From positions 194,088 to 258,087 of the forward strand of contig NZ_WTUX01000022.1 in assembly GCF_009882975.1 (NCBI RefSeq): a DNA stretch of 64,000 bases, given 5' to 3'. The notes under the pieces were generated by a model, which saw nothing but the letters and a program-made list of their open reading frames with translations, was not told the DNA's origin and did no database searches. The DNA is from Maritimibacter harenae (GTDB lineage Bacteria > Pseudomonadota > Alphaproteobacteria > Rhodobacterales > Rhodobacteraceae). The position numbers and the translations under genes were made by a program. Shown in pieces: positions 1 through 64,000 of the stretch; the first letter of the stretch is position 1; every line of letters begins with the position of its first letter.

Positions 1-1
1 G

Positions 2-436
2 CTGGTGATCCTGCCGGTGATCGGGATGCTGGGCTTCGCCGGGCGCGATCTCGCCACGCGGGCCAGCCCGCCCTCGGTTTCGGGCCGGCAACTCGGCACG
101 CTGGGTTTTCTCGTGGTAACCACCGCGGGCCTCGTCATCTGGGCCTTCGACCCCCGCCTGCCCACCGCCTGGCCGCCCCTGTCCTTCGGCGCGGTCGCCT
201 GCGCGGCGATCGTCGGCACCATCGCCTACAATTCCCTGACGGTGGCCATGCGCTCCGGCGAGATCTCGGTCGTGGCGCCGTTTCGCTACTCCCGTCTTCT
301 CGTCGCGCTGGTCATTGCTTACATGGTATTCGGCGAACGCCCCGACACGCTGACCTTGGTCGGCGGCGCCCTGATCGTGGCCACGGGGCTTTTCACACTA
401 CTGAGGTCGGGCAACCCGACCCGCGAGGCCGTATGA
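2..436 (+). CDS. DMT-superfamily (EamA) transporter, C-terminal part
   Basis: The reading frame is open from the left window edge, so only about the last 144 residues are visible. They form four to five hydrophobic segments with the EamA pattern: a small-residue-rich helix, an 'AYNSLTVAMRSGEISVVAP' stretch as in the second EamA repeat, and a final helix ending in a short charged tail (NPTREAV). Known EamA proteins export metabolites across the inner membrane; the substrate cannot be read here. The stop overlaps the next gene by 4 nt, so the two are probably translationally coupled. Confidence 0.85.
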   Translation: MVILPVIGMLGFAGRDLATRASPPSVSGRQLGTLGFLVVTTAGLVIWAFDPRLPTAWPPLSFGAVACAAIVGTIAYNSLTVAMRSGEISVVAPFRYSRLLVALVIAYMVFGERPDTLTLVGGALIVATGLFTLLRSGNPTREAV

Positions 437-864
437 CGCAGAACCCGATGCAGCGCTTCGACATGGAGCCCGAGGACGTGGACCGGCTGGTCGCGGCCTT
501 CTATGCCCGCATCCGCAAGCACGAAGTGCTGGGCCCGATCTTCGCGCGCGCCATCGCCCCGGACTACGGGCCCGAATGGCAGGCCCACGAAGCCAAGATC
601 GCCGCCTTCTGGCGCAACGCGATCGGGATGGACCGCGGGTATCGCGGCAGCCCGATGGCCACCCACGTCGCCAACGGAGAGGTCAGGCCCGACCATTTCC
701 CGCTCTGGCTCGAGACGTTCCACGCCACCGCCCGCGACGTGCTGCCGCCCGAGAAGGCAGAGCGGATGTCGGCCCTGGCCGAGCGGATCGGCCGCGGCCT
801 GCGCTGGGGCCTGGAAAGCGTGCAGGAGCGGCAGGACGCCACCGCCCCGCCCAAGCTGCGCTAG
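433..864 (+). CDS. Group III truncated haemoglobin
   Basis: This 143-residue protein has a 2-on-2 globin layout of the group III (P) class. A Phe-Tyr pair sits at residues 23-24 (B9-B10), and a His at about 88 in 'RPDHFPLWLE' is the expected proximal haem ligand. A 'FWRNAIG' helix is followed by the 'YRGSPMATH' turn typical of the group. Such proteins bind haem in the cytoplasm and are linked to oxygen or nitric-oxide chemistry; the exact role is unknown. It starts within the stop of the upstream transporter and its own stop shares CTAG with the convergent next gene. Confidence 0.88.
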   Translation: MTQNPMQRFDMEPEDVDRLVAAFYARIRKHEVLGPIFARAIAPDYGPEWQAHEAKIAAFWRNAIGMDRGYRGSPMATHVANGEVRPDHFPLWLETFHATARDVLPPEKAERMSALAERIGRGLRWGLESVQERQDATAPPKLR

Positions 865-1154
865 AGACGGTAGAGACGCACCGGCGGCGTCTCGGCACGC
901 GCGATCACACCCTTGAATTCAAGGTCGAGCTGCACGCACTTCAGCCACCAGCCCGATTTCGCCCCGCCGGGGAACAGCTCCTGGTCGAGCAGCGGCTTCA
1001 ACGCCTCCTGCGCCTCGGCAACCTTCAATCCCGGCGCCTCGGCGGGCAGCACCCGGAGCAGCGCCTGCTTCATGTCCTCGTATTTCACCCGGTCCACCCG
1101 CGTGATGTGATCGGGTGAATTGATGTTGCGCACCTCGACCTTGTCGTCGCTCAT
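861..1154 (-). CDS. DUF6958 family protein
   Basis: This is a 97-residue cytoplasmic protein with no signal peptide or membrane segment. The C-terminal half, with 'KSGWWLKCVQLDLEFKGVI', matches what I remember of the DUF6958 family, a small alpha/beta family of unknown function. I place the start at 1154 rather than at an in-frame ATG at 1190 because GGGGAG lies 7 nt upstream of 1154. It converges on the haemoglobin gene and the two stops share CTAG at 861-864. No function is proposed. Confidence 0.75.
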   Translation of the reverse strand: MSDDKVEVRNINSPDHITRVDRVKYEDMKQALLRVLPAEAPGLKVAEAQEALKPLLDQELFPGGAKSGWWLKCVQLDLEFKGVIARAETPPVRLYRL

Positions 1155-1261
1155 CGGATGATCTCCCCGTGCCGCGGCCTGTCGGGGCAAGGGTACGCGC
1201 AGATGCAGCGCGCGTCACGCACGCATCACGCGCCCCCTAGCGCGACGCGCGGAAAGGGGCT

Positions 1262-2182
1262 ATGGCGAGCCGCATGACCACACGTTCCGGATTTGTCGCC
1301 CTGATCGGCGAGCCCAACGCGGGCAAATCGACCCTGACCAACACGCTGGTCGGGGCCAAGGTGTCCATCGTCACCCACAAGGTGCAGACGACCCGCGCCC
1401 GCATCCGCGGCGTGGCGCTGGACGGCGACGCCCAGATCGTGCTCGTCGACACCCCGGGCCTGTTCCAGCCGCGCCGCCGGCTCGACCGCGCCATGGTGGC
1501 GGCCGCCTGGGGCGGGGCCGCGGACGCGGACGTGATCGTGCTCCTGATCGAGGCGCACCGCGGCGTCACCCCGGGCGTCGAACGCATCCTGGCCGAACTC
1601 GAAAACGTGGGCCGCAACCGCCCCGTGGCGCTCGCGATCAACAAGATCGACCGGGTGAAATCCGACGTGCTCCTCGCGCTCACCAGCGACATGAACGAAC
1701 GCTTCCCGTTCGAGAAGACCTTCATGATCTCGGCCGAGAAGGGTTACGGGGTCGAGGACCTGCGCCACTGGCTGGCCGAGAAGATGCCCGAGGGCCCCTG
1801 GCTCTACCCCGAGGACCAGATCGCCGACCTCCCCCTGCGCATGATCGCGGCCGAGATGACGCGCGAGAAGCTCACCCTGCGCCTGCACCAGGAATTGCCC
1901 TACCAGCTCACGGTCGAAACCGAGAACTGGGAGGAACGGCCGGACGGATCGGCCCGGGTCGACCAGGTGGTCTACGTCGCCCGTGACGGCCACAAGGGCA
2001 TCGTGCTGGGCAAGAAGGGCGAAACGATCAAGGCGGTCAGCCAGGCGGCGCGCGCCGAGCTCGAGGAATTCCTCGGGCGCAAGATCCACCTGTTCCTGCA
2101 GGTGAAGGTCCGGCCCAACTGGCTGGAAGAGGCTGCGCGTTACTCGGAAATGGGTCTCGACTTCAAAGACGGCAATACATGA
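1262..2182 (+). CDS. era: GTPase Era
   Basis: At 306 residues this has the usual Era length. A P-loop GEPNAGKST lies at about residues 16-24, DTPG in the G3 position, and NKID near 125. A C-terminal KH domain follows, with 'GKKGETIKAVSQAAR' and 'LFLQVKVRPNW'. Era binds 16S rRNA and helps 30S assembly. It is followed by the DUF1491 gene with a 4-nt overlap, as is common in Rhodobacterales. The usual rnc gene is not directly upstream and recO does not follow. An alternative start exists four codons downstream. Confidence 0.97.
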   Translation: MASRMTTRSGFVALIGEPNAGKSTLTNTLVGAKVSIVTHKVQTTRARIRGVALDGDAQIVLVDTPGLFQPRRRLDRAMVAAAWGGAADADVIVLLIEAHRGVTPGVERILAELENVGRNRPVALAINKIDRVKSDVLLALTSDMNERFPFEKTFMISAEKGYGVEDLRHWLAEKMPEGPWLYPEDQIADLPLRMIAAEMTREKLTLRLHQELPYQLTVETENWEERPDGSARVDQVVYVARDGHKGIVLGKKGETIKAVSQAARAELEEFLGRKIHLFLQVKVRPNWLEEAARYSEMGLDFKDGNT

Positions 2183-2508
2183 GCCGACTGGCCACCGGCC
2201 TCTGGGTCTCGGCCTACCTCGCCCGGCTCCAGGCCGAAGGCATCTCGACCTACGTCGTGGCCAAGGGCGACGCGACCGCGGGCGCGGTGCTCGTCAAGCT
2301 CGCCACGTTGGATGGACAGGCCAAGGCCTTCCAGCGCTCGGTCGACCTGATGACCGGCGCGCGCACCTGGATGGTGCTGTCCGAGGGCGACGAATCCTCC
2401 GTGGATGAAAGCATCGCGAAGCAGCGCAGCTTCGACCCGGACCTCTGGGTGATCGAGGTCGAGGATGCGCGCGGGCGTCACATGCTCGACGAACCGGGGC
2501 TCGACTGA
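2179..2508 (+). CDS. DUF1491 family protein
   Basis: This 109-residue soluble protein starts 'MSRLATGLWVSAYLARLQAEG' and ends with 'FDPDLWVIEVEDARGRHML', both hallmarks of DUF1491, an alphaproteobacterial family of unknown function. It overlaps the end of era by ATGA, so the two are surely co-translated. That suggests, but does not show, a link to ribosome or membrane maintenance. A GC-rich repeat hairpin follows and may serve as transcription terminator. Confidence 0.85.
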   Translation: MSRLATGLWVSAYLARLQAEGISTYVVAKGDATAGAVLVKLATLDGQAKAFQRSVDLMTGARTWMVLSEGDESSVDESIAKQRSFDPDLWVIEVEDARGRHMLDEPGLD

Positions 2509-2512
2509 CCCC

Positions 2513-2605
2513 TCTTCTCCGGTCCGGAAATATCCCGGGGGAGCGCGAGGGGGCAGCGCCCCCTCGCCCCGCCCGAACCCGCGGGACGCGGGATCGGGCT
2601 TGACC
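2513..2605 (+). repeat. Dispersed intergenic repeat, copy A
   Basis: This copy fills the gap between the convergent DUF1491 and aldehyde dehydrogenase genes. It has a lead-in resembling TCCGGAAATATCCCGGGGGAG, followed by a perfect 8-bp stem GAGGGGGC/GCCCCCTC with loop AGC at 2547-2565. It continues into a tail nearly identical to copy C near 46.1 kb. It could act as a bidirectional terminator. Confidence 0.75.
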
Positions 2606-2629
2606 TGCGCGCGTCAGCGCACCTCTTGC

Positions 2630-4078
2630 TTACTCGGCCGCCTCGACGGACCAGCCGCCGACCGCCTTGACCTCGAGGAAGTCCTCGATGCCCCAGACGC
2701 CGGCCTCGCGGCCGTTGCCCGACTGCTTCATGCCGCCGAAGGGGGCGCCGGCGCCGCGCGATTTGCCGTTCATCTCGACCATGCCCGAGCGCAGCTTGAG
2801 CGCGACCCGGTTGGCCTTCGCGCCGTCCTGCGTCTGGACGTAGTTGGTCAGGCCATAGACCGTGTCGTTGGCGATCTCGATCGCCTCTTCCTCGGTCTCG
2901 AACGGGATCATGGTGAGCACCGGGCCGAAGATCTCCTCGCGCGCGATGGTCATCTGGTTGTTGGCGTCGGCGAAGATGGTGGGCTTGACGTAATAGCCGC
3001 GGTTCAGCCCCTCGGGACGGCCCAGGCCGCCGGCGATCAGGCGCGCACCTTCGTCGATGCCCTGCTGGATGAGGCCCTGGATCTTGTTCCACTGGGCTTC
3101 GTTCACGACGGGACCGATGTGGCGGCCTTCCTCGCTGGGATCACCCACCTTGACCTGTTCGGCGGCGGCGGTCGCCGCGGCGACGGCGTCGTCGTAGATC
3201 TCGCGCTGGACCAGCATCCGGCTCGGCGCGTTGCAGCTCTGGCCGGTGTTGTTCATCATCTGGATCACGCCGCGCTTCACGGCCTTCTCGTCGGCATCGG
3301 CGAAGACGATGTTGGCGCCCTTGCCGCCAAGTTCCAGGTGGACCTTCTTGAGCGTCTCGGCCGCGTTCTTCGAGATCGCGATCCCGGCGCGGGTCGAGCC
3401 GGTGAAGCTCACCATGTCGACGTCCTTGTGCGCGGTCAGCGCGTTGCCCGTCACGGCGCCGTCGCCGTTCACCAGGTTGAAGACGCCCTTGGGGAAGCCC
3501 GCCTCGTGCACGCACTCGGCGAAGATCATCGCGTCGATCGGGCTTTCCTCGGACGGCTTGAGAACCATCGTGTTGCCCGCGATGGCCGCCGCGATCACCT
3601 TCAGGCTGATCTGGTTCATCGGCCAGTTCCACGGCGTGATGAGCGCACAGACGCCCACCGGTTCGTGCACGATCATCGTGTCCGGCGCGTGTTCGCCCAG
3701 CGGCTTGATCCACTCGAAGTTCTTCGCGGCCTGGAGGAACGCCTTGGTGTGGGCATAGCCCGCGCCCCATTGCGCCGACCGCGCGAGGTCGATGGGCGCG
3801 CCCATCTCCATCGAGATCGCCTGCGCCACGTCTTCCGAGCGCGACTTGTAGATCGCGAGAAACTTCTCGACGATCGCGATGCGCTCTTCCGGCGGGGTCG
3901 CCATCCAGCCCGGGAAGGCCGCCTTGGCCGCCGCGACCGCCTTGTCGACGTCCGCTTCGCCGGCGAGCGACACGACCGCGCAGGGTTCCTCGGTGGCCGG
4001 GTTGATGACGTCGTGGTCGCGGGCCTCGGCCGGTGCGACCCATTCCCCGTTGATGTAGAATTCGCGTTTCTCGAGCAT
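2630..4078 (-). CDS. NAD(P)-dependent aldehyde dehydrogenase family protein
   Basis: At 482 residues this is full length for the ALDH superfamily. The catalytic Cys is at about 282 in 'NNTGQSCNAPSR', the general-base Glu at about 249 in 'LELGGKG', and the oxyanion Asn at about 151 in 'TPWNWP'. 'FTGSTRAG' contributes to the cofactor site. It oxidises an aldehyde to an acid in the cytoplasm; the substrate is not evident. I chose the start at 4078 because GGGAGAG precedes it and the protein then begins as its relatives do. It is divergent from the peroxiredoxin gene across 221 nt. Confidence 0.93.
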   Translation of the reverse strand: MLEKREFYINGEWVAPAEARDHDVINPATEEPCAVVSLAGEADVDKAVAAAKAAFPGWMATPPEERIAIVEKFLAIYKSRSEDVAQAISMEMGAPIDLARSAQWGAGYAHTKAFLQAAKNFEWIKPLGEHAPDTMIVHEPVGVCALITPWNWPMNQISLKVIAAAIAGNTMVLKPSEESPIDAMIFAECVHEAGFPKGVFNLVNGDGAVTGNALTAHKDVDMVSFTGSTRAGIAISKNAAETLKKVHLELGGKGANIVFADADEKAVKRGVIQMMNNTGQSCNAPSRMLVQREIYDDAVAAATAAAEQVKVGDPSEEGRHIGPVVNEAQWNKIQGLIQQGIDEGARLIAGGLGRPEGLNRGYYVKPTIFADANNQMTIAREEIFGPVLTMIPFETEEEAIEIANDTVYGLTNYVQTQDGAKANRVALKLRSGMVEMNGKSRGAGAPFGGMKQSGNGREAGVWGIEDFLEVKAVGGWSVEAAE

Positions 4079-4299
4079 GGATCTCTCCCATTTCAGCGTT
4101 GCGCGCACTCTGTCATTCCCCCGCGAAAGGGGCAAGCTGGCCGGCCTCTGCCGCTACGTCAATTCTCGGCGGAGCACCGAAACGCACGTTCCGGGATTCC
4201 GGTCGATTTCGGGCGGACAATCTGCCACAACCACTTCAAGAGAAACGCGCATCGATTACATCTATCTCAATACGTACTCACGCAGAGAGGAGACTTTTC

Positions 4300-4953
4300 A
4301 TGGGCCTGCGCATCAATGACGAAATTCCCAACCTGACCGTCACCACCGACCAGGGTGAAATCACGCTGCACGACTGGATCGGCGACAGCTATGCCATCCT
4401 GTTCTCGCACCCGAAGGACTTCACCCCGGTCTGCACGACCGAGTTCGGCGCCGTCGCCCAGCTCTCGGACGAGTGGGAGAAGCGCGGCGTGAAGGTGCTC
4501 GGCATCTCCGTCGACGGGGTCGAGGACCACAAGAAATGGAAGGGCGACATCGAGAAGTTCGGCGGCGCCAAGGCTTCTTTCCCGATCGTGGCCGACGAAG
4601 GGCTCGAGATGTCGAAGGCCTTCGACATGCTGCCTGCCGACGCCTACCTCCCCGATGGCCGCACCCCGGCCGACAGCGCGACCGTGCGCTCGGTCTTCAT
4701 CATCGGCCCGGACAAGAAGCTGCGCCTGACCATGACCTACCCGATGTCGGTGGGCCGCAACTTCGCCGAGGTGCTGCGCGCGCTCGACGCCGTGATGAAG
4801 ACGGACGGTGCACCGCTCGCCACGCCGGCCAACTGGTCGCCGGGCGAAGACGTGATCGTGGCCCTGTCGGTGTCGGATGACGACGCCAAGGCCAAGTATG
4901 GCGACGTGGACATGAAGCTGCCCTACCTGCGCACGATCAAGGATCCCGCCTGA
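4300..4953 (+). CDS. 1-Cys peroxiredoxin (Prx6 type)
   Basis: This 217-residue protein has the peroxidatic Cys at residue 45 in 'HPKDFTPVCTTE' and the long C-terminal dimerisation domain of Prx6 proteins ('MTYPMSVGRNFAEVLRALDA'). It reduces peroxides in the cytoplasm. The start is fixed by AGAGGAG at 4284-4290, ten bases before ATG; upstream in-frame ATGs lack such a site. The 221-nt upstream region is less GC-rich near 4250-4280 and probably holds the promoter, but I find no convincing OxyR site. A strong terminator follows. Confidence 0.95.
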   Translation: MGLRINDEIPNLTVTTDQGEITLHDWIGDSYAILFSHPKDFTPVCTTEFGAVAQLSDEWEKRGVKVLGISVDGVEDHKKWKGDIEKFGGAKASFPIVADEGLEMSKAFDMLPADAYLPDGRTPADSATVRSVFIIGPDKKLRLTMTYPMSVGRNFAEVLRALDAVMKTDGAPLATPANWSPGEDVIVALSVSDDDAKAKYGDVDMKLPYLRTIKDPA

Positions 4954-4976
4954 TCCGCAGCTGCGCCTGAAATGCG

Positions 4977-5005
4977 AAAGCCCCGGCCAACGTGCCGGGG
5001 CTTTT
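4977..5005 (+). terminator. Rho-independent terminator after peroxiredoxin
   Basis: An 11-bp stem AAAGCCCCGGC / GCCGGGGCTTT with a 6-nt loop is followed by a T-run. It also works on the minus strand for the STAS gene that converges from the right. Confidence 0.9.
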
Positions 5006-5026
5006 CACTTGCGGGGACCCCGCGGA

Positions 5027-5389
5027 TCACCCCCGGGCCCATTCCCGCGCCGCCGCGCCCTGGTCGCCCGGGAAGGCCCGCAGGCTCACGCTGGGAAGCC
5101 AGGGACCCACGCCGCGGGCCATTGCCGTGACCCATTGCTTGTCGGACAGGAACGCGATGCGGTCGATCCGACCGAGCTTGCCAAGGAGCTTCAGCTCCAA
5201 CGCCATGTCCTCGCGGATCGCGTTGCCGGTCACGTCCTCCCACCGCGTGAGGTCGAGGACCATCGAAATCTCGGAATGCTCGGCGAACACCGCCTCGATG
5301 GTTTCGCGCAGCGCGGCGATATCGTCTTCGGTCACGGTCCCGACAAGGGTGAGCGTCAGGACGGAGTCGGAGAATTCCGTGTCGATCAT
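5027..5389 (-). CDS. STAS/SpoIIAA-like domain protein
   Basis: This 120-residue protein matches the SpoIIAA-like (SEC14/STAS fold) family. The pattern includes 'LTLTLVGTVTEDDIAALRE', 'MVLDLTRWEDVTG' and 'KLGRIDRIAFLSDKQW'. It has no membrane segment and no kinase or sulfate-transporter partner nearby, so the role is open. The ATG at 5389 has a CCTCC complement (GGAGG) just upstream on its strand. It converges on the peroxiredoxin gene and shares its bidirectional terminator. Confidence 0.85.
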   Translation of the reverse strand: MIDTEFSDSVLTLTLVGTVTEDDIAALRETIEAVFAEHSEISMVLDLTRWEDVTGNAIREDMALELKLLGKLGRIDRIAFLSDKQWVTAMARGVGPWLPSVSLRAFPGDQGAAAREWARG

Positions 5390-5491
5390 GCAGCCTCCTT
5401 TCACCCGTCCAACGCGTGGCCCTCTGCCGAAGTTCACCGGCCCGGCCCCTTTGCGATTCCCTTCGCCCCCGCAATCGCCTAAGCCGGGACC

Positions 5492-6595
5492 ATGTCCGAG
5501 CTCGATTTCTTCGCCGTGTGTCCCCCGGGTCTCGAACCCCAGCTTGCCGCCGAAACCGGCGCGCTCGGGTTCAAGCGGGGCAAGCCGGAATCGGGTGGGA
5601 TCACGCTCAAGGGCGACTGGTCCGAGGTCTGGCGCGCCAACCTGGACCTGCGCGGCGCGACCCGCATCCTCGTGCGGCTGGGCAGCTTTCCTGCCGTGCA
5701 CCTCGCCCAACTCGACAAGCGCGCCCGCAAGTTTCCCTGGCGCGACACGCTCGAACCCCACGTGCCGGTGCGGGTCGAGGTGTCGACGAACCGCAAATCC
5801 AAGATCTACCACGCCGGCGCCGCCGCGGAACGGATCGAACGCGCCATCTCCGAGGTGATGGACGCGCCGATCACGCCGGAAGCAGAGGTCGCCATCAAGG
5901 TGCGCATCGACCGTGACATCGTCACGATCAGCGTCGACAGCTCCGGCGAGAGCCTGCACAAGCGCGGCCACAAGGTCGCCACCGGCAAGGCGCCGATCCG
6001 CGAAACGCTGGCCGCGCTGATGCTGCGTGCCTGCGGCTTCGACGGACGCGAACCGGTCGTCGACCCGATGTGCGGCTCCGGCACCTTCCTGCTCGAAGCG
6101 GCCGAAATCGCCGCCGACCTGCAACCGGGCCGCGACCGGCGCTTCGCCTTCCAGAGCCTCGCCACCTTCGACCCGGATCAGTTCGCCACGCTGGTGCGCG
6201 CCGGTTCGGGTCCGATACCGGACGTGGCGTTTCACGGCTACGACCGGGACCGCGGCGCGATCGAGAACGCGCGCGCCAACGCCCGGGCCGCAAGCGTCGA
6301 GGACCTGTGCCACTTCGCCTGTCAGCCGGTATCCGAGCTCACCGCCCCGGAGGGCCCGACCGGGCTCGTCATCCTGAACCCGCCCTACGGCACGCGGATC
6401 GGCAACAAGGGGCAGCTCTACGCGCTTTACGGCACGCTGGGACGCGTGCTCGCCAGCGGGTTCCACGGCTGGCGGCTGGGGCTCGTCACCTCGGACGCGG
6501 CGCTGGCCCATGCGACGGGCTTCAACCTGACCTCGGGGCCGGTGATCGACAACGGCGGGATCAAGGTGAAGCTCTACCAGACCACCATCGGGTAG
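5492..6595 (+). CDS. THUMP-domain class I SAM-dependent RNA methyltransferase (RlmL/YpsC type)
   Basis: This protein has 367 residues. An N-terminal THUMP-like segment covers roughly residues 50-165. A Rossmann methyltransferase domain follows, with 'VDPMCGSGTFLLEAAEIA' as the SAM motif and 'LNPPYGTRIG' as the NPPY motif of N-methylating enzymes on nucleic-acid bases. The family methylates guanines (N2) in 23S rRNA or tRNA. The protein matches only the RlmL-like half of E. coli RlmKL, so the target base cannot be assigned. It stands alone, divergent from the STAS gene. Confidence 0.88.
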   Translation: MSELDFFAVCPPGLEPQLAAETGALGFKRGKPESGGITLKGDWSEVWRANLDLRGATRILVRLGSFPAVHLAQLDKRARKFPWRDTLEPHVPVRVEVSTNRKSKIYHAGAAAERIERAISEVMDAPITPEAEVAIKVRIDRDIVTISVDSSGESLHKRGHKVATGKAPIRETLAALMLRACGFDGREPVVDPMCGSGTFLLEAAEIAADLQPGRDRRFAFQSLATFDPDQFATLVRAGSGPIPDVAFHGYDRDRGAIENARANARAASVEDLCHFACQPVSELTAPEGPTGLVILNPPYGTRIGNKGQLYALYGTLGRVLASGFHGWRLGLVTSDAALAHATGFNLTSGPVIDNGGIKVKLYQTTIG

Positions 6596-6658
6596 CCCCA
6601 AGGTCTTGCCGCGGGACGCCCCCTGTCGCAGGGTCCGCGCGACAAAGGAGGATTTCAC

Positions 6659-7432
6659 ATGGTTCGCATCTGCATGGCCGGCGCCACGGGTCTGGCCGGA
6701 GGCACCATCGCCGCGGCCTTCGCCGAGGACGAACGGTTCGAGCTTGTCGCCTGCGTGGCGCGCTCCCGCGCCGGGGAAACGGTGCATGGCGCCCCGTGCT
6801 TCGCCACCGTGGCCGAAGCGATTTCCGGGACCGATTTCGACGTGCTCGTCGACTACACCCACCCCGACATCGTCTTCGACCACACGATGCAGGCGATCGA
6901 GGCCGGCCGGCGGGTGGTCATCGGCACCTCCGGCCTGACCGCCGCGGACTACGCCCGCCTCGACAGCGCCGCGCGCGAGGCAGACACCGGCGTCGTCGCG
7001 TCCGGCAATTTCGCCCTGACCGCCGCGCTCATGACCCGTTTTTCGCTGATGGCGGCCGAATACCTCGACTGGTTCGAGATCATCGACTACTCGCGCCCGA
7101 AAAAGACCGACGCGCCCACCGGCACCGCCCGCGAGCTGGCCGAGCGGATGGGCGACGTGAAGCAGCCGAAATACGAGGTCGACCCGGCCACCGTGAAAGG
7201 CGAACCGGGTCTGCGTGGGGGCAGCGTGAACGGCGTGCAGGTCCATTCGATCCGAATGCCGTCCTATTCCGCGACGGTCACCTCGACCTTCGCGAACGGG
7301 AACTCACGCCTCACCATCACCCATGACGCCGACAGCCATTCGGCCGACATCCTGGCCCCCGGAACGATGCTTGCGGCCGCGCGGGTGACGGAGATCACCG
7401 GGCTGGTGCGCGGCCTGGATCGCCTGCTCTAG
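6659..7432 (+). CDS. dapB: DapB-like 4-hydroxy-tetrahydrodipicolinate reductase, atypical
   Basis: This 257-residue protein has DapB architecture. It has an N-terminal nucleotide fold with GATGLAG at residues 8-14, then 'IGTSGLT', 'SGNFALTAAL', and the DAPTGTA signature at 151-157. DapB reduces the lysine-pathway intermediate with NAD(P)H. The histidine pair of canonical DapB (E. coli H159-H160), expected at residues 145-146, is replaced by Ser-Arg; the Lys equivalent to K163 is present at 149. It may be a divergent DapB class or an imine reductase with another substrate. AAAGGAGG precedes the ATG. The stop shares CTAG with the convergent next gene. Confidence 0.8.
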   Translation: MVRICMAGATGLAGGTIAAAFAEDERFELVACVARSRAGETVHGAPCFATVAEAISGTDFDVLVDYTHPDIVFDHTMQAIEAGRRVVIGTSGLTAADYARLDSAAREADTGVVASGNFALTAALMTRFSLMAAEYLDWFEIIDYSRPKKTDAPTGTARELAERMGDVKQPKYEVDPATVKGEPGLRGGSVNGVQVHSIRMPSYSATVTSTFANGNSRLTITHDADSHSADILAPGTMLAAARVTEITGLVRGLDRLL

Positions 7433-7794
7433 CCGCGGTTGGTTGCCACGGTGAAGAGGAAGATCAGCATCGAGGCCAGCGTCAGGAACGACCCGGCGAT
7501 GACGACCATCTCGCCTTGCTGCCGGATCGCCATTGCGATGCCCGGCACCATCAGCACCACGCCGGCCAGCGCGACGGCGTAGTGGATCTTGGCCAGCGCC
7601 TTGGCGGCGGCCGACGGCACCGTATGGTAATACAGGCCGAAGAGGCCCAGTGACGCCCAGCCCACCAGGTTCAGGTGCGCATGCGCGCCCGCAAGGCTGT
7701 GATCGGCCGAGGCCGACATCTGGATGCCCCAGATCATCCCCAACGTGACACAGATCACCGCGGTGATGAAAAAGACGAATGCGATTCCCTTCAT
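7429..7794 (-). CDS. Small four-helix membrane protein with haem-copper-oxidase-like histidine motif
   Basis: This 121-residue protein is almost entirely four predicted membrane helices. The loop/helix 2 segment 'GAHAHLNLVGWASLGLFGLYYHTVP' (residues about 36-60) resembles the haem-ligating region of cbb3-type oxidase or nitric-oxide-reductase subunit I. It is far too short to be an oxidase and has no partner subunits here. It may bind haem or simply share ancestry with the first helices of subunit I. It converges on dapB with a shared CTAG at 7429-7432. Function unknown. Confidence 0.75.
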   Translation of the reverse strand: MKGIAFVFFITAVICVTLGMIWGIQMSASADHSLAGAHAHLNLVGWASLGLFGLYYHTVPSAAAKALAKIHYAVALAGVVLMVPGIAMAIRQQGEMVVIAGSFLTLASMLIFLFTVATNRG

Positions 7795-7969
7795 GGACGT
7801 GCCCCTCCCTTGATCACGGCCGGATCACGCAAGCGTGACCGGCCATAGCGCATCTTATGCCAGCTTTACCCAAAGGGAACTTTTATTTGCGGGGCGACGT
7901 GCGCCCCCGGTAACGCCACCTTAACCCGCTCGCGCTACCCGATATCCGGGGCTCAACCGGAGGAGCGGG

Positions 7970-8815
7970 ATGTCTGGACAGGCGAATGGGCCGGTCATCA
8001 TCAAGAAGGTGAAAAAGAGCGGTGGCGAGGGGCATCACGGCGGCGCGTGGAAGGTCGCGTACGCGGATTTCGTAACCGCCATGATGGCCTTCTTCATGCT
8101 CATGTGGCTCCTGAACGCGACGACCGAGAAACAGCGCAAGGGCATCGCGGACTACTTCAGCCCGACGATCCCGGTGAACCGCGTCTCCGGCGGGGGGCCG
8201 GATGCCTTCGGGGGCGATAGCGTCTTTTCCGAAGAAAACCTGGCCCAGACCGGCCAGGGCGGCCTGCCCAGCGACGCCAACAGCGCCTCGTCCGAAGCGC
8301 CGGACGGCGGACAGGGAGACGCACGGGAACTCGACCGCGCGGCCGAGGCGCGCGCACTCGAAGAGATCGAGGCGGTTCTGACCGGCAAGGCCGGCGAGAG
8401 CATGGTGTCCGACCTGCTCCAACGTCACATCGTCACGGAACTGACCGACGAAGGGCTGGTGATCGAGCTTTTCGACCTGGTCGACGAACCGCTGTTCGTC
8501 CCCGGCACGGCGGAACCCACCCCCCTCATGGCAGAGCTCATCGGCGTCATGGCCCGCACCTTCGCGCTCGTGCGCAACGGCGTCGCGATCGAGGGGCACA
8601 CCCGGGCCGAACCGGTCGTCCTTGCCCACAACACGGTCTGGGAGATGTCGACCGCCCGCGCCGACGCGATTCGCCTTCTGCTGCGTGACGAAGGGCTGTC
8701 CCCGAAGCGCGTCCGCCGCCTGACGGGATTTGCCGACCGCGAACCGGCCGCGCGCAACCCGATGGCCCTGCGCAACAACAGGATCGAGCTCATCCTTCTG
8801 CGCACGCACCGCTGA
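7970..8815 (+). CDS. motB: Flagellar motor protein MotB
   Basis: The protein has 281 residues. A short basic cytoplasmic N-terminus and a single membrane helix (about 30-50) contain the proton-binding Asp at 33 in 'AYADFVTAMMAFFMLMWLLN'. A plug region, an acidic linker and a C-terminal OmpA-like peptidoglycan-binding domain (about 160-281, 'IEGHTRAEP...RADAIRLLLRDEGL...NNRIELILL') follow. It anchors the stator to peptidoglycan; motA is not in the window. GGAGGAG precedes the ATG. It reads towards flgE, 92 nt downstream. Confidence 0.95.
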   Translation: MSGQANGPVIIKKVKKSGGEGHHGGAWKVAYADFVTAMMAFFMLMWLLNATTEKQRKGIADYFSPTIPVNRVSGGGPDAFGGDSVFSEENLAQTGQGGLPSDANSASSEAPDGGQGDARELDRAAEARALEEIEAVLTGKAGESMVSDLLQRHIVTELTDEGLVIELFDLVDEPLFVPGTAEPTPLMAELIGVMARTFALVRNGVAIEGHTRAEPVVLAHNTVWEMSTARADAIRLLLRDEGLSPKRVRRLTGFADREPAARNPMALRNNRIELILLRTHR

Positions 8816-8839
8816 GGAAAAAGCGGCGCATTTTACCTG

Positions 8840-8854
8840 TTAAGGCGCCCTTAA
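8840..8854 (+). promoter_or_regulatory. CtrA-type box upstream of flgE
   Basis: A perfect TTAA-N7-TTAA (TTAAGGCGCCCTTAA) lies 53 nt before the flgE start. This is the consensus bound by the response regulator CtrA in alphaproteobacteria, which controls flagellar genes in Rhodobacterales. Binding here is inferred from sequence only. Confidence 0.6.
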
Positions 8855-8907
8855 GCCCCGGGCCCTATGGGTGGATGCGACGAGGGGATGCAGCAGAAAG
8901 GCGCACC

Positions 8908-10488
8908 ATGACAATCTCATCTTCGCTCAGCGCCGGCGTGGCCGGGCTGAATGCCAACGCGACGCGGCTTGCCACGATTTCCGACAACATCGCGAACTCG
9001 GGGACCTACGGGTACAAGCGGGCGACCGCGGATTTCGAAAGCCTGGTCATCGGCGGCGTGGCCGGGGCCGGTACCTATTCCGCGGGCGGCGTGCGCGCAA
9101 CGACCCAGCGCCTGATCGACGAGAACGGGCCGCTGATCTCGACGTCGAACCCGCTCGACATCGCCATTTCCGGGCGCGGCATGCTGCCGGTGATGCAGGA
9201 GGCCTACATCAACTACACCGGGGAAGATCAGCCGATGCTGACCACAACGACGGGGTCTTTCCGCACCGACGAGGAAGGCGTCCTCAAGACCGAGACGGGG
9301 CTCGTCCTCCTGGGCTGGCCGGCGGATGCCGACGGCAACGTCGCGACCTACCCGCGCGATACTGTCACGGCGCTCGAACCGGTCGTGGTCCAGGTCAATC
9401 AGCAGGCGGGCGACCCGACGACGCGCATGAACCTTGGCGTGAACCTTCCCGCGACGAATTCCGAATACGGCGCCACCGGCGAAACGCTGCCGCTTTCGAT
9501 CGAGTATTTCGGCAACCTCGGCACCTCGGAATCGCTCGACGTGGAGTTCACGCCGACGGTGCCCACGACACTCGGCGACCCGCCCTCGAACACGTGGACG
9601 ATGACCATCAAGGACAGCGCATCGAACGGGGCCGTGATCGGCGAATACGAACTGGTGTTCGACGACAGCCGCGCCACCGGCGGCACGCTCTCCAGCGTGA
9701 CCACCACCTCCGGCGGCGCCTACGACCCGACCACCGGCACCATCGACCTGACAGTCTCGGGCGGGCCGCTGCAACTGACGATCGGCTCGATCGGTGATCC
9801 CAATGGCCTCACACAGCTGTCCGACAGCTTCGCCCCGGTGTCGATCACCAAGGACGGCTCGCCCGTGGGCAACCTCACCTCGGTCGAAATAGACGCGAAC
9901 GGGTACATCACTGCGACCTACGACACCGGTTTCACGCGCACGATCTACCAGGTGCCGCTCGTGGACGTGCCCAACCCGAACGGCCTGATCTCGCATTCCA
10001 ACCAGACCTACCAGGTCTCGCCGCAGTCGGGTTCATTCTTCCTGTGGGACGCGGGCGACGGGCCCACCGGTGAGGTGATCGGCTTCACTCGCGAAGGCTC
10101 GACCACCGATGTCGCGGGCGCGCTCACCGACCTGATCCAGACCCAACGCGCTTATTCCTCGAACGCGAAGGTCATTCAGACCGTCGAGTTGTCCTTGGCC
10201 GTGGCCACCGTCTTGCCGGTGGAGATTTCGGACTGCGTCTGTTCGAGGTTGGAATTGATGGATTTCAGCGTCTGGAGCGCGACCATCGCGCTCGAATTCG
10301 TCAGAATGCTGGACATTTTTTCGTTCCTTGGATCATACGGCGCCGTTTTCCGCGCCGGGTTGGAAATCAGCCCCTTTGGGGCCGGGTCCGACGTCATTCT
10401 GACTGTTGCGGCCATCCGGTTCCTGGCGGTATCCGGTCCGCGCCACCCGTTCGGGATGCGAGCGGAAATCTGCGTCCGAGGTGCTTAA
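8908..10488 (+). pseudogene. flgE: Flagellar hook protein FlgE, 3' end replaced by inverted fliC sequence
   Basis: Residues 1-426 are a normal FlgE. The N-terminal helix reads 'SAGVAGLNANATRLATISDNIANS', domains D1/D2 occupy the middle, and the C-terminal motif is 'DLIQTQRAYSSNAKVIQTV'. The last dozen or so residues expected for the family (ending like MLQETTNLKR) are missing. From about 10185 the frame instead reads 100 unrelated residues that are the antisense of the fliC start and its upstream region, up to a TAA inside a CtrA box. The protein would be 526 residues with a lost C-terminal D0 helix end, so it is probably non-functional. A genuine deletion or inversion, or an assembly join, could explain it. 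The start at 8908 matches family N-termini. Confidence 0.85.
10176..10316 (-). pseudogene. fliC: Flagellin FliC, N-terminal 44 codons only
   Basis: The minus strand from 10316 encodes 44 residues of a flagellin N-terminus ('MSSILTNSSAMVALQTLKSI' then '...TQSEISTGKTVATAKDNS'), preceded by AAGGAACG as ribosome site. Two foreign codons and a stop follow where the sequence switches into flgE. The rest of the flagellin is absent. It lies downstream of the flgN-like gene in the same direction and 180 nt after a CtrA-type box, so its native promoter appears to be intact. Confidence 0.88.
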
Positions 10489-10499
10489 CAGGTCGTTAA
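10485..10499 (-). promoter_or_regulatory. CtrA-type box upstream of fliC
   Basis: A perfect TTAA-N7-TTAA (TTAACAGGTCGTTAA) lies about 170 nt upstream of the fliC start, in the gap between the flgN-like gene and fliC. It is the right place and consensus for CtrA control of flagellin. The spurious flgE extension ends in its left half-site. Confidence 0.6.
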
Positions 10500-10548
10500 A
10501 AAGCCCGCGCCAAATGCCGTGCATTTTAAATGTCTGCCCTCCATATGC

Positions 10549-10902
10549 TCAGGCGCGCTTGTTGAAGTCAGCGGCCCGGGCGCACAGCCCAGCGCGATTG
10601 CCGTCGCTGGAATAGGTCGCCAAATCATCGGTACCGCGTGCGAGCCCCGCAATCCTGGCCTGCGCCGCCTTGAGGCCCTGCGCCGCGGCGGCCAGCAAGG
10701 CCCCGTTGCGCTCCGCCTTCTCCTTCAGCCGGTCGAGTTCGCCCTGCTCGACCCGTCCCTGTGCGAGGCGCGCGATCAGCCGCTCCTTTTCAGGGGCGAG
10801 CCGGACGACCGCGTCGATGTCCCCTTGAAGGATGTGCCTCCGTTCGCGCGCGAGGATTTCTTCAAGCGCCCGGGGGCCGCGAAATCGGTCAAGAACGCCC
10901 AT
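10549..10902 (-). CDS. FlgN-like flagellar export chaperone (putative)
   Basis: This 117-residue protein is predicted to be almost all alpha-helical with coiled-coil character ('ALEEILARERRHILQGDIDAV', 'LAPEKERLIARL'), the usual look of FlgN chaperones, which guard hook-associated proteins before export. Sequence conservation in FlgN is low, so the call rests on composition, length and position between the rod-binding gene and fliC. Its start overlaps the end of the rod-binding gene by 14 nt, indicating an operon. Confidence 0.65.
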   Translation of the reverse strand: MGVLDRFRGPRALEEILARERRHILQGDIDAVVRLAPEKERLIARLAQGRVEQGELDRLKEKAERNGALLAAAAQGLKAAQARIAGLARGTDDLATYSSDGNRAGLCARAADFNKRA

Positions 10903-11179
10903 CGGTCCGCTCCTTCATCGCATTGAAGAGGGATTCGGACAGTCCGATCCCGCCCGCGGACACCATCGCCCGCGCCTGCTCCAGCCGCAGGAACGACGCG
11001 AACTGCGCCTCTCCCGCGCCGCCGCCGAACCCCTCCGGCTGCGCGCCGAGCCCGGCGGATTTCAGCATTTCCGCCAGGAACGTCGCCTCAAGCTCCCGCG
11101 CCGCCGCACGAAGTTGGTCGTCTGCGCCCGACGTGGCTGGAGGGGGCACCGTCGGCGATGCGGGTGGAAGTGTCAGCAT
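10889..11179 (-). CDS. Rod-binding protein (FlgJ N-terminal domain type)
   Basis: This 96-residue protein carries the rod-binding domain seen at the N-terminus of FlgJ and in stand-alone alphaproteobacterial CheL-type proteins. The pattern is 'AARELEATFLAEMLKSAG', a glycine-rich turn, then 'FASFLRLEQARAMVSAGGIGLSESLFNAM'. It has no muramidase domain, as is normal for this group. It would help rod assembly in the periplasm. It is divergent from fliK and starts an operon with the flgN-like gene and fliC. The start at 11179 is the best supported; an upstream in-frame ATG near 11267 is possible. Confidence 0.85.
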   Translation of the reverse strand: MLTLPPASPTVPPPATSGADDQLRAAARELEATFLAEMLKSAGLGAQPEGFGGGAGEAQFASFLRLEQARAMVSAGGIGLSESLFNAMKERTDGRS

Positions 11180-11295
11180 GTCGAGATTCGTCCAATCGTT
11201 CGGAATTTTCTCGACCCTGCCGGCAAGCGGTAAAGATTCGGTAATTTCTATCGAGGATGGTGCTGTCATTCGGTGACATGACAACCGGGGACAAT

Positions 11296-13044
11296 ATGGA
11301 CGTCGCATTGCTGGCCTTCGCGGCTGGAAAAAAGGATGAAACGGCACCGCCCACGCGTGGCGAGCCGGCCGATAGCGAAGCCTTCGCTGCCGCGTTCGAA
11401 GGGTCGGCGGGCGCGGAAGCCGTGGTGGGCGAGGTGCCTGCGAAGGCGCCCGCCGTGGCCGCGCAACAAGTTGCATCCGATGCCAGGTCGGAGGTGCGGC
11501 CAGGTGCGCCGCGAATCGACGTTTCCGTCTTGGCAGCGCACACATCGGTAGGGGAAACAGTCCGCTCAGCCACGCCTGATGCGCAGCAGACCCCGGACGC
11601 AGGGGTGCCGGCGCCGCCACGAAGCGCGACCGGGGCCAAGACGCGATGGGTTGAAGACATCGCGGCCGGGACAATCGCGACTGCGCCGCGCGGGGCGACC
11701 TCGAACGCCAGCGCGCGCCCGGTCGAGGTGGTGAAGGTGCAGTCCGGCAAGGCCCGCACACCGCTTGCCGCGGCCCGGCCACACCCCATTCCCGTGAACG
11801 CCGATCGCGCGAGCCCCCGGGAAGACGCCCCGATAAGGACCGAAGGGCCCTTGGCGCAGACAGCAGGCAGGAAGATCGTGCAGCCACGTCCGATGATGTC
11901 GAGCCCAGCCAATGCAGACAGGGCCGACCTTCCGGACTCGGCGACTGCTTCGGTGAAAGCCGATGCGCCGGCGCTCGAACGCGAGGCACGAAGCCCGACG
12001 CCACCTGTGGTCGTGCGGCCCGCCAATGCCGCACCGATACGGGTATCGGGACAACCGGAGGCAGCGGCCCAGCGCTCCATCGAAAGCCCGCGACCGATGT
12101 TGCTCGAAGGGGCGCACCGTGAGGCGGCGCCCGCCGCCAAGCCCGCGCACGAGCGGGCGAACGCGCGGGATGCCGCGCTTCTGCGCGTGACGCCCGCGGT
12201 CGATCCGGCGGGCCAAGGCCCGCGGCAAATGGAAAGCGCGGGCGCGCGGCCGGCCGTACCTGCGGAGACACGCGCCGCGGCATTTGCCGCTCCGTCGCCG
12301 GACGGGACGGGTTCGGGTGTGGCGAAGGGGGCTCAGGTCCGAGTCGATCCTTCCGGGCCGTTGCCTGATGCCAGATCCCAGCCGTCCGGACAGAATGCGG
12401 ACAGGCCCACGAGCGAGTCCTCTGGAACAGTCGTGACCTCCGCACCAGGGCACCCTCCCAAGAACGGAGAGCCCAAGTTTATCCATGCCACGGCGACCGC
12501 AACATCGGTCGTAGCGATACCGGTGGACGGCCCGATACCCGATAGCCCGTTCGACCCGCTCATCGCGGACCCGGGATCGACCGACCCGGCGCGCACTTTG
12601 CGCCACGCCGGCCCCGCCCCCGATCCCGCAGCGCTCACCCGGGCCGATACGGGCCGCCACGTCGCCGTGCAGGTGGCCGAGAGCATCCGCGCGGGTGGCG
12701 ACGGGCGGGTCGAGGTGACGCTGCGACCGGAAGAGCTTGGGCGTGTCAGCCTGTCGTTTCACGGCGACGGCGGGGCGATGACCGTGTCGCTTTCGGCCGA
12801 CAGGGCCGACACGCTCGACCTCCTTCGCCGCAACATCGCGGTGCTCGAGCAGGAGTTGCGCGACCTGGGCTACGACTCGCTAGATTTCGCCTTCGGCGAC
12901 GGCGGCGCGCGGGACGATCAGCCGGATACCCGCAAAGCACCCATCGGGCCTGACGAGATCGCCACCATCGACGACGCGACCCCCGACTCGCCGCAGACCC
13001 CGCGCGCCACCCGCCCCGGCGGCGGGATGGATCTGCGGCTTTGA
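11296..13044 (+). CDS. fliK: Flagellar hook-length control protein FliK
   Basis: The protein has about 582 residues. The first 440 or so are a low-complexity Ala/Pro/Arg-rich region, as expected for the molecular-ruler part. The C-terminal 120 residues hold the conserved Flg_hook domain ('VTLRPEELGRVSLSFHGDGG...VSLSADRADTLDLLRRNIAVLEQELRDLGY'). FliK sets hook length and switches export specificity. ATG 11296 follows GGGGAC; an earlier ATG at 11257 would overlap the region upstream of the divergent rod-binding gene. flgD follows after 18 nt. Confidence 0.92.
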   Translation: MDVALLAFAAGKKDETAPPTRGEPADSEAFAAAFEGSAGAEAVVGEVPAKAPAVAAQQVASDARSEVRPGAPRIDVSVLAAHTSVGETVRSATPDAQQTPDAGVPAPPRSATGAKTRWVEDIAAGTIATAPRGATSNASARPVEVVKVQSGKARTPLAAARPHPIPVNADRASPREDAPIRTEGPLAQTAGRKIVQPRPMMSSPANADRADLPDSATASVKADAPALEREARSPTPPVVVRPANAAPIRVSGQPEAAAQRSIESPRPMLLEGAHREAAPAAKPAHERANARDAALLRVTPAVDPAGQGPRQMESAGARPAVPAETRAAAFAAPSPDGTGSGVAKGAQVRVDPSGPLPDARSQPSGQNADRPTSESSGTVVTSAPGHPPKNGEPKFIHATATATSVVAIPVDGPIPDSPFDPLIADPGSTDPARTLRHAGPAPDPAALTRADTGRHVAVQVAESIRAGGDGRVEVTLRPEELGRVSLSFHGDGGAMTVSLSADRADTLDLLRRNIAVLEQELRDLGYDSLDFAFGDGGARDDQPDTRKAPIGPDEIATIDDATPDSPQTPRATRPGGGMDLRL

Positions 13045-13062
13045 CATCGGAAAGGACCTGAC

Positions 13063-13746
13063 ATGGACGTGACGCAAACCGGCTCCACCACCGCTTTCGG
13101 TGCTTCCGCGGCGCCCACCGACGCGGTCAAACGCGTCGGCGACGCGACCGAGATCTCCTCGGATTTCGAGACCTTTCTGAAAATGTTGACCGCGCAGATG
13201 GAAAACCAGGATCCGCTCAATCCGATGGAAAGCACGGATTACGCCACCCAACTCGCCACCTTCTCGGGCGTCGAACAGCAGGTGCTGACGAACGACCTGA
13301 TCAAGTCCCTGCAGACCCAGCTTGGCGTCATGTCGATGACCGACCTCGCCGGATGGGTGGGGATGGAGGCGCGCGCGGCGGTGCCGGTGCAGTTCGGGCT
13401 CGAACCGATCACGGTCACGCCGGACCCCGCCGATGGCGCGACGTCGACCTACATGGTGGTGCGCAACGCCAACGACGTGGAGGTCGACCGGGTCAAGATC
13501 CCGCCGACCGAGGCACCGGTGCGCTGGGCCGGGATGGACCCTTACGGCAACCTGTTCCCGCCCGGGGAATACGCGTTCCACCTTCAGAGCTTCGCCAACG
13601 GGGAGCTTCTGTCGGAGACTCCGATGGCGGTCTACTCCGAGGTGGTCGAGGCCAAGGTGGTGGATGGCGAGACGATGCTGGTCTTCGCCTCGGGGGACGA
13701 GATCGCGGCTTCCGACGTCTCGTCCCTGCGCGCGCCCCGGGAATAG
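13063..13746 (+). CDS. flgD: Flagellar hook capping protein FlgD
   Basis: The protein has 227 residues. The N-terminal signature is 'DFETFLKMLTAQMENQDPLNPMESTDYATQLATFSGVEQQ' in essence (about residues 33-73), typical of FlgD. An Ig/tudor-like domain follows, with 'GMDPYGNLFPPGEYAF'. It caps the growing hook. It directly follows fliK with an AAAGGA ribosome site, so both are in one operon. It is intact, in contrast to flgE. Confidence 0.95.
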   Translation: MDVTQTGSTTAFGASAAPTDAVKRVGDATEISSDFETFLKMLTAQMENQDPLNPMESTDYATQLATFSGVEQQVLTNDLIKSLQTQLGVMSMTDLAGWVGMEARAAVPVQFGLEPITVTPDPADGATSTYMVVRNANDVEVDRVKIPPTEAPVRWAGMDPYGNLFPPGEYAFHLQSFANGELLSETPMAVYSEVVEAKVVDGETMLVFASGDEIAASDVSSLRAPRE

Positions 13747-13802
13747 GGCTTTCACATCCGCCGCGCGCGGGCTAATCCGGCCCCGACCAGACGGAGGGGC
13801 CG

Positions 13803-14681
13803 ATGTTCACCACCACGCTGATTTCCGCACCGGGCAAGGCCGTGCTCGACCCGGCGCTCGTCACCGCGCTGATGACCGCCTGGGGCGGGGCCGAGGCGCG
13901 CTGGCTCGCCCCCGACGAGGCCGCGGAATTCGACATGCCTGAGGTGCCCGACAGCCGGTGGACGAGCTGGGAAGAGCTCCAGGGCCTCGGCGTCGACCTG
14001 GTCGTTCAGCCCAGCGCGGGCCGCCGCAAGAAGATGCTGCTCGCCGACATGGACAGCACGATGATCTGCCAGGAATGCATCGACGAGCTTGCCGACGAGG
14101 CGGGCATCGGACCCCGCGTGGCCGAGATCACGGCGCGCGCAATGAACGGCGAGCTCGATTTCGAGGGCGCCCTGCGCGAACGCGTCGGGCTGCTCGAAGG
14201 GCTCGAGGCCGCCGTGATCGAGAAGGTGCTGGCCGAGCGCATCACCTACATGTCCGGCGGGCGCGAACTGGTGGCCACGATGCGCGCCGCCGGGGCCTAT
14301 GCCGCGCTCGTCTCGGGCGGGTTCACCGCCTTCACCGCCAAGGTCGCCGCCGAGCTCGGTTTCGACGAAAACCGGGCCAACACGCTCGACATCGTCGCGG
14401 GCCGCCTGACCGGCCAGGTCGTCGAACCGATCCTGGGCCGGGCCGCGAAGGTGGCCGCGCTGGAAGAGATCACCGCCCGCCTGGGCATCGCGCACGAAGA
14501 TGTCATCGCGGTCGGCGACGGGGCCAACGACCTGGGCATGCTCGCACTCGCCGGGGCGGGGGTTGCGCTTCACGCCAAGCCCTCGGTCGCCGCGCAATGC
14601 GACATCCGCATCAATCACGGCGACCTCACCGCGCTCCTCTATGTGCAGGGCTACGCCCGCGACGAGTTCGCCCGAGTGTGA
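13803..14681 (+). CDS. serB: Phosphoserine phosphatase SerB
   Basis: This 292-residue HAD-superfamily enzyme has the nucleophile motif 'LLADMDSTMICQE' (Asp82, Asp84), motif II in 'ALVSGGFTAFT' and motif III 'VGDGANDLGML'. A short N-terminal ACT-like extension precedes the catalytic domain, as in E. coli SerB. It releases serine from phosphoserine, the last step of serine synthesis. GGAGGGG precedes the ATG. serA and serC are not in the window. Confidence 0.96.
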   Translation: MFTTTLISAPGKAVLDPALVTALMTAWGGAEARWLAPDEAAEFDMPEVPDSRWTSWEELQGLGVDLVVQPSAGRRKKMLLADMDSTMICQECIDELADEAGIGPRVAEITARAMNGELDFEGALRERVGLLEGLEAAVIEKVLAERITYMSGGRELVATMRAAGAYAALVSGGFTAFTAKVAAELGFDENRANTLDIVAGRLTGQVVEPILGRAAKVAALEEITARLGIAHEDVIAVGDGANDLGMLALAGAGVALHAKPSVAAQCDIRINHGDLTALLYVQGYARDEFARV

Positions 14682-14905
14682 TCCGCCGCTGCCCTGATTC
14701 GCCGGACGCCGCCCGGCCGTCCCGGTCACAAGCGCGCCATCCGACGGTCACCGCGCGGTTTTCCGCCAACGGGTCTTTCAAAAACCGGCAAAAAACCGTT
14801 ATGGTGGCGCCACGAGGTTGAACTGGGACCCCGCGCCGTGGAACACCGCCGAGACGGATGGAGCAAGGGGCCCGAGAGGCAGAGCAGCTGGAGGCTGTGT
14901 TAGAC

Positions 14906-15430
14906 ATGACATCACGCATCGCACGGGGTCTGTGCATCGCCGCGCTGTCGCTGGCAGCGACCGGCGCATTTGCGCAGGAAAGCACGAACAGGGTCGCGGC
15001 CAACACCGATTGGAGCGTCTTCGTCGAGGGCGATCCGCAAGAATGCTGGAGCGTCTCGAAACCCAAGGAAACGGTGAACACGAAGGACGGACGCGTCGTG
15101 TCGGTCCGCCGTGGCGACATCCTGCTCTTCGTCTCCTACCGCTCGGACGCCGACACCGGCGAGGTGAGCTTCACCGGCGGCTATCCGTTCGCGGACGATT
15201 CCACCGTGACGCTCACGATCGGCGGCGACGAGTACGAGCTGTTCACGGACGGCGAATGGGCCTGGTCGGCCAGCCCGGAAGACGACGCGCGCATCATCGC
15301 GTCGATGAAGCGCGGGGCCGAGGCGGTCGCCGTGGCCATGTCGTCGCGCGGCACCCGGACCGAGGACACGTTCTCGCTCATGGGGTTCACCGCCGCGGTG
15401 GAGGATGCCGGGACCCGCTGCACGGAGTGA
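14906..15430 (+). CDS. Invasion-associated locus B (IalB) family periplasmic protein
   Basis: This 174-residue protein starts with a clear Sec signal peptide ('MTSRIARGLCIAALSLAATG', cleavage near 'AFAQE'). The mature part has the IalB pattern: 'WSVFVEGDPQECWSVSKPKE', 'YPFADDSTVTLTIGG' and a terminal Cys ('GTRCTE') likely to pair with the early one. IalB proteins are periplasmic or surface-exposed; outside Bartonella their role is not established. ATG 14906 is chosen for the signal peptide and the GGAGG 11 nt upstream. A terminator follows. Confidence 0.88.
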   Translation: MTSRIARGLCIAALSLAATGAFAQESTNRVAANTDWSVFVEGDPQECWSVSKPKETVNTKDGRVVSVRRGDILLFVSYRSDADTGEVSFTGGYPFADDSTVTLTIGGDEYELFTDGEWAWSASPEDDARIIASMKRGAEAVAVAMSSRGTRTEDTFSLMGFTAAVEDAGTRCTE

Positions 15431-15454
15431 GCCGGCCCACATCGCAAGCACACG

Positions 15455-15486
15455 CGCCCCGGCACTGCTCCGGGGCGTTTTCTTTT
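15455..15486 (+). terminator. Rho-independent terminator after ialB
   Basis: An 8-bp stem CGCCCCGG / CCGGGGCG with a 7-nt loop is followed by TTTTCTTTT. It separates the IalB gene from rlmN. Confidence 0.92.
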
Positions 15487-15538
15487 GAAATCGGCGCATG
15501 ATCCCCTATATGGGGCCCATTCCACAGGAGCGCGACTC

Positions 15539-16723
15539 ATGACGGCCTCGTCCCCGATCACCCAGGATGTTCTGACCATCCCCCGCAAGGAGGATGCGAG
15601 CCTCGGCAAGCTGAACCTTGTCGGGATGACGCGCGATCAACTGCGCGATGCGCTGATCGCCGCCGGCACGCCGGAGAAACAGGCGAAGATGCGCGTGGGC
15701 CAGGTCTGGCAGTGGATCTACCAGAAGGGCGTGCGCGATTTCGCCGACATGACCAACCTGTCGAAGGACTACCGCGCGCTGCTCGACCAGCATTTCGAGA
15801 TCCGCGTGCCCGAGGTGGTGTCGCGCCAGATCTCCGAGGACGGGACGCGCAAGTACCTGGTCCGCATCGCGGGCGGGCACGAGGTTGAAATCGTTTACAT
15901 CCCCGAAGAGGACCGCGGCACCCTTTGCGTGTCGAGCCAGGTGGGCTGCACGCTGACCTGTTCGTTCTGCCACACCGGCACGCAGAAGCTGGTGCGCAAC
16001 CTCACGGCCGGTGAGATCGTGGGACAGATCATGGTGGCGCGCGACGACCTGGGCGAATGGCCCGAACCGGGCCGGCACCCGAAGAACGAAACCCGCCTGT
16101 TGTCCAACATCGTGCTCATGGGCATGGGCGAGCCGCTCTACAACTTCGACGCCGTGCGCGACGCGATGAAGATCGCGATGGACGGCGAGGGGATCAGCCT
16201 CAGCCGCCGGCGCATCACGCTGTCGACCTCCGGCGTCGTGCCGGAAATCGCCCGCGCCGGGGCCGAGATCGGCTGCATGCTCGCCATCAGCTTCCACGCG
16301 ACGACCGACGAGGTGCGCGACAAGCTGGTGCCGATCAATCGCAAGTGGAACATCGAAGAGCTCTTGGCGGCGCTCAAGGAATACCCGAAACTGTCGAACT
16401 CCGAGCGGATCACCTTCGAATACGTCATGCTCGACGGCGTGAACGACTCGGACGAGGACGCCTACCGGCTGATCAAGCTGATCGAGGGCATCCCGGCCAA
16501 GATCAACCTGATCCCGTTCAACGAATGGCCCGGCGCGCCCTACAAGCGGTCGTCGAACAACCGCATCCGGCGGTTCGCGGACATCATCTACAAGGCCGGC
16601 TATGCCTCGCCGATCCGGACCCCGCGGGGCGAGGACATCATGGCCGCCTGCGGCCAGCTCAAGTCCGAGACCGAGCGTGCGCGGAAGTCCAAGGCCGAGA
16701 TCGCGCGCGAAGCGGGGCTTTGA
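15539..16723 (+). CDS. rlmN: Dual-specificity RNA methyltransferase RlmN
   Basis: This 394-residue radical-SAM enzyme has CxxxCxxC at C137-C141-C144 ('[11 protein letters not shown]') for the 4Fe-4S cluster. '[15 protein letters not shown]' follows, and a late Cys in 'MAACGQL' is expected to be the methyl-carrying/resolving residue. It makes C2-methyladenosine at A2503 of 23S rRNA and A37 of some tRNAs. The start at 15539 has AGGAG eight bases upstream. It sits between a terminator and a 49-nt gap to the deacetylase-family gene. Confidence 0.96.
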
Positions 16724-16772
16724 CCCCGCGCGCTGGCTTGCGGGGGCCGTGGGATTGCCATAGCGTCCGGCC

Positions 16773-17708
16773 ATGACGACGCTCCTTTACACGCATGAAC
16801 AATGCCTTGACCACGTGACGCCCCCGGGCCACCCGGAACAGGTGGCGCGGCTCGAGGTCATTTCCCGCGCCCTTGCCGACCCCGCCTTCGACGCACTCGT
16901 GCGCCGCGAAGCGCCGCTGGGCGCCGAGGCCGACATCCGGCGCGCCCATCCGCTGGCCCATCTCGACCACATCCGGTCCTCCGAACCGGTCGAGGGCTTC
17001 ACCAAGCTCGACGAAGACACGTCGATGGCGCCCGGCAGCTACCACGCCGCCCTGCGTGCGGTCGGCGCCAACGTGGCCGCCGTCGACGCGGTGCTGGACG
17101 GCGAGGCGCGCAACGCCTTCATCGCCACGCGTCCGCCCGGTCACCACGCCGAGAAGGCCCGCCCGATGGGGTTCTGCCTGTTCGCCAACGTCGCCATCGC
17201 CGCGCTGCACGCGATCGAGAACCGTGGGCTCGACCGGGTCGCGGTGCTGGATTTCGACGTGCACCACGGCAACGGGACGCAGGACGTTCTGTGGAACGAA
17301 AGCGGCGTCCGCTTCGCATCGTCCCACCAGATGCCGCTCTACCCCGGCACGGGCGCGCCCGGCGAACGCGGGGCCTACGACCAGATCCAGAACACGGCGC
17401 TTGAGCCGGGCTCCGGCTCGAAGACGATGCGCGAGGCCTGGGGGGAGCACATCCTGCCCTGGCTCGCCGAATACGAACCGCAGCTCATCCTCGTCTCCGC
17501 CGGGTTCGACGCCCACGGGTCCGATCCGCTGGCCGGATTGAACTGGACCAACGACGATTACGTATGGCTTACAAACAGGATCGTGGATCTGGCCGAAACC
17601 TGCTGCGATGGTCGGGTGGTCTCCACCCTTGAGGGTGGCTATGATCTTGACGCGTTGGGCCCGAGCGTCGCGGCCCATGTTCGGACCCTTGAGGAGCGTG
17701 GACGATGA
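16773..17708 (+). CDS. Histone deacetylase-family (acetylpolyamine/AcuC-like) amidohydrolase
   Basis: This 311-residue protein keeps the zinc-hydrolase signature: '[16 protein letters not shown]' with the tandem His charge relay, '[13 protein letters not shown]' with metal-binding Asp and His, and 'VSAGFDAH' with the third metal Asp. Bacterial members deacetylate polyamines, acetoin-pathway proteins or other N-acetyl groups; the substrate cannot be decided. It overlaps xseB by 4 nt and so leads the xseB-ispA-dxs string, which may just be transcriptional hitch-hiking. Confidence 0.9.
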
Positions 17709-17947
17709 GTGAAAAACCGGTTGGCGAGATGAGCTTCGAGGAAGCCATGGGCGAACTTGAGCAGGTCGTGAGCCAGCTGGAGCGCGGCGACGTGGCGCTC
17801 GAGGAATCGATCAAGCTCTACGAACGCGGCGCGGCGCTGAAGGCGCAGTGCGAAACCAAGCTCAAGGCCGCCGAGGAAAAGGTCGCGCAGATCACGCTCG
17901 ACCGCGACGGTCAGCCCACGGGAACAGCGCCGGTCGAGACCGACTGA
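17705..17947 (+). CDS. xseB: Exodeoxyribonuclease VII small subunit
   Basis: This 80-residue, highly helical and charged protein has the family pattern '[36 protein letters not shown]'-like core at about residues 10-45. It binds XseA to form ExoVII, which degrades single-stranded DNA. It overlaps the previous gene by 4 nt and ispA by one base (TGATG), so translation of the string is coupled. Confidence 0.95.
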
Positions 17948-18807
17948 TGTTCCGCGACGTTCTCGCCGCGCATAACCGGGTCGCGCGGGCCTGCCTGGCG
18001 CAGGCTCTCCCCGCGACCGGCCCGCTGGCCGAGCCGATGGCCTACGCGGTCCAGGGCGGCAAGGGTCTGCGGGGGTTCCTGGTGATCGAAAGCGCCGGGC
18101 TCTTCGACGTGCAGACCGGGCAGTCGCAGTATCCCGCCGCGGCGATCGAGGCGATGCATGCCTGTTCGCTGGTGCACGACGACCTGCCCTGCATGGACGA
18201 CGACGACCTGCGCCGGGGCCAGCCGACCGTGCACAAGAAATGGGACGAGGCGACGGGCGTGCTGGTCGGCGACGCGCTGCAATCGCTGGCGTTCGAGCTG
18301 GTGACCGACCCCGCCGTGGGCCCGGGAGAGGTGCGCGCCGAGCTTGCCCGCACGCTTGGGCGCGGTGCCGGGGGCCTGGGCATGGTCATGGGCCAGGCGC
18401 TCGACCTCGCAGCCGAGGTGGCCACGGAGCCGCTGACGCTCGAAGAGATCATCGCGCTCCAGAGCGGCAAGACCGGGGCGCTGTTCGAATGGTCCTGCTT
18501 CGCCGGCGCGATCCTGGGCCAGTCCGACCCCGAGCCGCTGCGCCAGTACGGCGCCGCTTTGGGGCAGGCGTTCCAGATCGCCGACGACATCCTCGATGTC
18601 GAGGGCGACCCGGAACTGGTGGGCAAGGCGGTCGGCAAGGACGAGGCCGCCGGCAAGGCCACCTTCGTGTCGCTCCTGGGGATGGACCGGGCGCGCCGCC
18701 GGGCCCATGAACTGTGCGACGCGGCCTGTGACGCGCTTTCGCAATACGGCGAGAAAGCGGAACTCTTGCGGGATGCCGCGCGCTTCACTATTTCCCGCAG
18801 CAATTGA
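17947..18807 (+). CDS. ispA: Polyprenyl (farnesyl/geranyl) diphosphate synthase
   Basis: This 286-residue trans-prenyltransferase has the first Asp-rich motif at about 78-87 ('[15 protein letters not shown]') and the second in '[12 protein letters not shown]'. It condenses IPP with DMAPP/GPP to make C15 farnesyl diphosphate. Chain length is inferred from the family and from pairing with dxs, which supplies the MEP pathway. The ATG at 17947 shares one base with the xseB stop. Confidence 0.93.
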
Positions 18808-18821
18808 TGACGAGGCTCCGG

Positions 18822-20750
18822 ATGCCCGACAAACCCCTGACACCGCTGCTTGACCGCATCGCATCCCCGGCCGACCTGAAGGGTCTGCCGGTTTCGAAGC
18901 TGCGACAGGTCGCCGACGAGCTCAGGGCCGAGACCATCTACGCGGTCAGCCAGACCGGCGGGCACCTTGGCGCCGGGCTCGGCGTGGTCGAGCTGACGGT
19001 GGCGATCCACGCGATCTTCGACACGCCCCACGACAAGCTGATCTGGGACGTGAGCCACCAGTGCTACCCGCACAAGATCCTCACGGGCCGGCGCGACCGG
19101 ATGAACACGATCCGCCAGAAGGACGGGCTGTCGGGGTTCACCAAGCGTTCGGAAAGCCCCTACGACCCGTTCGGCGCCGCGCACAGCTCCACCTCCATCT
19201 CGGCCGCGCTGGGCTTCGCCGTGGCGCGCGACCTGGGCGGTGCGCCCGATCACGGGATCGGCGACTGCATCGCGGTGATCGGGGACGGCGCGATGAGCGC
19301 GGGCATGGCCTTCGAGGCGATGAACAACGCGGGCCACCTGGGCAAGCGGCTGATCGTCATCCTGAACGACAACGAGATGTCCATCGCCCCGCCCGTGGGC
19401 GCGCTGTCGTCCTACCTGTCGCGCCTCTACGCCGGCGAGCCCTACCAGGAATTCAAGGCGGCCGCGAAAGGCGCGGTGAGCCTCTTGCCGCCGCCGTTCC
19501 AGGAAGGCGCGCGCCGGGCCAAGGAAATGCTCAAGGGCATGACCGTCGGCGGCACCATGTTCGAAGAGTTGGGCTTTTCCTACGTCGGCCCGATCGACGG
19601 ACACGACATGGACCAGATCACGCAGGTGCTGCGCACGGTCCACGACCGCGCGTCGGGCCCGGTGCTGATCCACGCGATCACCAAGAAGGGCAAGGGCTAC
19701 GGCCCCGCCGAGGAACGCGACGACCGGGGCCACGCAACCGCCAAGTTCGACGTGCCCACCGGCAAGCAGCACAAGGCGCCCTCGAACGCACCGTCCTACA
19801 CGAGCGTGTTCGGCAAGACGCTGACCAAGCTTGGCGAAACGGACGACAAGATCGTCGCGGTGACCGCCGCCATGCCGGACGGCACCGGCGTGGACATCTT
19901 CGGCGCGCGCTTCCCGGGCCGGACCTTCGACGTGGGCATCGCCGAACAGCATGGCGTGACATTCTCGGCCGGGCTCGCGGCCGGGGGGATGCGCCCGTTC
20001 TGCGCGATCTACTCCACCTTCCTGCAACGCGGCTACGACCAGGTCGTCCACGACGTGGCGATCCAGCGCCTTCCCGTGCGCTTCATGATCGACCGTGCCG
20101 GGCTGGTGGGCGCCGACGGGGCGACCCACGCGGGCAGCTTCGACATCGCCTATCTCGCCAACCTGCCGGGCTTCACGGTCATGGCGCCGGCGGACGAGGC
20201 CGAGCTCGTGAACATGGTCGCCACCGCGCAGATGATCGACGACGGTCCCTCCGCCGTGCGCTACCCGCGCGGCTCCGGCGTGGGCATCGAGCTCCCGGAA
20301 GAGCCCACCCCGCTCGAGATCGGCAAGGGCCGCATCGTCATCGAGGGCAAGCGTGTCGCGCTTCTGTCGCTGGGCCCGCGCCTGGCCCACGCCGAGAAGG
20401 CTGCCGAGATGCTCGGCGCCAAGGGGATCGCCCCCACCGTCGCCGACGCGCGCTTCGTCAAGCCGCTGGACGAGGAGCTGATCCTCGGCCTCGCGCGCGA
20501 CCACGAGGTGCTCATCACCATCGAGGAAGGCGCGATTGGCGGGTTCGGCAGCCACGTGGCACAGCTGCTCGCCGAGAACGGGTGCTTCGACGACGGGCTG
20601 AAATACCGCTCGATGGTGCTCCCGGACATCTTCATCGACCAGGCCACGCCGGACGACATGTACCGGATCGCGGGGCTCACGGCCGAGGATATCGTCGAAA
20701 AAGTCCAAGCGGCTTTGGGTCTTCGCACCCTCGATTCCAAGCGCGCCTGA
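18822..20750 (+). CDS. dxs: 1-deoxy-D-xylulose-5-phosphate synthase
   Basis: This roughly 642-residue transketolase-like enzyme has the His-rich '[17 protein letters not shown]' region, '[18 protein letters not shown]' as the thiamine-diphosphate/Mg motif (GDG...N), and in the second domain '[17 protein letters not shown]' and '[15 protein letters not shown]'. It makes DXP from pyruvate and glyceraldehyde-3-phosphate, the entry of the MEP isoprenoid pathway. ATG 18822 has GAGG seven bases upstream and aligns with relatives; ATG 18807, overlapping the ispA stop, is the alternative. It depends on thiamine diphosphate, whose uptake genes are at 30-33 kb. Confidence 0.97.
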
Positions 20751-20871
20751 CGAGTCGCATCCTTCGCGCAACACTTCCCCGGATTCAGCGCCGCGCCAGA
20801 TGGACAGGTCGCGCATTCACGCCATGATTGCGCTGTTTCAAACGCGGTTTCGCAGACATGAGGGGAATGAA

Positions 20872-21057
20872 ATGAAGAACATCGTCGTCGGACTGATCCT
20901 TGCCACCGTCGCCACCTCCGCAATGGCCGGCGCCATGCTTGAGCCGGTGATGGAACCCGGCCCGATCGTGGAACAGGCGAGCGCCCACAGCTTCGATCAC
21001 GACATTCTCGTGCCGCTCGTCTTCCTCGCGTTCATGGGCATCGTCCTGTTCTTCTGA
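20872..21057 (+). CDS. Small secreted/membrane protein, 61 residues
   Basis: This reads 'MKNIVVGLILATVATSAMAG' as a signal peptide, then a short acidic and proline-containing stretch, then one C-terminal hydrophobic helix ending in 'GIVLFF'. The layout (signal plus single C-terminal helix) is shared by small roseobacter proteins of unknown function. GAGGGGA lies just upstream of the ATG. It stands alone, after dxs and converging on the SDR gene 21 nt away. Confidence 0.7.
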   Translation: MKNIVVGLILATVATSAMAGAMLEPVMEPGPIVEQASAHSFDHDILVPLVFLAFMGIVLFF

Positions 21058-21078
21058 TCCGGACGGGGCGGCCGTGTC

Positions 21079-21963
21079 TCAGCGCGCGGCCGCTGCCTTT
21101 TCTTCCTCGGCCAACAAGGCGCGGAGCCCTTCGCGGTAGGTCGGGTAGAGAAGATCGACGCCAAGCTCCTTGCGGATCCGGTCGTTCCGGACCCGCTTGG
21201 ATTCGGCGTAGAAGCTGCGCGCCATCGGCGTCATGTCGGCCGCGTCGATGTTTTCCTCGGGTGGCACCGGCCGGCCCAGGAGTTCCGCGGCATATTCGAT
21301 CACGTCCTGTGGCGGCGCGGCCTCGTCGTCGCAGACGTTGTAGATGCGCCCCGGGCGCGGCGCTTTGATCGAGGCCGCCAGCACCTGCGCGATATCGTCG
21401 ACATGGATGCGCGAGAACACCTGTCCCGGCTTCACGATCCGTCGCGCCGTGCCATTGCGCACCTTCGCGAAGGGCCCGCGTCCGGGGCCGTAGATGCCCG
21501 CCAGCCGGAAGATGTGGAGCGGCAGCATCTTGGTTTCCTTGGCCAGCATCCACCACTGCCCCTCGGCAATCACGCGCTGCTTGCCGCGCTTGGTGGACGG
21601 GGTGAGCCCGGTCTCCTCGTCGACCCAGCCGCCGCCGTGGTCACCATAGACCCCGGTGGTGGAAAGATACCCCACCCAGTCGAGCCGATCGGCCATACCC
21701 GCGATCTCGTCGCGCCACTCTGCGAGGAAAGGGTCGCCATCTTCGCCGGGCGCGGCAGAGGCGAGGATATGTGTGGCGGACCGGATCGCGGGGCCCAGGT
21801 CTTCGCCCGGCCAGATGACCGGCTCGACACCCTCGGCGCGCAGCGCGTCGGCCTTCTCCTCGGAGCGTGTCGTGCCGATGATCCGCCAGCCCTGCGGCAG
21901 CAAAACCCGGGTGAGTGCGCGGGCGGAGTAACCGTGTCCGAGGGAAAGAAGCGTGCGTGTCAT
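21079..21963 (-). CDS. NAD(P)-dependent SDR/epimerase family protein (YeeZ-like)
   Basis: The protein has 294 residues. 'LLSLGHGYSARALTRVLLPQG' is an atypical nucleotide-binding loop (GHGYSA) seen in the YeeZ-like extended SDRs, followed by 'GYLSTTGVYGDHGG' with the Tyr-containing active-site region and 'RLAGIYGPGRGPF'. The substrate is unknown. The start at 21963 matches the family N-terminus; a longer form from 21999 has no support. It is divergent from ade across 74 nt. Confidence 0.88.
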   Translation of the reverse strand: MTRTLLSLGHGYSARALTRVLLPQGWRIIGTTRSEEKADALRAEGVEPVIWPGEDLGPAIRSATHILASAAPGEDGDPFLAEWRDEIAGMADRLDWVGYLSTTGVYGDHGGGWVDEETGLTPSTKRGKQRVIAEGQWWMLAKETKMLPLHIFRLAGIYGPGRGPFAKVRNGTARRIVKPGQVFSRIHVDDIAQVLAASIKAPRPGRIYNVCDDEAAPPQDVIEYAAELLGRPVPPEENIDAADMTPMARSFYAESKRVRNDRIRKELGVDLLYPTYREGLRALLAEEEKAAAAR

Positions 21964-22037
21964 AAACGCGCATTCTTCACCGGCTAGCTGCGGATGCAAC
22001 CCCTTGCGCCCGCGCGAAATTACAGGACAATTGCTCC

Positions 22038-23843
22038 ATGACAGACAATCCTTTGAAGAGTTGGCCGGAAACCGCCCCGCGGCTCGTCGCGGTTGCCGCC
22101 GGGCGGGAGCCCGCGGATCTCGTGATCCGGGGCGGCAAGGTCGTGAATGTTCACACGCGCGAGGTGCTGGAGGGGTGGCAGGTGGCCATCGCCGAGGGGC
22201 GCTTCGCTTACGTCGGACCCGATGCCTCCCATTGCATCGGCGACACCACCGAAGTGATCGAGGCGGAGGGGAAATTCCTCATCCCCGGCCTGTGCGACGC
22301 CCACATGCATATCGAAAGCGGCATGCTCACGCCGGCCGAGTTCGCGGCCGCCGTGATTCCGCATGGCACGACGAGCATGTTCACCGACCCGCACGAGATC
22401 GCCAACGTTCTGGGCCTCGAAGGCGTGCGCCTGATGCATGACGAGGCCGCGTTGCAGCCCGTCAACATCTTCACCCAGATGCCGTCCTGTGCACCGTCCG
22501 CGCCGGGGCTGGAGACCACCGGGCGCGAAATCACGCCCGAGGACGTGGCCGAGGCGATGACATGGCCCGGGATCATCGGGCTGGGCGAGATGATGAACTT
22601 CCCCGGCGTGATCCACGGTGATGCCAAGATGCTGGCCGAGATCGCGGCGACACAGAACGCGAACAAGACGGTCGGTGGACACTACGCCTCGCCCGACCTC
22701 GGCCCGGCCTTCCACGCCTACGCCGCCGGCGGCCCGGCGGACGACCACGAAGGAGTGTGCGAAGACGATGCCATCGCCCGCGTTCGCCAGGGGATGCGAT
22801 CCATGATGCGCCTGGGCTCGGCCTGGTACGACGTGGAAACGCAGATCACCGCCGTGACCGAAAAGGGGCTCGACCCGCGCAACTTCATCCTGTGCACCGA
22901 TGACAGCCATTCCGGCACGCTGGTCAACGACGGCCACATGAACCGCGTGGTGCGCCACGCCATTTCCTGCGGGGCCGACCCGCTTGTCGCGCTCCAGATG
23001 GCCACGCTGAACACGGCGACGCATTTCGGGCTCGAACGCGAGCTGGGCTCGATCACCCCCGGCCGCCGCGCCGACGTGATCCTAACCTCGGACCTTACCG
23101 CCCTGCCCATCGAGCGCGTGATCGCACGCGGGCGCACGGTCGCCGAGAACGGAAAGATCACCGTGACCTGCCCGCATCTCGACTGGCCGCTCCATGCCCG
23201 CGACACCGTTCACCTGGGCAAGCTGCTCGCGGCCGACGATTTCGGCGTCGCCGCGCCCGAGGGCGCCAATTCCGTCACCGCCAAGGTGATCGGCGTGGTC
23301 GAGAACCAGGCCCCGACCAAGGCGCTCACGGCCGATCTCCAGGTCTCCGACGGAATCGTTGAGCCGGACGAGGCCAACGACATCGCGCAGATCGCGCTGG
23401 TCGAGCGCCACCGTGGCACCGGTGACGTGACCAACGGCTTCGTCTCCGGCTTCGGCTACAAGGGCGACATGGCGATCGCCTCGACCGTCGCGCATGACAG
23501 CCACCACATGATCGTGGTGGGCACCTCGCGCCGAGACATGGCGCTGGCCGCCAACCGGCTGGGCGAGGTGGGCGGCGGCATCACCGTGTTCAAGGACGGC
23601 AAGGAGATCGCGCTGGTCGAGCTCCCGGTCGCGGGCCTCATGTCCGACGAGCCGGCCGAAACCGTCGCGGCCAAGGCGCAGGGCATGGTCGAGGCGATGG
23701 CGGCCTGCGGTTGCACGCTCAACAACGCCTACATGCAGCACTCCCTCCTTGCGCTGGTGGTCATCCCTGAATTACGCATCTCCGATCTCGGTTTGGTCGA
23801 CGTGACCAAGTTCGAGCTGACCGACCTGTTCGAGGAGCCGTGA
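22038..23843 (+). CDS. ade: Adenine deaminase
   Basis: This 601-residue amidohydrolase has 'PGLCDAHMHIESGMLTP' for metal binding, 'GLGEMMNFPGV' with the conserved Glu, 'CTDDSHSGTLVNDGHM' with the catalytic Asp, and the C-terminal Ade-specific domain ('HDSHHMIVVGTSRRDMA'). It converts adenine to hypoxanthine and ammonia. Its stop overlaps the start of the AMP nucleosidase gene by one base (TGATG), joining two consecutive steps of AMP breakdown. Confidence 0.96.
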   Translation: MTDNPLKSWPETAPRLVAVAAGREPADLVIRGGKVVNVHTREVLEGWQVAIAEGRFAYVGPDASHCIGDTTEVIEAEGKFLIPGLCDAHMHIESGMLTPAEFAAAVIPHGTTSMFTDPHEIANVLGLEGVRLMHDEAALQPVNIFTQMPSCAPSAPGLETTGREITPEDVAEAMTWPGIIGLGEMMNFPGVIHGDAKMLAEIAATQNANKTVGGHYASPDLGPAFHAYAAGGPADDHEGVCEDDAIARVRQGMRSMMRLGSAWYDVETQITAVTEKGLDPRNFILCTDDSHSGTLVNDGHMNRVVRHAISCGADPLVALQMATLNTATHFGLERELGSITPGRRADVILTSDLTALPIERVIARGRTVAENGKITVTCPHLDWPLHARDTVHLGKLLAADDFGVAAPEGANSVTAKVIGVVENQAPTKALTADLQVSDGIVEPDEANDIAQIALVERHRGTGDVTNGFVSGFGYKGDMAIASTVAHDSHHMIVVGTSRRDMALAANRLGEVGGGITVFKDGKEIALVELPVAGLMSDEPAETVAAKAQGMVEAMAACGCTLNNAYMQHSLLALVVIPELRISDLGLVDVTKFELTDLFEEP

Positions 23844-25330
23844 TGTCGCCTGCTGACCTGACCATGCCGATCAAGACCCCGCCGAAGGTCGAGGCCGAGT
23901 ATTTCGAGGATCCGGCCAAGGCCGTCACGCGGCTGTGCGAGCTCTACGATGCCGCCTGCGATTTCCTGACGGAGAAATTCTCGGACGCCGCGTCGATGAC
24001 GGAACTGCCGGGCACGCGGTTTCGCGCGTTCTACCCGGAAATCCGCATCCGCACGACCAGCCACGCGGCCACCGATAGCCGCCTGTCCTTCGGCCACGTG
24101 CCGGGACCGGGCACCTATTCGACCACGATCACGCGGCCCGACCTGTTTCGCAATTACCTCGAACAGCAGATCGGGCTCCTGCTCCACAACCACGGCGTTC
24201 CGATCGCCATCGGCCAGTCGATCACCCCGATCCCGGTGCATTTCGCGGTGGCCGGACGCTCGGACATCACCATTCCGCAGGAAGGGGCCATGCCCTTCCC
24301 CCTGCGCGACGTGTTCGACGTGCCGGACCTGTCCAACACCCATGACGACATCGTCAACGGGCTGGATTACGTGCACGAGGACGGCTCGCACCCGCTGGCG
24401 CCCTTCACCGCCCAGCGCATCGACTATTCGCTGGCCCGGCTGAGCCACTACACTGCGACCTATGCGGAGCATTTCCAGAACCACGTGCTCTTCACCAACT
24501 ACCAGTTCTACGTCGAGGAGTTCGAGCTCTTCGCGCGCGCCATGCTGGCGGACAAGGAGAGCGGCTACACCAGCTTCGTGGGACCGGGGAACGTCGAGAT
24601 CACGGCCCATGACGCCGATATCCCGCCGCTGAACAAGCTGCCGCAGATGCCGGCCTATCACCTCAAGCGCGCGGACGGTTCGGGGGTCACGCTGGTCAAC
24701 ATCGGCGTCGGCCCGTCGAACGCGAAGACCGCCACCGATCACATCGCGGTCCTGCGCCCCCACGCCTGGCTGATGGTCGGCCATTGCGCGGGGCTCAGGA
24801 ACTCGCAGCGGCTGGGCGACTTCGTGCTGGCGCATGCCTACCTGCGCGAGGACAAGGTGCTCGACGCCGACCTCCCGATCTGGGTCCCGATCCCGCCGCT
24901 GGCGGAAATCCAGGTCGCGCTGGAAGAGGCCGTGGCGGATGTCACCGAGCTCGAGGGTTTCGAGCTCAAGCGCATCATGCGCACCGGCACCGTCGCCTCG
25001 CTCGACAACCGGAACTGGGAGCTGCGCGACCAGTCCGGCCCGGTGCAACGGCTGAGCCAGTCGCGCGCCGTCGCGCTCGACATGGAAAGCGCCACCATCG
25101 CGGCCAACGGGTTCCGCTTCCGCGTGCCCTACGGCACGCTCCTGTGCGTGTCGGACAAGCCGCTGCATGGCGAGCTCAAGCTGCCGGGCATGGCGAGCGA
25201 CTTCTACACCACGCAGGTCGGCCGACATCTGCTGATCGGGATACGGGCGATGGAGCGCCTGCGCGAGATGCCGTTGGAGCGCATCCACAGCCGGAAGCTG
25301 CGCGCATTCGACGAAACGGCATTCCTTTGA
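23843..25330 (+). CDS. amn: AMP nucleosidase
   Basis: This 495-residue protein has the N-terminal AMN domain ('FRAFYPEIRIRTTS', 'SFGHVPGPGTYSTTITRPDLF') and a C-terminal nucleoside-phosphorylase fold ('VGPSNAKTATDHIAVLRPHAWLMVGHCAGLR', 'VALDMESATIAANGFRFRVPYGTLLCVSDKPLHGE'). It hydrolyses AMP to adenine and ribose-5-phosphate. With ade directly upstream, the pair drains AMP to hypoxanthine. The downstream 139 nt hold the HU promoter region. Confidence 0.96.
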   Translation: MSPADLTMPIKTPPKVEAEYFEDPAKAVTRLCELYDAACDFLTEKFSDAASMTELPGTRFRAFYPEIRIRTTSHAATDSRLSFGHVPGPGTYSTTITRPDLFRNYLEQQIGLLLHNHGVPIAIGQSITPIPVHFAVAGRSDITIPQEGAMPFPLRDVFDVPDLSNTHDDIVNGLDYVHEDGSHPLAPFTAQRIDYSLARLSHYTATYAEHFQNHVLFTNYQFYVEEFELFARAMLADKESGYTSFVGPGNVEITAHDADIPPLNKLPQMPAYHLKRADGSGVTLVNIGVGPSNAKTATDHIAVLRPHAWLMVGHCAGLRNSQRLGDFVLAHAYLREDKVLDADLPIWVPIPPLAEIQVALEEAVADVTELEGFELKRIMRTGTVASLDNRNWELRDQSGPVQRLSQSRAVALDMESATIAANGFRFRVPYGTLLCVSDKPLHGELKLPGMASDFYTTQVGRHLLIGIRAMERLREMPLERIHSRKLRAFDETAFL

Positions 25331-25469
25331 GTGGGGTTTTCCCCCGTCACGTGGCGGAAACCCGTTATTTTCTTGCGCTTCGAGCGTAGAAACAGTTGTG
25401 CGCGACCCCGGAGTTCCCTTAAATGCGCCCAATGAAACCCCGAAGATGGGACAGTGAGGAGATATTTTC

Positions 25470-25757
25470 ATGGCGAAACCGCTGACCAAGACGCAGCTCG
25501 TGGCCGCTCTGGCCGAGGAAATGGACACCGACAAGAAATCGGCCTCCGCCGCGCTCGACGCCATCACGTCGGTCATCACCAAGGAAGTTTCGAACGGCGG
25601 TGCCGTGACGCTTCCCGGCGTTGGCAAGATCTACTGCCGTGAACGCCCCGAGCGCATGGTCCGCAACCCCGCCACCGGCGAGCAGATCAAGAAAGACGCC
25701 GACAAGGTCGTCAAGATGACCATCGCCAAGGCGCTGAAAGACTCCGTCAACTCGTAA
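25470..25757 (+). CDS. HU-family DNA-binding protein
   Basis: The protein has 95 residues. It has the HU/IHF helical N-terminus ('KTQLVAALAEEMDTDKKSASAALDAI') and the beta arm with 'GAVTLPGVGKIYCRERPERMVRNPATGEQI', including the RNPxTGE loop that intercalates DNA. It is a nucleoid protein; whether it is a homodimeric HU or a variant is not decidable. GAGGAG precedes the ATG at good distance. A terminator follows 40 nt after the stop. Confidence 0.93.
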   Translation: MAKPLTKTQLVAALAEEMDTDKKSASAALDAITSVITKEVSNGGAVTLPGVGKIYCRERPERMVRNPATGEQIKKDADKVVKMTIAKALKDSVNS

Positions 25758-25797
25758 GAGTGTCGGCCCGGCCTTGTGCCGGGATTTCGATCGGATA

Positions 25798-25823
25798 GGG
25801 TCGCCGCACGGCGGCCCTTTTCG
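25798..25823 (+). terminator. Terminator after HU gene
   Basis: An imperfect GC stem GGG-t-CGCCG / CGGCG-g-CCC with a short loop is followed by TTTTCGTTTT. It precedes the DMT transporter gene by 30 nt. Confidence 0.75.
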
Positions 25824-25852
25824 TTTTCCGGCTGACCGGAATGGAGGGGACG

Positions 25853-26749
25853 ATGGACATTCGCGCGATCCTGATGGGGCTGGCTTTCGCGGTCATGTGG
25901 TCCTCGGCCTTCACCTCGGCCCGCATCATCGTGGCCGACGCCCCGCCGATCACCGCGCTGTCGATCCGTTTCGTGATCTCGGGCCTTCTGGCGATGGGGC
26001 TTGCCGCACTGATGGGCCAGAAGATCAAGCTCACCCGGAACCAGTGGATATCGGTGATCGTGTTCGGCATCTGCCAGAACGCGCTCTACCTGGGCCTCAA
26101 CTTCATCGCGATGCAGACGATCGAGGCGGGTTTCGCGTCGATCATCGCCTCGACCATGCCGCTGATTGTGGGGCTTCTGGGCTGGATCGTCTTCCGCGAC
26201 CGGCTTCCGACGCTGGCGGTCGCGGGTCTCGTCGTCGGTTTCGCCGGCGTCGCGCTCATCATGGGCAGCCGCATCTCCGGCGGCGTGGACATGTACGGGC
26301 TCCTCCTGTGCGTGATCGCCGCCGTCGCGCTCGCCGTCGCGACGCTGTCGGTGCGGTCGGCCTCGGGCGGGGGCAACCTGCTGATGGTCGTGGGTCTCCA
26401 GATGCTGGTGGGGGCCATCGCGCTCGCCCCCTTCGCCGTGGCGCTCGAACCATGGGAGGTGAACTGGAATACGCCGCTGGTGCTGGCCTTCGCCTATACC
26501 ACGCTGGTCCCGGGCCTTGCCGCGACCTGGGTCTGGTTCGCGCTGGTCGGCCGCATCGGGGCCGTGCGCGCGGCCACGTTCCACTTCCTCAACCCGTTCT
26601 TCGGCGTCGCCATCGCGGCGGTGATGCTGGGCGAACGGCTCGGCCTGGTCGACATCATCGGGGTCGCGGTCGTGACCGTCGGCATCCTCGCGGTGCAGCT
26701 GTCGAAGCAGAAACCCGCCCCCGTGACCGCGGAGCGCGCGGCGACCTGA
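25853..26749 (+). CDS. DMT-superfamily (EamA) transporter
   Basis: This 298-residue protein has ten hydrophobic segments arranged as two EamA repeats ('AFAVMWSSAFTSARIIV...' and 'PGLAATWVWFALVGRIGAVRAATFHFLNPFFGVAIAAVML', the second containing the characteristic FxxLNPxxG motif). It probably exports an amino acid or related metabolite; the substrate is unknown. ATG 25853 has GGAGGGG at the right distance, whereas ATG 25841 would lie inside that site. Confidence 0.9.
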   Translation: MDIRAILMGLAFAVMWSSAFTSARIIVADAPPITALSIRFVISGLLAMGLAALMGQKIKLTRNQWISVIVFGICQNALYLGLNFIAMQTIEAGFASIIASTMPLIVGLLGWIVFRDRLPTLAVAGLVVGFAGVALIMGSRISGGVDMYGLLLCVIAAVALAVATLSVRSASGGGNLLMVVGLQMLVGAIALAPFAVALEPWEVNWNTPLVLAFAYTTLVPGLAATWVWFALVGRIGAVRAATFHFLNPFFGVAIAAVMLGERLGLVDIIGVAVVTVGILAVQLSKQKPAPVTAERAAT

Positions 26750-26822
26750 CGCGCGGCGCCTGAAACACATCCTCACGCCCTTGTCGGGTGACAGTGAGCG
26801 CGCCAAGGCGGCAAGGATAGGC

Positions 26823-27518
26823 ATGGAACTGATCCTCGCATACGGTGCGGGCCTGCTTACGCTGATCAACCCCTGCGTCCTGCCGGTCCTGCCCATCGTG
26901 CTGGCCACCGCGCTCCAGGCGCACCGGGCCGGCCCCGCCGTGCTCGCGCTCGGGATGTCCGTGTCGTTCGTCACCTTCGGGATGCTGGTCTCCACCGTCG
27001 GCTACGCCATTGGCGTGACCGAGGGCACGGTCGCCACCGCGGGCGCGGTCCTGATGATCGCCTTCGGGCTGATCCTGCTGGTACCGCAGGCCAACGCCGT
27101 GTTCGCCACGGCCACCGCGGGTCTGTCAGCCCGCGCTGACGGCGGCATCGACAGCTTCGACCGCACGTCGCTCTGGGGGCAGTTCGGCGGCGGTCTTCTG
27201 CTGGGCGCGGTCTGGTCGCCCTGCATCGGCCCCACGCTGGGCGGCGCCATCGCGCTGGCCAGCCAGGGCGAGAACCTCGGCCGCGCCTTCGCGATCATGG
27301 TGATGTTCGCCGCCGGCGTCTCGACCCTGATCCTCGCCATCGGCTACGGCCTGCGCGCCACGGCGCTCAGACGCTTCGCCAACGTGTCGCGCCCAGTGCT
27401 GGGCGTGGCCTTTCTTTTGGTCGGTGCCGCCATCCTCTTTCGTATCAACCACGTGATCGACGCCTGGCTGCTTCAGGCCATGCCCGCCTGGCTCGTCGAT
27501 CTGTCCGTGTCCATCTAG
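26823..27518 (+). CDS. ccdA: CcdA-type cytochrome c biogenesis / thiol-reducing membrane protein
   Basis: This 231-residue protein has six to seven helices. Its two redox cysteines sit in the standard places: 'LLTLINPCVLPVLPIV' in helix 1 and 'AVWSPCIGPTLGGAIALA' in the fourth. CcdA moves electrons from cytoplasmic thioredoxin to periplasmic thiol proteins. The next gene, 10 nt on, encodes an exported thioredoxin that is the likely acceptor. ATG 26823 is preferred; a GTG at 26781 would add a hydrophilic extension. Confidence 0.9.
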   Translation: MELILAYGAGLLTLINPCVLPVLPIVLATALQAHRAGPAVLALGMSVSFVTFGMLVSTVGYAIGVTEGTVATAGAVLMIAFGLILLVPQANAVFATATAGLSARADGGIDSFDRTSLWGQFGGGLLLGAVWSPCIGPTLGGAIALASQGENLGRAFAIMVMFAAGVSTLILAIGYGLRATALRRFANVSRPVLGVAFLLVGAAILFRINHVIDAWLLQAMPAWLVDLSVSI

Positions 27519-27528
27519 GGAGATCCCC

Positions 27529-27942
27529 ATGAACCGCCGCGCATTCCTCGCCACCGTCTCCGCCGCCGCGCTGATCCCCGCGCTGGGGCAGGCCGCCACC
27601 ATCGCCTACACCCCCGGCGCGCTGGAGCGTGCCCTCAAACGCGGCACGCCCGTCGTGCTCGACTACTTCGCGCCGTGGTGCAGCACCTGCCAGGCCCAGC
27701 GCCGCGTGATCGCGCGCCTGTTCGACGAGAACCCGGCCTACACGGACAAGATCACCTACATCGAGGTCGACTGGGACACCTACAAGCGTGACGAGATCAC
27801 CACCGCGCGCCAGATCCCGCGCCGCTCGACGCTCGTCGCGATCGCCCCGGACGGGACAGAGCTCGACCGGATCGTAGCGGGCACCGGCTACGAAGCGATC
27901 AAGGCGCTCTTCGACAGCGCGCTGGCCAGCGCCACGGCCTAG
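27529..27942 (+). CDS. Exported thioredoxin-fold protein (CcdA partner)
   Basis: The protein has 137 residues. It starts 'MNRRAFLATVSAAALIPALG', a Tat-like or strongly basic signal sequence with a twin arginine, cleaved near 'GQAAT'. The mature thioredoxin domain has the CxxC at C51-C54 ('FAPWCSTCQAQRR') and a cis-proline region near 'IPRRSTLVAI'. It resembles the periplasmic C-terminal domain of DsbD made as a separate protein. It ends by sharing CTAG with the convergent AEC transporter gene. Confidence 0.88.
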   Translation: MNRRAFLATVSAAALIPALGQAATIAYTPGALERALKRGTPVVLDYFAPWCSTCQAQRRVIARLFDENPAYTDKITYIEVDWDTYKRDEITTARQIPRRSTLVAIAPDGTELDRIVAGTGYEAIKALFDSALASATA

Positions 27943-28862
27943 ATCAGCAGGAAGATCGCGACGTTCAGCGTCACGAAGGAGGCGACCGTCGCCACGAGCA
28001 GCGCGAGGGAGGCAAGGCCCTCGTGTCCCGATTCCTGTGCAAGCACCGTGTAGATCGTGAACATCGGCACCGCGGTGGACAGGATCAGCGCGACCCTGAG
28101 GTCCCCGCCAAGCCCGAGACCCACGAGACCCAGGAGCGTGATCGCCGCCAGCGTGACCAGCGGATGCACGACCAGCTTTGCCACCGCGATCTGCGCGGCG
28201 AGCGCCCGGTTGCCCTTCACGGCGAGCCCCGCCAGCGACCCCCCGATCACGATCAGGGCGATCGGCGCGGCGGAGCCCGCGATCATGTCGATGAGGCGTG
28301 TGAGCGGGGCCGGCAGCGTGACCCCCAGGACCGACACCACCAGCCCGACGATGAGCCCGATCACCATCGGCCGCCTGAGCACGCCCAAGAGCACCTTGCC
28401 CAGGTGGAAACCGCCCCCCTTCGCCGCCTCGATGAGCGCGAGCGCCAGGGGGATGAGGATGACGTTCTCGACCAGCATGTTCATGGCCAGGATCAGGCCC
28501 GCGATGTCGGGAAACAGGATCAGCATCATCGGCGCGCCGATGAACCCCGAGTTGGGTACCGTCGCCCCCATCGCCCCGACGGCCCGGCGCTGCGGCCCGG
28601 TGATCGCCGAGAACCAGCCGAACGCGATCCCCATCGTCACCAGTCCGCCCAGCAGGAAGGCGGTCATGTAGGGCAGGTTGAACACCTCGCCGATGTCGCG
28701 GCTCGCCACCGCGTTGAAGATCAGCGCCGGCAGCGCGATCTGCATGACGTAGCCGCCCAGCACCCGCATGTCCGCCGACCGGAACACCTGCCAGCGCACG
28801 AGGCCATAACCCAGCGCGATCGCGGCGAAGATCGGGAAGGTGATCCCCAGGATGGCCGTCAT
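27939..28862 (-). CDS. AEC-family (auxin efflux carrier/malonate-type) transporter
   Basis: This 307-residue protein has about ten helices in two inverted halves, with '[20 protein letters not shown]' and '[20 protein letters not shown]' typical of the AEC/MdcF fold, each with helix-breaking residues. Known members carry small organic acids or unknown substrates; none can be named here. It overlaps aroC by ATGA at 28859-28862, so the two are probably co-transcribed. Confidence 0.9.
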
Positions 28863-29965
28863 CGGCCGATCGTGCCGCGCGGCCCTTCGCCCACCTGCGC
28901 CCGGTGCAGCATCAGGTGATCGAGGATCACGCAGGCCGCCATCGCCTCGCCCACCGGCACCGCGCGGATGCCGACGCAGGGGTCGTGCCGGCCCTTGGTG
29001 ACGATCTCGGCGGGCTCACCGGCCTTGGTGATCGTGCGGCGCGGCGTGAGGATCGAACTCGTCGGCTTCACCGCGAACCGGCAGACGATGTCCTGCCCGG
29101 AGGAGATCCCGCCCAGGATGCCGCCCGCGTGGTTCGACGAGAACACCGGGGTGCCGTCGTCGCCCATGTCGATCTCGTCCGCGTTCTCTTCCCCGGTCAG
29201 GCGCGCGGCGTTCATGCCTTCGCCGATTTCCACCCCCTTCACCGCGTTGATCGACATCATCGCGGCGGCCAGGTCGGTATCGAGCTTGGCATAGATCGGC
29301 GCGCCCAGCCCCGCGGGCGCCCCGCGCACGACCACCTCGATCTCCGCCCCGACGGAGGAGCCGGACTTGCGCAGCCCGTCGAGGTAGTCGGCCCAGGTCC
29401 CGGCCGCGGTGGCGTCGGGCACCCAGAACGGGTTGCGCTCGATCTCGTCCCAGTCGAACCGCGCCCTGTCGATCGCCTCGGTGCCCATGCGCGTCATGTA
29501 ACCCCGGATCTCGATCCCCGGCGCCAGCTCGCCCAGCGCGGCGCGCGCGATCCCTCCGGCGGCGACCCGGGCGGCCGTCTCGCGGGCCGAGGACCGTCCC
29601 CCGCCACGCGGATCGCGAATCCCGTATTTCTGCCAGTAGGTGATGTCGGCATGCCCCGGGCGGAACTTCTCGGCGATCTCGGAATAATCCTTCGAGCGCT
29701 GGTCGGTGTTCTCGATCATCAGCTGCACGGGCGTGCCGGTGGTGCGGCCCTCGTAGACCCCCGACAGGATGCGCACCGCGTCCGGCTCGCGCCGCTGCGT
29801 GGTGTACTTGTTCTGCCCGGGCTTGCGCCGGTCCAGCCAGTGCTGGATCGCGGCCTCGTCCAGCGGCACGCCCGGCGGCACGCCATCCACGGTCGCCCCC
29901 AGCGCGGGCCCATGGCTTTCGCCCCAGGTCGTCACCCGAAAGATATGCCCGAAAGAGTTCATCAT
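28859..29965 (-). CDS. aroC: Chorismate synthase
   Basis: The protein has 368 residues. It begins '[23 protein letters not shown]', contains '[32 protein letters not shown]', '[20 protein letters not shown]' and the '[20 protein letters not shown]' end, all diagnostic for this FMN-dependent enzyme that closes the shikimate pathway. AGGAG precedes the first ATG. Upstream is a repeat copy and, further on, the divergent TPP riboswitch. Confidence 0.97.
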
Positions 29966-30017
29966 GGCCCGGCTCCTTTGCCCGCTTCGGTAGCCGACCC
30001 CCCGGAAAACCTCAACT

Positions 30018-30130
30018 CTTCATCGTTCCCCAAGTACTTCGGGGGTGTTTGAGGGGGCAGAGCCCCCTCATTCCGCCGGGACCCGCCAGCGGCGGGGCGC
30101 GGCTGATCCGGCGCGTGCGCAGCACGCACC
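30018..30130 (+). repeat. Dispersed intergenic repeat, copy B
   Basis: The lead-in CTTCATCGTTCC then AAGTACTTCGGGGG is followed by the perfect stem GAGGGGGC/GCCCCCTC with loop AGA at 30051-30069. The stem sequence is identical to copies A and C. Unlike those copies it lies between divergently transcribed genes, so termination cannot be its only role. Confidence 0.75.
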
Positions 30131-30173
30131 GCGGCCCCTTGCGGGCGGACGCGCCCGTGCATAGTCTCTGGAG

Positions 30174-30266
30174 CACCTCGGGGTGCCCGCGCCGTCCGGC
30201 GCGTGGCTGAGATGCACTTGCGAACCCGTTGAACCTGAACCGGCTAGAACCGGCGGAGGGAAGGTC
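30174..30266 (+). promoter_or_regulatory. TPP (THI-box) riboswitch
   Basis: The conserved elements occur in order: ACCT at the 5' end pairing with AGGT at the 3' end (P1), CTCGGGGTGCC, GGCTGAGATGC, ACCCGTTGAACCTGA and the CCGGCGGAGGGA block. Small departures exist in the loop between CCGGCT and ACCGGCG. It lies 53 nt upstream of the thiB start, and thiamine diphosphate binding is expected to shut off the thiBPQ operon. Confidence 0.95.
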
Positions 30267-30277
30267 AGGACCGTTTG

Positions 30278-30318
30278 GTCATCCTGCCGGACTTTCGCCC
30301 GTGGCAATGGAGGATGAC
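30278..30318 (+). promoter_or_regulatory. Putative ribosome-site sequestering stem of the TPP riboswitch
   Basis: GTCATCCT at 30278-30285 is exactly complementary to AGGATGAC at 30311-30318. The latter overlaps the thiB Shine-Dalgarno (GGAGG, 30309-30313) and runs up to the ATG. The 8-bp stem would hide the ribosome site, pointing to translational control. Confidence 0.65.
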
Positions 30319-31305
30319 ATGAGAACACCCATCATCGCAGCGGGACTTGTGTGCATGGCGGGCGCCGCCAGCGCGCAGGACACGCTGACCGTCTACACCT
30401 ATGACAGTTTCGTCACCGAATGGGGTCCCGGCCCCGTGATCGAGCAGCGCTTCCAGGAACGCTGCGACTGCGATCTCGAATTCGTCTCGGTGGGCGACGG
30501 GGCCGAGATCCTGTCGCGCCTTCGGCTCGAAGGCGAACGGACCGAGGCGGACGTCGTGCTCGGTCTCGACGAGAACCTGGCCGAAGCCGCGCGCGACACG
30601 GCGCTTTTCGCGAAACACGGCGTGGAAAGCCCGCAGCTCGACCTGCCGATCGAGTGGCAGGACGACATGTTCCTTCCCTTCGACTGGGGCTACTTCGCCT
30701 TCGTTTACGACAAGACGCGGGTCGAAACCCCGCCCGCCTCGTTCGAGGAGCTGGCCGAAAGCGACCTGTCCGTCGTGATCCAGGACCCCCGTTCCTCCAC
30801 CCCCGGCCTCGGGCTCGTGCTCTGGGTCAAGGCGGTCTACGGCGACGACGCCGCGGATTACTGGGAACGGCTGAACGACCAGGTCGTGACGGTCACCAAG
30901 GGCTGGTCCGAAGCCTACGGCATGTTCCTCGAGGGTGAGGCGGACATGGTGCTGTCCTACACCACCTCGCCGGCCTACCACCTGATCGCGGAAGACGACG
31001 ACACGAAAGCCGCCGCGCCGTTCGAGAACGGCCATTACATGCAGATCGAGATCGCCGGGAAGGTCGCGTCGACCGACAATCCGGACCTGGCCGACATGTT
31101 CCTCGACTTCATGCTGACGGACGGCTTCCAGGGCGCGATCCCGACGACCAACTGGATGTATCCGGCCAAGATGCCGGCCGAGGGTCTGCCCGAAGGGTTC
31201 GACACGTTGCACGAGCCCGAGAAGGCGCTCGTCTACCTCGGGTCCGAGGCCGAGGCGATCCGCGACGACGCCATAGAGGAATGGCGCGCGGTCTCTTCTC
31301 AGTGA
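30319..31305 (+). CDS. thiB: Thiamine ABC transporter substrate-binding protein
   Basis: The protein has 328 residues. The signal peptide 'MRTPIIAAGLVCMAGAASAQ' is followed by a periplasmic binding fold: 'LTVYTYDSFVTEWGPG' at the mature start, 'GDGAEILSRLRLEGERTEADV' and 'GLGLVLWVKAVYGDDA'. It captures thiamine or its phosphates in the periplasm for ThiPQ. The ATG at 30319 has GGAGG six bases upstream, inside the riboswitch-controlled stem. It overlaps thiP by 25 nt. Confidence 0.96.
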   Translation: MRTPIIAAGLVCMAGAASAQDTLTVYTYDSFVTEWGPGPVIEQRFQERCDCDLEFVSVGDGAEILSRLRLEGERTEADVVLGLDENLAEAARDTALFAKHGVESPQLDLPIEWQDDMFLPFDWGYFAFVYDKTRVETPPASFEELAESDLSVVIQDPRSSTPGLGLVLWVKAVYGDDAADYWERLNDQVVTVTKGWSEAYGMFLEGEADMVLSYTTSPAYHLIAEDDDTKAAAPFENGHYMQIEIAGKVASTDNPDLADMFLDFMLTDGFQGAIPTTNWMYPAKMPAEGLPEGFDTLHEPEKALVYLGSEAEAIRDDAIEEWRAVSSQ

Positions 31306-32843
31306 CACGCACCACAGGGGCGGGCGCCACGGCGCTCGCCCTCGTCCTGTTCCTGGCGCTCGGCACGCTCGTGGCCGTCGCCCTGCGCGCGGAGGGCGCG
31401 GGGGCGTTCACGGTCGCCGACTTGGCAGCCCTGCGCTTCACGCTGGTCCAGGCCACGCTGTCCGCCGCCCTCTCCATCGCGCTCGCCATCCCGGTGGGCC
31501 GCGCGCTTGCCCGGCGCAGTTTTCCGGGCCGCGGCGTGTTGGTCATGCTGCTCGGCGCGCCTTTCATCCTTCCGGTGATCGTGGCCGTTTTCGGCCTGAT
31601 CAGTGTCTTCGGCCGCTCCGGGCTGGTGAGCCAGGCATTGCTCGCGCTCGGACTGGAACCGATCTCGATCTACGGCTTTCACGGCGTTGTGCTGGCGCAC
31701 GTGTTCTTCAACCTGCCGCTGGCCACCCGGCTCGTCCTGCAAGGCTGGCTCGCCATTCCCGCCGAACGCTTCCGGCTCGCCGCGTCGCTCGGCTTCACCG
31801 CCCGCGACATCGCCCGGCAGCTCGAACGCCCGATGCTGCGCGAGGTGCTGCCAGGCGCCTTTCTCGTGATCTTCCTGTTGTGCCTGACGAGCTTCGCCGT
31901 GGCGCTCGCGCTCGGCGGCGGGCCGCGGGCCACGACGATCGAGCTCGCGATCTACCAGGCGTTCCGGTTGGACTTCGACCTCGGCAAGGCCGCGCTCCTG
32001 GCACTGGTCCAATTCGCGCTCGGTGCCGCGGTCGCGCTGATCGCGCTGCGTGTCGCCCTACCGCCGGGTTTCGGCGCGGGTCTGGACCGCGCTGTCAGCC
32101 GATGGGATGCGAACACGCCAATGCTGCGCGCACTCGATGCGGCGCTGATCACGCTGGCGACGCTGTTCCTCGTCCTGCCCATGACGATGATCGCCGTCGA
32201 CGGGCTTCCGGCGCTGGCCACCCTGCCCGCCTCGGTCTTCACCGCCACGGCCCGTTCGCTGGGCGTGGCGCTGGCATCCGTGATCCTCACGCTCGCCCTC
32301 GCGCTGCCCATCGCGGCCTGGTCGGTGAAAAGCGGCTCGCGGCTGGTCGAGGGCGTCGGCACCCTCACCATCGCCGCCTCCCCGCTGGTGATCGGCACCG
32401 GTCTGTTCATCATCCTGTTCCCGATCACCGACCCTTTCGCGCTGGCCCTGCCGGTCACCGCGCTGGTCAACGCGGTCATGTCGCTGCCCTTCGCCCTGCG
32501 CGCGCTGGTACCCGCGCTGGGACAGGTGGAGGCCGATTTCGGGCGCCTCGCGGACGGGCTTGGCATGACCGGCACCGCGCGGCTGCGCCACCTCTGGCTG
32601 CCGCGGCTGGCACGACCGCTCGGGTTCACCGCCGGCCTGTCGGCCGCGTTGTCGATGGGCGATCTCGGGGTGATTGCGCTTTTCGCGAGCCCCGACGCCC
32701 CCACGTTGCCGCTTCAGATCTATCGTCTGCTGTCGGCCTACCGGATGGACGACGCGGCCGGGGCGGCGCTGATCCTGCTGGTGACGAGCCTTGCGCTCTT
32801 CTGGGTTTTCGACAAGGGAGGGCGGGTGAATGCTGACGCTTGA
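31281..32843 (+). CDS. thiP: Thiamine ABC transporter permease
   Basis: This 520-residue protein has about twelve helices and two copies of the ABC inner-membrane permease domain. Each EAA-like loop is visible: 'AERFRLAASLGFTARDIAR' in the first half and 'VEADFGRLADGLGMTGTARLRHLWLPRL' in the second. A fused double permease is normal for ThiP. ATG 31281 lies inside the thiB end, right after AGAGGA; a GTG at 31302 is an alternative. It overlaps thiQ by 14 nt. Confidence 0.95.
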   Translation: MARGLFSVTRTTGAGATALALVLFLALGTLVAVALRAEGAGAFTVADLAALRFTLVQATLSAALSIALAIPVGRALARRSFPGRGVLVMLLGAPFILPVIVAVFGLISVFGRSGLVSQALLALGLEPISIYGFHGVVLAHVFFNLPLATRLVLQGWLAIPAERFRLAASLGFTARDIARQLERPMLREVLPGAFLVIFLLCLTSFAVALALGGGPRATTIELAIYQAFRLDFDLGKAALLALVQFALGAAVALIALRVALPPGFGAGLDRAVSRWDANTPMLRALDAALITLATLFLVLPMTMIAVDGLPALATLPASVFTATARSLGVALASVILTLALALPIAAWSVKSGSRLVEGVGTLTIAASPLVIGTGLFIILFPITDPFALALPVTALVNAVMSLPFALRALVPALGQVEADFGRLADGLGMTGTARLRHLWLPRLARPLGFTAGLSAALSMGDLGVIALFASPDAPTLPLQIYRLLSAYRMDDAAGAALILLVTSLALFWVFDKGGRVNADA

Positions 32844-33528
32844 GACCCTTCATATCGACCTGGACGGGTTCACGCTCGACGCCGATTTCAGCGTCGAGAC
32901 GGGGCGCCGTGTCGCCGTGCTCGGGCCGTCGGGTGCCGGGAAGTCGACGCTGCTCGCCGCGATCGCGGGCTTTCAGCCCGTGTCCGGCCGGGTGCTCTGG
33001 GACGAAACCGACCTGACGCCGCTCCCCCCCGCGCAGCGGCCGGTCACGATGATCTTCCAGGACAACAACCTCTTCCCCCACCTCACGGCCGCGCAGAACG
33101 TCGGGCTGGGCCTGCGCCCGGACCTGCGGCTCTCGCGTGATGACAAGGCGCGCGTGGACGAGGCGTTGACCCGTGTCGGGCTTGGCGGTCTGGGCACGCG
33201 CAAGCCCGCCGCGCTGTCGGGCGGCCAGGCCGCACGCGTGGCGCTGGCGCGCGCCGTGCTGCGCCACAAGCCGGTGATGCTGCTAGACGAACCCTTCGGT
33301 GCGCTCGGCCCGGCCCTGCGCGACGAGATGCTGGGGCTGGTGCGCACCCTCGCGGACGAAGTGGGGGCGACGCTCCTCATGGTCAGCCACGAGCCGGAGG
33401 ACGCGAAGGCGATCGCGCACGAGGTCGTGCTGGTCGCCGACGGGCGCGCCCACGCGCCCGTGCCCACGGCAGAGATCTTCGCCAACCCGCCCGCGGCGCT
33501 GCGCGACTATCTCGGGCGCGAAGGCTGA
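32830..33528 (+). CDS. thiQ: Thiamine ABC transporter ATP-binding protein
   Basis: This 232-residue ABC ATPase has Walker A 'GPSGAGKST', Q-loop 'FQDNNLFPHLT', signature 'LSGGQAARVALARAVL', Walker B 'VMLLDEPFGALG' and the switch His in 'MVSHEPEDA'. It powers ThiBP. It is the last gene of the riboswitch-controlled operon and is followed by a bidirectional terminator shared with petC. Confidence 0.96.
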   Translation: MLTLETLHIDLDGFTLDADFSVETGRRVAVLGPSGAGKSTLLAAIAGFQPVSGRVLWDETDLTPLPPAQRPVTMIFQDNNLFPHLTAAQNVGLGLRPDLRLSRDDKARVDEALTRVGLGGLGTRKPAALSGGQAARVALARAVLRHKPVMLLDEPFGALGPALRDEMLGLVRTLADEVGATLLMVSHEPEDAKAIAHEVVLVADGRAHAPVPTAEIFANPPAALRDYLGREG

Positions 33529-33533
33529 CACGA

Positions 33534-33564
33534 AAAAGGGCGCCCACCGGGGCGCCCTTTTCGA
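33534..33564. terminator. Bidirectional terminator between thiQ and petC
   Basis: AAAAGGGCGCC / GGCGCCCTTTT form an 11-bp stem with a small loop, A-run on the left and T-run on the right. It can stop transcripts from both convergent operons. Confidence 0.92.
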
Positions 33565-33583
33565 TTCTCGCGGGAGAAATGGA

Positions 33584-34390
33584 TCAGAGATCCATTTCCT
33601 TGCCGTACTTGTGCGGCGCCCAGAGCTTCTTGTTCGTGAGGTAGAGCAGCGAGGCCAGGATCACGAGCATGATCACGCCCACGAAGCCTGCCTGCTTGCG
33701 CGCCATCATCTTGGGCTCGGCGGTCCACATCAGGAACGCGGCCACGTCCTCGGCCATCTGCTCCGGCGTTGCCTCGGTGCCGTCGTCGTACTCGACGAGG
33801 CCGTCGAACAGCTGCGGCGCCATCGAGACCCAGCCACCTTCGAAGGCGGTGTTCTCGTAGAGGTACTGGCCGGCGACCTCGTTCTCTTCACCGGTAAAGC
33901 CGGTGAGGAAGTTGGCGATGTACTCGGCGCCGCCCATGCCCTTGACGAGCTGGTTGATGCCGGTGCCCGCCGGGCCGTGGAAGCCCGCGCGCGCCTTCGC
34001 CATGAGGCTCAGGTCGGGCCCCATGCCCTCGCCGGTGACAGCAGGGAAGTTGTCGCGCGGCAGAGCCGGGCGCCAGTCGTCGATGGTGTCGTCGTAGACC
34101 TCGTAGTTCTCGGCGGCCCAGGCGCGCACTTCGTCCTCGGAGTAGCCGAGTCCGCCGGGCTCGTAGAGCGACCGGATCGGGACGTACTGCAGGCCGTGAC
34201 AGGCGCGGCAGACCTGGTCGTAGACCTTGAGGCCCCGCTGGAGCTGTGCCTCGTCGTAGGTGCCGAAGGGCCCTTCGAAGGAGAACGCGATATCCTCGAT
34301 ATGCCCGCCTTCGCCGGCGGCCACGGCGGCGGTGCCGCCGAAAGCCAGGGTGGCAGCGGTGACCGCGGTAAGGGTGAGTTTCCTGATCAT
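33584..34390 (-). CDS. petC: Cytochrome c1 of the cytochrome bc1 complex
   Basis: The protein has 268 residues. The signal peptide ('[19 protein letters not shown]', cut near 'AVAAG') is followed by the haem c site C61-x-x-C64-H65 ('[11 protein letters not shown]'), then the acidic surface and the '[13 protein letters not shown]' region. A C-terminal membrane anchor (about 230-255) ends in a short basic tail. It passes electrons from the Rieske protein to cytochrome c. It is the last gene of petABC. Confidence 0.96.
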
Positions 34391-34409
34391 TGTCTTATGA
34401 ACCTCTTTC

Positions 34410-35732
34410 TCACTCGGCCGCCGTAGGGGCGTCGGGGTAGTGTTCCTTGAAGTCTTCCTCGATCGTCTCCGGCGGAGTCTCCGGCTTCTCGAACACGCCG
34501 AGGAGCGGGAGGATCACCAGGAAGTAGGCGAACCAGTAGGTGGCCCCGATGAGCGAGATCCAGTCATGCGGGAAGTTCGTGTCACGGGCGCCGACCCACA
34601 TCAGGACGATGAAGTCGATCACCAGCAGGCGGAACCACCACTTGAAGGCCGGGCGGTACTTGCCCGAGCGGACCGACGAGGTGTCGAGCCACGGGGCCAG
34701 CGCCATCACGAAGATGGCCCCGAACATCGCCAGCACGCCGAAGAATTTGGCGTCGATGATGCCGCCGGTGATCCAGCTCACCAGCTGCACGGCCCAGACG
34801 TCGGCAGTGAAGGCACGCAGGATCGCGTAGAACGGCAGGTAGTACCATTCGGGCACGATGTGTGCGGGTGTCGCCAGCGGGTTGGCCTCGATGTAGTTGT
34901 CGGGGTGGCCGAGGTAGTTCGGCATGAAGCCGACGATGGCCCAGAAGATCAGGAGGACGATCGCCAGGGCGAACAGGTCCTTGATCACGAAGTAGGGCCA
35001 GAACGGCAGCGTGTCCTTCTTGGCTTCGTCTTTCGAGCCGCGACGCACCTCGACACCGGTCGGGTTGTTGTTGCCCGTGGTGTGGAACGCCCAGATGTGG
35101 ACCGCGACCAGCGCGGCGATCACGAAGGGCAGCAGGTAGTGCAGCGAGAAGAAGCGGTTCAGCGTGGCGTTGCCCACGGCCGGCCCGCCCAGGAGCCAGG
35201 TCTGGATTTCGTCGCCCACGAAGGGGATTGCGCCGAAGAGGCCCGTGATGACGGTGGCGCCCCAGAAGGACATCTGGCCCCACGGCAGCACGTAGCCGAG
35301 GAAACCGGTCGCCATCATGACGAGGTAGATCAGCATGCCGATGATCCAGGTCACTTCGCGCGGCGCCTTGTAGGAACCGTAGAAGAGGCCGCGGAACATG
35401 TGGATGTAGACGGCGACGAAGAACAGCGACGCACCGTTCATGTGCAGGTAACGCAGGAAGAAGCCCCCGTTCACGTTGCGCATGATGTGCTCGATCGACG
35501 CGAACGCCATGTCGACATGCGGCGTGTAGTGCATCACCAGGATGATGCCGGTGACGATCTGCAGAACCAGGCAGAACGCCAGAACGATGCCCCAGATCCA
35601 CCACCAGTTGAGGTTCTTCGGGGTCGGGATCATCAGCGTGTCGTATGCAAGCGACACGATGGGAAGCCGCTTGTGCAGCCATTTACCAAAGCCGGACTGC
35701 GGCTCGTAATGGTCGTGGGGAATGCCAGCCAT
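34410..35732 (-). CDS. petB: Cytochrome b of the cytochrome bc1 complex
   Basis: This 440-residue protein has eight membrane helices. The haem-ligating His pairs are in helices 2 and 4 ('[25 protein letters not shown]' and '[20 protein letters not shown]'). The quinol-oxidation motif appears as '[13 protein letters not shown]', the bacterial form of PEWY, and '[23 protein letters not shown]' supports the call. It is an uncut bc1-type cytochrome b. AAGGGAGG precedes the ATG; 11 nt separate it from petA. Confidence 0.97.
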
Positions 35733-35743
35733 CGTTACCTCCC

Positions 35744-36307
35744 TTAGCCCAGCTGAATCGTGGTTTCGTCAACGAACTGCGCGACCGGAACCGGAAGGTT
35801 GGTCGGCGCAGGTCCGCGACGGATGCGGCCGGCCGCGTCGTAGTGCGAACCGTGGCAGGGGCAGTACCACCCGCCGTAGTCACCGGCACCGTCACCGAGC
35901 GGCACGCAGCCCAGGTGCGTGCACACGCCCATCATGACCAGCCATTTCTCGTCTTCGTCCAGCGTCCGGTTCGGGTCCGTCGCCGGCGCCTCACCGTCGA
36001 TGTTCGCGTTGCGCGCGACCGGATCAGGCAGGTCCTCGACCGGCGTCTCGTTCGCCTGGTCGATCTCGTCCTGCGTGCGATGGCGGATGAAGACCGGCTT
36101 GCCCAGCCACTGAACCGTGAGCTGGCTGCCCTCGGCCACACCCGAGATATCGACGCGGATGGAGGCCAGCGCCCGCACGTCCGCCGAGGGGTTCATCTGG
36201 TTGATCAGCGGCCAGACGGCGGCGCCTGTCGCCACGACGCCGGCACCGGCAGTCGCATAATAGAGGAAATCCCGGCGGGTCCCTTCGTGATCGTCAGCGT
36301 GTGACAC
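35744..36307 (-). CDS. petA: Rieske iron-sulfur protein of the cytochrome bc1 complex
   Basis: This 187-residue protein begins with a twin-arginine signal anchor ('[20 protein letters not shown]') for Tat insertion of the folded protein. The 2Fe-2S ligands are C129-T-H131 and C149-P-C151-H152 in 'CTHLGC' and 'CPCHGSHYD', with the disulfide Cys at 134 and 151. I choose a GTG start at 36307, eight bases after AGGGAG, because the ATG at 36346 has no such site and adds unrelated residues. The 233 nt upstream must hold the petABC promoter; I see no clear motif there. Confidence 0.95.
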
Positions 36308-36540
36308 GAGAGTTTCTCCCTTTCTAAGCCGCGCAACACGGCCCAATGTCCCATGAGGCCGCGGTTTTCCCGCAGCCCATCGCGGCGGTGTTTAGCGCCT
36401 GAAAAGGCACCCGTCCAGCCGACATTCACGCGCGCGTGCGAGATTTGTTCCCGGAAACCGTGGTTTATGGTGTGGCGTGCTGACGCAGCCACAGGAGAGC
36501 GTTTCCTGATATTTTCAGTCGGATTTTCCGAGTCGCGCGG

Positions 36541-37149
36541 TCAGCCCGCAGGCGCCGTCGCCGCCATGCTGGGACGCTGGGAAAACGCTTCGTACCACGA
36601 TGCGAGCTCGGCCCGCCCGGTGCGCCAGTCACGGTCGCCGTGGCGAAAATCGAGGTATCCGAGCGCGCAGCCGATGGCGATCTGACCCGCGTCGATCGGC
36701 CCGGCCAGGTGGCTCATCCAGCGCGCCACGAGCGCGTCGAGCGCGCCCTCGATCTTGCTCCACTGCGCGTCGACCCACACGTCGTAGCGCTTTTCCTCGG
36801 GCCGCACCCGGCCCTCGTAGACCATGAGAACCGCGGCATCCATGATCCCGTCCGCCGTCGCCTCGAGCGTCAGGACCTCCCAGATTCGACGCTCCTTGTA
36901 GAGGCCGGCATCCGCGCGGGCGTCGAGGAAGCGGGTGATGACCCGGCTGTCGTAGAGCGTGCAGCCATCGGGGCGGATGAGCGCCGGCACCTTCTTCATC
37001 GGGTTCGCCGCCGAGGCTTCGGCCGAGGGGGTCACGGGGGTCGTGACCGTCTCGATCATCTCGACCTCGTCGTCCTGCTCCGTTTCCAGAAGCATGACCC
37101 GCACCTTCCGCACGAAAGGCGAGGCGGCATTGCCCACAAGCTGCATCAT
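36541..37149 (-). CDS. Glutathione S-transferase family protein
   Basis: The protein has 202 residues. The N-terminal thioredoxin fold shows 'GNAASPFVRKVRVMLLE' (Ser near residue 10 as candidate glutathione-activating residue), the cis-Pro in 'MKKVPALIRPDGCTLYDSRVI' and the 'YDSRVITRFLD' helix. The C-terminal helical domain contains 'IAIGCALGYLDFRHGDRDWR'. It looks like the YibF/GstB-type cytoplasmic enzymes; the substrate is unknown. The start at 37149 is next to a second ATG at 37146 and follows AGGAAAG. Confidence 0.9.
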   Translation of the reverse strand: MMQLVGNAASPFVRKVRVMLLETEQDDEVEMIETVTTPVTPSAEASAANPMKKVPALIRPDGCTLYDSRVITRFLDARADAGLYKERRIWEVLTLEATADGIMDAAVLMVYEGRVRPEEKRYDVWVDAQWSKIEGALDALVARWMSHLAGPIDAGQIAIGCALGYLDFRHGDRDWRTGRAELASWYEAFSQRPSMAATAPAG

Positions 37150-37153
37150 GTCG

Positions 37154-37432
37154 TCAGACTTTCCTGAATTTGACCCGTCCAAGCGCGGTGGCATCCACCT
37201 CGAGCGCCGGACCAGTGGTGCCAAACCGGAAGACCCGGCGCAAGCGCCCCGTCGCCGAAACCTGCTCCGGCTCGCGCCGGACCGTCATGCCCTCGGCCAC
37301 GTCGTCCAGCGCGTCCTCGGCCCGCTGGTCGCGCCGCCCGGGTTCGACCCGGCGCGCAAGGCGATAGCTGGCCAGGGCGACCCCGCCACAGGTCACGGCG
37401 TAAAGGGCGATGGGGGCAAGCGGTAGCGGCAT
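37154..37432 (-). CDS. Hypothetical small protein with N-terminal helix
   Basis: The protein has 92 residues. One hydrophobic segment at the N-terminus ('PIALYAVTCGGVALASYRLA', about residues 6-25) is followed by a charged region, and the C-terminus 'VFRFGTTGPALEVDATALGRVKFRKV' may be a small beta unit. I do not recognise the family. ATG 37432 has AGGAG six bases upstream. It ends 4 nt before the GST start, so the two are likely co-transcribed. Confidence 0.6.
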   Translation of the reverse strand: MPLPLAPIALYAVTCGGVALASYRLARRVEPGRRDQRAEDALDDVAEGMTVRREPEQVSATGRLRRVFRFGTTGPALEVDATALGRVKFRKV

Positions 37433-37489
37433 GTTACACTCCTTCACATCGAGATTAGGAGCTACCCGGGCCGCTGTCCAACGCTATCG

Positions 37490-38110
37490 TCAGTCGATGT
37501 CGGGGCGGCGCATCAGCGCCGAAAGGGCCGCGATCTCCTGCCCCATGCCCTTCTTCATCTTGCGCGAGGCGGCGTGGCGCACCGGGGGCGACTTGTTCTG
37601 ACCCAGCTTCCAGGTGCCCTCGACCTCTTCGACATGAAGCCGCACGGGCACGATGGCGCGCTGCATCTTCTCGAACACCTCCGGCGTCATCTTGTCGGGC
37701 GACCACGGGGTCTTGCCCTTGATGCGGCTCTCGAAGGCATAGGATTGGAAGGCCAGCAGCCCCGGCAACACGTCGTCGGGCCGCCGCTCCAGCATCCCTC
37801 GCAGGTGAACGGCGACGTAATTCCAGGTCGGCACCTGGTCTTCGACCCCGTACCAGTCGGGCGAGACATAGGCGTCCGGCCCGTTGACCACGATGGCCGC
37901 CGCCACCGGCGCCTCCAGCGCGCGCAGAATCGGGTTCGAACGCACCAGGTGCAACGCGGCGATCGAGCCGTCCTCGTTCAGCGTGAAGGGCACGTGAGCA
38001 AAGAGCGGCGCATCCTCTCCGTTGATCGACAGGATGCCGAAGCCGCGCTCGCGCGCGAAGGCCAGGTTGCGGGCCGTATCGGCTTTGCGAAAGGCCGGGT
38101 TCGGGTGCAT
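37490..38110 (-). CDS. FMN-binding negative transcriptional regulator family protein (PaiB-like)
   Basis: This 206-residue protein has the split-barrel flavin-binding fold of the PaiB family: '[20 protein letters not shown]', 'LFAHVPFTLNEDGSIAALHL', 'VVNGPDAYVSPDWYG' and 'VPTWNYVAVHLRG'. PaiB was described as a repressor in Bacillus, but the family's true activity may be enzymatic. The ATG shares a base with the stop of mtaB (TGATG), so it is the third gene of a dapF-mtaB-paiB-like string. Confidence 0.88.
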   Translation of the reverse strand: MHPNPAFRKADTARNLAFARERGFGILSINGEDAPLFAHVPFTLNEDGSIAALHLVRSNPILRALEAPVAAAIVVNGPDAYVSPDWYGVEDQVPTWNYVAVHLRGMLERRPDDVLPGLLAFQSYAFESRIKGKTPWSPDKMTPEVFEKMQRAIVPVRLHVEEVEGTWKLGQNKSPPVRHAASRKMKKGMGQEIAALSALMRRPDID

Positions 38111-39357
38111 CAGGCCACCAGTTGGCCGTTCGCCTGCCCCGCGATGCGCGCGGTGACGATCTGGCCCTCGGGCTGGTCCGAACCGAAGGTCACTTCCGCG
38201 AAATGCTCGGTCCGGCCCATGCGCGGGTTTTCCATCAGGACCGTGTGCGTCACGCCCTGCTGCGCGTCGAGGTGGCGCGCCACGGCCGCTTCGCCCGCCG
38301 CACGCAACCGCGCCGCCCGGTCCTTGATCACCGCGCCGTTCACCTTCTGCGGGATGCGCGCCGCCGGCGTGCCCTCGCGCGCCGAGTACGGGAAGACGTG
38401 GAGCCACGTCAGGTCGCACTCCTCGACAAGCCGCAGCGAGTTCTCGAAATGCGCCTCGGTCTCGGTCGGGAAGCCCGCGATGATGTCGGCCCCGAACGTG
38501 ATTCCGGGCCGAAGGCGCCGCGCCTCTTCGCAGAAGGCGATGGAATCGTCGCGCAGGTGGCGGCGCTTCATGCGCTTGAGGATCAGGTCGTCGCCGTGCT
38601 GAAGGCTGAGGTGAAGATGCGGCATCAGCCGCTTCTCGGTCGCGATGGCGAGCATCAGGTTCTCGTCCGCCTCGATGCTGTCGATCGAAGAGATCCGCAG
38701 GCGCGGCAGGTCCGGCACGAGCTTGAGGATGCGCATCACGAGATCGCCCAGCCGTGGTGTGCCCGGCAGGTCGGCCCCCCAGCTGGTCAGGTCGACGCCG
38801 GTCAGCACCACTTCGTTGTAGCCCGACTGCACGAGCCGCTTGATCTGGTCCACCACGACGCCCGCGGGCACCGAGCGCGAATTGCCCCGACCGTAGGGGA
38901 TGATGCAGAACGTGCAGCGGTGGTCGCAGCCGTTCTGCACCTGCACGTAGGCGCGCGACCGCGTGCCGAACCCGTCGATCAGGTGACCGGCGGTCTCGGT
39001 GACCGACATGATGTCGTCGACCTGCACCTTCTCGGACGTTTCCATGAGCCCGGCCCAGGTGGCGGGCTGCATCTTCTCCGAATTGCCGACGACGAGGTCG
39101 ACCTCGTCCATCCCCGCGAAAGTGTCCGGTTCGGTCTGCGCGGCGCAGCCGGTGACGATCAGCTTCGCCTCGGGATTCTCGCGGCGCAGGCGGCGGATTT
39201 CCTGCCGCGCCTTGCGCACGGCCTCGGCGGTGACGGCGCAGGTGTTGACCACCACAGCGCCCTCGACCCCCGCCTCGTCGGCGAGCGACTTCATCGCCTC
39301 GGTTTCATACGCGTTCAGCCGGCATCCCAGCGTCGCGAAGATCGGTGCGTCAGTCAT
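38110..39357 (-). CDS. mtaB: tRNA t6A37 methylthiotransferase MtaB
   Basis: This 415-residue methylthiotransferase has two Fe-S clusters. The N-terminal UPF0004 domain has Cys residues in '[10 protein letters not shown]', 'NTCAVT' and 'VTGCAAQ'. The radical-SAM motif is '[19 protein letters not shown]', and a short TRAM-like end follows. The 'CRLNAYE' form points to the MtaB branch rather than MiaB. It thiomethylates t6A37 in tRNAs reading ANN codons. GGAGG precedes ATG 39357, which overlaps the dapF stop by 4 nt. Confidence 0.94.
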
Positions 39358-40190
39358 TCCACGCCCTCCAGGAAGGCTTTCGTCAGCACGGCGTCGAAAA
39401 CATGCGCGGTCGGCCCGGTCATCCACACGCCGTCCTCGCGCCAGTCGAGGGTCAGCCAGCCGCCATCGACCTCCATGCGCACCTTGCGGTCGGTGAGGCC
39501 CCGTTCGGCGGCAGCCACGGCGGTGGCGCAGGCCCCGGACCCGCAGGCCAGCGTGATGCCGGTCCCGCGCTCCCAGACCCGCATGCGAATCTCGTCAAGC
39601 GCCCGGACCTCGGCGAACTCCACGTTCGTGCGCTGCGGGAAAAGCGGGTCGAACTCCACCGCCCGGCCGCGCTCGGCCACGTCGATCGCATTCACGTCGT
39701 CGACGAAGAAGACCGCGTGCGGGTTGCCCATGCCCACGCCCATCGGGTCGCCGTCGAGCGGCAGGTGCCGCGTGTCCATCGCGCGCGACAGGGGAATCTC
39801 GTCCCACATCATCTGCGGCGGGCCCATGTTCACATGCACCGCGCCATCCACCAGCCGCGCCTCGAGCACGCCGCGCGTGGTGCGGATGGTCAGACGGTCG
39901 CGCCCGCCCTCGTCGAACAGGTAGCGCGCCACGCAGCGCGTCGCGTTCCCGCAGGCCCCGGCACGGCTTCCGTCGCTGTTCCAGAAGTCCAGGTCGATGT
40001 CCGCTGCGTCGCTGTCGCGGATCTCGGCCAGCTGGTCGAATCCCACGCCGCGATGCCGGTCGCCCAGCGCCCGCGCAAGCGGTTCGGTGGTCACGGCGGA
40101 GCGCCCCCGTGAATCGAAAATCACGAAGTCATTGCCGGCGCCGTGCCACTTCATGAAGGGCAGGCCTGTCTGGTCGCGCGTGGTGCTCAT
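39354..40190 (-). CDS. dapF: Diaminopimelate epimerase
   Basis: The protein has 278 residues. The two half-sites each carry a catalytic Cys: C80 in '[12 protein letters not shown]' and C216 in '[11 protein letters not shown]'. '[13 protein letters not shown]' at the N-terminus and '[13 protein letters not shown]' complete the signature. It interconverts LL- and meso-diaminopimelate for lysine and peptidoglycan. The start at 40190 gives the standard N-terminus. The tRNA-Lys gene lies divergently, 95 nt to the right. Confidence 0.97.
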
Positions 40191-40285
40191 GGCGCGCATA
40201 TACGCTTGGTGGAAAAACAATGCCAGAGAGTGCCGTTTTTTCTCTTGACCCCGTAGCCCCCTCGCCTTAGTCAGCGCTCCGCAGT

Positions 40286-40361
40286 GGGCCGTTAGCTCAG
40301 TTGGTAGAGCAACTGACTTTTAATCAGTGGGTCGCAGGTTCGAATCCTGCACGGCTCACCA
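40286..40361 (+). tRNA. tRNA-Lys (anticodon UUU)
   Basis: The cloverleaf folds fully. The 7-bp acceptor is GGGCCGT/ACGGCTC with one G-U. There is a D-arm, an anticodon stem ACTGA/TCAGT with loop CTTTTAA (TTT at 40319-40321), a T-arm with GGTTCGAATCC, discriminator A and an encoded CCA. It reads AAA and AAG. Confidence 0.98.
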
Positions 40362-40474
40362 CTTCGCAAGACAGACGTTGATCGACAGGCATCGCCGCCA
40401 GGCGGGCGCCTTCGATGCGTTTGCGCGACCTATTCCCGACTTTCGCAAGTGCCACGGCGCATGTCGGAACGCCG

Positions 40475-40489
40475 TTAACCCTTTGTTAA
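40475..40489 (+). promoter_or_regulatory. CtrA-type box upstream of the sugar transferase gene
   Basis: A perfect TTAA-N7-TTAA (TTAACCCTTTGTTAA) lies 109 nt before the ATG. A second partial site (TTAA-N7-TAAG) starts at 40501. The pair suggests cell-cycle or motility-linked control of polysaccharide priming; binding is inferred. Confidence 0.5.
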
Positions 40490-40597
40490 TGCTGGCCGGG
40501 TTAACGCTTTCTAAGGTTATCGACGGCTTGCATCAGGGACCGCAAGGGGGCGGTCATTTTGGGGAGCGGGGGCATCCTGAAGGGAGGATGTCGCCCG

Positions 40598-41290
40598 ATG
40601 GCTTTTGAAACGACGAATATCGAATCCTACTCCGCCCGGGTCGCCCAGGCGCCGCCGGCGGATATCGGGCGGGACAGGTTCTACCGGCGCGCCGGTAAAT
40701 CCTGGCTCGACCTCGCGCTCGCGATCGTGATGGCGCCGGTGGTGGTGCCGCTGATCCTTCTCCTGTGGCTGTTCACCCGGTGCGACTCGGGGCCCGGATT
40801 CTACGTCCAGTCCCGCGTCGGGCGCGGGGGGCGCGTGTTCAGATGCTACAAGCTGCGCACGATGGTCGTGGATGCCGACCGCCGGCTGGCCGAGCTCTGC
40901 GCCCAAGATCCGGAACGGGCCCGCGAGTGGCGGGAGAATCAGAAGCTCGCCGACGATCCGCGGATCACGCGGCTGGGCCGGTTCCTGCGCGCCACCAGCC
41001 TCGACGAGCTGCCGCAGTACTTCAACGTCCTCAAGGGCGACATGAGCTTCGTGGGCCCCCGCCCCTACATGCTCGACCAGCACGACATGTACCGCGCGGC
41101 AGGCGGCACGGCCTATGGCCGGATGCGGCCGGGGATCACGGGACCCTGGCAACTCGACGGGCGGGGCGAGACGCCGTTCGCCGACCGGGTCGGCTTCGAC
41201 GAAGCCTATTACCGCGCGCAATCGCTGCGCGGGGACCTCCGGATGCTGCTGCGCACGATCGGGGTCGTGATCAACCGGACGGGCACCTGA
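40598..41290 (+). CDS. Undecaprenyl-phosphate sugar transferase (ExoY/bacterial sugar transferase family)
   Basis: The protein has 230 residues. An N-terminal membrane helix (about 35-60, '[20 protein letters not shown]') is followed by the cytoplasmic catalytic domain with '[21 protein letters not shown]', '[35 protein letters not shown]' and '[10 protein letters not shown]'. It transfers a sugar-1-phosphate to undecaprenyl phosphate, starting exopolysaccharide or capsule units. The first sugar is unknown. GGGAGG lies about ten bases before the ATG. No glycosyltransferase cluster follows. Confidence 0.93.
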
Positions 41291-41344
41291 AGCGGGGCGC
41301 GTCGCGCGAAACTTACCCTTGAATGCCCGGCGCGTGCCGCGATT

Positions 41345-42115
41345 ATGGGCGCCATGTTCATGCGCCGTATCGCCGCCGCCTTCGGGCTTGTCCTCGCCAC
41401 GCTGGCCCCGGCCGGCGCGGGACAGGTCACCGTCTTCGCCGCCGCCAGCCTAGGCGAGGTGCTGCGCGACGTAGCCGACCGGTTCGAGGACGAGACGGGA
41501 CACGAAGTGCTCGTCTCGTTCGCCGGCTCCTCTGTGCTCGCCCGCCAGATCCAGCAGGGCGCGCCCGCCGACGTCTTCATCTCCGCCAACCGCGACTGGA
41601 TGCGCGTTCTGGCCGAGGACGGCGCCATCGACCCGGACAGCCGGATCGACCTTCTGACCAACAGCCTGGTGCTGATCGCCCCGGGCCCGGCCACGCCCGC
41701 CCCCATCGACAAGACGCTCGACCTGCCCGCCCGGCTGGGGGACGGCGTCCTCGCGATGGCGCTGGTCGATGCGGTGCCTGCCGGGATCTACGGCAAGGCC
41801 GCGCTCACCACGCTCGGCCTGTGGGACGCGGTGGCCGACAGGATCGCCCAGACCGACAACGTGCGCGCCGCGCTCGCCCTCGTCGCGGCCGGTGAGGCCC
41901 CGCTGGGCATCGTCTATGCCACCGATGCCGCCGCAGAGCCGCGCGTGGGCGTCGTGGGCACCTTCCCGGCCGACAGCCATCCCCGCATCGTCTATCCGGC
42001 CGCCGCCGTGGCAGGCAGCGACAACCCCCTGAACGACGAGTTCCTCTCATTTCTCACCGGTCCCGAGGCCCGGGACATCTTTACCGCCGCCGGCTTCGGC
42101 ATGGTCGATTCATGA
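41345..42115 (+). CDS. modA: Molybdate ABC transporter substrate-binding protein
   Basis: This protein has about 256 residues, with signal peptide 'MRRIAAAFGLVLATLAPAG' and mature start 'QVTVFAAASLGEVLRDVADRFE'. Ligand-site Ser residues lie in 'AAASL' and 'FAGSSVLARQI', with 'GAPADVFISANRDWM' and 'VYATDAAAEPRV' also present. It binds molybdate or tungstate. Three in-frame ATGs (41345, 41354, 41360) compete and none has a strong ribosome site; the last gives the neatest signal peptide. I find no ModE-type palindrome in the 54 nt upstream. Confidence 0.95.
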   Translation: MGAMFMRRIAAAFGLVLATLAPAGAGQVTVFAAASLGEVLRDVADRFEDETGHEVLVSFAGSSVLARQIQQGAPADVFISANRDWMRVLAEDGAIDPDSRIDLLTNSLVLIAPGPATPAPIDKTLDLPARLGDGVLAMALVDAVPAGIYGKAALTTLGLWDAVADRIAQTDNVRAALALVAAGEAPLGIVYATDAAAEPRVGVVGTFPADSHPRIVYPAAAVAGSDNPLNDEFLSFLTGPEARDIFTAAGFGMVDS

Positions 42116-42806
42116 CCCTCACGGGCTGGCTCGGACCCGAGGAATGGCAAGCGGTCGCCCTGTCACTCAAGGTCGCGACCTGGGCGACGCTGGCGAGCCT
42201 CCCGCCCGGAATCCTCGTGGCCTACGCGCTGGCCCGATGGCGCTTCCCGGGGCGGCATGTCCTCAACGGTCTCGTGCACCTGCCCCTGATCCTGCCGCCG
42301 GTGGTCACGGGCTACCTCCTGCTTCTCACCTTCGGGCGGCAGGGGCCCGTCGGCGCCCTGCTCGACCCGATCGGCATCACCTTCGCGTTCCGCTGGACCG
42401 GCGCTGCACTGGCCGCCGCGATCATGGCGTTCCCACTGCTGGTGCGCGCCATCCGGCTGTCGATCGAGGCGGTCGATCCGAAGCTCGAGGAAGCCGCCGC
42501 CACGCTTGGCGCCTCGCGGCTCCGGGTCTTCGTGACCATCACCCTGCCGCTCATCCTGCCCGGCCTCCTCGCCGGCGCGATCCTCGCCTTCGCCAAGGCG
42601 ATGGGGGAATTCGGCGCGACGATCACCTTCGTCTCCAACATTCCGGGCCAGACGCAGACCCTGCCCACCGCGATCTACGCCTTTCTGCAGGTCCCGGGAG
42701 GCGAGGCATCGGCGATCCGACTGGTCGTCATATCGGTCGCCATCGCGATGCTGGCCCTCGTCCTGTCCGAGGTCTTCGCCCAGCGCCTCGCCCGGAGGCT
42801 CCGGCA

Positions 42807-42810
<4 letters not shown>
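42112..42810 (+). CDS. modB: Molybdate ABC transporter permease
   Basis: This 232-residue protein has five helices and the permease EAA loop 'LEEAAATLGASRLRVFVTITLPLILPG' (about 126-152). 'HLPLILPPVVTGYLLLLTFGRQGPVG' and 'GEFGATITFVSNIPGQTQTLP' are hallmarks of ModB. It overlaps modA and modC by 4 and 4 nt, respectively, so the three genes are translationally coupled. Confidence 0.96.
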
Positions 42811-46009
<3,199 letters not shown>

Positions 46010-46012
46010 TCG

Positions 46013-46130
46013 CCTTTCATCTTTCCTGAAATACGCCGGGGGAGCGTGAGGGGGCAGCGCCCCCTCACCCCGCCCGGTCCCGCGGCACGCGGGGGCGGGC
46101 ACGACCTGCGCGCGCCCGGCAGGGCGCGCC
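46013..46130 (+). repeat. Dispersed intergenic repeat, copy C
   Basis: TTCATCTTTCC then GAAATACGCCGGGGGAG leads into the perfect stem GAGGGGGC/GCCCCCTC with loop AGC at 46048-46066. The following tail (GACCTGCGCGCG block) is nearly the same as in copy A. It lies between the convergent glf and metF genes. Confidence 0.78.
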
Positions 46131-46137
46131 CCGCATG

Positions 46138-46170
46138 AAAAGACCCGCCGCCCGGGACGGGGCGGCGGGT
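46138..46170 (-). terminator. Terminator of the metF operon
   Basis: An 11-bp stem ACCCGCCGCCC / GGGCGGCGGGT at 46143-46170 has a 6-nt loop and is followed, on the minus strand, by CTTTTC. It ends the ligM-like/metF transcript. Confidence 0.85.
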
Positions 46171-46195
46171 CGATGCGAAACCGTGAACGGCGGGA

Positions 46196-47074
46196 TCAGC
46201 CGTTGTCGCGGATGTACTGCGCGCTGTTCTTGATGCCGCCCAGCGGGAAGACGTGGGCGCGCTCGATCAGGCTGTCCGGGTTCTCGGCCTTGTAGGCGGC
46301 GAGCTCGGTCAGAACCTCGGTCGGCTCGAACGGCTTCATCAACTTGGTCAGGTCCTTCGCTCGCTTCTGGAGCACGTTCAGCGACGGGCCGACACCGCAG
46401 GCGATGGCGTACTTGATCAGCGTCTGAAGCTTCGCGGGACCCGCGACCCCGGCGTGGACCGGCATGGTGATGCCCATCTGCTCGAGCCGCTCCGCCCAGT
46501 CGATCATCGGCTTGGCGTCGAAGACGAACTGGGTGACGATCGCCATGTCGATGTCCGACTTGTCGGCATAGGCCTGCTTCCAGCGCAGCGCCTCGTCGAC
46601 GTTGGCGGTCTGGCCCTTGGCGTCGATGTCCGGGTTGCCTTCCGGGTGGCCCGCGACGTGCAGCCGCTTGAACCCGTCGAAGTAACCGGTTTCGAGGAGC
46701 TGGATCGAGCTGTCGAGCGTGCCCACGGGCTTCGTGGGGCTGCCGCCCAGCAGAAGCGCGGTTTCGACGCCGGCTTCGGACACGTAGCGGTCGACCCACT
46801 CCTTCAGTGTCGCGTCATCCTTGATGATGCGCGCCGGGAAGTGCGGCATGACCTCGAACCCGCCGTCGGCAAGCCGCTTGGCGGTGTCGGTCATCTCCTC
46901 GATCGGGGTGCCCTCGATGTGGGCGATGTAGACCCGGGTACCGGCGGGAAGGATTTCGGTGAAATCCTCGACCTTCGCGGCGGTGCGCGGCATCACCTCG
47001 ATTGACACGCCCTCCAGGAAGTCGGCCAGTTGGCCGGCCGCCGGCTTGTTCTTCATCATGTTGACCACAGCCAT
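46196..47074 (-). CDS. metF: Methylenetetrahydrofolate reductase family protein
   Basis: This 292-residue FAD-dependent TIM-barrel protein has 'VSIEVMPRTAAKVEDF' at the start (Glu as candidate catalytic acid), 'TRVYIAHIEGTPIEEM', 'ETALLLGGSPTKPVGTLDSS' and 'HVAGHPEGNPDID'. It is MetF-like but shorter and more divergent than the methionine-pathway enzyme. It follows the LigM-like demethylase by 11 nt, so I infer that it reoxidises 5-methyl-THF to methylene-THF after demethylation. GAGGAGAGG precedes ATG 47074. Confidence 0.88.
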   Translation of the reverse strand: MAVVNMMKNKPAAGQLADFLEGVSIEVMPRTAAKVEDFTEILPAGTRVYIAHIEGTPIEEMTDTAKRLADGGFEVMPHFPARIIKDDATLKEWVDRYVSEAGVETALLLGGSPTKPVGTLDSSIQLLETGYFDGFKRLHVAGHPEGNPDIDAKGQTANVDEALRWKQAYADKSDIDMAIVTQFVFDAKPMIDWAERLEQMGITMPVHAGVAGPAKLQTLIKYAIACGVGPSLNVLQKRAKDLTKLMKPFEPTEVLTELAAYKAENPDSLIERAHVFPLGGIKNSAQYIRDNG

Positions 47075-47085
47075 GGGTCCTCTCC

Positions 47086-48462
47086 TCAAGTCTGCTTGCG
47101 ATACGTTTCCCGGACCGCGTCGTGGATGGGCCAGGGGTGGACTTCCGTCCGGACGTCGATCTGGCGGTGCCGCTCGACGGTCGGTTTAGTCGATCCGCCG
47201 TCCGGCTCACCCCACGTTACCGTCACTTCAGTGCCCGTTTCCGCCACCTCGGGGTCGAGCACGGCGAGGCTGATCCAAGCCCGTTCGTTCGCGGAATAGG
47301 CCGGGGCGATCGAGATGCCCACAGTACGGCCGTCCTTGGTGACCAGATCATACGGGTAGCTGGCATAATGCGCCGCGGGGAAGTCCATGGTCTTCGTCGG
47401 CAGGTCGCCGTCATCCATGAGACCCATGTTCACGGCGAGCACGTCCTCGGGCTTCCAGACCAGCGTCATCTTCTTGCGCTGGGGCTGTTCGGCCATCTTC
47501 TCGAGCGCCTCGCGGCCGATGAAGTCATGGTCGAACTTGACCACGCGGCCGTAGTCCACGTCCCACGGGGTCATGTAGTAATCTTCGATGTTGCCGGTCT
47601 TCATCGACCCGCCGAGCGTCGAGAGCGCCTCGAACGAGGTGGCCTTCAGCCACTCGCGGTAGGGCTTCATCTTCTCGCCGGTGTAGATCGCCGGCACGAC
47701 GCTGGGCACCCAGCCCGACTCGGCCGCGGCCGAGGCGTAGGCGCGGCTGCCGACGAGCCGGAGACCGTACTTCTCGCCCACTTCCATGAGACGCGCCTTG
47801 ACCTTGTCGCCCTCGTCGAACGGACCCCAGATCTCCAGCCCCTGGGCGCCGCCCATGCCGTGGCTGAGGGTCTGCGCCTTGCAGCCGGCGATGGTGATCT
47901 CGCCCATGTTGAAGAACTTGGTGGTGAGCTCACCGCCCTCGTTCACCTCGTTCAGCAGGTCGAGCGCCTTCGGCCCCTGCACTTCGTAACGGTAGGTCAG
48001 ACGGCGGTTCTCCGGGTCGTCCAGCTTGCGCTCGTCACGGGTGACGGTGACGTCGTAACCGCCGGTTTCGGCGTGGTACTGCACCCAGTTCGGCACGATC
48101 GGGCGGCCGACGATGTTCACCTCGTCATCGGCGAGGCCGAAGACGATCGAGTCGCCGATGAGGTAGCCGTCGTGGTTCACGCAGACGATCTGCTTGGCCT
48201 TGCCCTTGCCGAACTTGGCGTAGCTGTTGACCGAGATGTCGGAGAGCAGCTTCATCACGTCCGGGCCTTTGACGTAAAGGTCGGTCATGTGGAAGCTCTG
48301 GTTCATCAGGGCGACGCCTTCGCGCCAGGCGCGCTGCTCTTCGGCCCAATGGGTGTACTCCGCCTCGATCGGGAACGGGTAACGGCCCATCTGGTTGTCG
48401 TACAGCATGGCAAAGGGGCTGTCGTAACCGGCCAACCTTTCTTCAAGGGTCTTCGCGCTCAT
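47086..48462 (-). CDS. LigM/DesA-like tetrahydrofolate-dependent O-demethylase (aminomethyltransferase family)
   Basis: This 458-residue GcvT-fold protein closely follows the layout of Sphingobium LigM/DesA as I remember it: 'NQSFHMTDLYVKGPDVMKLLSD', 'GYLIGDSIVFGLADDEVNIVG', 'HGMGGAQGLEIWGPFDEGDKV', 'GSRAYASAAAESGWVPSVVPAIYTGEKMKPYREWL' in essence, 'NIEDYYMTP' and 'VKFDHDFIGREALE'. LigM and DesA move the methyl group of vanillate and syringate to THF. The family is broad, so the substrate here is open. metF follows and a LysR gene is divergent. The start at 48462 has GGGAGG upstream. Confidence 0.85.
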   Translation of the reverse strand: MSAKTLEERLAGYDSPFAMLYDNQMGRYPFPIEAEYTHWAEEQRAWREGVALMNQSFHMTDLYVKGPDVMKLLSDISVNSYAKFGKGKAKQIVCVNHDGYLIGDSIVFGLADDEVNIVGRPIVPNWVQYHAETGGYDVTVTRDERKLDDPENRRLTYRYEVQGPKALDLLNEVNEGGELTTKFFNMGEITIAGCKAQTLSHGMGGAQGLEIWGPFDEGDKVKARLMEVGEKYGLRLVGSRAYASAAAESGWVPSVVPAIYTGEKMKPYREWLKATSFEALSTLGGSMKTGNIEDYYMTPWDVDYGRVVKFDHDFIGREALEKMAEQPQRKKMTLVWKPEDVLAVNMGLMDDGDLPTKTMDFPAAHYASYPYDLVTKDGRTVGISIAPAYSANERAWISLAVLDPEVAETGTEVTVTWGEPDGGSTKPTVERHRQIDVRTEVHPWPIHDAVRETYRKQT

Positions 48463-48534
48463 CTGGGTGTCCTCCCGCAAGTGGTGTTGGAGCGTATATA
48501 GGCAGGGGGGCGCCGAGCCGCTTATGCGCAGTTT

Positions 48535-48547
48535 GTATAATATATAC
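48535..48547 (+). promoter_or_regulatory. AT-rich promoter/operator in the ligM-like/lysR intergenic region
   Basis: GTATAATATATAC is an inverted repeat (GTATA/TATAC around ATA) that contains a perfect TATAAT at 48536-48541, about 27 nt before the lysR start. GCTTAT direct repeats flank it at 48520 and 48554. It is the likely control point of the divergent pair in the 105-nt gap. Confidence 0.5.
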
Positions 48548-48567
48548 TGAAATGCTTATATCCCAGC

Positions 48568-49776
48568 ATGGAACGCCCCCTGCCCGTCCTCTCGGCCCGT
48601 CACGTCCGGGTGATCCGCGCCCTGTCGGAGCATCGCCGCCTGTCGGATGCCGCCGAATCGGCCGCCATGTCGCAACCCGCCTTCTCGCGCACGTTGCACG
48701 ACGCCGAGGCACGATTGGGCGTGACGCTGTTCCAGCGCGGCTGGTCGGGGTCCGAGCCGACGGCGATGGGCGATATCGTGATCGAACAGTGCCGCCGCAT
48801 CACGCTCGACCTCGAGGCGGTGGAACGCGGCCCGCTGCGCCACGACGGTCCCCTGCGCCTGCCCAACCTCGCCCGCTGGCGCCACCTGCGCGCGGTTGCC
48901 GCGGTGGTGCGTCACGGCAGCGTCTCGGCCGCGGCCCGCGCGCTCGGGGTGAGCCAGCCCTCGGTGAGCCAGGCCCTGGGCGATGTCGCGGGTTACGTCA
49001 CCCCGGAACTCTTTATCCGCCGCAAGGTGGGGATGGAACCGACCGAGGCCGCCCGCGCGCTTGCCGCCCTGTGGGACCGCGTGGTCGCGACGCTGGCCGA
49101 CATTCCGGCGCTGCTCGCCGAGACCGGCGACGCGCTGGTGGGCCGCGTGTCGGTAGGGATGCTGCCGTTTTCGGGCCAGGGCCTGGTGCTCGAGGCCTTC
49201 GGCGAGATCACCCGCACGCACCCCCACGTCCATTTGGTCGCGGTGCCCGGCGGTTACGACACGCTGGTGGAGGCGCTCCGGCGTGGCGAGATCGACCTAA
49301 TCATCGGCGTCCTGCGCGATCCTTCGCCCTTTCCCGAAATGGTCGAGGAGCACCTCTATCACGAGGATTACATGATGATCGCGCGCGCCGACCACCCGGT
49401 GCACCACAGCCGCCCCGGGATGGAGGAGCTGGCGGGCGAGCAATGGATCGTGGCCCCCCACGGCACCCCGATCCGCGCGTTTTTCGACCGCATGTTCCGC
49501 GCCGCGGGCACCATCCCGCCGGCGCAATCGGCCGAGATGTTCTCGTTCTCCAATGCCGAGCAGATGATCGCGGCCAGCCGCTCGATCGCGCTGTTGTGCT
49601 ACGGGCGCTCGGGGCTGCGCCGATTGCCGCCGGAACTGCGGCCCGTCGACATTCGCCTGCCGGGGTCCCGCGTCTCGATCGGCGTCACGCGCTACGGGGA
49701 AGAGCCCCCGACCGAGGCGGTCGCGGAATTCCTCCGCCTGTTGCGGGCCCGGGTCCGCGAGGCAGGGGAGGAATGA
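48568..49776 (+). CDS. LysR-type transcriptional regulator with two N-terminal HTH domains
   Basis: At 402 residues it is about 100 longer than a normal LysR protein because there are two winged-HTH domains. The first is at about 8-70 ('RRLSDAAESAAMSQPAFSRTL', 'EARLGVTLFQRG'), the second at about 103-162 ('GSVSAAARALGVSQPSVSQAL', 'LFIRRKVGMEPTEAA'). The substrate-binding domain runs from about 190 to 395. It is divergent from the LigM-like/metF operon and is the obvious candidate regulator of it. The ligand is unknown. A perfect palindrome lies about 100 nt after its stop. Confidence 0.92.
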   Translation: MERPLPVLSARHVRVIRALSEHRRLSDAAESAAMSQPAFSRTLHDAEARLGVTLFQRGWSGSEPTAMGDIVIEQCRRITLDLEAVERGPLRHDGPLRLPNLARWRHLRAVAAVVRHGSVSAAARALGVSQPSVSQALGDVAGYVTPELFIRRKVGMEPTEAARALAALWDRVVATLADIPALLAETGDALVGRVSVGMLPFSGQGLVLEAFGEITRTHPHVHLVAVPGGYDTLVEALRRGEIDLIIGVLRDPSPFPEMVEEHLYHEDYMMIARADHPVHHSRPGMEELAGEQWIVAPHGTPIRAFFDRMFRAAGTIPPAQSAEMFSFSNAEQMIAASRSIALLCYGRSGLRRLPPELRPVDIRLPGSRVSIGVTRYGEEPPTEAVAEFLRLLRARVREAGEE

Positions 49777-49877
49777 GGGCGGCCGTCACGGGCACCTAGC
49801 CTGCGAAAGGCGTTCCGCTTCATGAACGCGCCGAGCGCCGGCCCCCCAAGCCGCTGATATAAAGACCTTTTTTCGCT

Positions 49878-49915
49878 TCTACTTCTCTAGAATCCTAGGA
49901 TTCTAGAGAAGTAGA
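49878..49915. repeat. Perfect 38-nt palindrome
   Basis: Two 19-bp arms meet with no spacer around CCT|AGG; the left arm reads TCTACTTCTCTAGAATCCT. It holds three CTAG tetramers and is only about 37% G+C in a GC-rich region. It lies between the convergent lysR and dnaE2 genes, 55 nt from the end of dnaE2, with TTTTTTCG just to its left. It may be a terminator, a protein-binding site or a rearrangement scar. Confidence 0.9.
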
Positions 49916-49969
49916 GTAGCCGGGCGACGGCAGCCCCCACCGACGCCTCCCCGGTGCCAGGCGCATGGG

Positions 49970-52855
49970 TCAGGCCTGCGCCCCCGCCCCCGGCGTCAGC
50001 ATGTGGCGGATCAGGGCGATGGGGTGCGACCGGAGCGTCAGGCGCATCGACACGAAATCCTCCACCACCTCCTCGCCCTCGCTCATCGCGGGGAAATGGG
50101 CGGCCGGTTCCACGATGCCCTCCCCGTCCAGATCCCCTGCGAACAACGGCAGCGGGCTCTCGCCCGAAAGCGCGCGCGCCTGCCACAGCGCGTCGCGTCG
50201 GCTCAGCCCCAGCGCGGCGAAGGCATCGGCCTCGGCCAGCCGGGCGATCAGCTTGGGCGACACGCCGGCCCGGCGCCACACGTCCTCGACCGCCGTGTAG
50301 CCGTTGCCCCGCGCGCCCGCGATCCACGTCGCCTCCTCCTCGGCCATCCCGCGCAGTTGGCGGAAGCCCAGCCGCACGGCCAGCCCCCCCTTGCCGTCCG
50401 GCTCCATCACGTTGTCCCAGAAACTCGCGTTGATGCAGACCGGGCGCACCTCCACCCCGTGCTCGCGCGCATCGCGCACGATCTGGGCGGGCGCATAGAA
50501 CCCCATCGGCTGCGCATTGAGCAGCGCGCAGCAGAAGATCCCCGGATGGTGATGCTTGATCCAGGCGCTGGCATAGACCAGGAGCGCGAAGCTCGCCGCG
50601 TGACTTTCGGGGAACCCGTAGGAGCCGAACCCCTCGATCTGGGAAAAGCACCGCTCGGCGAAGTCGAGGTCATAGCCATTGGCCCGCATCCCCCGGATGA
50701 ACCGGGTGCGGAAGTCGGACACGCTCCCGTGCTTCTTGAAGGTGGCGAGCGACCGGCGCAGCTGATCCGCCTCTTCCGGCGTGAACCCGGCGCCGGTGAT
50801 GGCGATCTGCATCGCCTGCTCCTGGAACAGCGGCACGCCCAGCGTCTTGCCCAGAACCTGCCCCAGCGCGTCCGAGGGAAACTCGACCTTTTCCTCGCCG
50901 TTGCGCCGCCGGATGAACGGATGGACCATGTCGCCCTGGATCGGACCGGGGCGAATGATCGCCACCTGGATCACCAGGTCGTAGAAGCTGCGCGGCTTCA
51001 TCCGGGGCAGGAAGTTCATCTGCGCGCGGCTTTCCACCTGGAAGACACCCAGGGAATCGGCCCGGCACAGCATGTCGTAGACCGCCGGATCCTCGGGCGG
51101 GACGGAGGCGAGCGTGAGGTCCAGGCCAAGATGGCTGTCCATCAGCCCGAACGCCTTGCGGATGCAGGTCAGCATGCCCAGCGCGAGCACGTCGACCTTC
51201 AGGATGCCCAGCGCGTCGATGTCGTCCTTGTCCCAGCAGATGACCGTGCGATCCTCCATCGTCGCGTTCTCGATCGGGACCAGCTCGTCCAGCCGCCCCT
51301 CGGTGATGATGAACCCGCCCACGTGCTGGCTCAGGTGCCGGGGAAAGCCCTGGATCTCGTCCACGAGGTCGAGCACCTGGCCCAGCTTGGGGTCCTCCGG
51401 GTCCAGCCCGATCTCGGCCAGCCGCGCGGCGCGCATGCCGCTGGCCCCCCAGCCCCAGACCTGGCTGGCCATGCTGGCGATCGTGTCCTCGGTCAGCCCC
51501 ATCGCGCGGCCCACCTCGCGGATCGCCCGCTTGCCGCGGTAATGGATCACGGTGGCGCAAAGCCCGGCGCGGTGGCGCCCGTATTTCTCGTAGATGTGCT
51601 GGATCACCTCCTCGCGCCGCTCGTGCTCGAAATCCACGTCGATGTCGGGCGGCTCGTCGCGCGCCTCGGACACGAAGCGTTCGAAGACCATGGTCCCGAT
51701 CTCGGGGCTCACGCTCGTCACGCCCAGCGCGTAACAGACGACCGAGTTCGCCGCCGACCCCCGCCCCTGGCACAGGATGCCGCGCGACCGGGCGAAGGCC
51801 ACGATGTCGCGCACGGTCAGGAAATAGGGCTCGTAGTTCAGCTTCGCGATCAGGGCGAGCTCGTGCTCCATGAGCTTCGTCACCCGCTCCGGCGCGCCCG
51901 CCGGATACCGCTCGCGCAGCCCGGCCCGGGCAAGGCGCGACAGCCGCGCGGTCGGGGTCTCGCCCTCCGAGATCTCCGACGGGTACTCGTACCGCAACTC
52001 GTCCAGCTGGAAGCCCAGCCGCGCCGCGATCTCGCCCGATCGGTGCACCGCGTCCTCGTGGCCCGCGAAGAGCCGGAGCATCTCCGCCTCCGACCGCAGC
52101 CGCCGCTCGGCGTTGGGCTGCGCGTGGTGGCCCAGTTCCTCCACCCTGAGCCCCAGCCGCACCGCGCTCAGCACGTCGACCAGCTTGCGTCGGCGCCCGT
52201 GGTGCATGATCGGCTCGGCGCTCGCCACGGTGGGCAGGCCAAGCCGCGCCGCCAGCGCGGCGAGGTGATCGAAGCGCACCGGGTCGCGCCCGTCGTAGCG
52301 GGGGGCGAGGACGAGGTGCATCCGGTCCCCGTGGCGTTTCAGAAGCGGGCCGATCAGCCTGGAGACCTGCGCCCCCGGCGGATGCAGAAGCAGCTCCATC
52401 CCGTCGAGCGCCCCGGTCGTGAGATCGGCCAGGCGCAACAGGCAGCTTCCCTTCTTCGTGCGCAGCCGCCCGGTGGAAATCAGCCGGCTGAGCCGTCCCC
52501 AGGCCGTCCGGTCCCGCGGCAGGGCGGTGATCTCGACCCCGTCCTCGGTCACGATCCGGGCCGCGGGCAACAGCCGGGGCACGTTGTCGATGGGCAGCGA
52601 CGGGGGTGCGGGCACATGCGCCGGGCGCGGCGGCCCGATGATCCCCTCCTGCGCCTCGCGCCGCGCGCGCGCCGCCATCATCCGCCCGATCTCGCGCGCA
52701 TGGGTGTGGGCGCGCACGATCCCGGCGACCGAATTCACATCGGCCACCGCCAGCGCTCCCATTCCCATGAGCGCGGCCCGCTCCACGTATTCCTCGGCAT
52801 GGGATCCGCCGGTGAGAAAGGTGAAGTTGGAGGTTATGCAAAGCTCCACGAACAT
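49970..52855 (-). CDS. dnaE2: Error-prone DNA polymerase DnaE2 (ImuC), C-terminally shortened
   Basis: The 961 residues include the N-terminal PHP domain ('MFVELCITSNFTFLTGGSHAEE'), the alpha-subunit palm with catalytic Asp pair in 'PPDIDVDFEHERREE' and third Asp in 'GILKVDVLALGML', and the helix-hairpin-helix region ('MSEGEEVVEDFVSMRL'). The sequence stops soon after 'TLRSHPIALIRHMLTPG', where relatives continue for about 100 residues into an OB-fold. No other frame downstream carries that domain. imuA/imuB are not adjacent. The start at 52855 is chosen over 52888 by homology. A LexA-type box lies just upstream. Confidence 0.88.
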   Translation of the reverse strand: MFVELCITSNFTFLTGGSHAEEYVERAALMGMGALAVADVNSVAGIVRAHTHAREIGRMMAARARREAQEGIIGPPRPAHVPAPPSLPIDNVPRLLPAARIVTEDGVEITALPRDRTAWGRLSRLISTGRLRTKKGSCLLRLADLTTGALDGMELLLHPPGAQVSRLIGPLLKRHGDRMHLVLAPRYDGRDPVRFDHLAALAARLGLPTVASAEPIMHHGRRRKLVDVLSAVRLGLRVEELGHHAQPNAERRLRSEAEMLRLFAGHEDAVHRSGEIAARLGFQLDELRYEYPSEISEGETPTARLSRLARAGLRERYPAGAPERVTKLMEHELALIAKLNYEPYFLTVRDIVAFARSRGILCQGRGSAANSVVCYALGVTSVSPEIGTMVFERFVSEARDEPPDIDVDFEHERREEVIQHIYEKYGRHRAGLCATVIHYRGKRAIREVGRAMGLTEDTIASMASQVWGWGASGMRAARLAEIGLDPEDPKLGQVLDLVDEIQGFPRHLSQHVGGFIITEGRLDELVPIENATMEDRTVICWDKDDIDALGILKVDVLALGMLTCIRKAFGLMDSHLGLDLTLASVPPEDPAVYDMLCRADSLGVFQVESRAQMNFLPRMKPRSFYDLVIQVAIIRPGPIQGDMVHPFIRRRNGEEKVEFPSDALGQVLGKTLGVPLFQEQAMQIAITGAGFTPEEADQLRRSLATFKKHGSVSDFRTRFIRGMRANGYDLDFAERCFSQIEGFGSYGFPESHAASFALLVYASAWIKHHHPGIFCCALLNAQPMGFYAPAQIVRDAREHGVEVRPVCINASFWDNVMEPDGKGGLAVRLGFRQLRGMAEEEATWIAGARGNGYTAVEDVWRRAGVSPKLIARLAEADAFAALGLSRRDALWQARALSGESPLPLFAGDLDGEGIVEPAAHFPAMSEGEEVVEDFVSMRLTLRSHPIALIRHMLTPGAGAQA

Positions 52856-52869
52856 CGAGTCGGCATTAT

Positions 52870-52884
52870 ATTCACCTTTTGTTC
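52870..52884 (-). promoter_or_regulatory. Candidate LexA (SOS) box upstream of dnaE2
   Basis: On the minus strand GAAC-AAAAGGT-GAAT matches seven of eight bases of the alphaproteobacterial LexA consensus GAAC-N7-GAAC. It ends 15 nt before the dnaE2 ATG. SOS control of dnaE2 is well known in this class, which supports the call. Confidence 0.5.
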
Positions 52885-53009
52885 TCATTTGGAGTCGAGA
52901 TGCACGGTGTCGTCGCGCAAGGCATGGACGCGCGCCGGGCCCTGTCCTCTTGATCGTCTGGATTGGCGCGCCTCCGGCGCGACGCGGGCAGAGCCCACGG
53001 CGAAGCAGG

Positions 53010-53477
53010 CTATTCGCGCTCCACCACGCACGCTCCGCCAAGACACTCCACCATCGCGTCGAGGTCCCCCTGCGACGGGTTCGCAAACGCGTTGCCCGGG
53101 CACGCCCCGATCTCGAGCGCGTAGCCCCGGTCCAGCACCTTTACGAACAGCAGCTGGTCGACATCCCTCGCGATCGTCCCGCACCAGGGCCCCGCGCATT
53201 GCAGGGTGAGATCGAGCGACACGTCGAAGGGCGTCGTGAATCCGTCCCGGTTCAGCGCCTGCCCGCTCAGCCGGGCGGGCAGGGTCACGTCCGAGGCGTC
53301 CTCGTCATACCCCTCGGGCGCGCGGGACTGGTCGAAATCGAGCCGCCCGTGCACCACCACGTAGCGGTCGGGCGACTCGTCGGCGCGCTGGAAGGCGTCG
53401 GTCGGCGTGGTGCGGATGCACGACAGCGCGGCCGCGGGCCCCGGCGCGACCAGCGCCGCGACCAGCGCCAGCGTCAC
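53010..53477 (-). CDS. Hypothetical secreted protein coupled to rppH
   Basis: The protein has about 155 residues. The N-terminal '[19 protein letters not shown]' is a signal sequence. The mature part has several Cys ('[13 protein letters not shown]', '[10 protein letters not shown]', 'GACPGNAF', 'ECLGGACVV') that could form disulfides in the periplasm. I do not recognise the family with certainty. The only sensible start is a GTG at 53477 overlapping the rppH stop (GTGA), so translation appears to be coupled. It ends 154 nt before the dnaE2 start. Confidence 0.65.
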
Positions 53478-53977
53478 AAGCGGTCGCGAAACGCGTCCAT
53501 CACGGCGCGGTAGATGTCGCGTTTGAAGGGCACGATGCGCGCGACCATCTCGTCCGGGTCGATCCATGTCCATTCGCTGAACTCCGGGTGTTCGGTTTCG
53601 ATGTCGATCTGATCGTCCGTCCCCTTGAAGCGCATCAGGTACCAGCGTTGTTCCTGGCCCTTGTACCTGCCCTTCCAGATCTTCCCGCTCGCCACCAGCT
53701 CTTCCGGCAGGTCATAGCGCAGCGCGTCGGGGTGTTCGGCCTCGACCTCGACGAGGTCGGGGGTCACCCCGGTTTCTTCCAGCAATTCGCGAAGCGCCGC
53801 GTCGCGCGGCGCCTCGCCTTCGTCGACCCCGCCCTGCGGCATCTGCCAGGCGGTGGCGTCGGTGCCCAGGTCCTTGGCGTCGATGCGCTGGCCGGCGAAG
53901 ATCTTGCCTTCGTCATTGGCCAGCACGACACCGACGCAGGGCCGGTAGGGCAGCGCGGCGATATCCTCCGGCGTCAT
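53474..53977 (-). CDS. rppH: RNA pyrophosphohydrolase (Nudix)
   Basis: The protein has 167 residues. The Nudix box spans about 50-72 (GGVDEGE, then REL-EETGV with the metal-binding Glu residues), preceded by 'TAWQMPQGG'. '[13 protein letters not shown]' and '[13 protein letters not shown]' match RppH/IalA proteins. It removes pyrophosphate from mRNA 5' ends to start decay. It follows ctpA by 7 nt and precedes the coupled secreted protein. Confidence 0.94.
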
Positions 53978-53984
53978 GCCCGGC

Positions 53985-55316
53985 TCACTCGCGCCCGAAG
54001 GTGGACAGCCCGTGCAGCAGGTCGACGGCGTAGGACAGCTGGAAATCCTCGTCGCGCAGGCGGGCGGCAGCCTCGGCCTCTTCCCGTTCCTGCTCGATCT
54101 GACGGACCTCGTCCTCGCTCAGGCTGTCGTTGTCGAGCGAGCCACGCAGGTCCGCCTCGCTGCGCGGGGTGAAGCCGGTGTCTTCCTCTTCCTCGGTCTC
54201 CTCGCGGCGCGGCGGCTGTTCGACCACGATGTCGGGGCTCACGCCCAGCGCCTGGATCGAGCGGCCCGACGGGGTGTAGTAGCGCGCGGTGGTCAGGCGC
54301 ATCGCGCCGTCGCCCCGGATCGGCATGACGGTCTGCACCGACCCCTTGCCGAAGCTCTTGGTCCCCACGACAACGCCGCGGTGGTGATCCTGAAGCGCGC
54401 CCGCAACGATCTCGGACGCCGAGGCCGAGCCGCCGTTGATCAGCACGACCAGCGGCTTGCCCTCGGTGATGTCGCCCGGCTCGGCGTTCACCCGGTCGCT
54501 CTCTTCCGGGTCGCGGCCACGGGTCGACACGATTTCACCGCCCTCGAGGAAGGCATCCGAAATCGCGATCGCCTGTTTCAGCAGGCCGCCCGGGTTGTTG
54601 CGCAGGTCGAGCACGACGCCTTCGACGTTGTCGAGACCGCCCATCTCGCCGACGACCTCTTCGAAACCTTCGACCACGTTGGGATAGGTCTGGTCGTTGA
54701 ACGTGGTGATGCGGATCACGACCGCCTCGCCCTGCTGGCGCACGGTGGCGGCGGTCAGCTTGATCGTGTCGCGGATGATCGAGATGTCGAAGGGCTCTTC
54801 ACGGCCCTCGCGCACCACGGTGATGATGATTTCGGACCCGATCGGCCCGCGCATGAGATCGACGGCCTCGTCCAGCGTCAGGCCCAGCAGGCTTTCGCCG
54901 TCCACGTGGGTGATGAAATCGCCGGCCTCGACGCCGGCCTCGTCGGCCGGGGTGCCATCCATCGGCGAGACGACCTTCACGAAGCCCTCTTCCTGCGTGA
55001 CCTCGATCCCGAGGCCGCCGAAAGACCCGCGCGTCTGCACCCGCATCGCGTCGGCGTCATCGGGCGGCAGGTAGGAGCTGTGGGGGTCGAGCGACGAGAG
55101 CATGCCGTTGATCGCGGCCTCGATCAGGTCGGCCTCGTCCACCTCTTCGACGTATTGCGCGCGGATGCGTTCGAACACGTCACCGAACAGATCGAGCTGC
55201 TGATAGACGGTGGTCGAACGACCTTCGTCCTGTGCCAGGAGCGGTGCGGCCACTTGCGTGGTCAGGATCACCCCGGCGAGCGTGCCACCGATGGCGGCGA
55301 TCAGGAATTTCTTCAT
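53985..55316 (-). CDS. ctpA: S41-family carboxyl-terminal processing protease
   Basis: The protein has 443 residues. The N-terminal signal/anchor '[17 protein letters not shown]' is followed by a PDZ domain at about 85-165 ('[29 protein letters not shown]'). The catalytic core has the nucleophile in '[15 protein letters not shown]' and the general-base Lys in '[14 protein letters not shown]'. It trims periplasmic proteins. The acidic C-terminal tail is variable in the family. It sits between envC and rppH, as in many relatives. Confidence 0.95.
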
Positions 55317-55365
55317 ATCTCGTCTGCTCTCTTTTCGTGTTCAGGTGTCGGCGCGGCGGCGCCCG

Positions 55366-56508
55366 TCACTCCCCCGATACCGCAAACCAGTCGGCCGGGT
55401 CCACAGGCTCACCTTCGTGGCGCAGCTCCAAGTAAAGCGTCTCACTCGCTTCTGCGCCTCCCGACTGGTCGTTGGAAATCAAAAACGCTTGAGGGTCGTC
55501 CGGCGCGGCCCCGCCCATCAGGCCGATCGGCGCGCCCTGCGGCAGCACCTCCCCGACCTCGCCGAAGACCTGCCCCAGCCCGGCGAGCACCAGCAAATAA
55601 TCCTCGCCCGGCTCGACGATGGCCACCAGCCCGTAGTCGAGCAGCGGCCCCAGGTAGCGGATCGTCGCCGCCCACGGAAGCGTGACCAGCGTGAGAGGCC
55701 GGGTCGCGATGACCCAGCCCGGGCGGCGCACCCCGGCCGCGTCCGCTTCGCCAGCATGGCGGATGACGCGGCCCAGCACGGGCAGCTCGAGCGTACCCTG
55801 CGCCTCGACGAACCCCGGGTTGGCGATCGAGACGCTCGTGTCCTCCACCGTGGCCGACATCAGGCCCGAGGCGAAACTTTCCAACGTGTCGGCGGTGGCG
55901 ACCAGGTTCTCCATCGCCTCCGGGTCCGTGGTGAACCGGCGCGGCAGGTCGGTGCGGTTCGACATCGCCTGGCTGAGCTCGGTGCGCGCGCGCTGCACGC
56001 CGGTCAGCCCGTTTTCCAGCGTGTCGACCGCGGCCTCCTGCAGGGAACGAAGCACCGCGATCTCCTGCAACGCCTCGCGCAGGCGGTTGGCCTCGGCGCT
56101 GAGCGCCGGGGTGACCTCCGACAGGATCATGCCGGTGCGCGCGGTGCCGACGGGGCCGCTGGGGTGCAGAAGCAGGTGCGGCTCGGGCGCTGCCTCGATC
56201 GCCTGGAGCACGCCCAGGAGCTGGGCCAAGCGCTCATTCTCGGCCTGGAACACGCCGTCGATCGCCGCCTCGCGCACCCGGGCTTGGCGCAGCCCCTCGC
56301 GCAGGGCCGCAAGACCCGCCTCGTAGGCCTGCACCGTCTGTGTCAGCGCCGCGACCCGGTCGCTCGCCCCATCGGCGTCATCGAGCGCGGCCTGGGCATC
56401 TTCCAGGAGGCGCATGGCCTGCCGGGCGGAATCCGCCGGATCGGTCTGGGCCGTGGCGGGGGCCGCCAGCACAAGGCACGCGGCGATGAGGATCGCCGCC
56501 CGCCTCAC
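55366..56508 (-). CDS. EnvC-like murein hydrolase activator
   Basis: The protein has 380 residues. A signal peptide ('VRRAAILIAACLVLAAPATA') is followed by a long coiled coil (about 25-240) and a degenerate M23/LytM domain ('GRVIRHAGEADAAG', 'YGLVAIVEPGEDYLLVLAGLGQVFGEVGEVLPQGAPIGLMGG'). The zinc-ligand histidines of active M23 enzymes are absent, as in EnvC, which activates amidases at the septum. A GTG start at 56508 overlaps the gpmI stop (GTGA). ctpA follows. Confidence 0.87.
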   Translation of the reverse strand: MRRAAILIAACLVLAAPATAQTDPADSARQAMRLLEDAQAALDDADGASDRVAALTQTVQAYEAGLAALREGLRQARVREAAIDGVFQAENERLAQLLGVLQAIEAAPEPHLLLHPSGPVGTARTGMILSEVTPALSAEANRLREALQEIAVLRSLQEAAVDTLENGLTGVQRARTELSQAMSNRTDLPRRFTTDPEAMENLVATADTLESFASGLMSATVEDTSVSIANPGFVEAQGTLELPVLGRVIRHAGEADAAGVRRPGWVIATRPLTLVTLPWAATIRYLGPLLDYGLVAIVEPGEDYLLVLAGLGQVFGEVGEVLPQGAPIGLMGGAAPDDPQAFLISNDQSGGAEASETLYLELRHEGEPVDPADWFAVSGE

Positions 56509-58025
56509 CGGACGATCAGGCTCTTGCCGGTCATCTCCGCCGGCTGCTCGAGCTCCATCAGGTCGAGGAGCGACGGAGCCAGGTCGGCCAGCCGCCCGGA
56601 GCGGATCTGCGCCCCCTCCGGCCCGTTGAACAGCGCCACCGGGACCGGGTTCGTGGTGTGGGCGGTGTGCGGCCCGCCGGTCTCGGGGTCGACCATCATT
56701 TCGCAATTGCCGTGATCGGCGGTCACGATCATCGCACCGCCCTCCTCGCGCAATGCGATCATCGCCTCGCCCAGCTGCTCGTCCACGGCCTCGACCGCCT
56801 GGATCGCGGCATCGAGATCGCCGGTATGACCCACCATGTCCGGGTTCGCGAAGTTCACGACGATCAGGTCGTATTTCGCGTGGATGGCTTTCACGAGCTC
56901 GCGCCCGACCTCCGCCGCGCTCATCTCCGGCTGAAGATCGTAGGTCGCGACCTTGGGGCTGGGTGCCATGTAGCGATCCTCGCCCTCCTCCGGCTCTTCC
57001 TTGCCGCCGTTGAGGAAGAAGGTGACGTGCGGGTATTTCTCGGTTTCGGCGAGCCGGAACTGCCGCTTGCCCTTCTTCGCGACCCAGGCGCCCAGCGTGT
57101 TGACGATGTCCTCGCTGGGAAAACAGGTGGTCATGTAGGCGTTGTGCGCCTTGGAATATTCGACCATCCCGAGAAGCGCGGCGAGCTTCGGGCGCGCCCC
57201 CACGTCGAACTCGGCGAAGCCCGGCTCGCCGATGGCGCGCAGGATCTCGCGCGCCCGGTCGGCGCGGAAATTGATGAAGAAGATACCGTCCCCGTCATGG
57301 ATGCCGGTGTGCCCCTCGATCACCGTGGGCTGGATGAACTCGTCGGTCTCGCCGCGGTCATAGGCGGCCGCGATCGCGTCGTCGGCGCTTCCGGCCGTCT
57401 CGCCCATCGCCTTGACCATCGCGTCGTAGGCGCGGCTCACCCGCTCCCACCGGTTGTCGCGGTCCATCGCGAAATAGCGCCCCGTGACGCTCGCCACCGC
57501 GACGTCGTCGGGGAGGTCGGCCATGAACTGCGCGACCTGTTCGCGCGCGGATTTCGGCGCCACGTCGCGCCCGTCGGTGATCACGTGAACGACCACCGGC
57601 ACCCCGGCGTTCGAGATCGCGCGCGCGGCCGCCACGATGTGGTCCTGGTGCGAATGCACGCCGCCCGGCGAGGTCAGCCCCATCAGGTGGGCGGTGCCGC
57701 CGGAGGACTTCATGTCGTCGATGAACTGCATCAGGGCCGCGTTCTGGAAGAAGGACCGGTCCTCGATCGCAAGGTCGATCTGGCCCAGGTCCATCGCCAC
57801 CACGCGACCGGCCCCGATGTTGGTGTGCCCCACCTCGGAATTGCCCATCTGGCCCGCGGGCAGGCCCACGTCGTTGCCGTGGGTCACAAGGGTCGCATTG
57901 GGCCAGACCATCATCAGCTCGTCGAAGGCCGGCTTCTCGGCCAACGCCACCGCGTTGCCATGGCTTTCCACGCGCAGTCCCCAGCCATCGAGGATGCACA
58001 GAACGACGGGTTTCGGGGTGGTCAT
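56505..58025 (-). CDS. gpmI: 2,3-bisphosphoglycerate-independent phosphoglycerate mutase
   Basis: This 506-residue alkaline-phosphatase-fold enzyme has 'CILDGWGLR' at the N-terminus (metal Asp), the catalytic Ser at 63 in 'MGNSEVGHTNIGAGR', 'DGRDVAPKSA' and the metal-binding 'VTADHGNCEMM'. It interconverts 3- and 2-phosphoglycerate in glycolysis, Mn-dependent. The upstream region (58026-58370) is non-coding with paired repeats. Confidence 0.97.
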   Translation of the reverse strand: MTTPKPVVLCILDGWGLRVESHGNAVALAEKPAFDELMMVWPNATLVTHGNDVGLPAGQMGNSEVGHTNIGAGRVVAMDLGQIDLAIEDRSFFQNAALMQFIDDMKSSGGTAHLMGLTSPGGVHSHQDHIVAAARAISNAGVPVVVHVITDGRDVAPKSAREQVAQFMADLPDDVAVASVTGRYFAMDRDNRWERVSRAYDAMVKAMGETAGSADDAIAAAYDRGETDEFIQPTVIEGHTGIHDGDGIFFINFRADRAREILRAIGEPGFAEFDVGARPKLAALLGMVEYSKAHNAYMTTCFPSEDIVNTLGAWVAKKGKRQFRLAETEKYPHVTFFLNGGKEEPEEGEDRYMAPSPKVATYDLQPEMSAAEVGRELVKAIHAKYDLIVVNFANPDMVGHTGDLDAAIQAVEAVDEQLGEAMIALREEGGAMIVTADHGNCEMMVDPETGGPHTAHTTNPVPVALFNGPEGAQIRSGRLADLAPSLLDLMELEQPAEMTGKSLIVR

Positions 58026-58116
58026 GTCTGCCTCGCACTTGCCTGCCCCCGTTCTATGGGGTGACGCGCGCGAGGGCAATGCGGCAGGGGTTTCGAACGG
58101 GCCGTGCCCGCCCGAC

Positions 58117-58180
58117 CGGCCGGGGGAGGCGCTGCCTCCCCCGGTCCCCCTCCGAAGTATTTCCGGAACGATGAAGGAGG
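58117..58180 (-). repeat. Dispersed intergenic repeat, copy D
   Basis: On the minus strand it reads CTTCATCGTTCC-GGAAATACTTCGG followed by a perfect 9-bp stem (GGGGGAGGC/GCCTCCCCC, loop 3 nt, at 58122-58142). It is inverted relative to copy E, 120 nt away. Confidence 0.75.
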
Positions 58181-58181
58181 C

Positions 58182-58303
58182 GGCTTCACCGTTTGTTAAG
58201 ATTAACCCGCCATGATCGAGGCGCGGCACAGGCTGAAGAGCCGATGGCCGTGAACGGTGAAGCCTCCCGGTCCACGCGCCGGGAGGTGGATCGTGCGACG
58301 ATC
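58182..58303. repeat. Cluster of three stem-loops between repeat copies D and E
   Basis: GGCTTCACCGTT (58182-58193) pairs with AACGGTGAAGCC (58253-58264) over a 59-nt spacer that itself holds GGCT-gaag-AGCC. Then CCTCCCGG/CCGGGAGG (58263-58286, loop 8) and GATCG/CGATC (58289-58303, loop 5) follow. It could be a structured leader or processing site. Confidence 0.6.
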
Positions 58304-58304
58304 C

Positions 58305-58371
58305 CCTTCATCGTTCGACAAATACTTTGGGGGAGTCGCGCCTTGGCGCGACGGGGGCGAAGCCCCCTTTT
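58305..58371 (+). repeat. Dispersed intergenic repeat, copy E
   Basis: CTTCATCGTTCG then CAAATACTTTGGGGGAG is followed by two perfect hairpins: GTCGCGCC/GGCGCGAC (58335-58352) and GGGGGC/GCCCCC (58353-58367) with loop GAA and a T-run. It abuts the stop of rlmH. Confidence 0.75.
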
Positions 58372-58841
58372 CACACCCGGTGATACGGGCTCCCGGCGAG
58401 GATCGAGGCGGCACGGTAAAGCTGTTCGCTCAGCATCGCGCGCGCCAGCATGTGGGGCCAGACCATCTTGCCGAAGGACATGGCCGCATCGGCCCGGGCC
58501 CGGAGCGCCGGATCTATCCCGTCCGCCCCGCCGATGACGAAGGCCACGTCACCGCGGCCCTGGTCGCGCCATCCGGCGAGTTGCTCCGCGAATTGGGGGG
58601 AGGTCTGTTCGCGTCCACGCTCGTCCATCGCGACCAGCACCGCGCCATCCGGCACGGCGCGTGACAGAAGCTCGGCCTCGGCGGACATTCCGCCGCCCTT
58701 CTTGTCTTCGACTTCGGTGATGGAAAGCGGTCCGAGACCCAGCGCGCGCCCGGTGCGGTCGAACCGGGTGACGTAGTCGTCGATCAGGTCGCGTTCGGGG
58801 CCGCGTCTCAGCCGCCCCACCGCGACGATATGTACCCGCAT
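58371..58841 (-). CDS. rlmH: 23S rRNA pseudouridine-1915 N3-methyltransferase RlmH
   Basis: This 156-residue SPOUT methyltransferase has 'MRVHIVAVGRLRRGPERDLIDDY' at the start and the knot region 'DVAFVIGGADGIDPALRARADAAMSFGKMVWPHMLARAMLSEQLYRAASILAGSPYHR' in essence at the end. It methylates pseudouridine 1915 of 23S rRNA in intact ribosomes. Its ATG shares a base with the rsfS stop, a classical pairing. Confidence 0.97.
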   Translation of the reverse strand: MRVHIVAVGRLRRGPERDLIDDYVTRFDRTGRALGLGPLSITEVEDKKGGGMSAEAELLSRAVPDGAVLVAMDERGREQTSPQFAEQLAGWRDQGRGDVAFVIGGADGIDPALRARADAAMSFGKMVWPHMLARAMLSEQLYRAASILAGSPYHRV

Positions 58842-59206
58842 CAGGCCTTGGCCGGGGCCGCCTGAGGCGTCATCCACATCTTCTCGATCTGGTAGAAGTC
58901 ACGGACTTCCGGGCGGAACACGTGGACGATCACGTCGCCCGTGTCGATCAGGACCCAGTCGCCCTGGTCCTTGCCCTCGACCTTGCAGATGATGCCCATC
59001 TCCTGCTTGAGACGATCGGTCAGCTTTTCCGAGATCGCCGCGACCTGGCGCGACGAACGGCCCGAGCACACGACCATGTTGTCGGCCATCGCGGACTTGC
59101 CGCGCAGGTCGATGGTCACGATGTCTTCGGCCTTGTCGTCTTCGAGCGAGGAAAGAACGGTGTCGAGAATACGTTCACTCGACGCTTTGATGGGCGGGGT
59201 CGTCAT
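58841..59206 (-). CDS. rsfS: Ribosome silencing factor RsfS
   Basis: This protein has about 121 residues. It has the RsfS core: 'LEDDKAEDIVTIDLRGKSAMADNMVVCSGRSSRQVAAI', 'GKDQGDWVLIDTGDVIVHVFRPEVRDFY'-type order, and 'IEKMW' near the end. It binds uL14 and keeps 50S subunits apart from 30S in starvation. Start choice is open: 59206 gives the family core and overlaps a 19-codon upstream ORF by ATGA; 59287 would add 27 residues. Confidence 0.92.
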   Translation of the reverse strand: MTTPPIKASSERILDTVLSSLEDDKAEDIVTIDLRGKSAMADNMVVCSGRSSRQVAAISEKLTDRLKQEMGIICKVEGKDQGDWVLIDTGDVIVHVFRPEVRDFYQIEKMWMTPQAAPAKA

Positions 59207-59336
59207 GCCGCCCGATCCTGCGGCCGGCAATTCGGCCGCGTCTGGATGATAAGACAGGACATTGTCCTCCTTCGTTGCACGCCGCATCGGTCCCCGGCGC
59301 CGGGATACTTTGAAAGTAGCATTGATTCCGCGATTT

Positions 59337-60719
59337 TCAATTCTCGCCTTCGCCCGGTTCGGCCACTTTTCGCGGATCGTTGAGGTGGCGCACCTCCCGT
59401 TGCGGGAAGGGAATCGAGATCCCGTGCTCGCGGAACGCGTCCCAGAGCGCGAGGTAGACGTTGCCGCGGATGTTGGTCAGGCCGCCGGTGGGGTCGTCGA
59501 TCCAGAACCGCAGGATGTAGTCGACCGAACTGTCTCCGAACCCGATGATGTGGCAGACCGGCGGCCGGAACGACAGCACGCGGTCCACGCTCTTGGCCGC
59601 GTCGATCGCCACCTTGCGCACCTTGTGCGGGTCGTCGTGGTAGGCGGTGCCGAAGAAGATATCGAGCCGCACGAAGGCGTTGGTGTGCGACCAGTTGACC
59701 ACCTGCCCGGTGATCAGGTCCTCGTTCGGGATCAGGTATTCCTTGCCGTCACGCGTGACGACCGAGACGTAGCGCGCGCCCAGTTGCTCGATCCAGCCGA
59801 AGGTTTCGCCCAGGCTGATGACGTCCCCGGGCTTGATCGACTTGTCGAGCAGGATGATGACGCCGGAGACCAGGTTCGACACCACCTTCTGCAGGCCGAA
59901 GCCCAGGCCGACGCCGATCGCGCCGGACAGGACCGCGAGGCCGGTGAGGTCCACGCCCACCACGCGCAGGCCAATGAAGATCGCCGCGGCGTAGAGCAGC
60001 ATTTGCAGGAACTTGATCACCAGCACCTGCATGGACGGGCTGATGTCCTTGCTCTTGCGGATGCGCGTGGACGAGTTGATCGAGATGAAGCGCGCCGCGA
60101 AGAGCAGCGCGGCCAGGATCGCCACCGCCTGCACCACCATCCAGAGCGACAGGCGCATGTCGCCTGCCGTGATGGCGAAGCCGTCCAGGATGGCGACCGT
60201 CTCGGCCTCGAGGTTGAGGATCGAGATCGTGACCCACACCCAGCCGGCGGTGCGCACCAGGCCGCGCAGGAAGGCATTTCCGATGAAGCGCGCCAGCACC
60301 GCGATCACCAGCCAGGCCAGCGCGAGCTCGGCGACGATGGCCAGGAGGTAGGAACGGGACGGCCAGGTCACCTCGCGCATGATCCAGACCGTGGGCCAGA
60401 TCAGCGCGACGAAGACGATCAGCCGCAGGCGCCGGTGCGCCATGACGCCGAAGCGCATGCGCCATTTCGGCCAGTTCTCGCGGCTGCGCAGCCATTCGTG
60501 GAAGCGCGGGGCGAGGATGCGCGCGATCAGGTAGGCGGCCAGCACCAGCCCGAGCGCGATCAGGATCTGGTAAGCGTTCCAGGGCCGCATCAGGCCGGCA
60601 AGGAACGTCTGCGCCTGTGCGAAGAGGTCGAGCGCCACGTCCTCGGCAGCCGGTGTCACCAGGCCGGGCGAGCCGGGTCCGGGGGCCGTCGTCGTCATAT
60701 CGGAGGTATGTGAGGCCAT
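59337..60719 (-). CDS. MscS-family mechanosensitive channel
   Basis: This 460-residue protein has five or six membrane helices. The pore helix TM3 is clear: 'LSGAIGVGLGFGLQKVVSNLVSGVIILLDKSIKPGD' (about 268-303). Then come the beta domain ('VVTRDGKEYLIPNEDLITGQVVNWSH') and the alpha/beta vestibule ('FPQREVRHL' at the end). It opens on membrane tension to release solutes. A GGGAG five bases upstream supports the ATG at 60719. Confidence 0.93.
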   Translation of the reverse strand: MASHTSDMTTTAPGPGSPGLVTPAAEDVALDLFAQAQTFLAGLMRPWNAYQILIALGLVLAAYLIARILAPRFHEWLRSRENWPKWRMRFGVMAHRRLRLIVFVALIWPTVWIMREVTWPSRSYLLAIVAELALAWLVIAVLARFIGNAFLRGLVRTAGWVWVTISILNLEAETVAILDGFAITAGDMRLSLWMVVQAVAILAALLFAARFISINSSTRIRKSKDISPSMQVLVIKFLQMLLYAAAIFIGLRVVGVDLTGLAVLSGAIGVGLGFGLQKVVSNLVSGVIILLDKSIKPGDVISLGETFGWIEQLGARYVSVVTRDGKEYLIPNEDLITGQVVNWSHTNAFVRLDIFFGTAYHDDPHKVRKVAIDAAKSVDRVLSFRPPVCHIIGFGDSSVDYILRFWIDDPTGGLTNIRGNVYLALWDAFREHGISIPFPQREVRHLNDPRKVAEPGEGEN

Positions 60720-60797
60720 CGCGCTCCCTTCCCCGTCAGGTTGGCAAATCCTCTGCCAACCGTCCAGTTTTAAAGGAGACTTCCGGGCAGACCCGGG

Positions 60798-61433
60798 TCA
60801 CCTGAGCCTGTAGGAGACCTCGTTGCGGCGGTTCCACGGCAGGGTGAACGGGTCGTCGTAGAAGGCATAGAGCGGCGCGGGGTCGATCGCCACGTCGTTG
60901 CGCCGGGCGATCCCGGCCAGTTCCGCGGCCTTCTGGTCGAGCCGCGCGGTGGTGGCCCGGCCGGAGAATTGCAGGGTGATCCGCCGCTCCGGGTCCGTCG
61001 TGCGGAACCGGATTGCGTCGTTCTCCGGCACCGGCAGGGTGTCGAGGGTGAATTCCGCCGGCATCATGAAGGTCACCGTCCAGAGCGACCCGTCGCCGCT
61101 CTGCGTCACCGGCGTGGTCATCGCGATCTTCTGCCTCGGCGCCTGCGTGACGGGCGAGGTCATGGCCACCTTCGCCTGGCTCCGGTTGCCGCCGAAGATG
61201 TATTTCGCAAGAACGCTGAAGCCCCGGCTGAGCGCGCGGTCCTGGTCGCCGCGCACGGTGACTTCGGCCAGCGTATGCGGGGCATAGGCGCGCAGTTCGG
61301 CCGTCTCGATCCGGGCTTCGACATTGTACCTGGGCGATTCGTAGCCGTGGTAGGATCCTTCCGCCACGGCGAGCGATCCGGTGAGCCCGAACCCCGTCGC
61401 GAGCGTGGCGACCTTTGCAAGCGTCCCGGTCAT
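60798..61433 (-). CDS. SOUL-family haem-binding protein
   Basis: The protein has 211 residues. An N-terminal signal ('TLAKVATLATGFGLTGSLAVAE') is followed by the SOUL fold: 'YNVEARIETAELRAYAPHTLAEV', 'FSVLAKYIFGGNRSQAKVAMTSPVTQ', 'IAMTTPVTQSGDG' and 'FMMPAEFTLDTLPVPEN'. SOUL proteins bind haem or tetrapyrroles; the bacterial role is unclear. ATG 61433 has GGAGG five bases upstream and gives a proper signal peptide; 61445 and 61490 are less likely. Confidence 0.88.
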   Translation of the reverse strand: MTGTLAKVATLATGFGLTGSLAVAEGSYHGYESPRYNVEARIETAELRAYAPHTLAEVTVRGDQDRALSRGFSVLAKYIFGGNRSQAKVAMTSPVTQAPRQKIAMTTPVTQSGDGSLWTVTFMMPAEFTLDTLPVPENDAIRFRTTDPERRITLQFSGRATTARLDQKAAELAGIARRNDVAIDPAPLYAFYDDPFTLPWNRRNEVSYRLR

Positions 61434-61515
61434 GATGACCTCCATTCGGTAGAACGTGACTGATACGCCGAATGGCTTGTGTCGGATCACTTGGCGGGCG
61501 GCGCGGACGGCGCTG

Positions 61516-62316
61516 TCACCGTGTCATCCGCTGCTCGGACGTCGAGAACATGACGACCATGCGATCCGGCACCTGCGCGAGCCCGCAGGCACGCAGCATC
61601 GCGCGCGAGGCCGCGTTGTCGGCGGCCACGAACTCGGTCGCGCCGGCCGCGCCGAGCTCGTCCACGGCGGCAAGATTGGCGATCGCGTCCACCGTCTTGC
61701 CCAGGCCCAGCCCGCGCAGGGAAGGGTCCACTGCGATCAGCCCGACCCAGGCGATCCCGGCGAGCCAGGAGTGGCTGTTGTGGGTCAGCGCGGAAAACGC
61801 TGTCGCGGCAATTTCGCCGTCTGCCTTGCGCAGGATCACGGCCTTGGCGGGAAAAAGCGCCCCTGACAGCGCCGTCTTGGAAAACGGCGATATCCCGTGC
61901 GCGTCGAGGAAGACCTGCATCTCGTGCAGCGCATGGTCGTCGATCTCGTTGTCCGGCTGGCGCGTGACGCCCTCGGGCAACCCGGCCGCGACGATGGGAC
62001 CACAGGCCGCGCGGATCGCTTCTGCATCAGCCAGGAACAGGTCCCAGACATGCAGCTTCGGCGCGAAGGCGGCAAGCTCGTGCTCGGCCTTCAGCACCGT
62101 CTCCGGCGACGCGCCCCGGATCGACACGTTGCCTTCGCGGCGCATCCCGTCGCGCAGGCGGTCCCAACCGAATGCCTCCGGGTCGTCCGTGGTGAGCGCC
62201 CGGGCGTGGATCACCGCACCCGGCGTTTCGCGCATCACGGCCACCTCGGCGTCGCGCGCCGCCTGCAACGCGCGTACCGCTTCGTCGCCGAAAAAGGGGT
62301 CGTCCTCCGGCCTCAT
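61516..62316 (-). CDS. GNAT-family N-acetyltransferase
   Basis: The protein has 266 residues. The C-terminal half is a GNAT domain with acetyl-CoA loop 'VGLIAVDPSLRGLGLGKTV' (RxxGxG/A type, about 197-215), a preceding 'GEIAATAFSALTH' strand and 'AADNAASRAMLRACGLAQV'. The N-terminal half (about 1-130) is a separate, degenerate domain, so it may be a double-GNAT protein. The substrate is unknown. No partner gene is nearby. Confidence 0.85.
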   Translation of the reverse strand: MRPEDDPFFGDEAVRALQAARDAEVAVMRETPGAVIHARALTTDDPEAFGWDRLRDGMRREGNVSIRGASPETVLKAEHELAAFAPKLHVWDLFLADAEAIRAACGPIVAAGLPEGVTRQPDNEIDDHALHEMQVFLDAHGISPFSKTALSGALFPAKAVILRKADGEIAATAFSALTHNSHSWLAGIAWVGLIAVDPSLRGLGLGKTVDAIANLAAVDELGAAGATEFVAADNAASRAMLRACGLAQVPDRMVVMFSTSEQRMTR

Positions 62317-62544
62317 CGCAGCCTCTTGGTGATACCTCCATCAGCTTAGCACGAAACCCCGCGCTTGCGAGACTCGCTTCGGAGGTATAAATCGCCCTGC
62401 ATGACACGGATTTTCGACATGGACGACCGGTCCCGCCTGCCTTGGCGGTTTCACGGCGCGACGCTGACGATCCTCGCCTGCCTCTGAGCCGGCGACCTTT
62501 TCCGCACGTCCGAAATTCGAACATTTCCCCTAGGAGAAAACCCC

Positions 62545-63951
62545 ATGGCCGGGAAAACACTCTACGACAAGATCTGGGACGCCCACGTCGCCCATGAAGC
62601 CGAGGACGGCACCTGCCTCCTCTACATCGACCGCCACCTGGTGCACGAAGTGACCAGCCCGCAGGCCTTCGAAGGTCTGCGCATGGCGGGCCGCACCGTT
62701 CATTCGCCCGACAAGACCATCGCGGTGCCGGACCACAACGTGCCAACCACGCTCGACCGCATCAACGGCGTCATCGAGAACGAGGAAAGCCGCATCCAGG
62801 TCGAGGCGCTCGACAAGAACGCCAAGGAATTCGGCGTGAACTACTACCCGGTGTCCGACGTCCGCCAGGGCATCGTGCACATCGTCGGCCCTGAACAGGG
62901 ATGGACGCTGCCGGGCATGACCGTCGTCTGCGGCGACAGCCACACCGCGACCCACGGCGCGTTCGGCGCGCTGGCGCACGGCATCGGCACCTCCGAGGTC
63001 GAGCACGTGCTCGCCACGCAGACGCTGATCCAGAAGAAGTCCAAGAACATGAAGGTGGAGATCACCGGCAAGCTCAAGCCGGGCGTGACCGCCAAGGACA
63101 TCACGCTCGCCGTGATCGGTGAGACCGGGACCGCCGGCGGCACCGGCTATGTCATCGAGTATTGCGGCGAAGCGATCCGCGACCTGTCGATGGAAGGCCG
63201 CATGACCGTCTGCAACATGGCGATCGAAGGCGGCGCCCGCGCCGGCCTGATCGCGCCGGACGAGACCACCTTCGAATACATCAAGGGCCGTCCCCACGCG
63301 CCGAAGGGCGCGCAGTGGGAAGCCGCGATGAACTGGTGGAAGACGCTCTACTCGGACGACGACGCCCATTGGGACAAGGTCGTGACGCTCAAGGGCGAGG
63401 ACATCGAGCCGGTCGTCACCTGGGGCACTTCGCCCGAGGACGTCCTGCCGATCTCGGCCAAGGTCCCCGCGCCCGGCGATTTCACCGGCGGCAAGGTCGG
63501 CGCGGCCGAGCGCGCGCTGGAGTACATGGGGCTCGAGGCGGGCACGCCGCTCGACCAGATCAAGATCGACGCGGTCTTCATCGGCTCGTGCACCAACGGC
63601 CGGATCGAGGACCTGCGCGAAGTCGCCAAGGTCGTGAAGGGCAAGAAGGTCGCCGAGGGCGTGCGCGCCATGATCGTGCCGGGCTCCGGCCTCGTGCGCG
63701 CGCAGGCGGAGGAAGAGGGCCTGGCCCAGATATTCGAGGAGGCCGGGTTCGAATGGCGCCTCGCGGGCTGTTCCATGTGCCTCGCCATGAACCCCGACCA
63801 GCTCGCCCCCGGTGAGCGCTGCGCCTCGACCTCGAACCGCAACTTCGAGGGGCGCCAGGGCTACAAGGGCCGCACCCACCTGATGTCGCCGGCGATGGCC
63901 GCCGCGGCCGCGGTGACCGGTCACCTGACCGACGTGCGCAAGTTCAACTGA
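62545..63951 (+). CDS. leuC: 3-isopropylmalate dehydratase large subunit
   Basis: This 468-residue aconitase-family protein has 'DNVPTTLDR'-like His region ('[14 protein letters not shown]'), '[34 protein letters not shown]' in essence, and the Fe-S Cys residues in '[11 protein letters not shown]' and '[11 protein letters not shown]'. With LeuD it isomerises isopropylmalate in leucine synthesis. AGGAG lies eight bases before the ATG. leuD is expected to the right, outside the window; 63952-64000 holds no gene start I can see. Confidence 0.97.
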
Positions 63952-64000
63952 TACGCCAGCCCATCCCCCGGCGGGTCCCGACGCAGGACCCCCGGGACGG

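Follow-up and report, generated by a model that had tools for sequence, protein, structure and literature searches.

In the window (the whole stretch of 64,000 nucleotides of Maritimibacter harenae DNA that was analysed), the hook protein gene flgE and the flagellin gene fliC face each other and both end abruptly at a single point, which raises the question of whether a real loss lies between them and, if so, how it came about. The flgE frame starts with an ATG at 8908 and is open through AKVIQTV (V codon at 10183-10185), beyond which it runs into antisense flagellin: from 10185-10188 onward the sequence reads as fliC codons 44 to 1 in reverse complement, with codon 44 at 10185-10187 and the start codon on the complement of 10314-10316. 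The switch from flgE to antisense fliC is confined to 10184-10188, and the letters and the Pfam matches agree (Table 1). The description given earlier by a sequence-only reading (a FlgE that is normal to AKVIQTV and then gives way to flagellin codons 44 to 1 in antisense, with TCGA at 10184-10187) was borne out to the letter, and the flgE-fliC junction is confirmed as real. The fused FlgE frame stays open to 10488, encoding 537 aa from an upstream ATG at 8875 or 526 aa from that at 8908, and flgE' is without its final ~12 codons (DEMLQETTNIKR in relatives). Elsewhere in the window, a TPP riboswitch (30169-30278) and a tRNA (40286-40358) were the sole Rfam matches at gathering score.

Table 1. 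Features around the junction in the window; deletants are genomes that bear the flgE-fliC joint.
Feature	Position	Strand	Description
motB	7970..8815	+	Complete ORF left of the deletion; MotB_plug 1.6e-20, OmpA 4.2e-7; adjoins flgE' in 16/16 deletants
flgE'	8908..10184	+	Hook protein gene, severed two bases into the V codon of IQTV; on the + frame, Flg_bb_rod 2.7e-6 and Flg_bbr_C 3.1e-9
Deletion junction	10184..10188	.	10184 T from flgE, 10188 G from fliC, 10185-10187 common to both
fliC'	10185..10316	-	Flagellin codons 1-44; Flagellin_N 1.3e-6 on the 42-aa minus-strand piece; read through the junction, stop at codon 47
FlgN-like ORF	10549..10902	-	Remnant right of the deletion; PF05130 7.7e-6, a weak match (26.8 bits against a family cut-off of 30.5); matched in 6/16 deletants
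flgJ-like ORF	10889..11233	-	Rod-binding, start not fixed; PF10135 6e-6; present in 16/16 deletants
fliK	11257..13044	+	Hook-length control; PF02120 2.9e-13; matched in 15/16 deletants, the exception being L155
flgD	13063..13746	+	Hook capping; PF03963 1.3e-19, PF13860 6.5e-8; present in 16/16 deletants

Loss of the flagellar block in this strain

An intact genus mate of the window (G001) aligns to positions 7979-10187 (80.7%) left of the junction, and to positions 10177-11288 (69.1%) and 12552-16000 (77.6%) right of it. In G001 the two flanks sit 26.4 kb apart, with the same order and orientation on both sides. The block between them holds flgK, fliP, fliF, motA, flhB, flgH, flgG, flgF and flhA, a flagellin-domain protein in the place of flgL, a rod protein in the place of flgB, and genes that we take, by position, to be flgI, fliI, flaF and flbT; all ten ORFs of the block that were scanned with Pfam are flagellar. 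Upstream of fliC, identity between the window and G001 is only 67.6% (386 aligned nt).

The window genome is a draft of 70 contigs, 99.47% complete, and no second Flagellin_N or Flg_bbr_C, even at E≤10, and no FlhA was found in these contigs. The search that had been proposed for the FlgE C-terminal tail and the remaining flagellin thus has a negative outcome in the assembly, and a second copy of the block elsewhere in the genome was rejected on these grounds. One clean deletion in the ancestry of this strain took away the flagellar block, beginning at flgE codon 426 and ending at fliC codon 44; the 26.4 kb missing relative to G001 include flgK, flgL and others, as had been supposed from the two truncated genes. 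The other suggestion made then, that the junction is one end of an inversion, was rejected because both flanks are colinear with G001 and retain its order and orientation. The strain should be non-motile, since its genome is without any other flagellin, Flg_bbr_C or FlhA. Two near-complete genus mates (G002 and G003) lack any match to FlgE or FlhA, and flagella have therefore been lost in more than one way within the genus.

The same joint across the family

Beyond the deletion in the window, the main finding is that deletion at the same place recurs in separate lineages. With a 75-residue peptide spanning the joint as query, matches of 73-75 residues came from at least 13 of the 394 family genomes (one per genus, except for one genus with two); in the other genomes among the matches listed, the FlgE-end and antisense-flagellin matches were separate. 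Three further joint loci, those of M. dapengensis (L034), a metagenome bin (L059) and Gemmobacter straminiformis (L068), were found among the best 80 of 538 FlgE loci. In all 16 deletants the junction register is identical to within 2-3 nt, the two halves are joined directly without any insert, and the order motB, flgE', fliC', flgJ, flgD is kept, with fliK matched in 15. FlhA is absent in 12 of them; the remaining four (G135, G138, G420 and G425, the last being the genome of L068) carry it elsewhere with scores of 775-816 bits, versus ~700-745 bits in most genomes, and this FlhA probably represents a second flagellar type. The remnant FlgE' of these four genomes could meet a foreign export gate.

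Within the genus of the window, the joint is found in the window genome and in M. dapengensis, and a normal FlgE end in G001, G004 and G007; of the two genomes from the genus of G171, one bears the joint, and in the other the FlgE-end and flagellin matches are separate. Relatives sharing the extended FlgE, which the sequence-only reading would have held against a deletion, do exist, but as what appear to be separate deletions at the same place.

Two single-gene FlgE trees, both made by a quick search method and with long branches for L154, L158 and L159, bear on the number of events. On the larger (140 rows, comprising 64 of 120 earlier rows and 76 new ones, with L265, L305, L307 and L261 left out for having no usable FlgE), 15 changes are required to place the joint label on its 16 rows, no fewer than 12 of them forced by supported (starred) branches, and the label is clustered no more than shuffled labels (238 of 500 shuffles as low). 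On the smaller, which has fewer intact neighbours, 13 changes are needed, at least 10 are forced, and the label is mildly clustered (25 of 500 shuffles as low). For the window, the closest row in both flgE and fliC' is the intact G001 (87% over 126 nt in fliC', among 48 other rows), and M. dapengensis is nearest to intact genus mates in both. The locus of G. straminiformis is nearest to the intact L087/G426 on both sides, at 98% in the last 108 nt of flgE and 95% in fliC' (91.7% when the last 408 nt of flgE are taken, and 95.3% of 129 nt in fliC'); it is colinear with this sister apart from a 24.7-kb gap, with identities of 69.3% over 387 nt upstream of fliC and 74-84% over longer pieces further on. 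From these comparisons, the same block appears to have been lost in about a dozen relatives by separate events.

The joint was also set against other flagellar losses. FlhA was unmatched (E≤0.001) in 85 of the 394 family genomes, with G186 counted as FlhA-bearing although its match falls short of the family cut-off. Neither a FlgE end nor flagellin is matched in 59 of the 85, among the matches listed, and flgE is still found in 24 (sets compared by hand between lists). In 10 of these 24 genomes flgE is cut at the joint and in 14 it runs past (12 followed to the last residue, and G364 and G406 on a separate match only); no flgE endpoint elsewhere was found among the 24. The endpoints of other flagellar remnants differ from genome to genome. 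A different flagellar deletion in G248 (L197) leads from flgI residues 1-62 straight into flgD from residue 50, and G288 has lost the end of flgI. L195 (G379) and L196 (G101), from two FlhA-less genomes, have in common an old rearrangement in which flgI is separated from a piece of fliP (residues 188-244) by other genes, a run of ORFs that resembles, as named from sight, a MoxR/BatA-type operon.

The FlgE' frame is open in 15 of the 16 deletants and its conserved columns are like those of intact genomes of similar distance, again in 15 of 16; the flgE' of L159 is decayed. The dN/dS between the window and L104 is 0.069, comparable to that of intact same-genus pairs (0.080-0.089), with higher values for L155 (0.254), L154 (0.281), L157 (0.168) and L160 (0.135). 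Because FlgE' is open and conserved with low dN/dS, the deletion events look recent, and most of the deleted lineages would be young. Selection for a new job of FlgE' was considered and set aside, as conservation and low dN/dS are equally expected of young deletions. The FlgE-fliC fusion was likewise rejected as the selected product, since its tail is not conserved and several frames stop soon after the junction.

Exchange point and competing mechanisms

The best stand-in for the state before deletion is G426, the intact sister of G. straminiformis, in which the flgE site reads CCAGACGGTGGAC and the antisense fliC site CCAGACGGCGGCA, the deletion product being CCAGACGGTGGCA. The pair used in the L068 lineage, as seen in G426, consists of 8 identical bp, one mismatch and 2 identical bp. 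The exchange interval in L068 is two bases, between the T/C and A/C differences, and only there is the crossover interval bounded on both sides; in L163 the letters right of the joint have drifted and the exact point is less sure. At the mismatch, intact flgE has T (103 of 103 in one set and 76 of 77 in another) and intact antisense fliC has C (in an Ala codon in 31 of 32). Every product keeps the T of flgE, which places the exchange to the right of it in 16 of 16. At both sites, third codon positions are as variable as elsewhere, so that, judging from the sequences, there is no DNA-level site under selection.

We lean towards the view that the one clean deletion in the window, recurring in the family in the same register, was made by a site-directed break-and-join. 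Enzyme-directed cutting is suggested because third positions are ignored, one pair among hundreds is preferred and the exchange takes place over ~2 bases. A putative enzyme would bring the two places together by recognizing conserved coding letters (VIQTVDEM in flgE and NSAVWA in antisense fliC) that share CCAGAC-N-G-Y-N-G with third codon positions free, would cut both sites just after Y, and would fuse the left flgE half with the right fliC half across a 2-nt overlap, without insert. Two-base overhangs are left by serine recombinases and GIY-YIG endonucleases. The cell would then build no hook, rod, export gate or filament from these genes, motB, flgE', fliC', flgJ, fliK and flgD would be the residue left behind, and the loss of motility would presumably be favoured or tolerated. 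As in conservative site-specific excision, the same joint is found in independent events; the sites are not conserved as DNA, their third positions being free. A more specific proposal, tentative and in our judgement rather doubtful, is that the archetypal flagellar cluster is removed time and again, via the flgE-antisense fliC joint, by an undescribed site-directed exchange that reads coding letters as a guided recombinase or homing-type endonuclease would; this exchange would be a built-in or parasite-borne permanent motility off-switch. No enzyme that could carry out the exchange emerged from the ten scanned ORFs of the G001 block. A search for the junction on plasmids matched 9 records, in none of which a single place covered more than 80% of the query; there was no match in phages, and neither the junction nor the reciprocal pattern was found in viral contigs.

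The main rival to site-directed exchange, possible but appreciably less probable than the break-and-join that we favour, is a repeat-driven hot spot: an ordinary short-repeat deletion (slipped or microhomology-mediated) at CCAGAC-N-G-Y-N-G with motility loss selected, this being the only direct repeat between the block ends that is conserved family-wide, with both copies coding-fixed. Such a deletion agrees with the 8 identical bp, one mismatch and 2-3 identical bp at the joint, with the position of the joint inside the matched stretch in every deletant, and with the presence of a coding-fixed copy in every lineage where other repeats are private. Some role of pairing is likely, since the site pair shares 8 to 11 letters. 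However, the motB-flgI and fliC-flgD blocks of G426 are linked by 947 direct repeats of at least 8 bp, 294 of at least 9 bp and 34 of at least 11 bp, and by 1072 eleven-base windows with at least 10 identities; between flgE and the fliC end alone there are 27 repeats of at least 8 bp, and 286 of at least 11 bp would remove flhA. In G001, where there are 24 repeats of at least 11 bp between the blocks, the unbroken match of the site pair is limited to CCAGAC, and the letters of flgE weaken the match in some deletants (CAA in L034, L159 and L163). As all 16 products keep the T of flgE, none used the 8-bp part as exchange point.

A possible microhomology within TCGA had been pointed out by the sequence-only reading, and the exchange does fall at the letters named; as a cause it is weakened by the 947 repeats in G426 and by other lineages having made the same exchange with other letters. 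A short direct repeat with one copy left is seen with the intact sister of L068 and more weakly in the others, but the endpoints do not differ with repeat availability (1 of 947 pairs is used in every truncated flgE seen) and the exchange does not fall just anywhere in the common stretch. Chance microhomology as the cause appears to fit badly.

A programmed and reversible excision, in which the block leaves as a circle and can return and the deletants are in the 'off' state, would also give a precise and recurrent joint, and would suit a FlgE' that is open in nearly all deletants with conserved columns no more worn than in intact FlgE, as though the gene were still of use or had been cut only recently; we nevertheless regard it as quite improbable. 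The exact pattern of the reciprocal joint was found in only 1 of the 394 family genomes (G312, where the position agrees with the end of flgK) and in no viral contigs, a search that circles lost before sequencing would escape. Moreover, FlhA is gone from 12 of the 16 deletants and that of the other four is unlike in score and elsewhere, the sites are not conserved, and flgE' in L159 has decayed. The pattern in G312 (L228; C40:266564-266584) lies ~1.4 kb downstream of flgE and runs from the antisense-fliC site into the flgE end; flgK ends at this place in other genomes, and the same letters occur there a third time in the cluster.

The chance is slighter still that a single deletion spread between genera as a junction-bearing fragment (for example in gene transfer agents) and entered by homologous recombination. 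The joint and its T are identical in 16 of 16, their distribution is scattered and the label is mildly clustered on the smaller tree, all as such spread would have it; yet beside the joint the deletants are each other's nearest row in 0 of 16 for the last 108 nt of flgE (1.2 expected) and in 5 of 16 for the 126 nt to the right (5.0 expected), and L068 resembles its intact sister on both sides. Because the deletants are not mutually nearest beside the joint beyond chance, a travelling fragment is disfavoured; on the right side, a single event might be common to L159 and L164 (0.76 between them). That old deletants regained the cluster is likewise disfavoured, the fla1 tree being described as mirroring the species tree (PMC12363192). 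An assembly artefact or a chance joint of unrelated contigs, the main alternative named by the sequence-only reading and one that a draft in 70 contigs might invite, has a negligible chance and is in practice excluded, because 16 separately assembled genomes (three of them, G172, G299 and G399, listed with one contig) share the identical junction, and the block is absent from the assembly rather than misplaced.

Meaning and comparison with known systems

These marine bacteria often lose motility, which is usually ascribed to scattered ordinary deletions. If about one genus in thirty across a broad sample (at least 13 of 394) bears the same cut separately, one defined process would drive much of the partial flagellar loss, and gene loss would be less random than assumed. 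The loss could then be measured by a simple PCR across flgE-fliC and, if an enzyme is responsible, its action would be a new site-directed activity on conserved coding sequence. In the open-access literature, neither an account of the recurrent flgE-fliC joint nor a motility report for the named deletants was found.

The nif elements of Anabaena and the skin element of Bacillus are chromosomal elements excised by dedicated recombinases, and like the block described here they are removed cleanly, as tens of kilobases, at a fixed joint. Their excision restores a gene, whereas here both flgE and fliC are broken; they also carry a recombinase and conserved sites, whereas the sites here show no DNA-level conservation and the ten scanned ORFs of the block are all flagellar. 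Illegitimate recombination at short direct repeats leaves few common letters at the joint and no insert, as is the case here, but unlike chance repeats the present pair is one of hundreds that are equal or better and is yet used in every truncated flgE seen. IS-mediated deletions are similarly recurrent with one fixed end; unlike them, no insertion sequence, scar or other insert is found at the joint in any of the 16 deletants.

The closest comparison is with the losses of fla1 described for Rhodobacterales, where 51 of 306 genomes are without any flagellar cluster and the absence of fla1 is attributed to independent losses, as the fla1 tree mirrors the species tree (PMC12363192, mSystems 2025). 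These losses concern the same order and apparently the same archetypal cluster as here: from its gene order and the description in that study we infer that the deleted block is fla1-like, FlhA, FliF, FlgH and FlgI being gone in the window genome. The words 'remnant', 'truncated' and 'excision' are absent from the main text of the study, and its account of the fla1 losses does not go into breakpoints, whereas in the genomes described here part of the losses share one joint.
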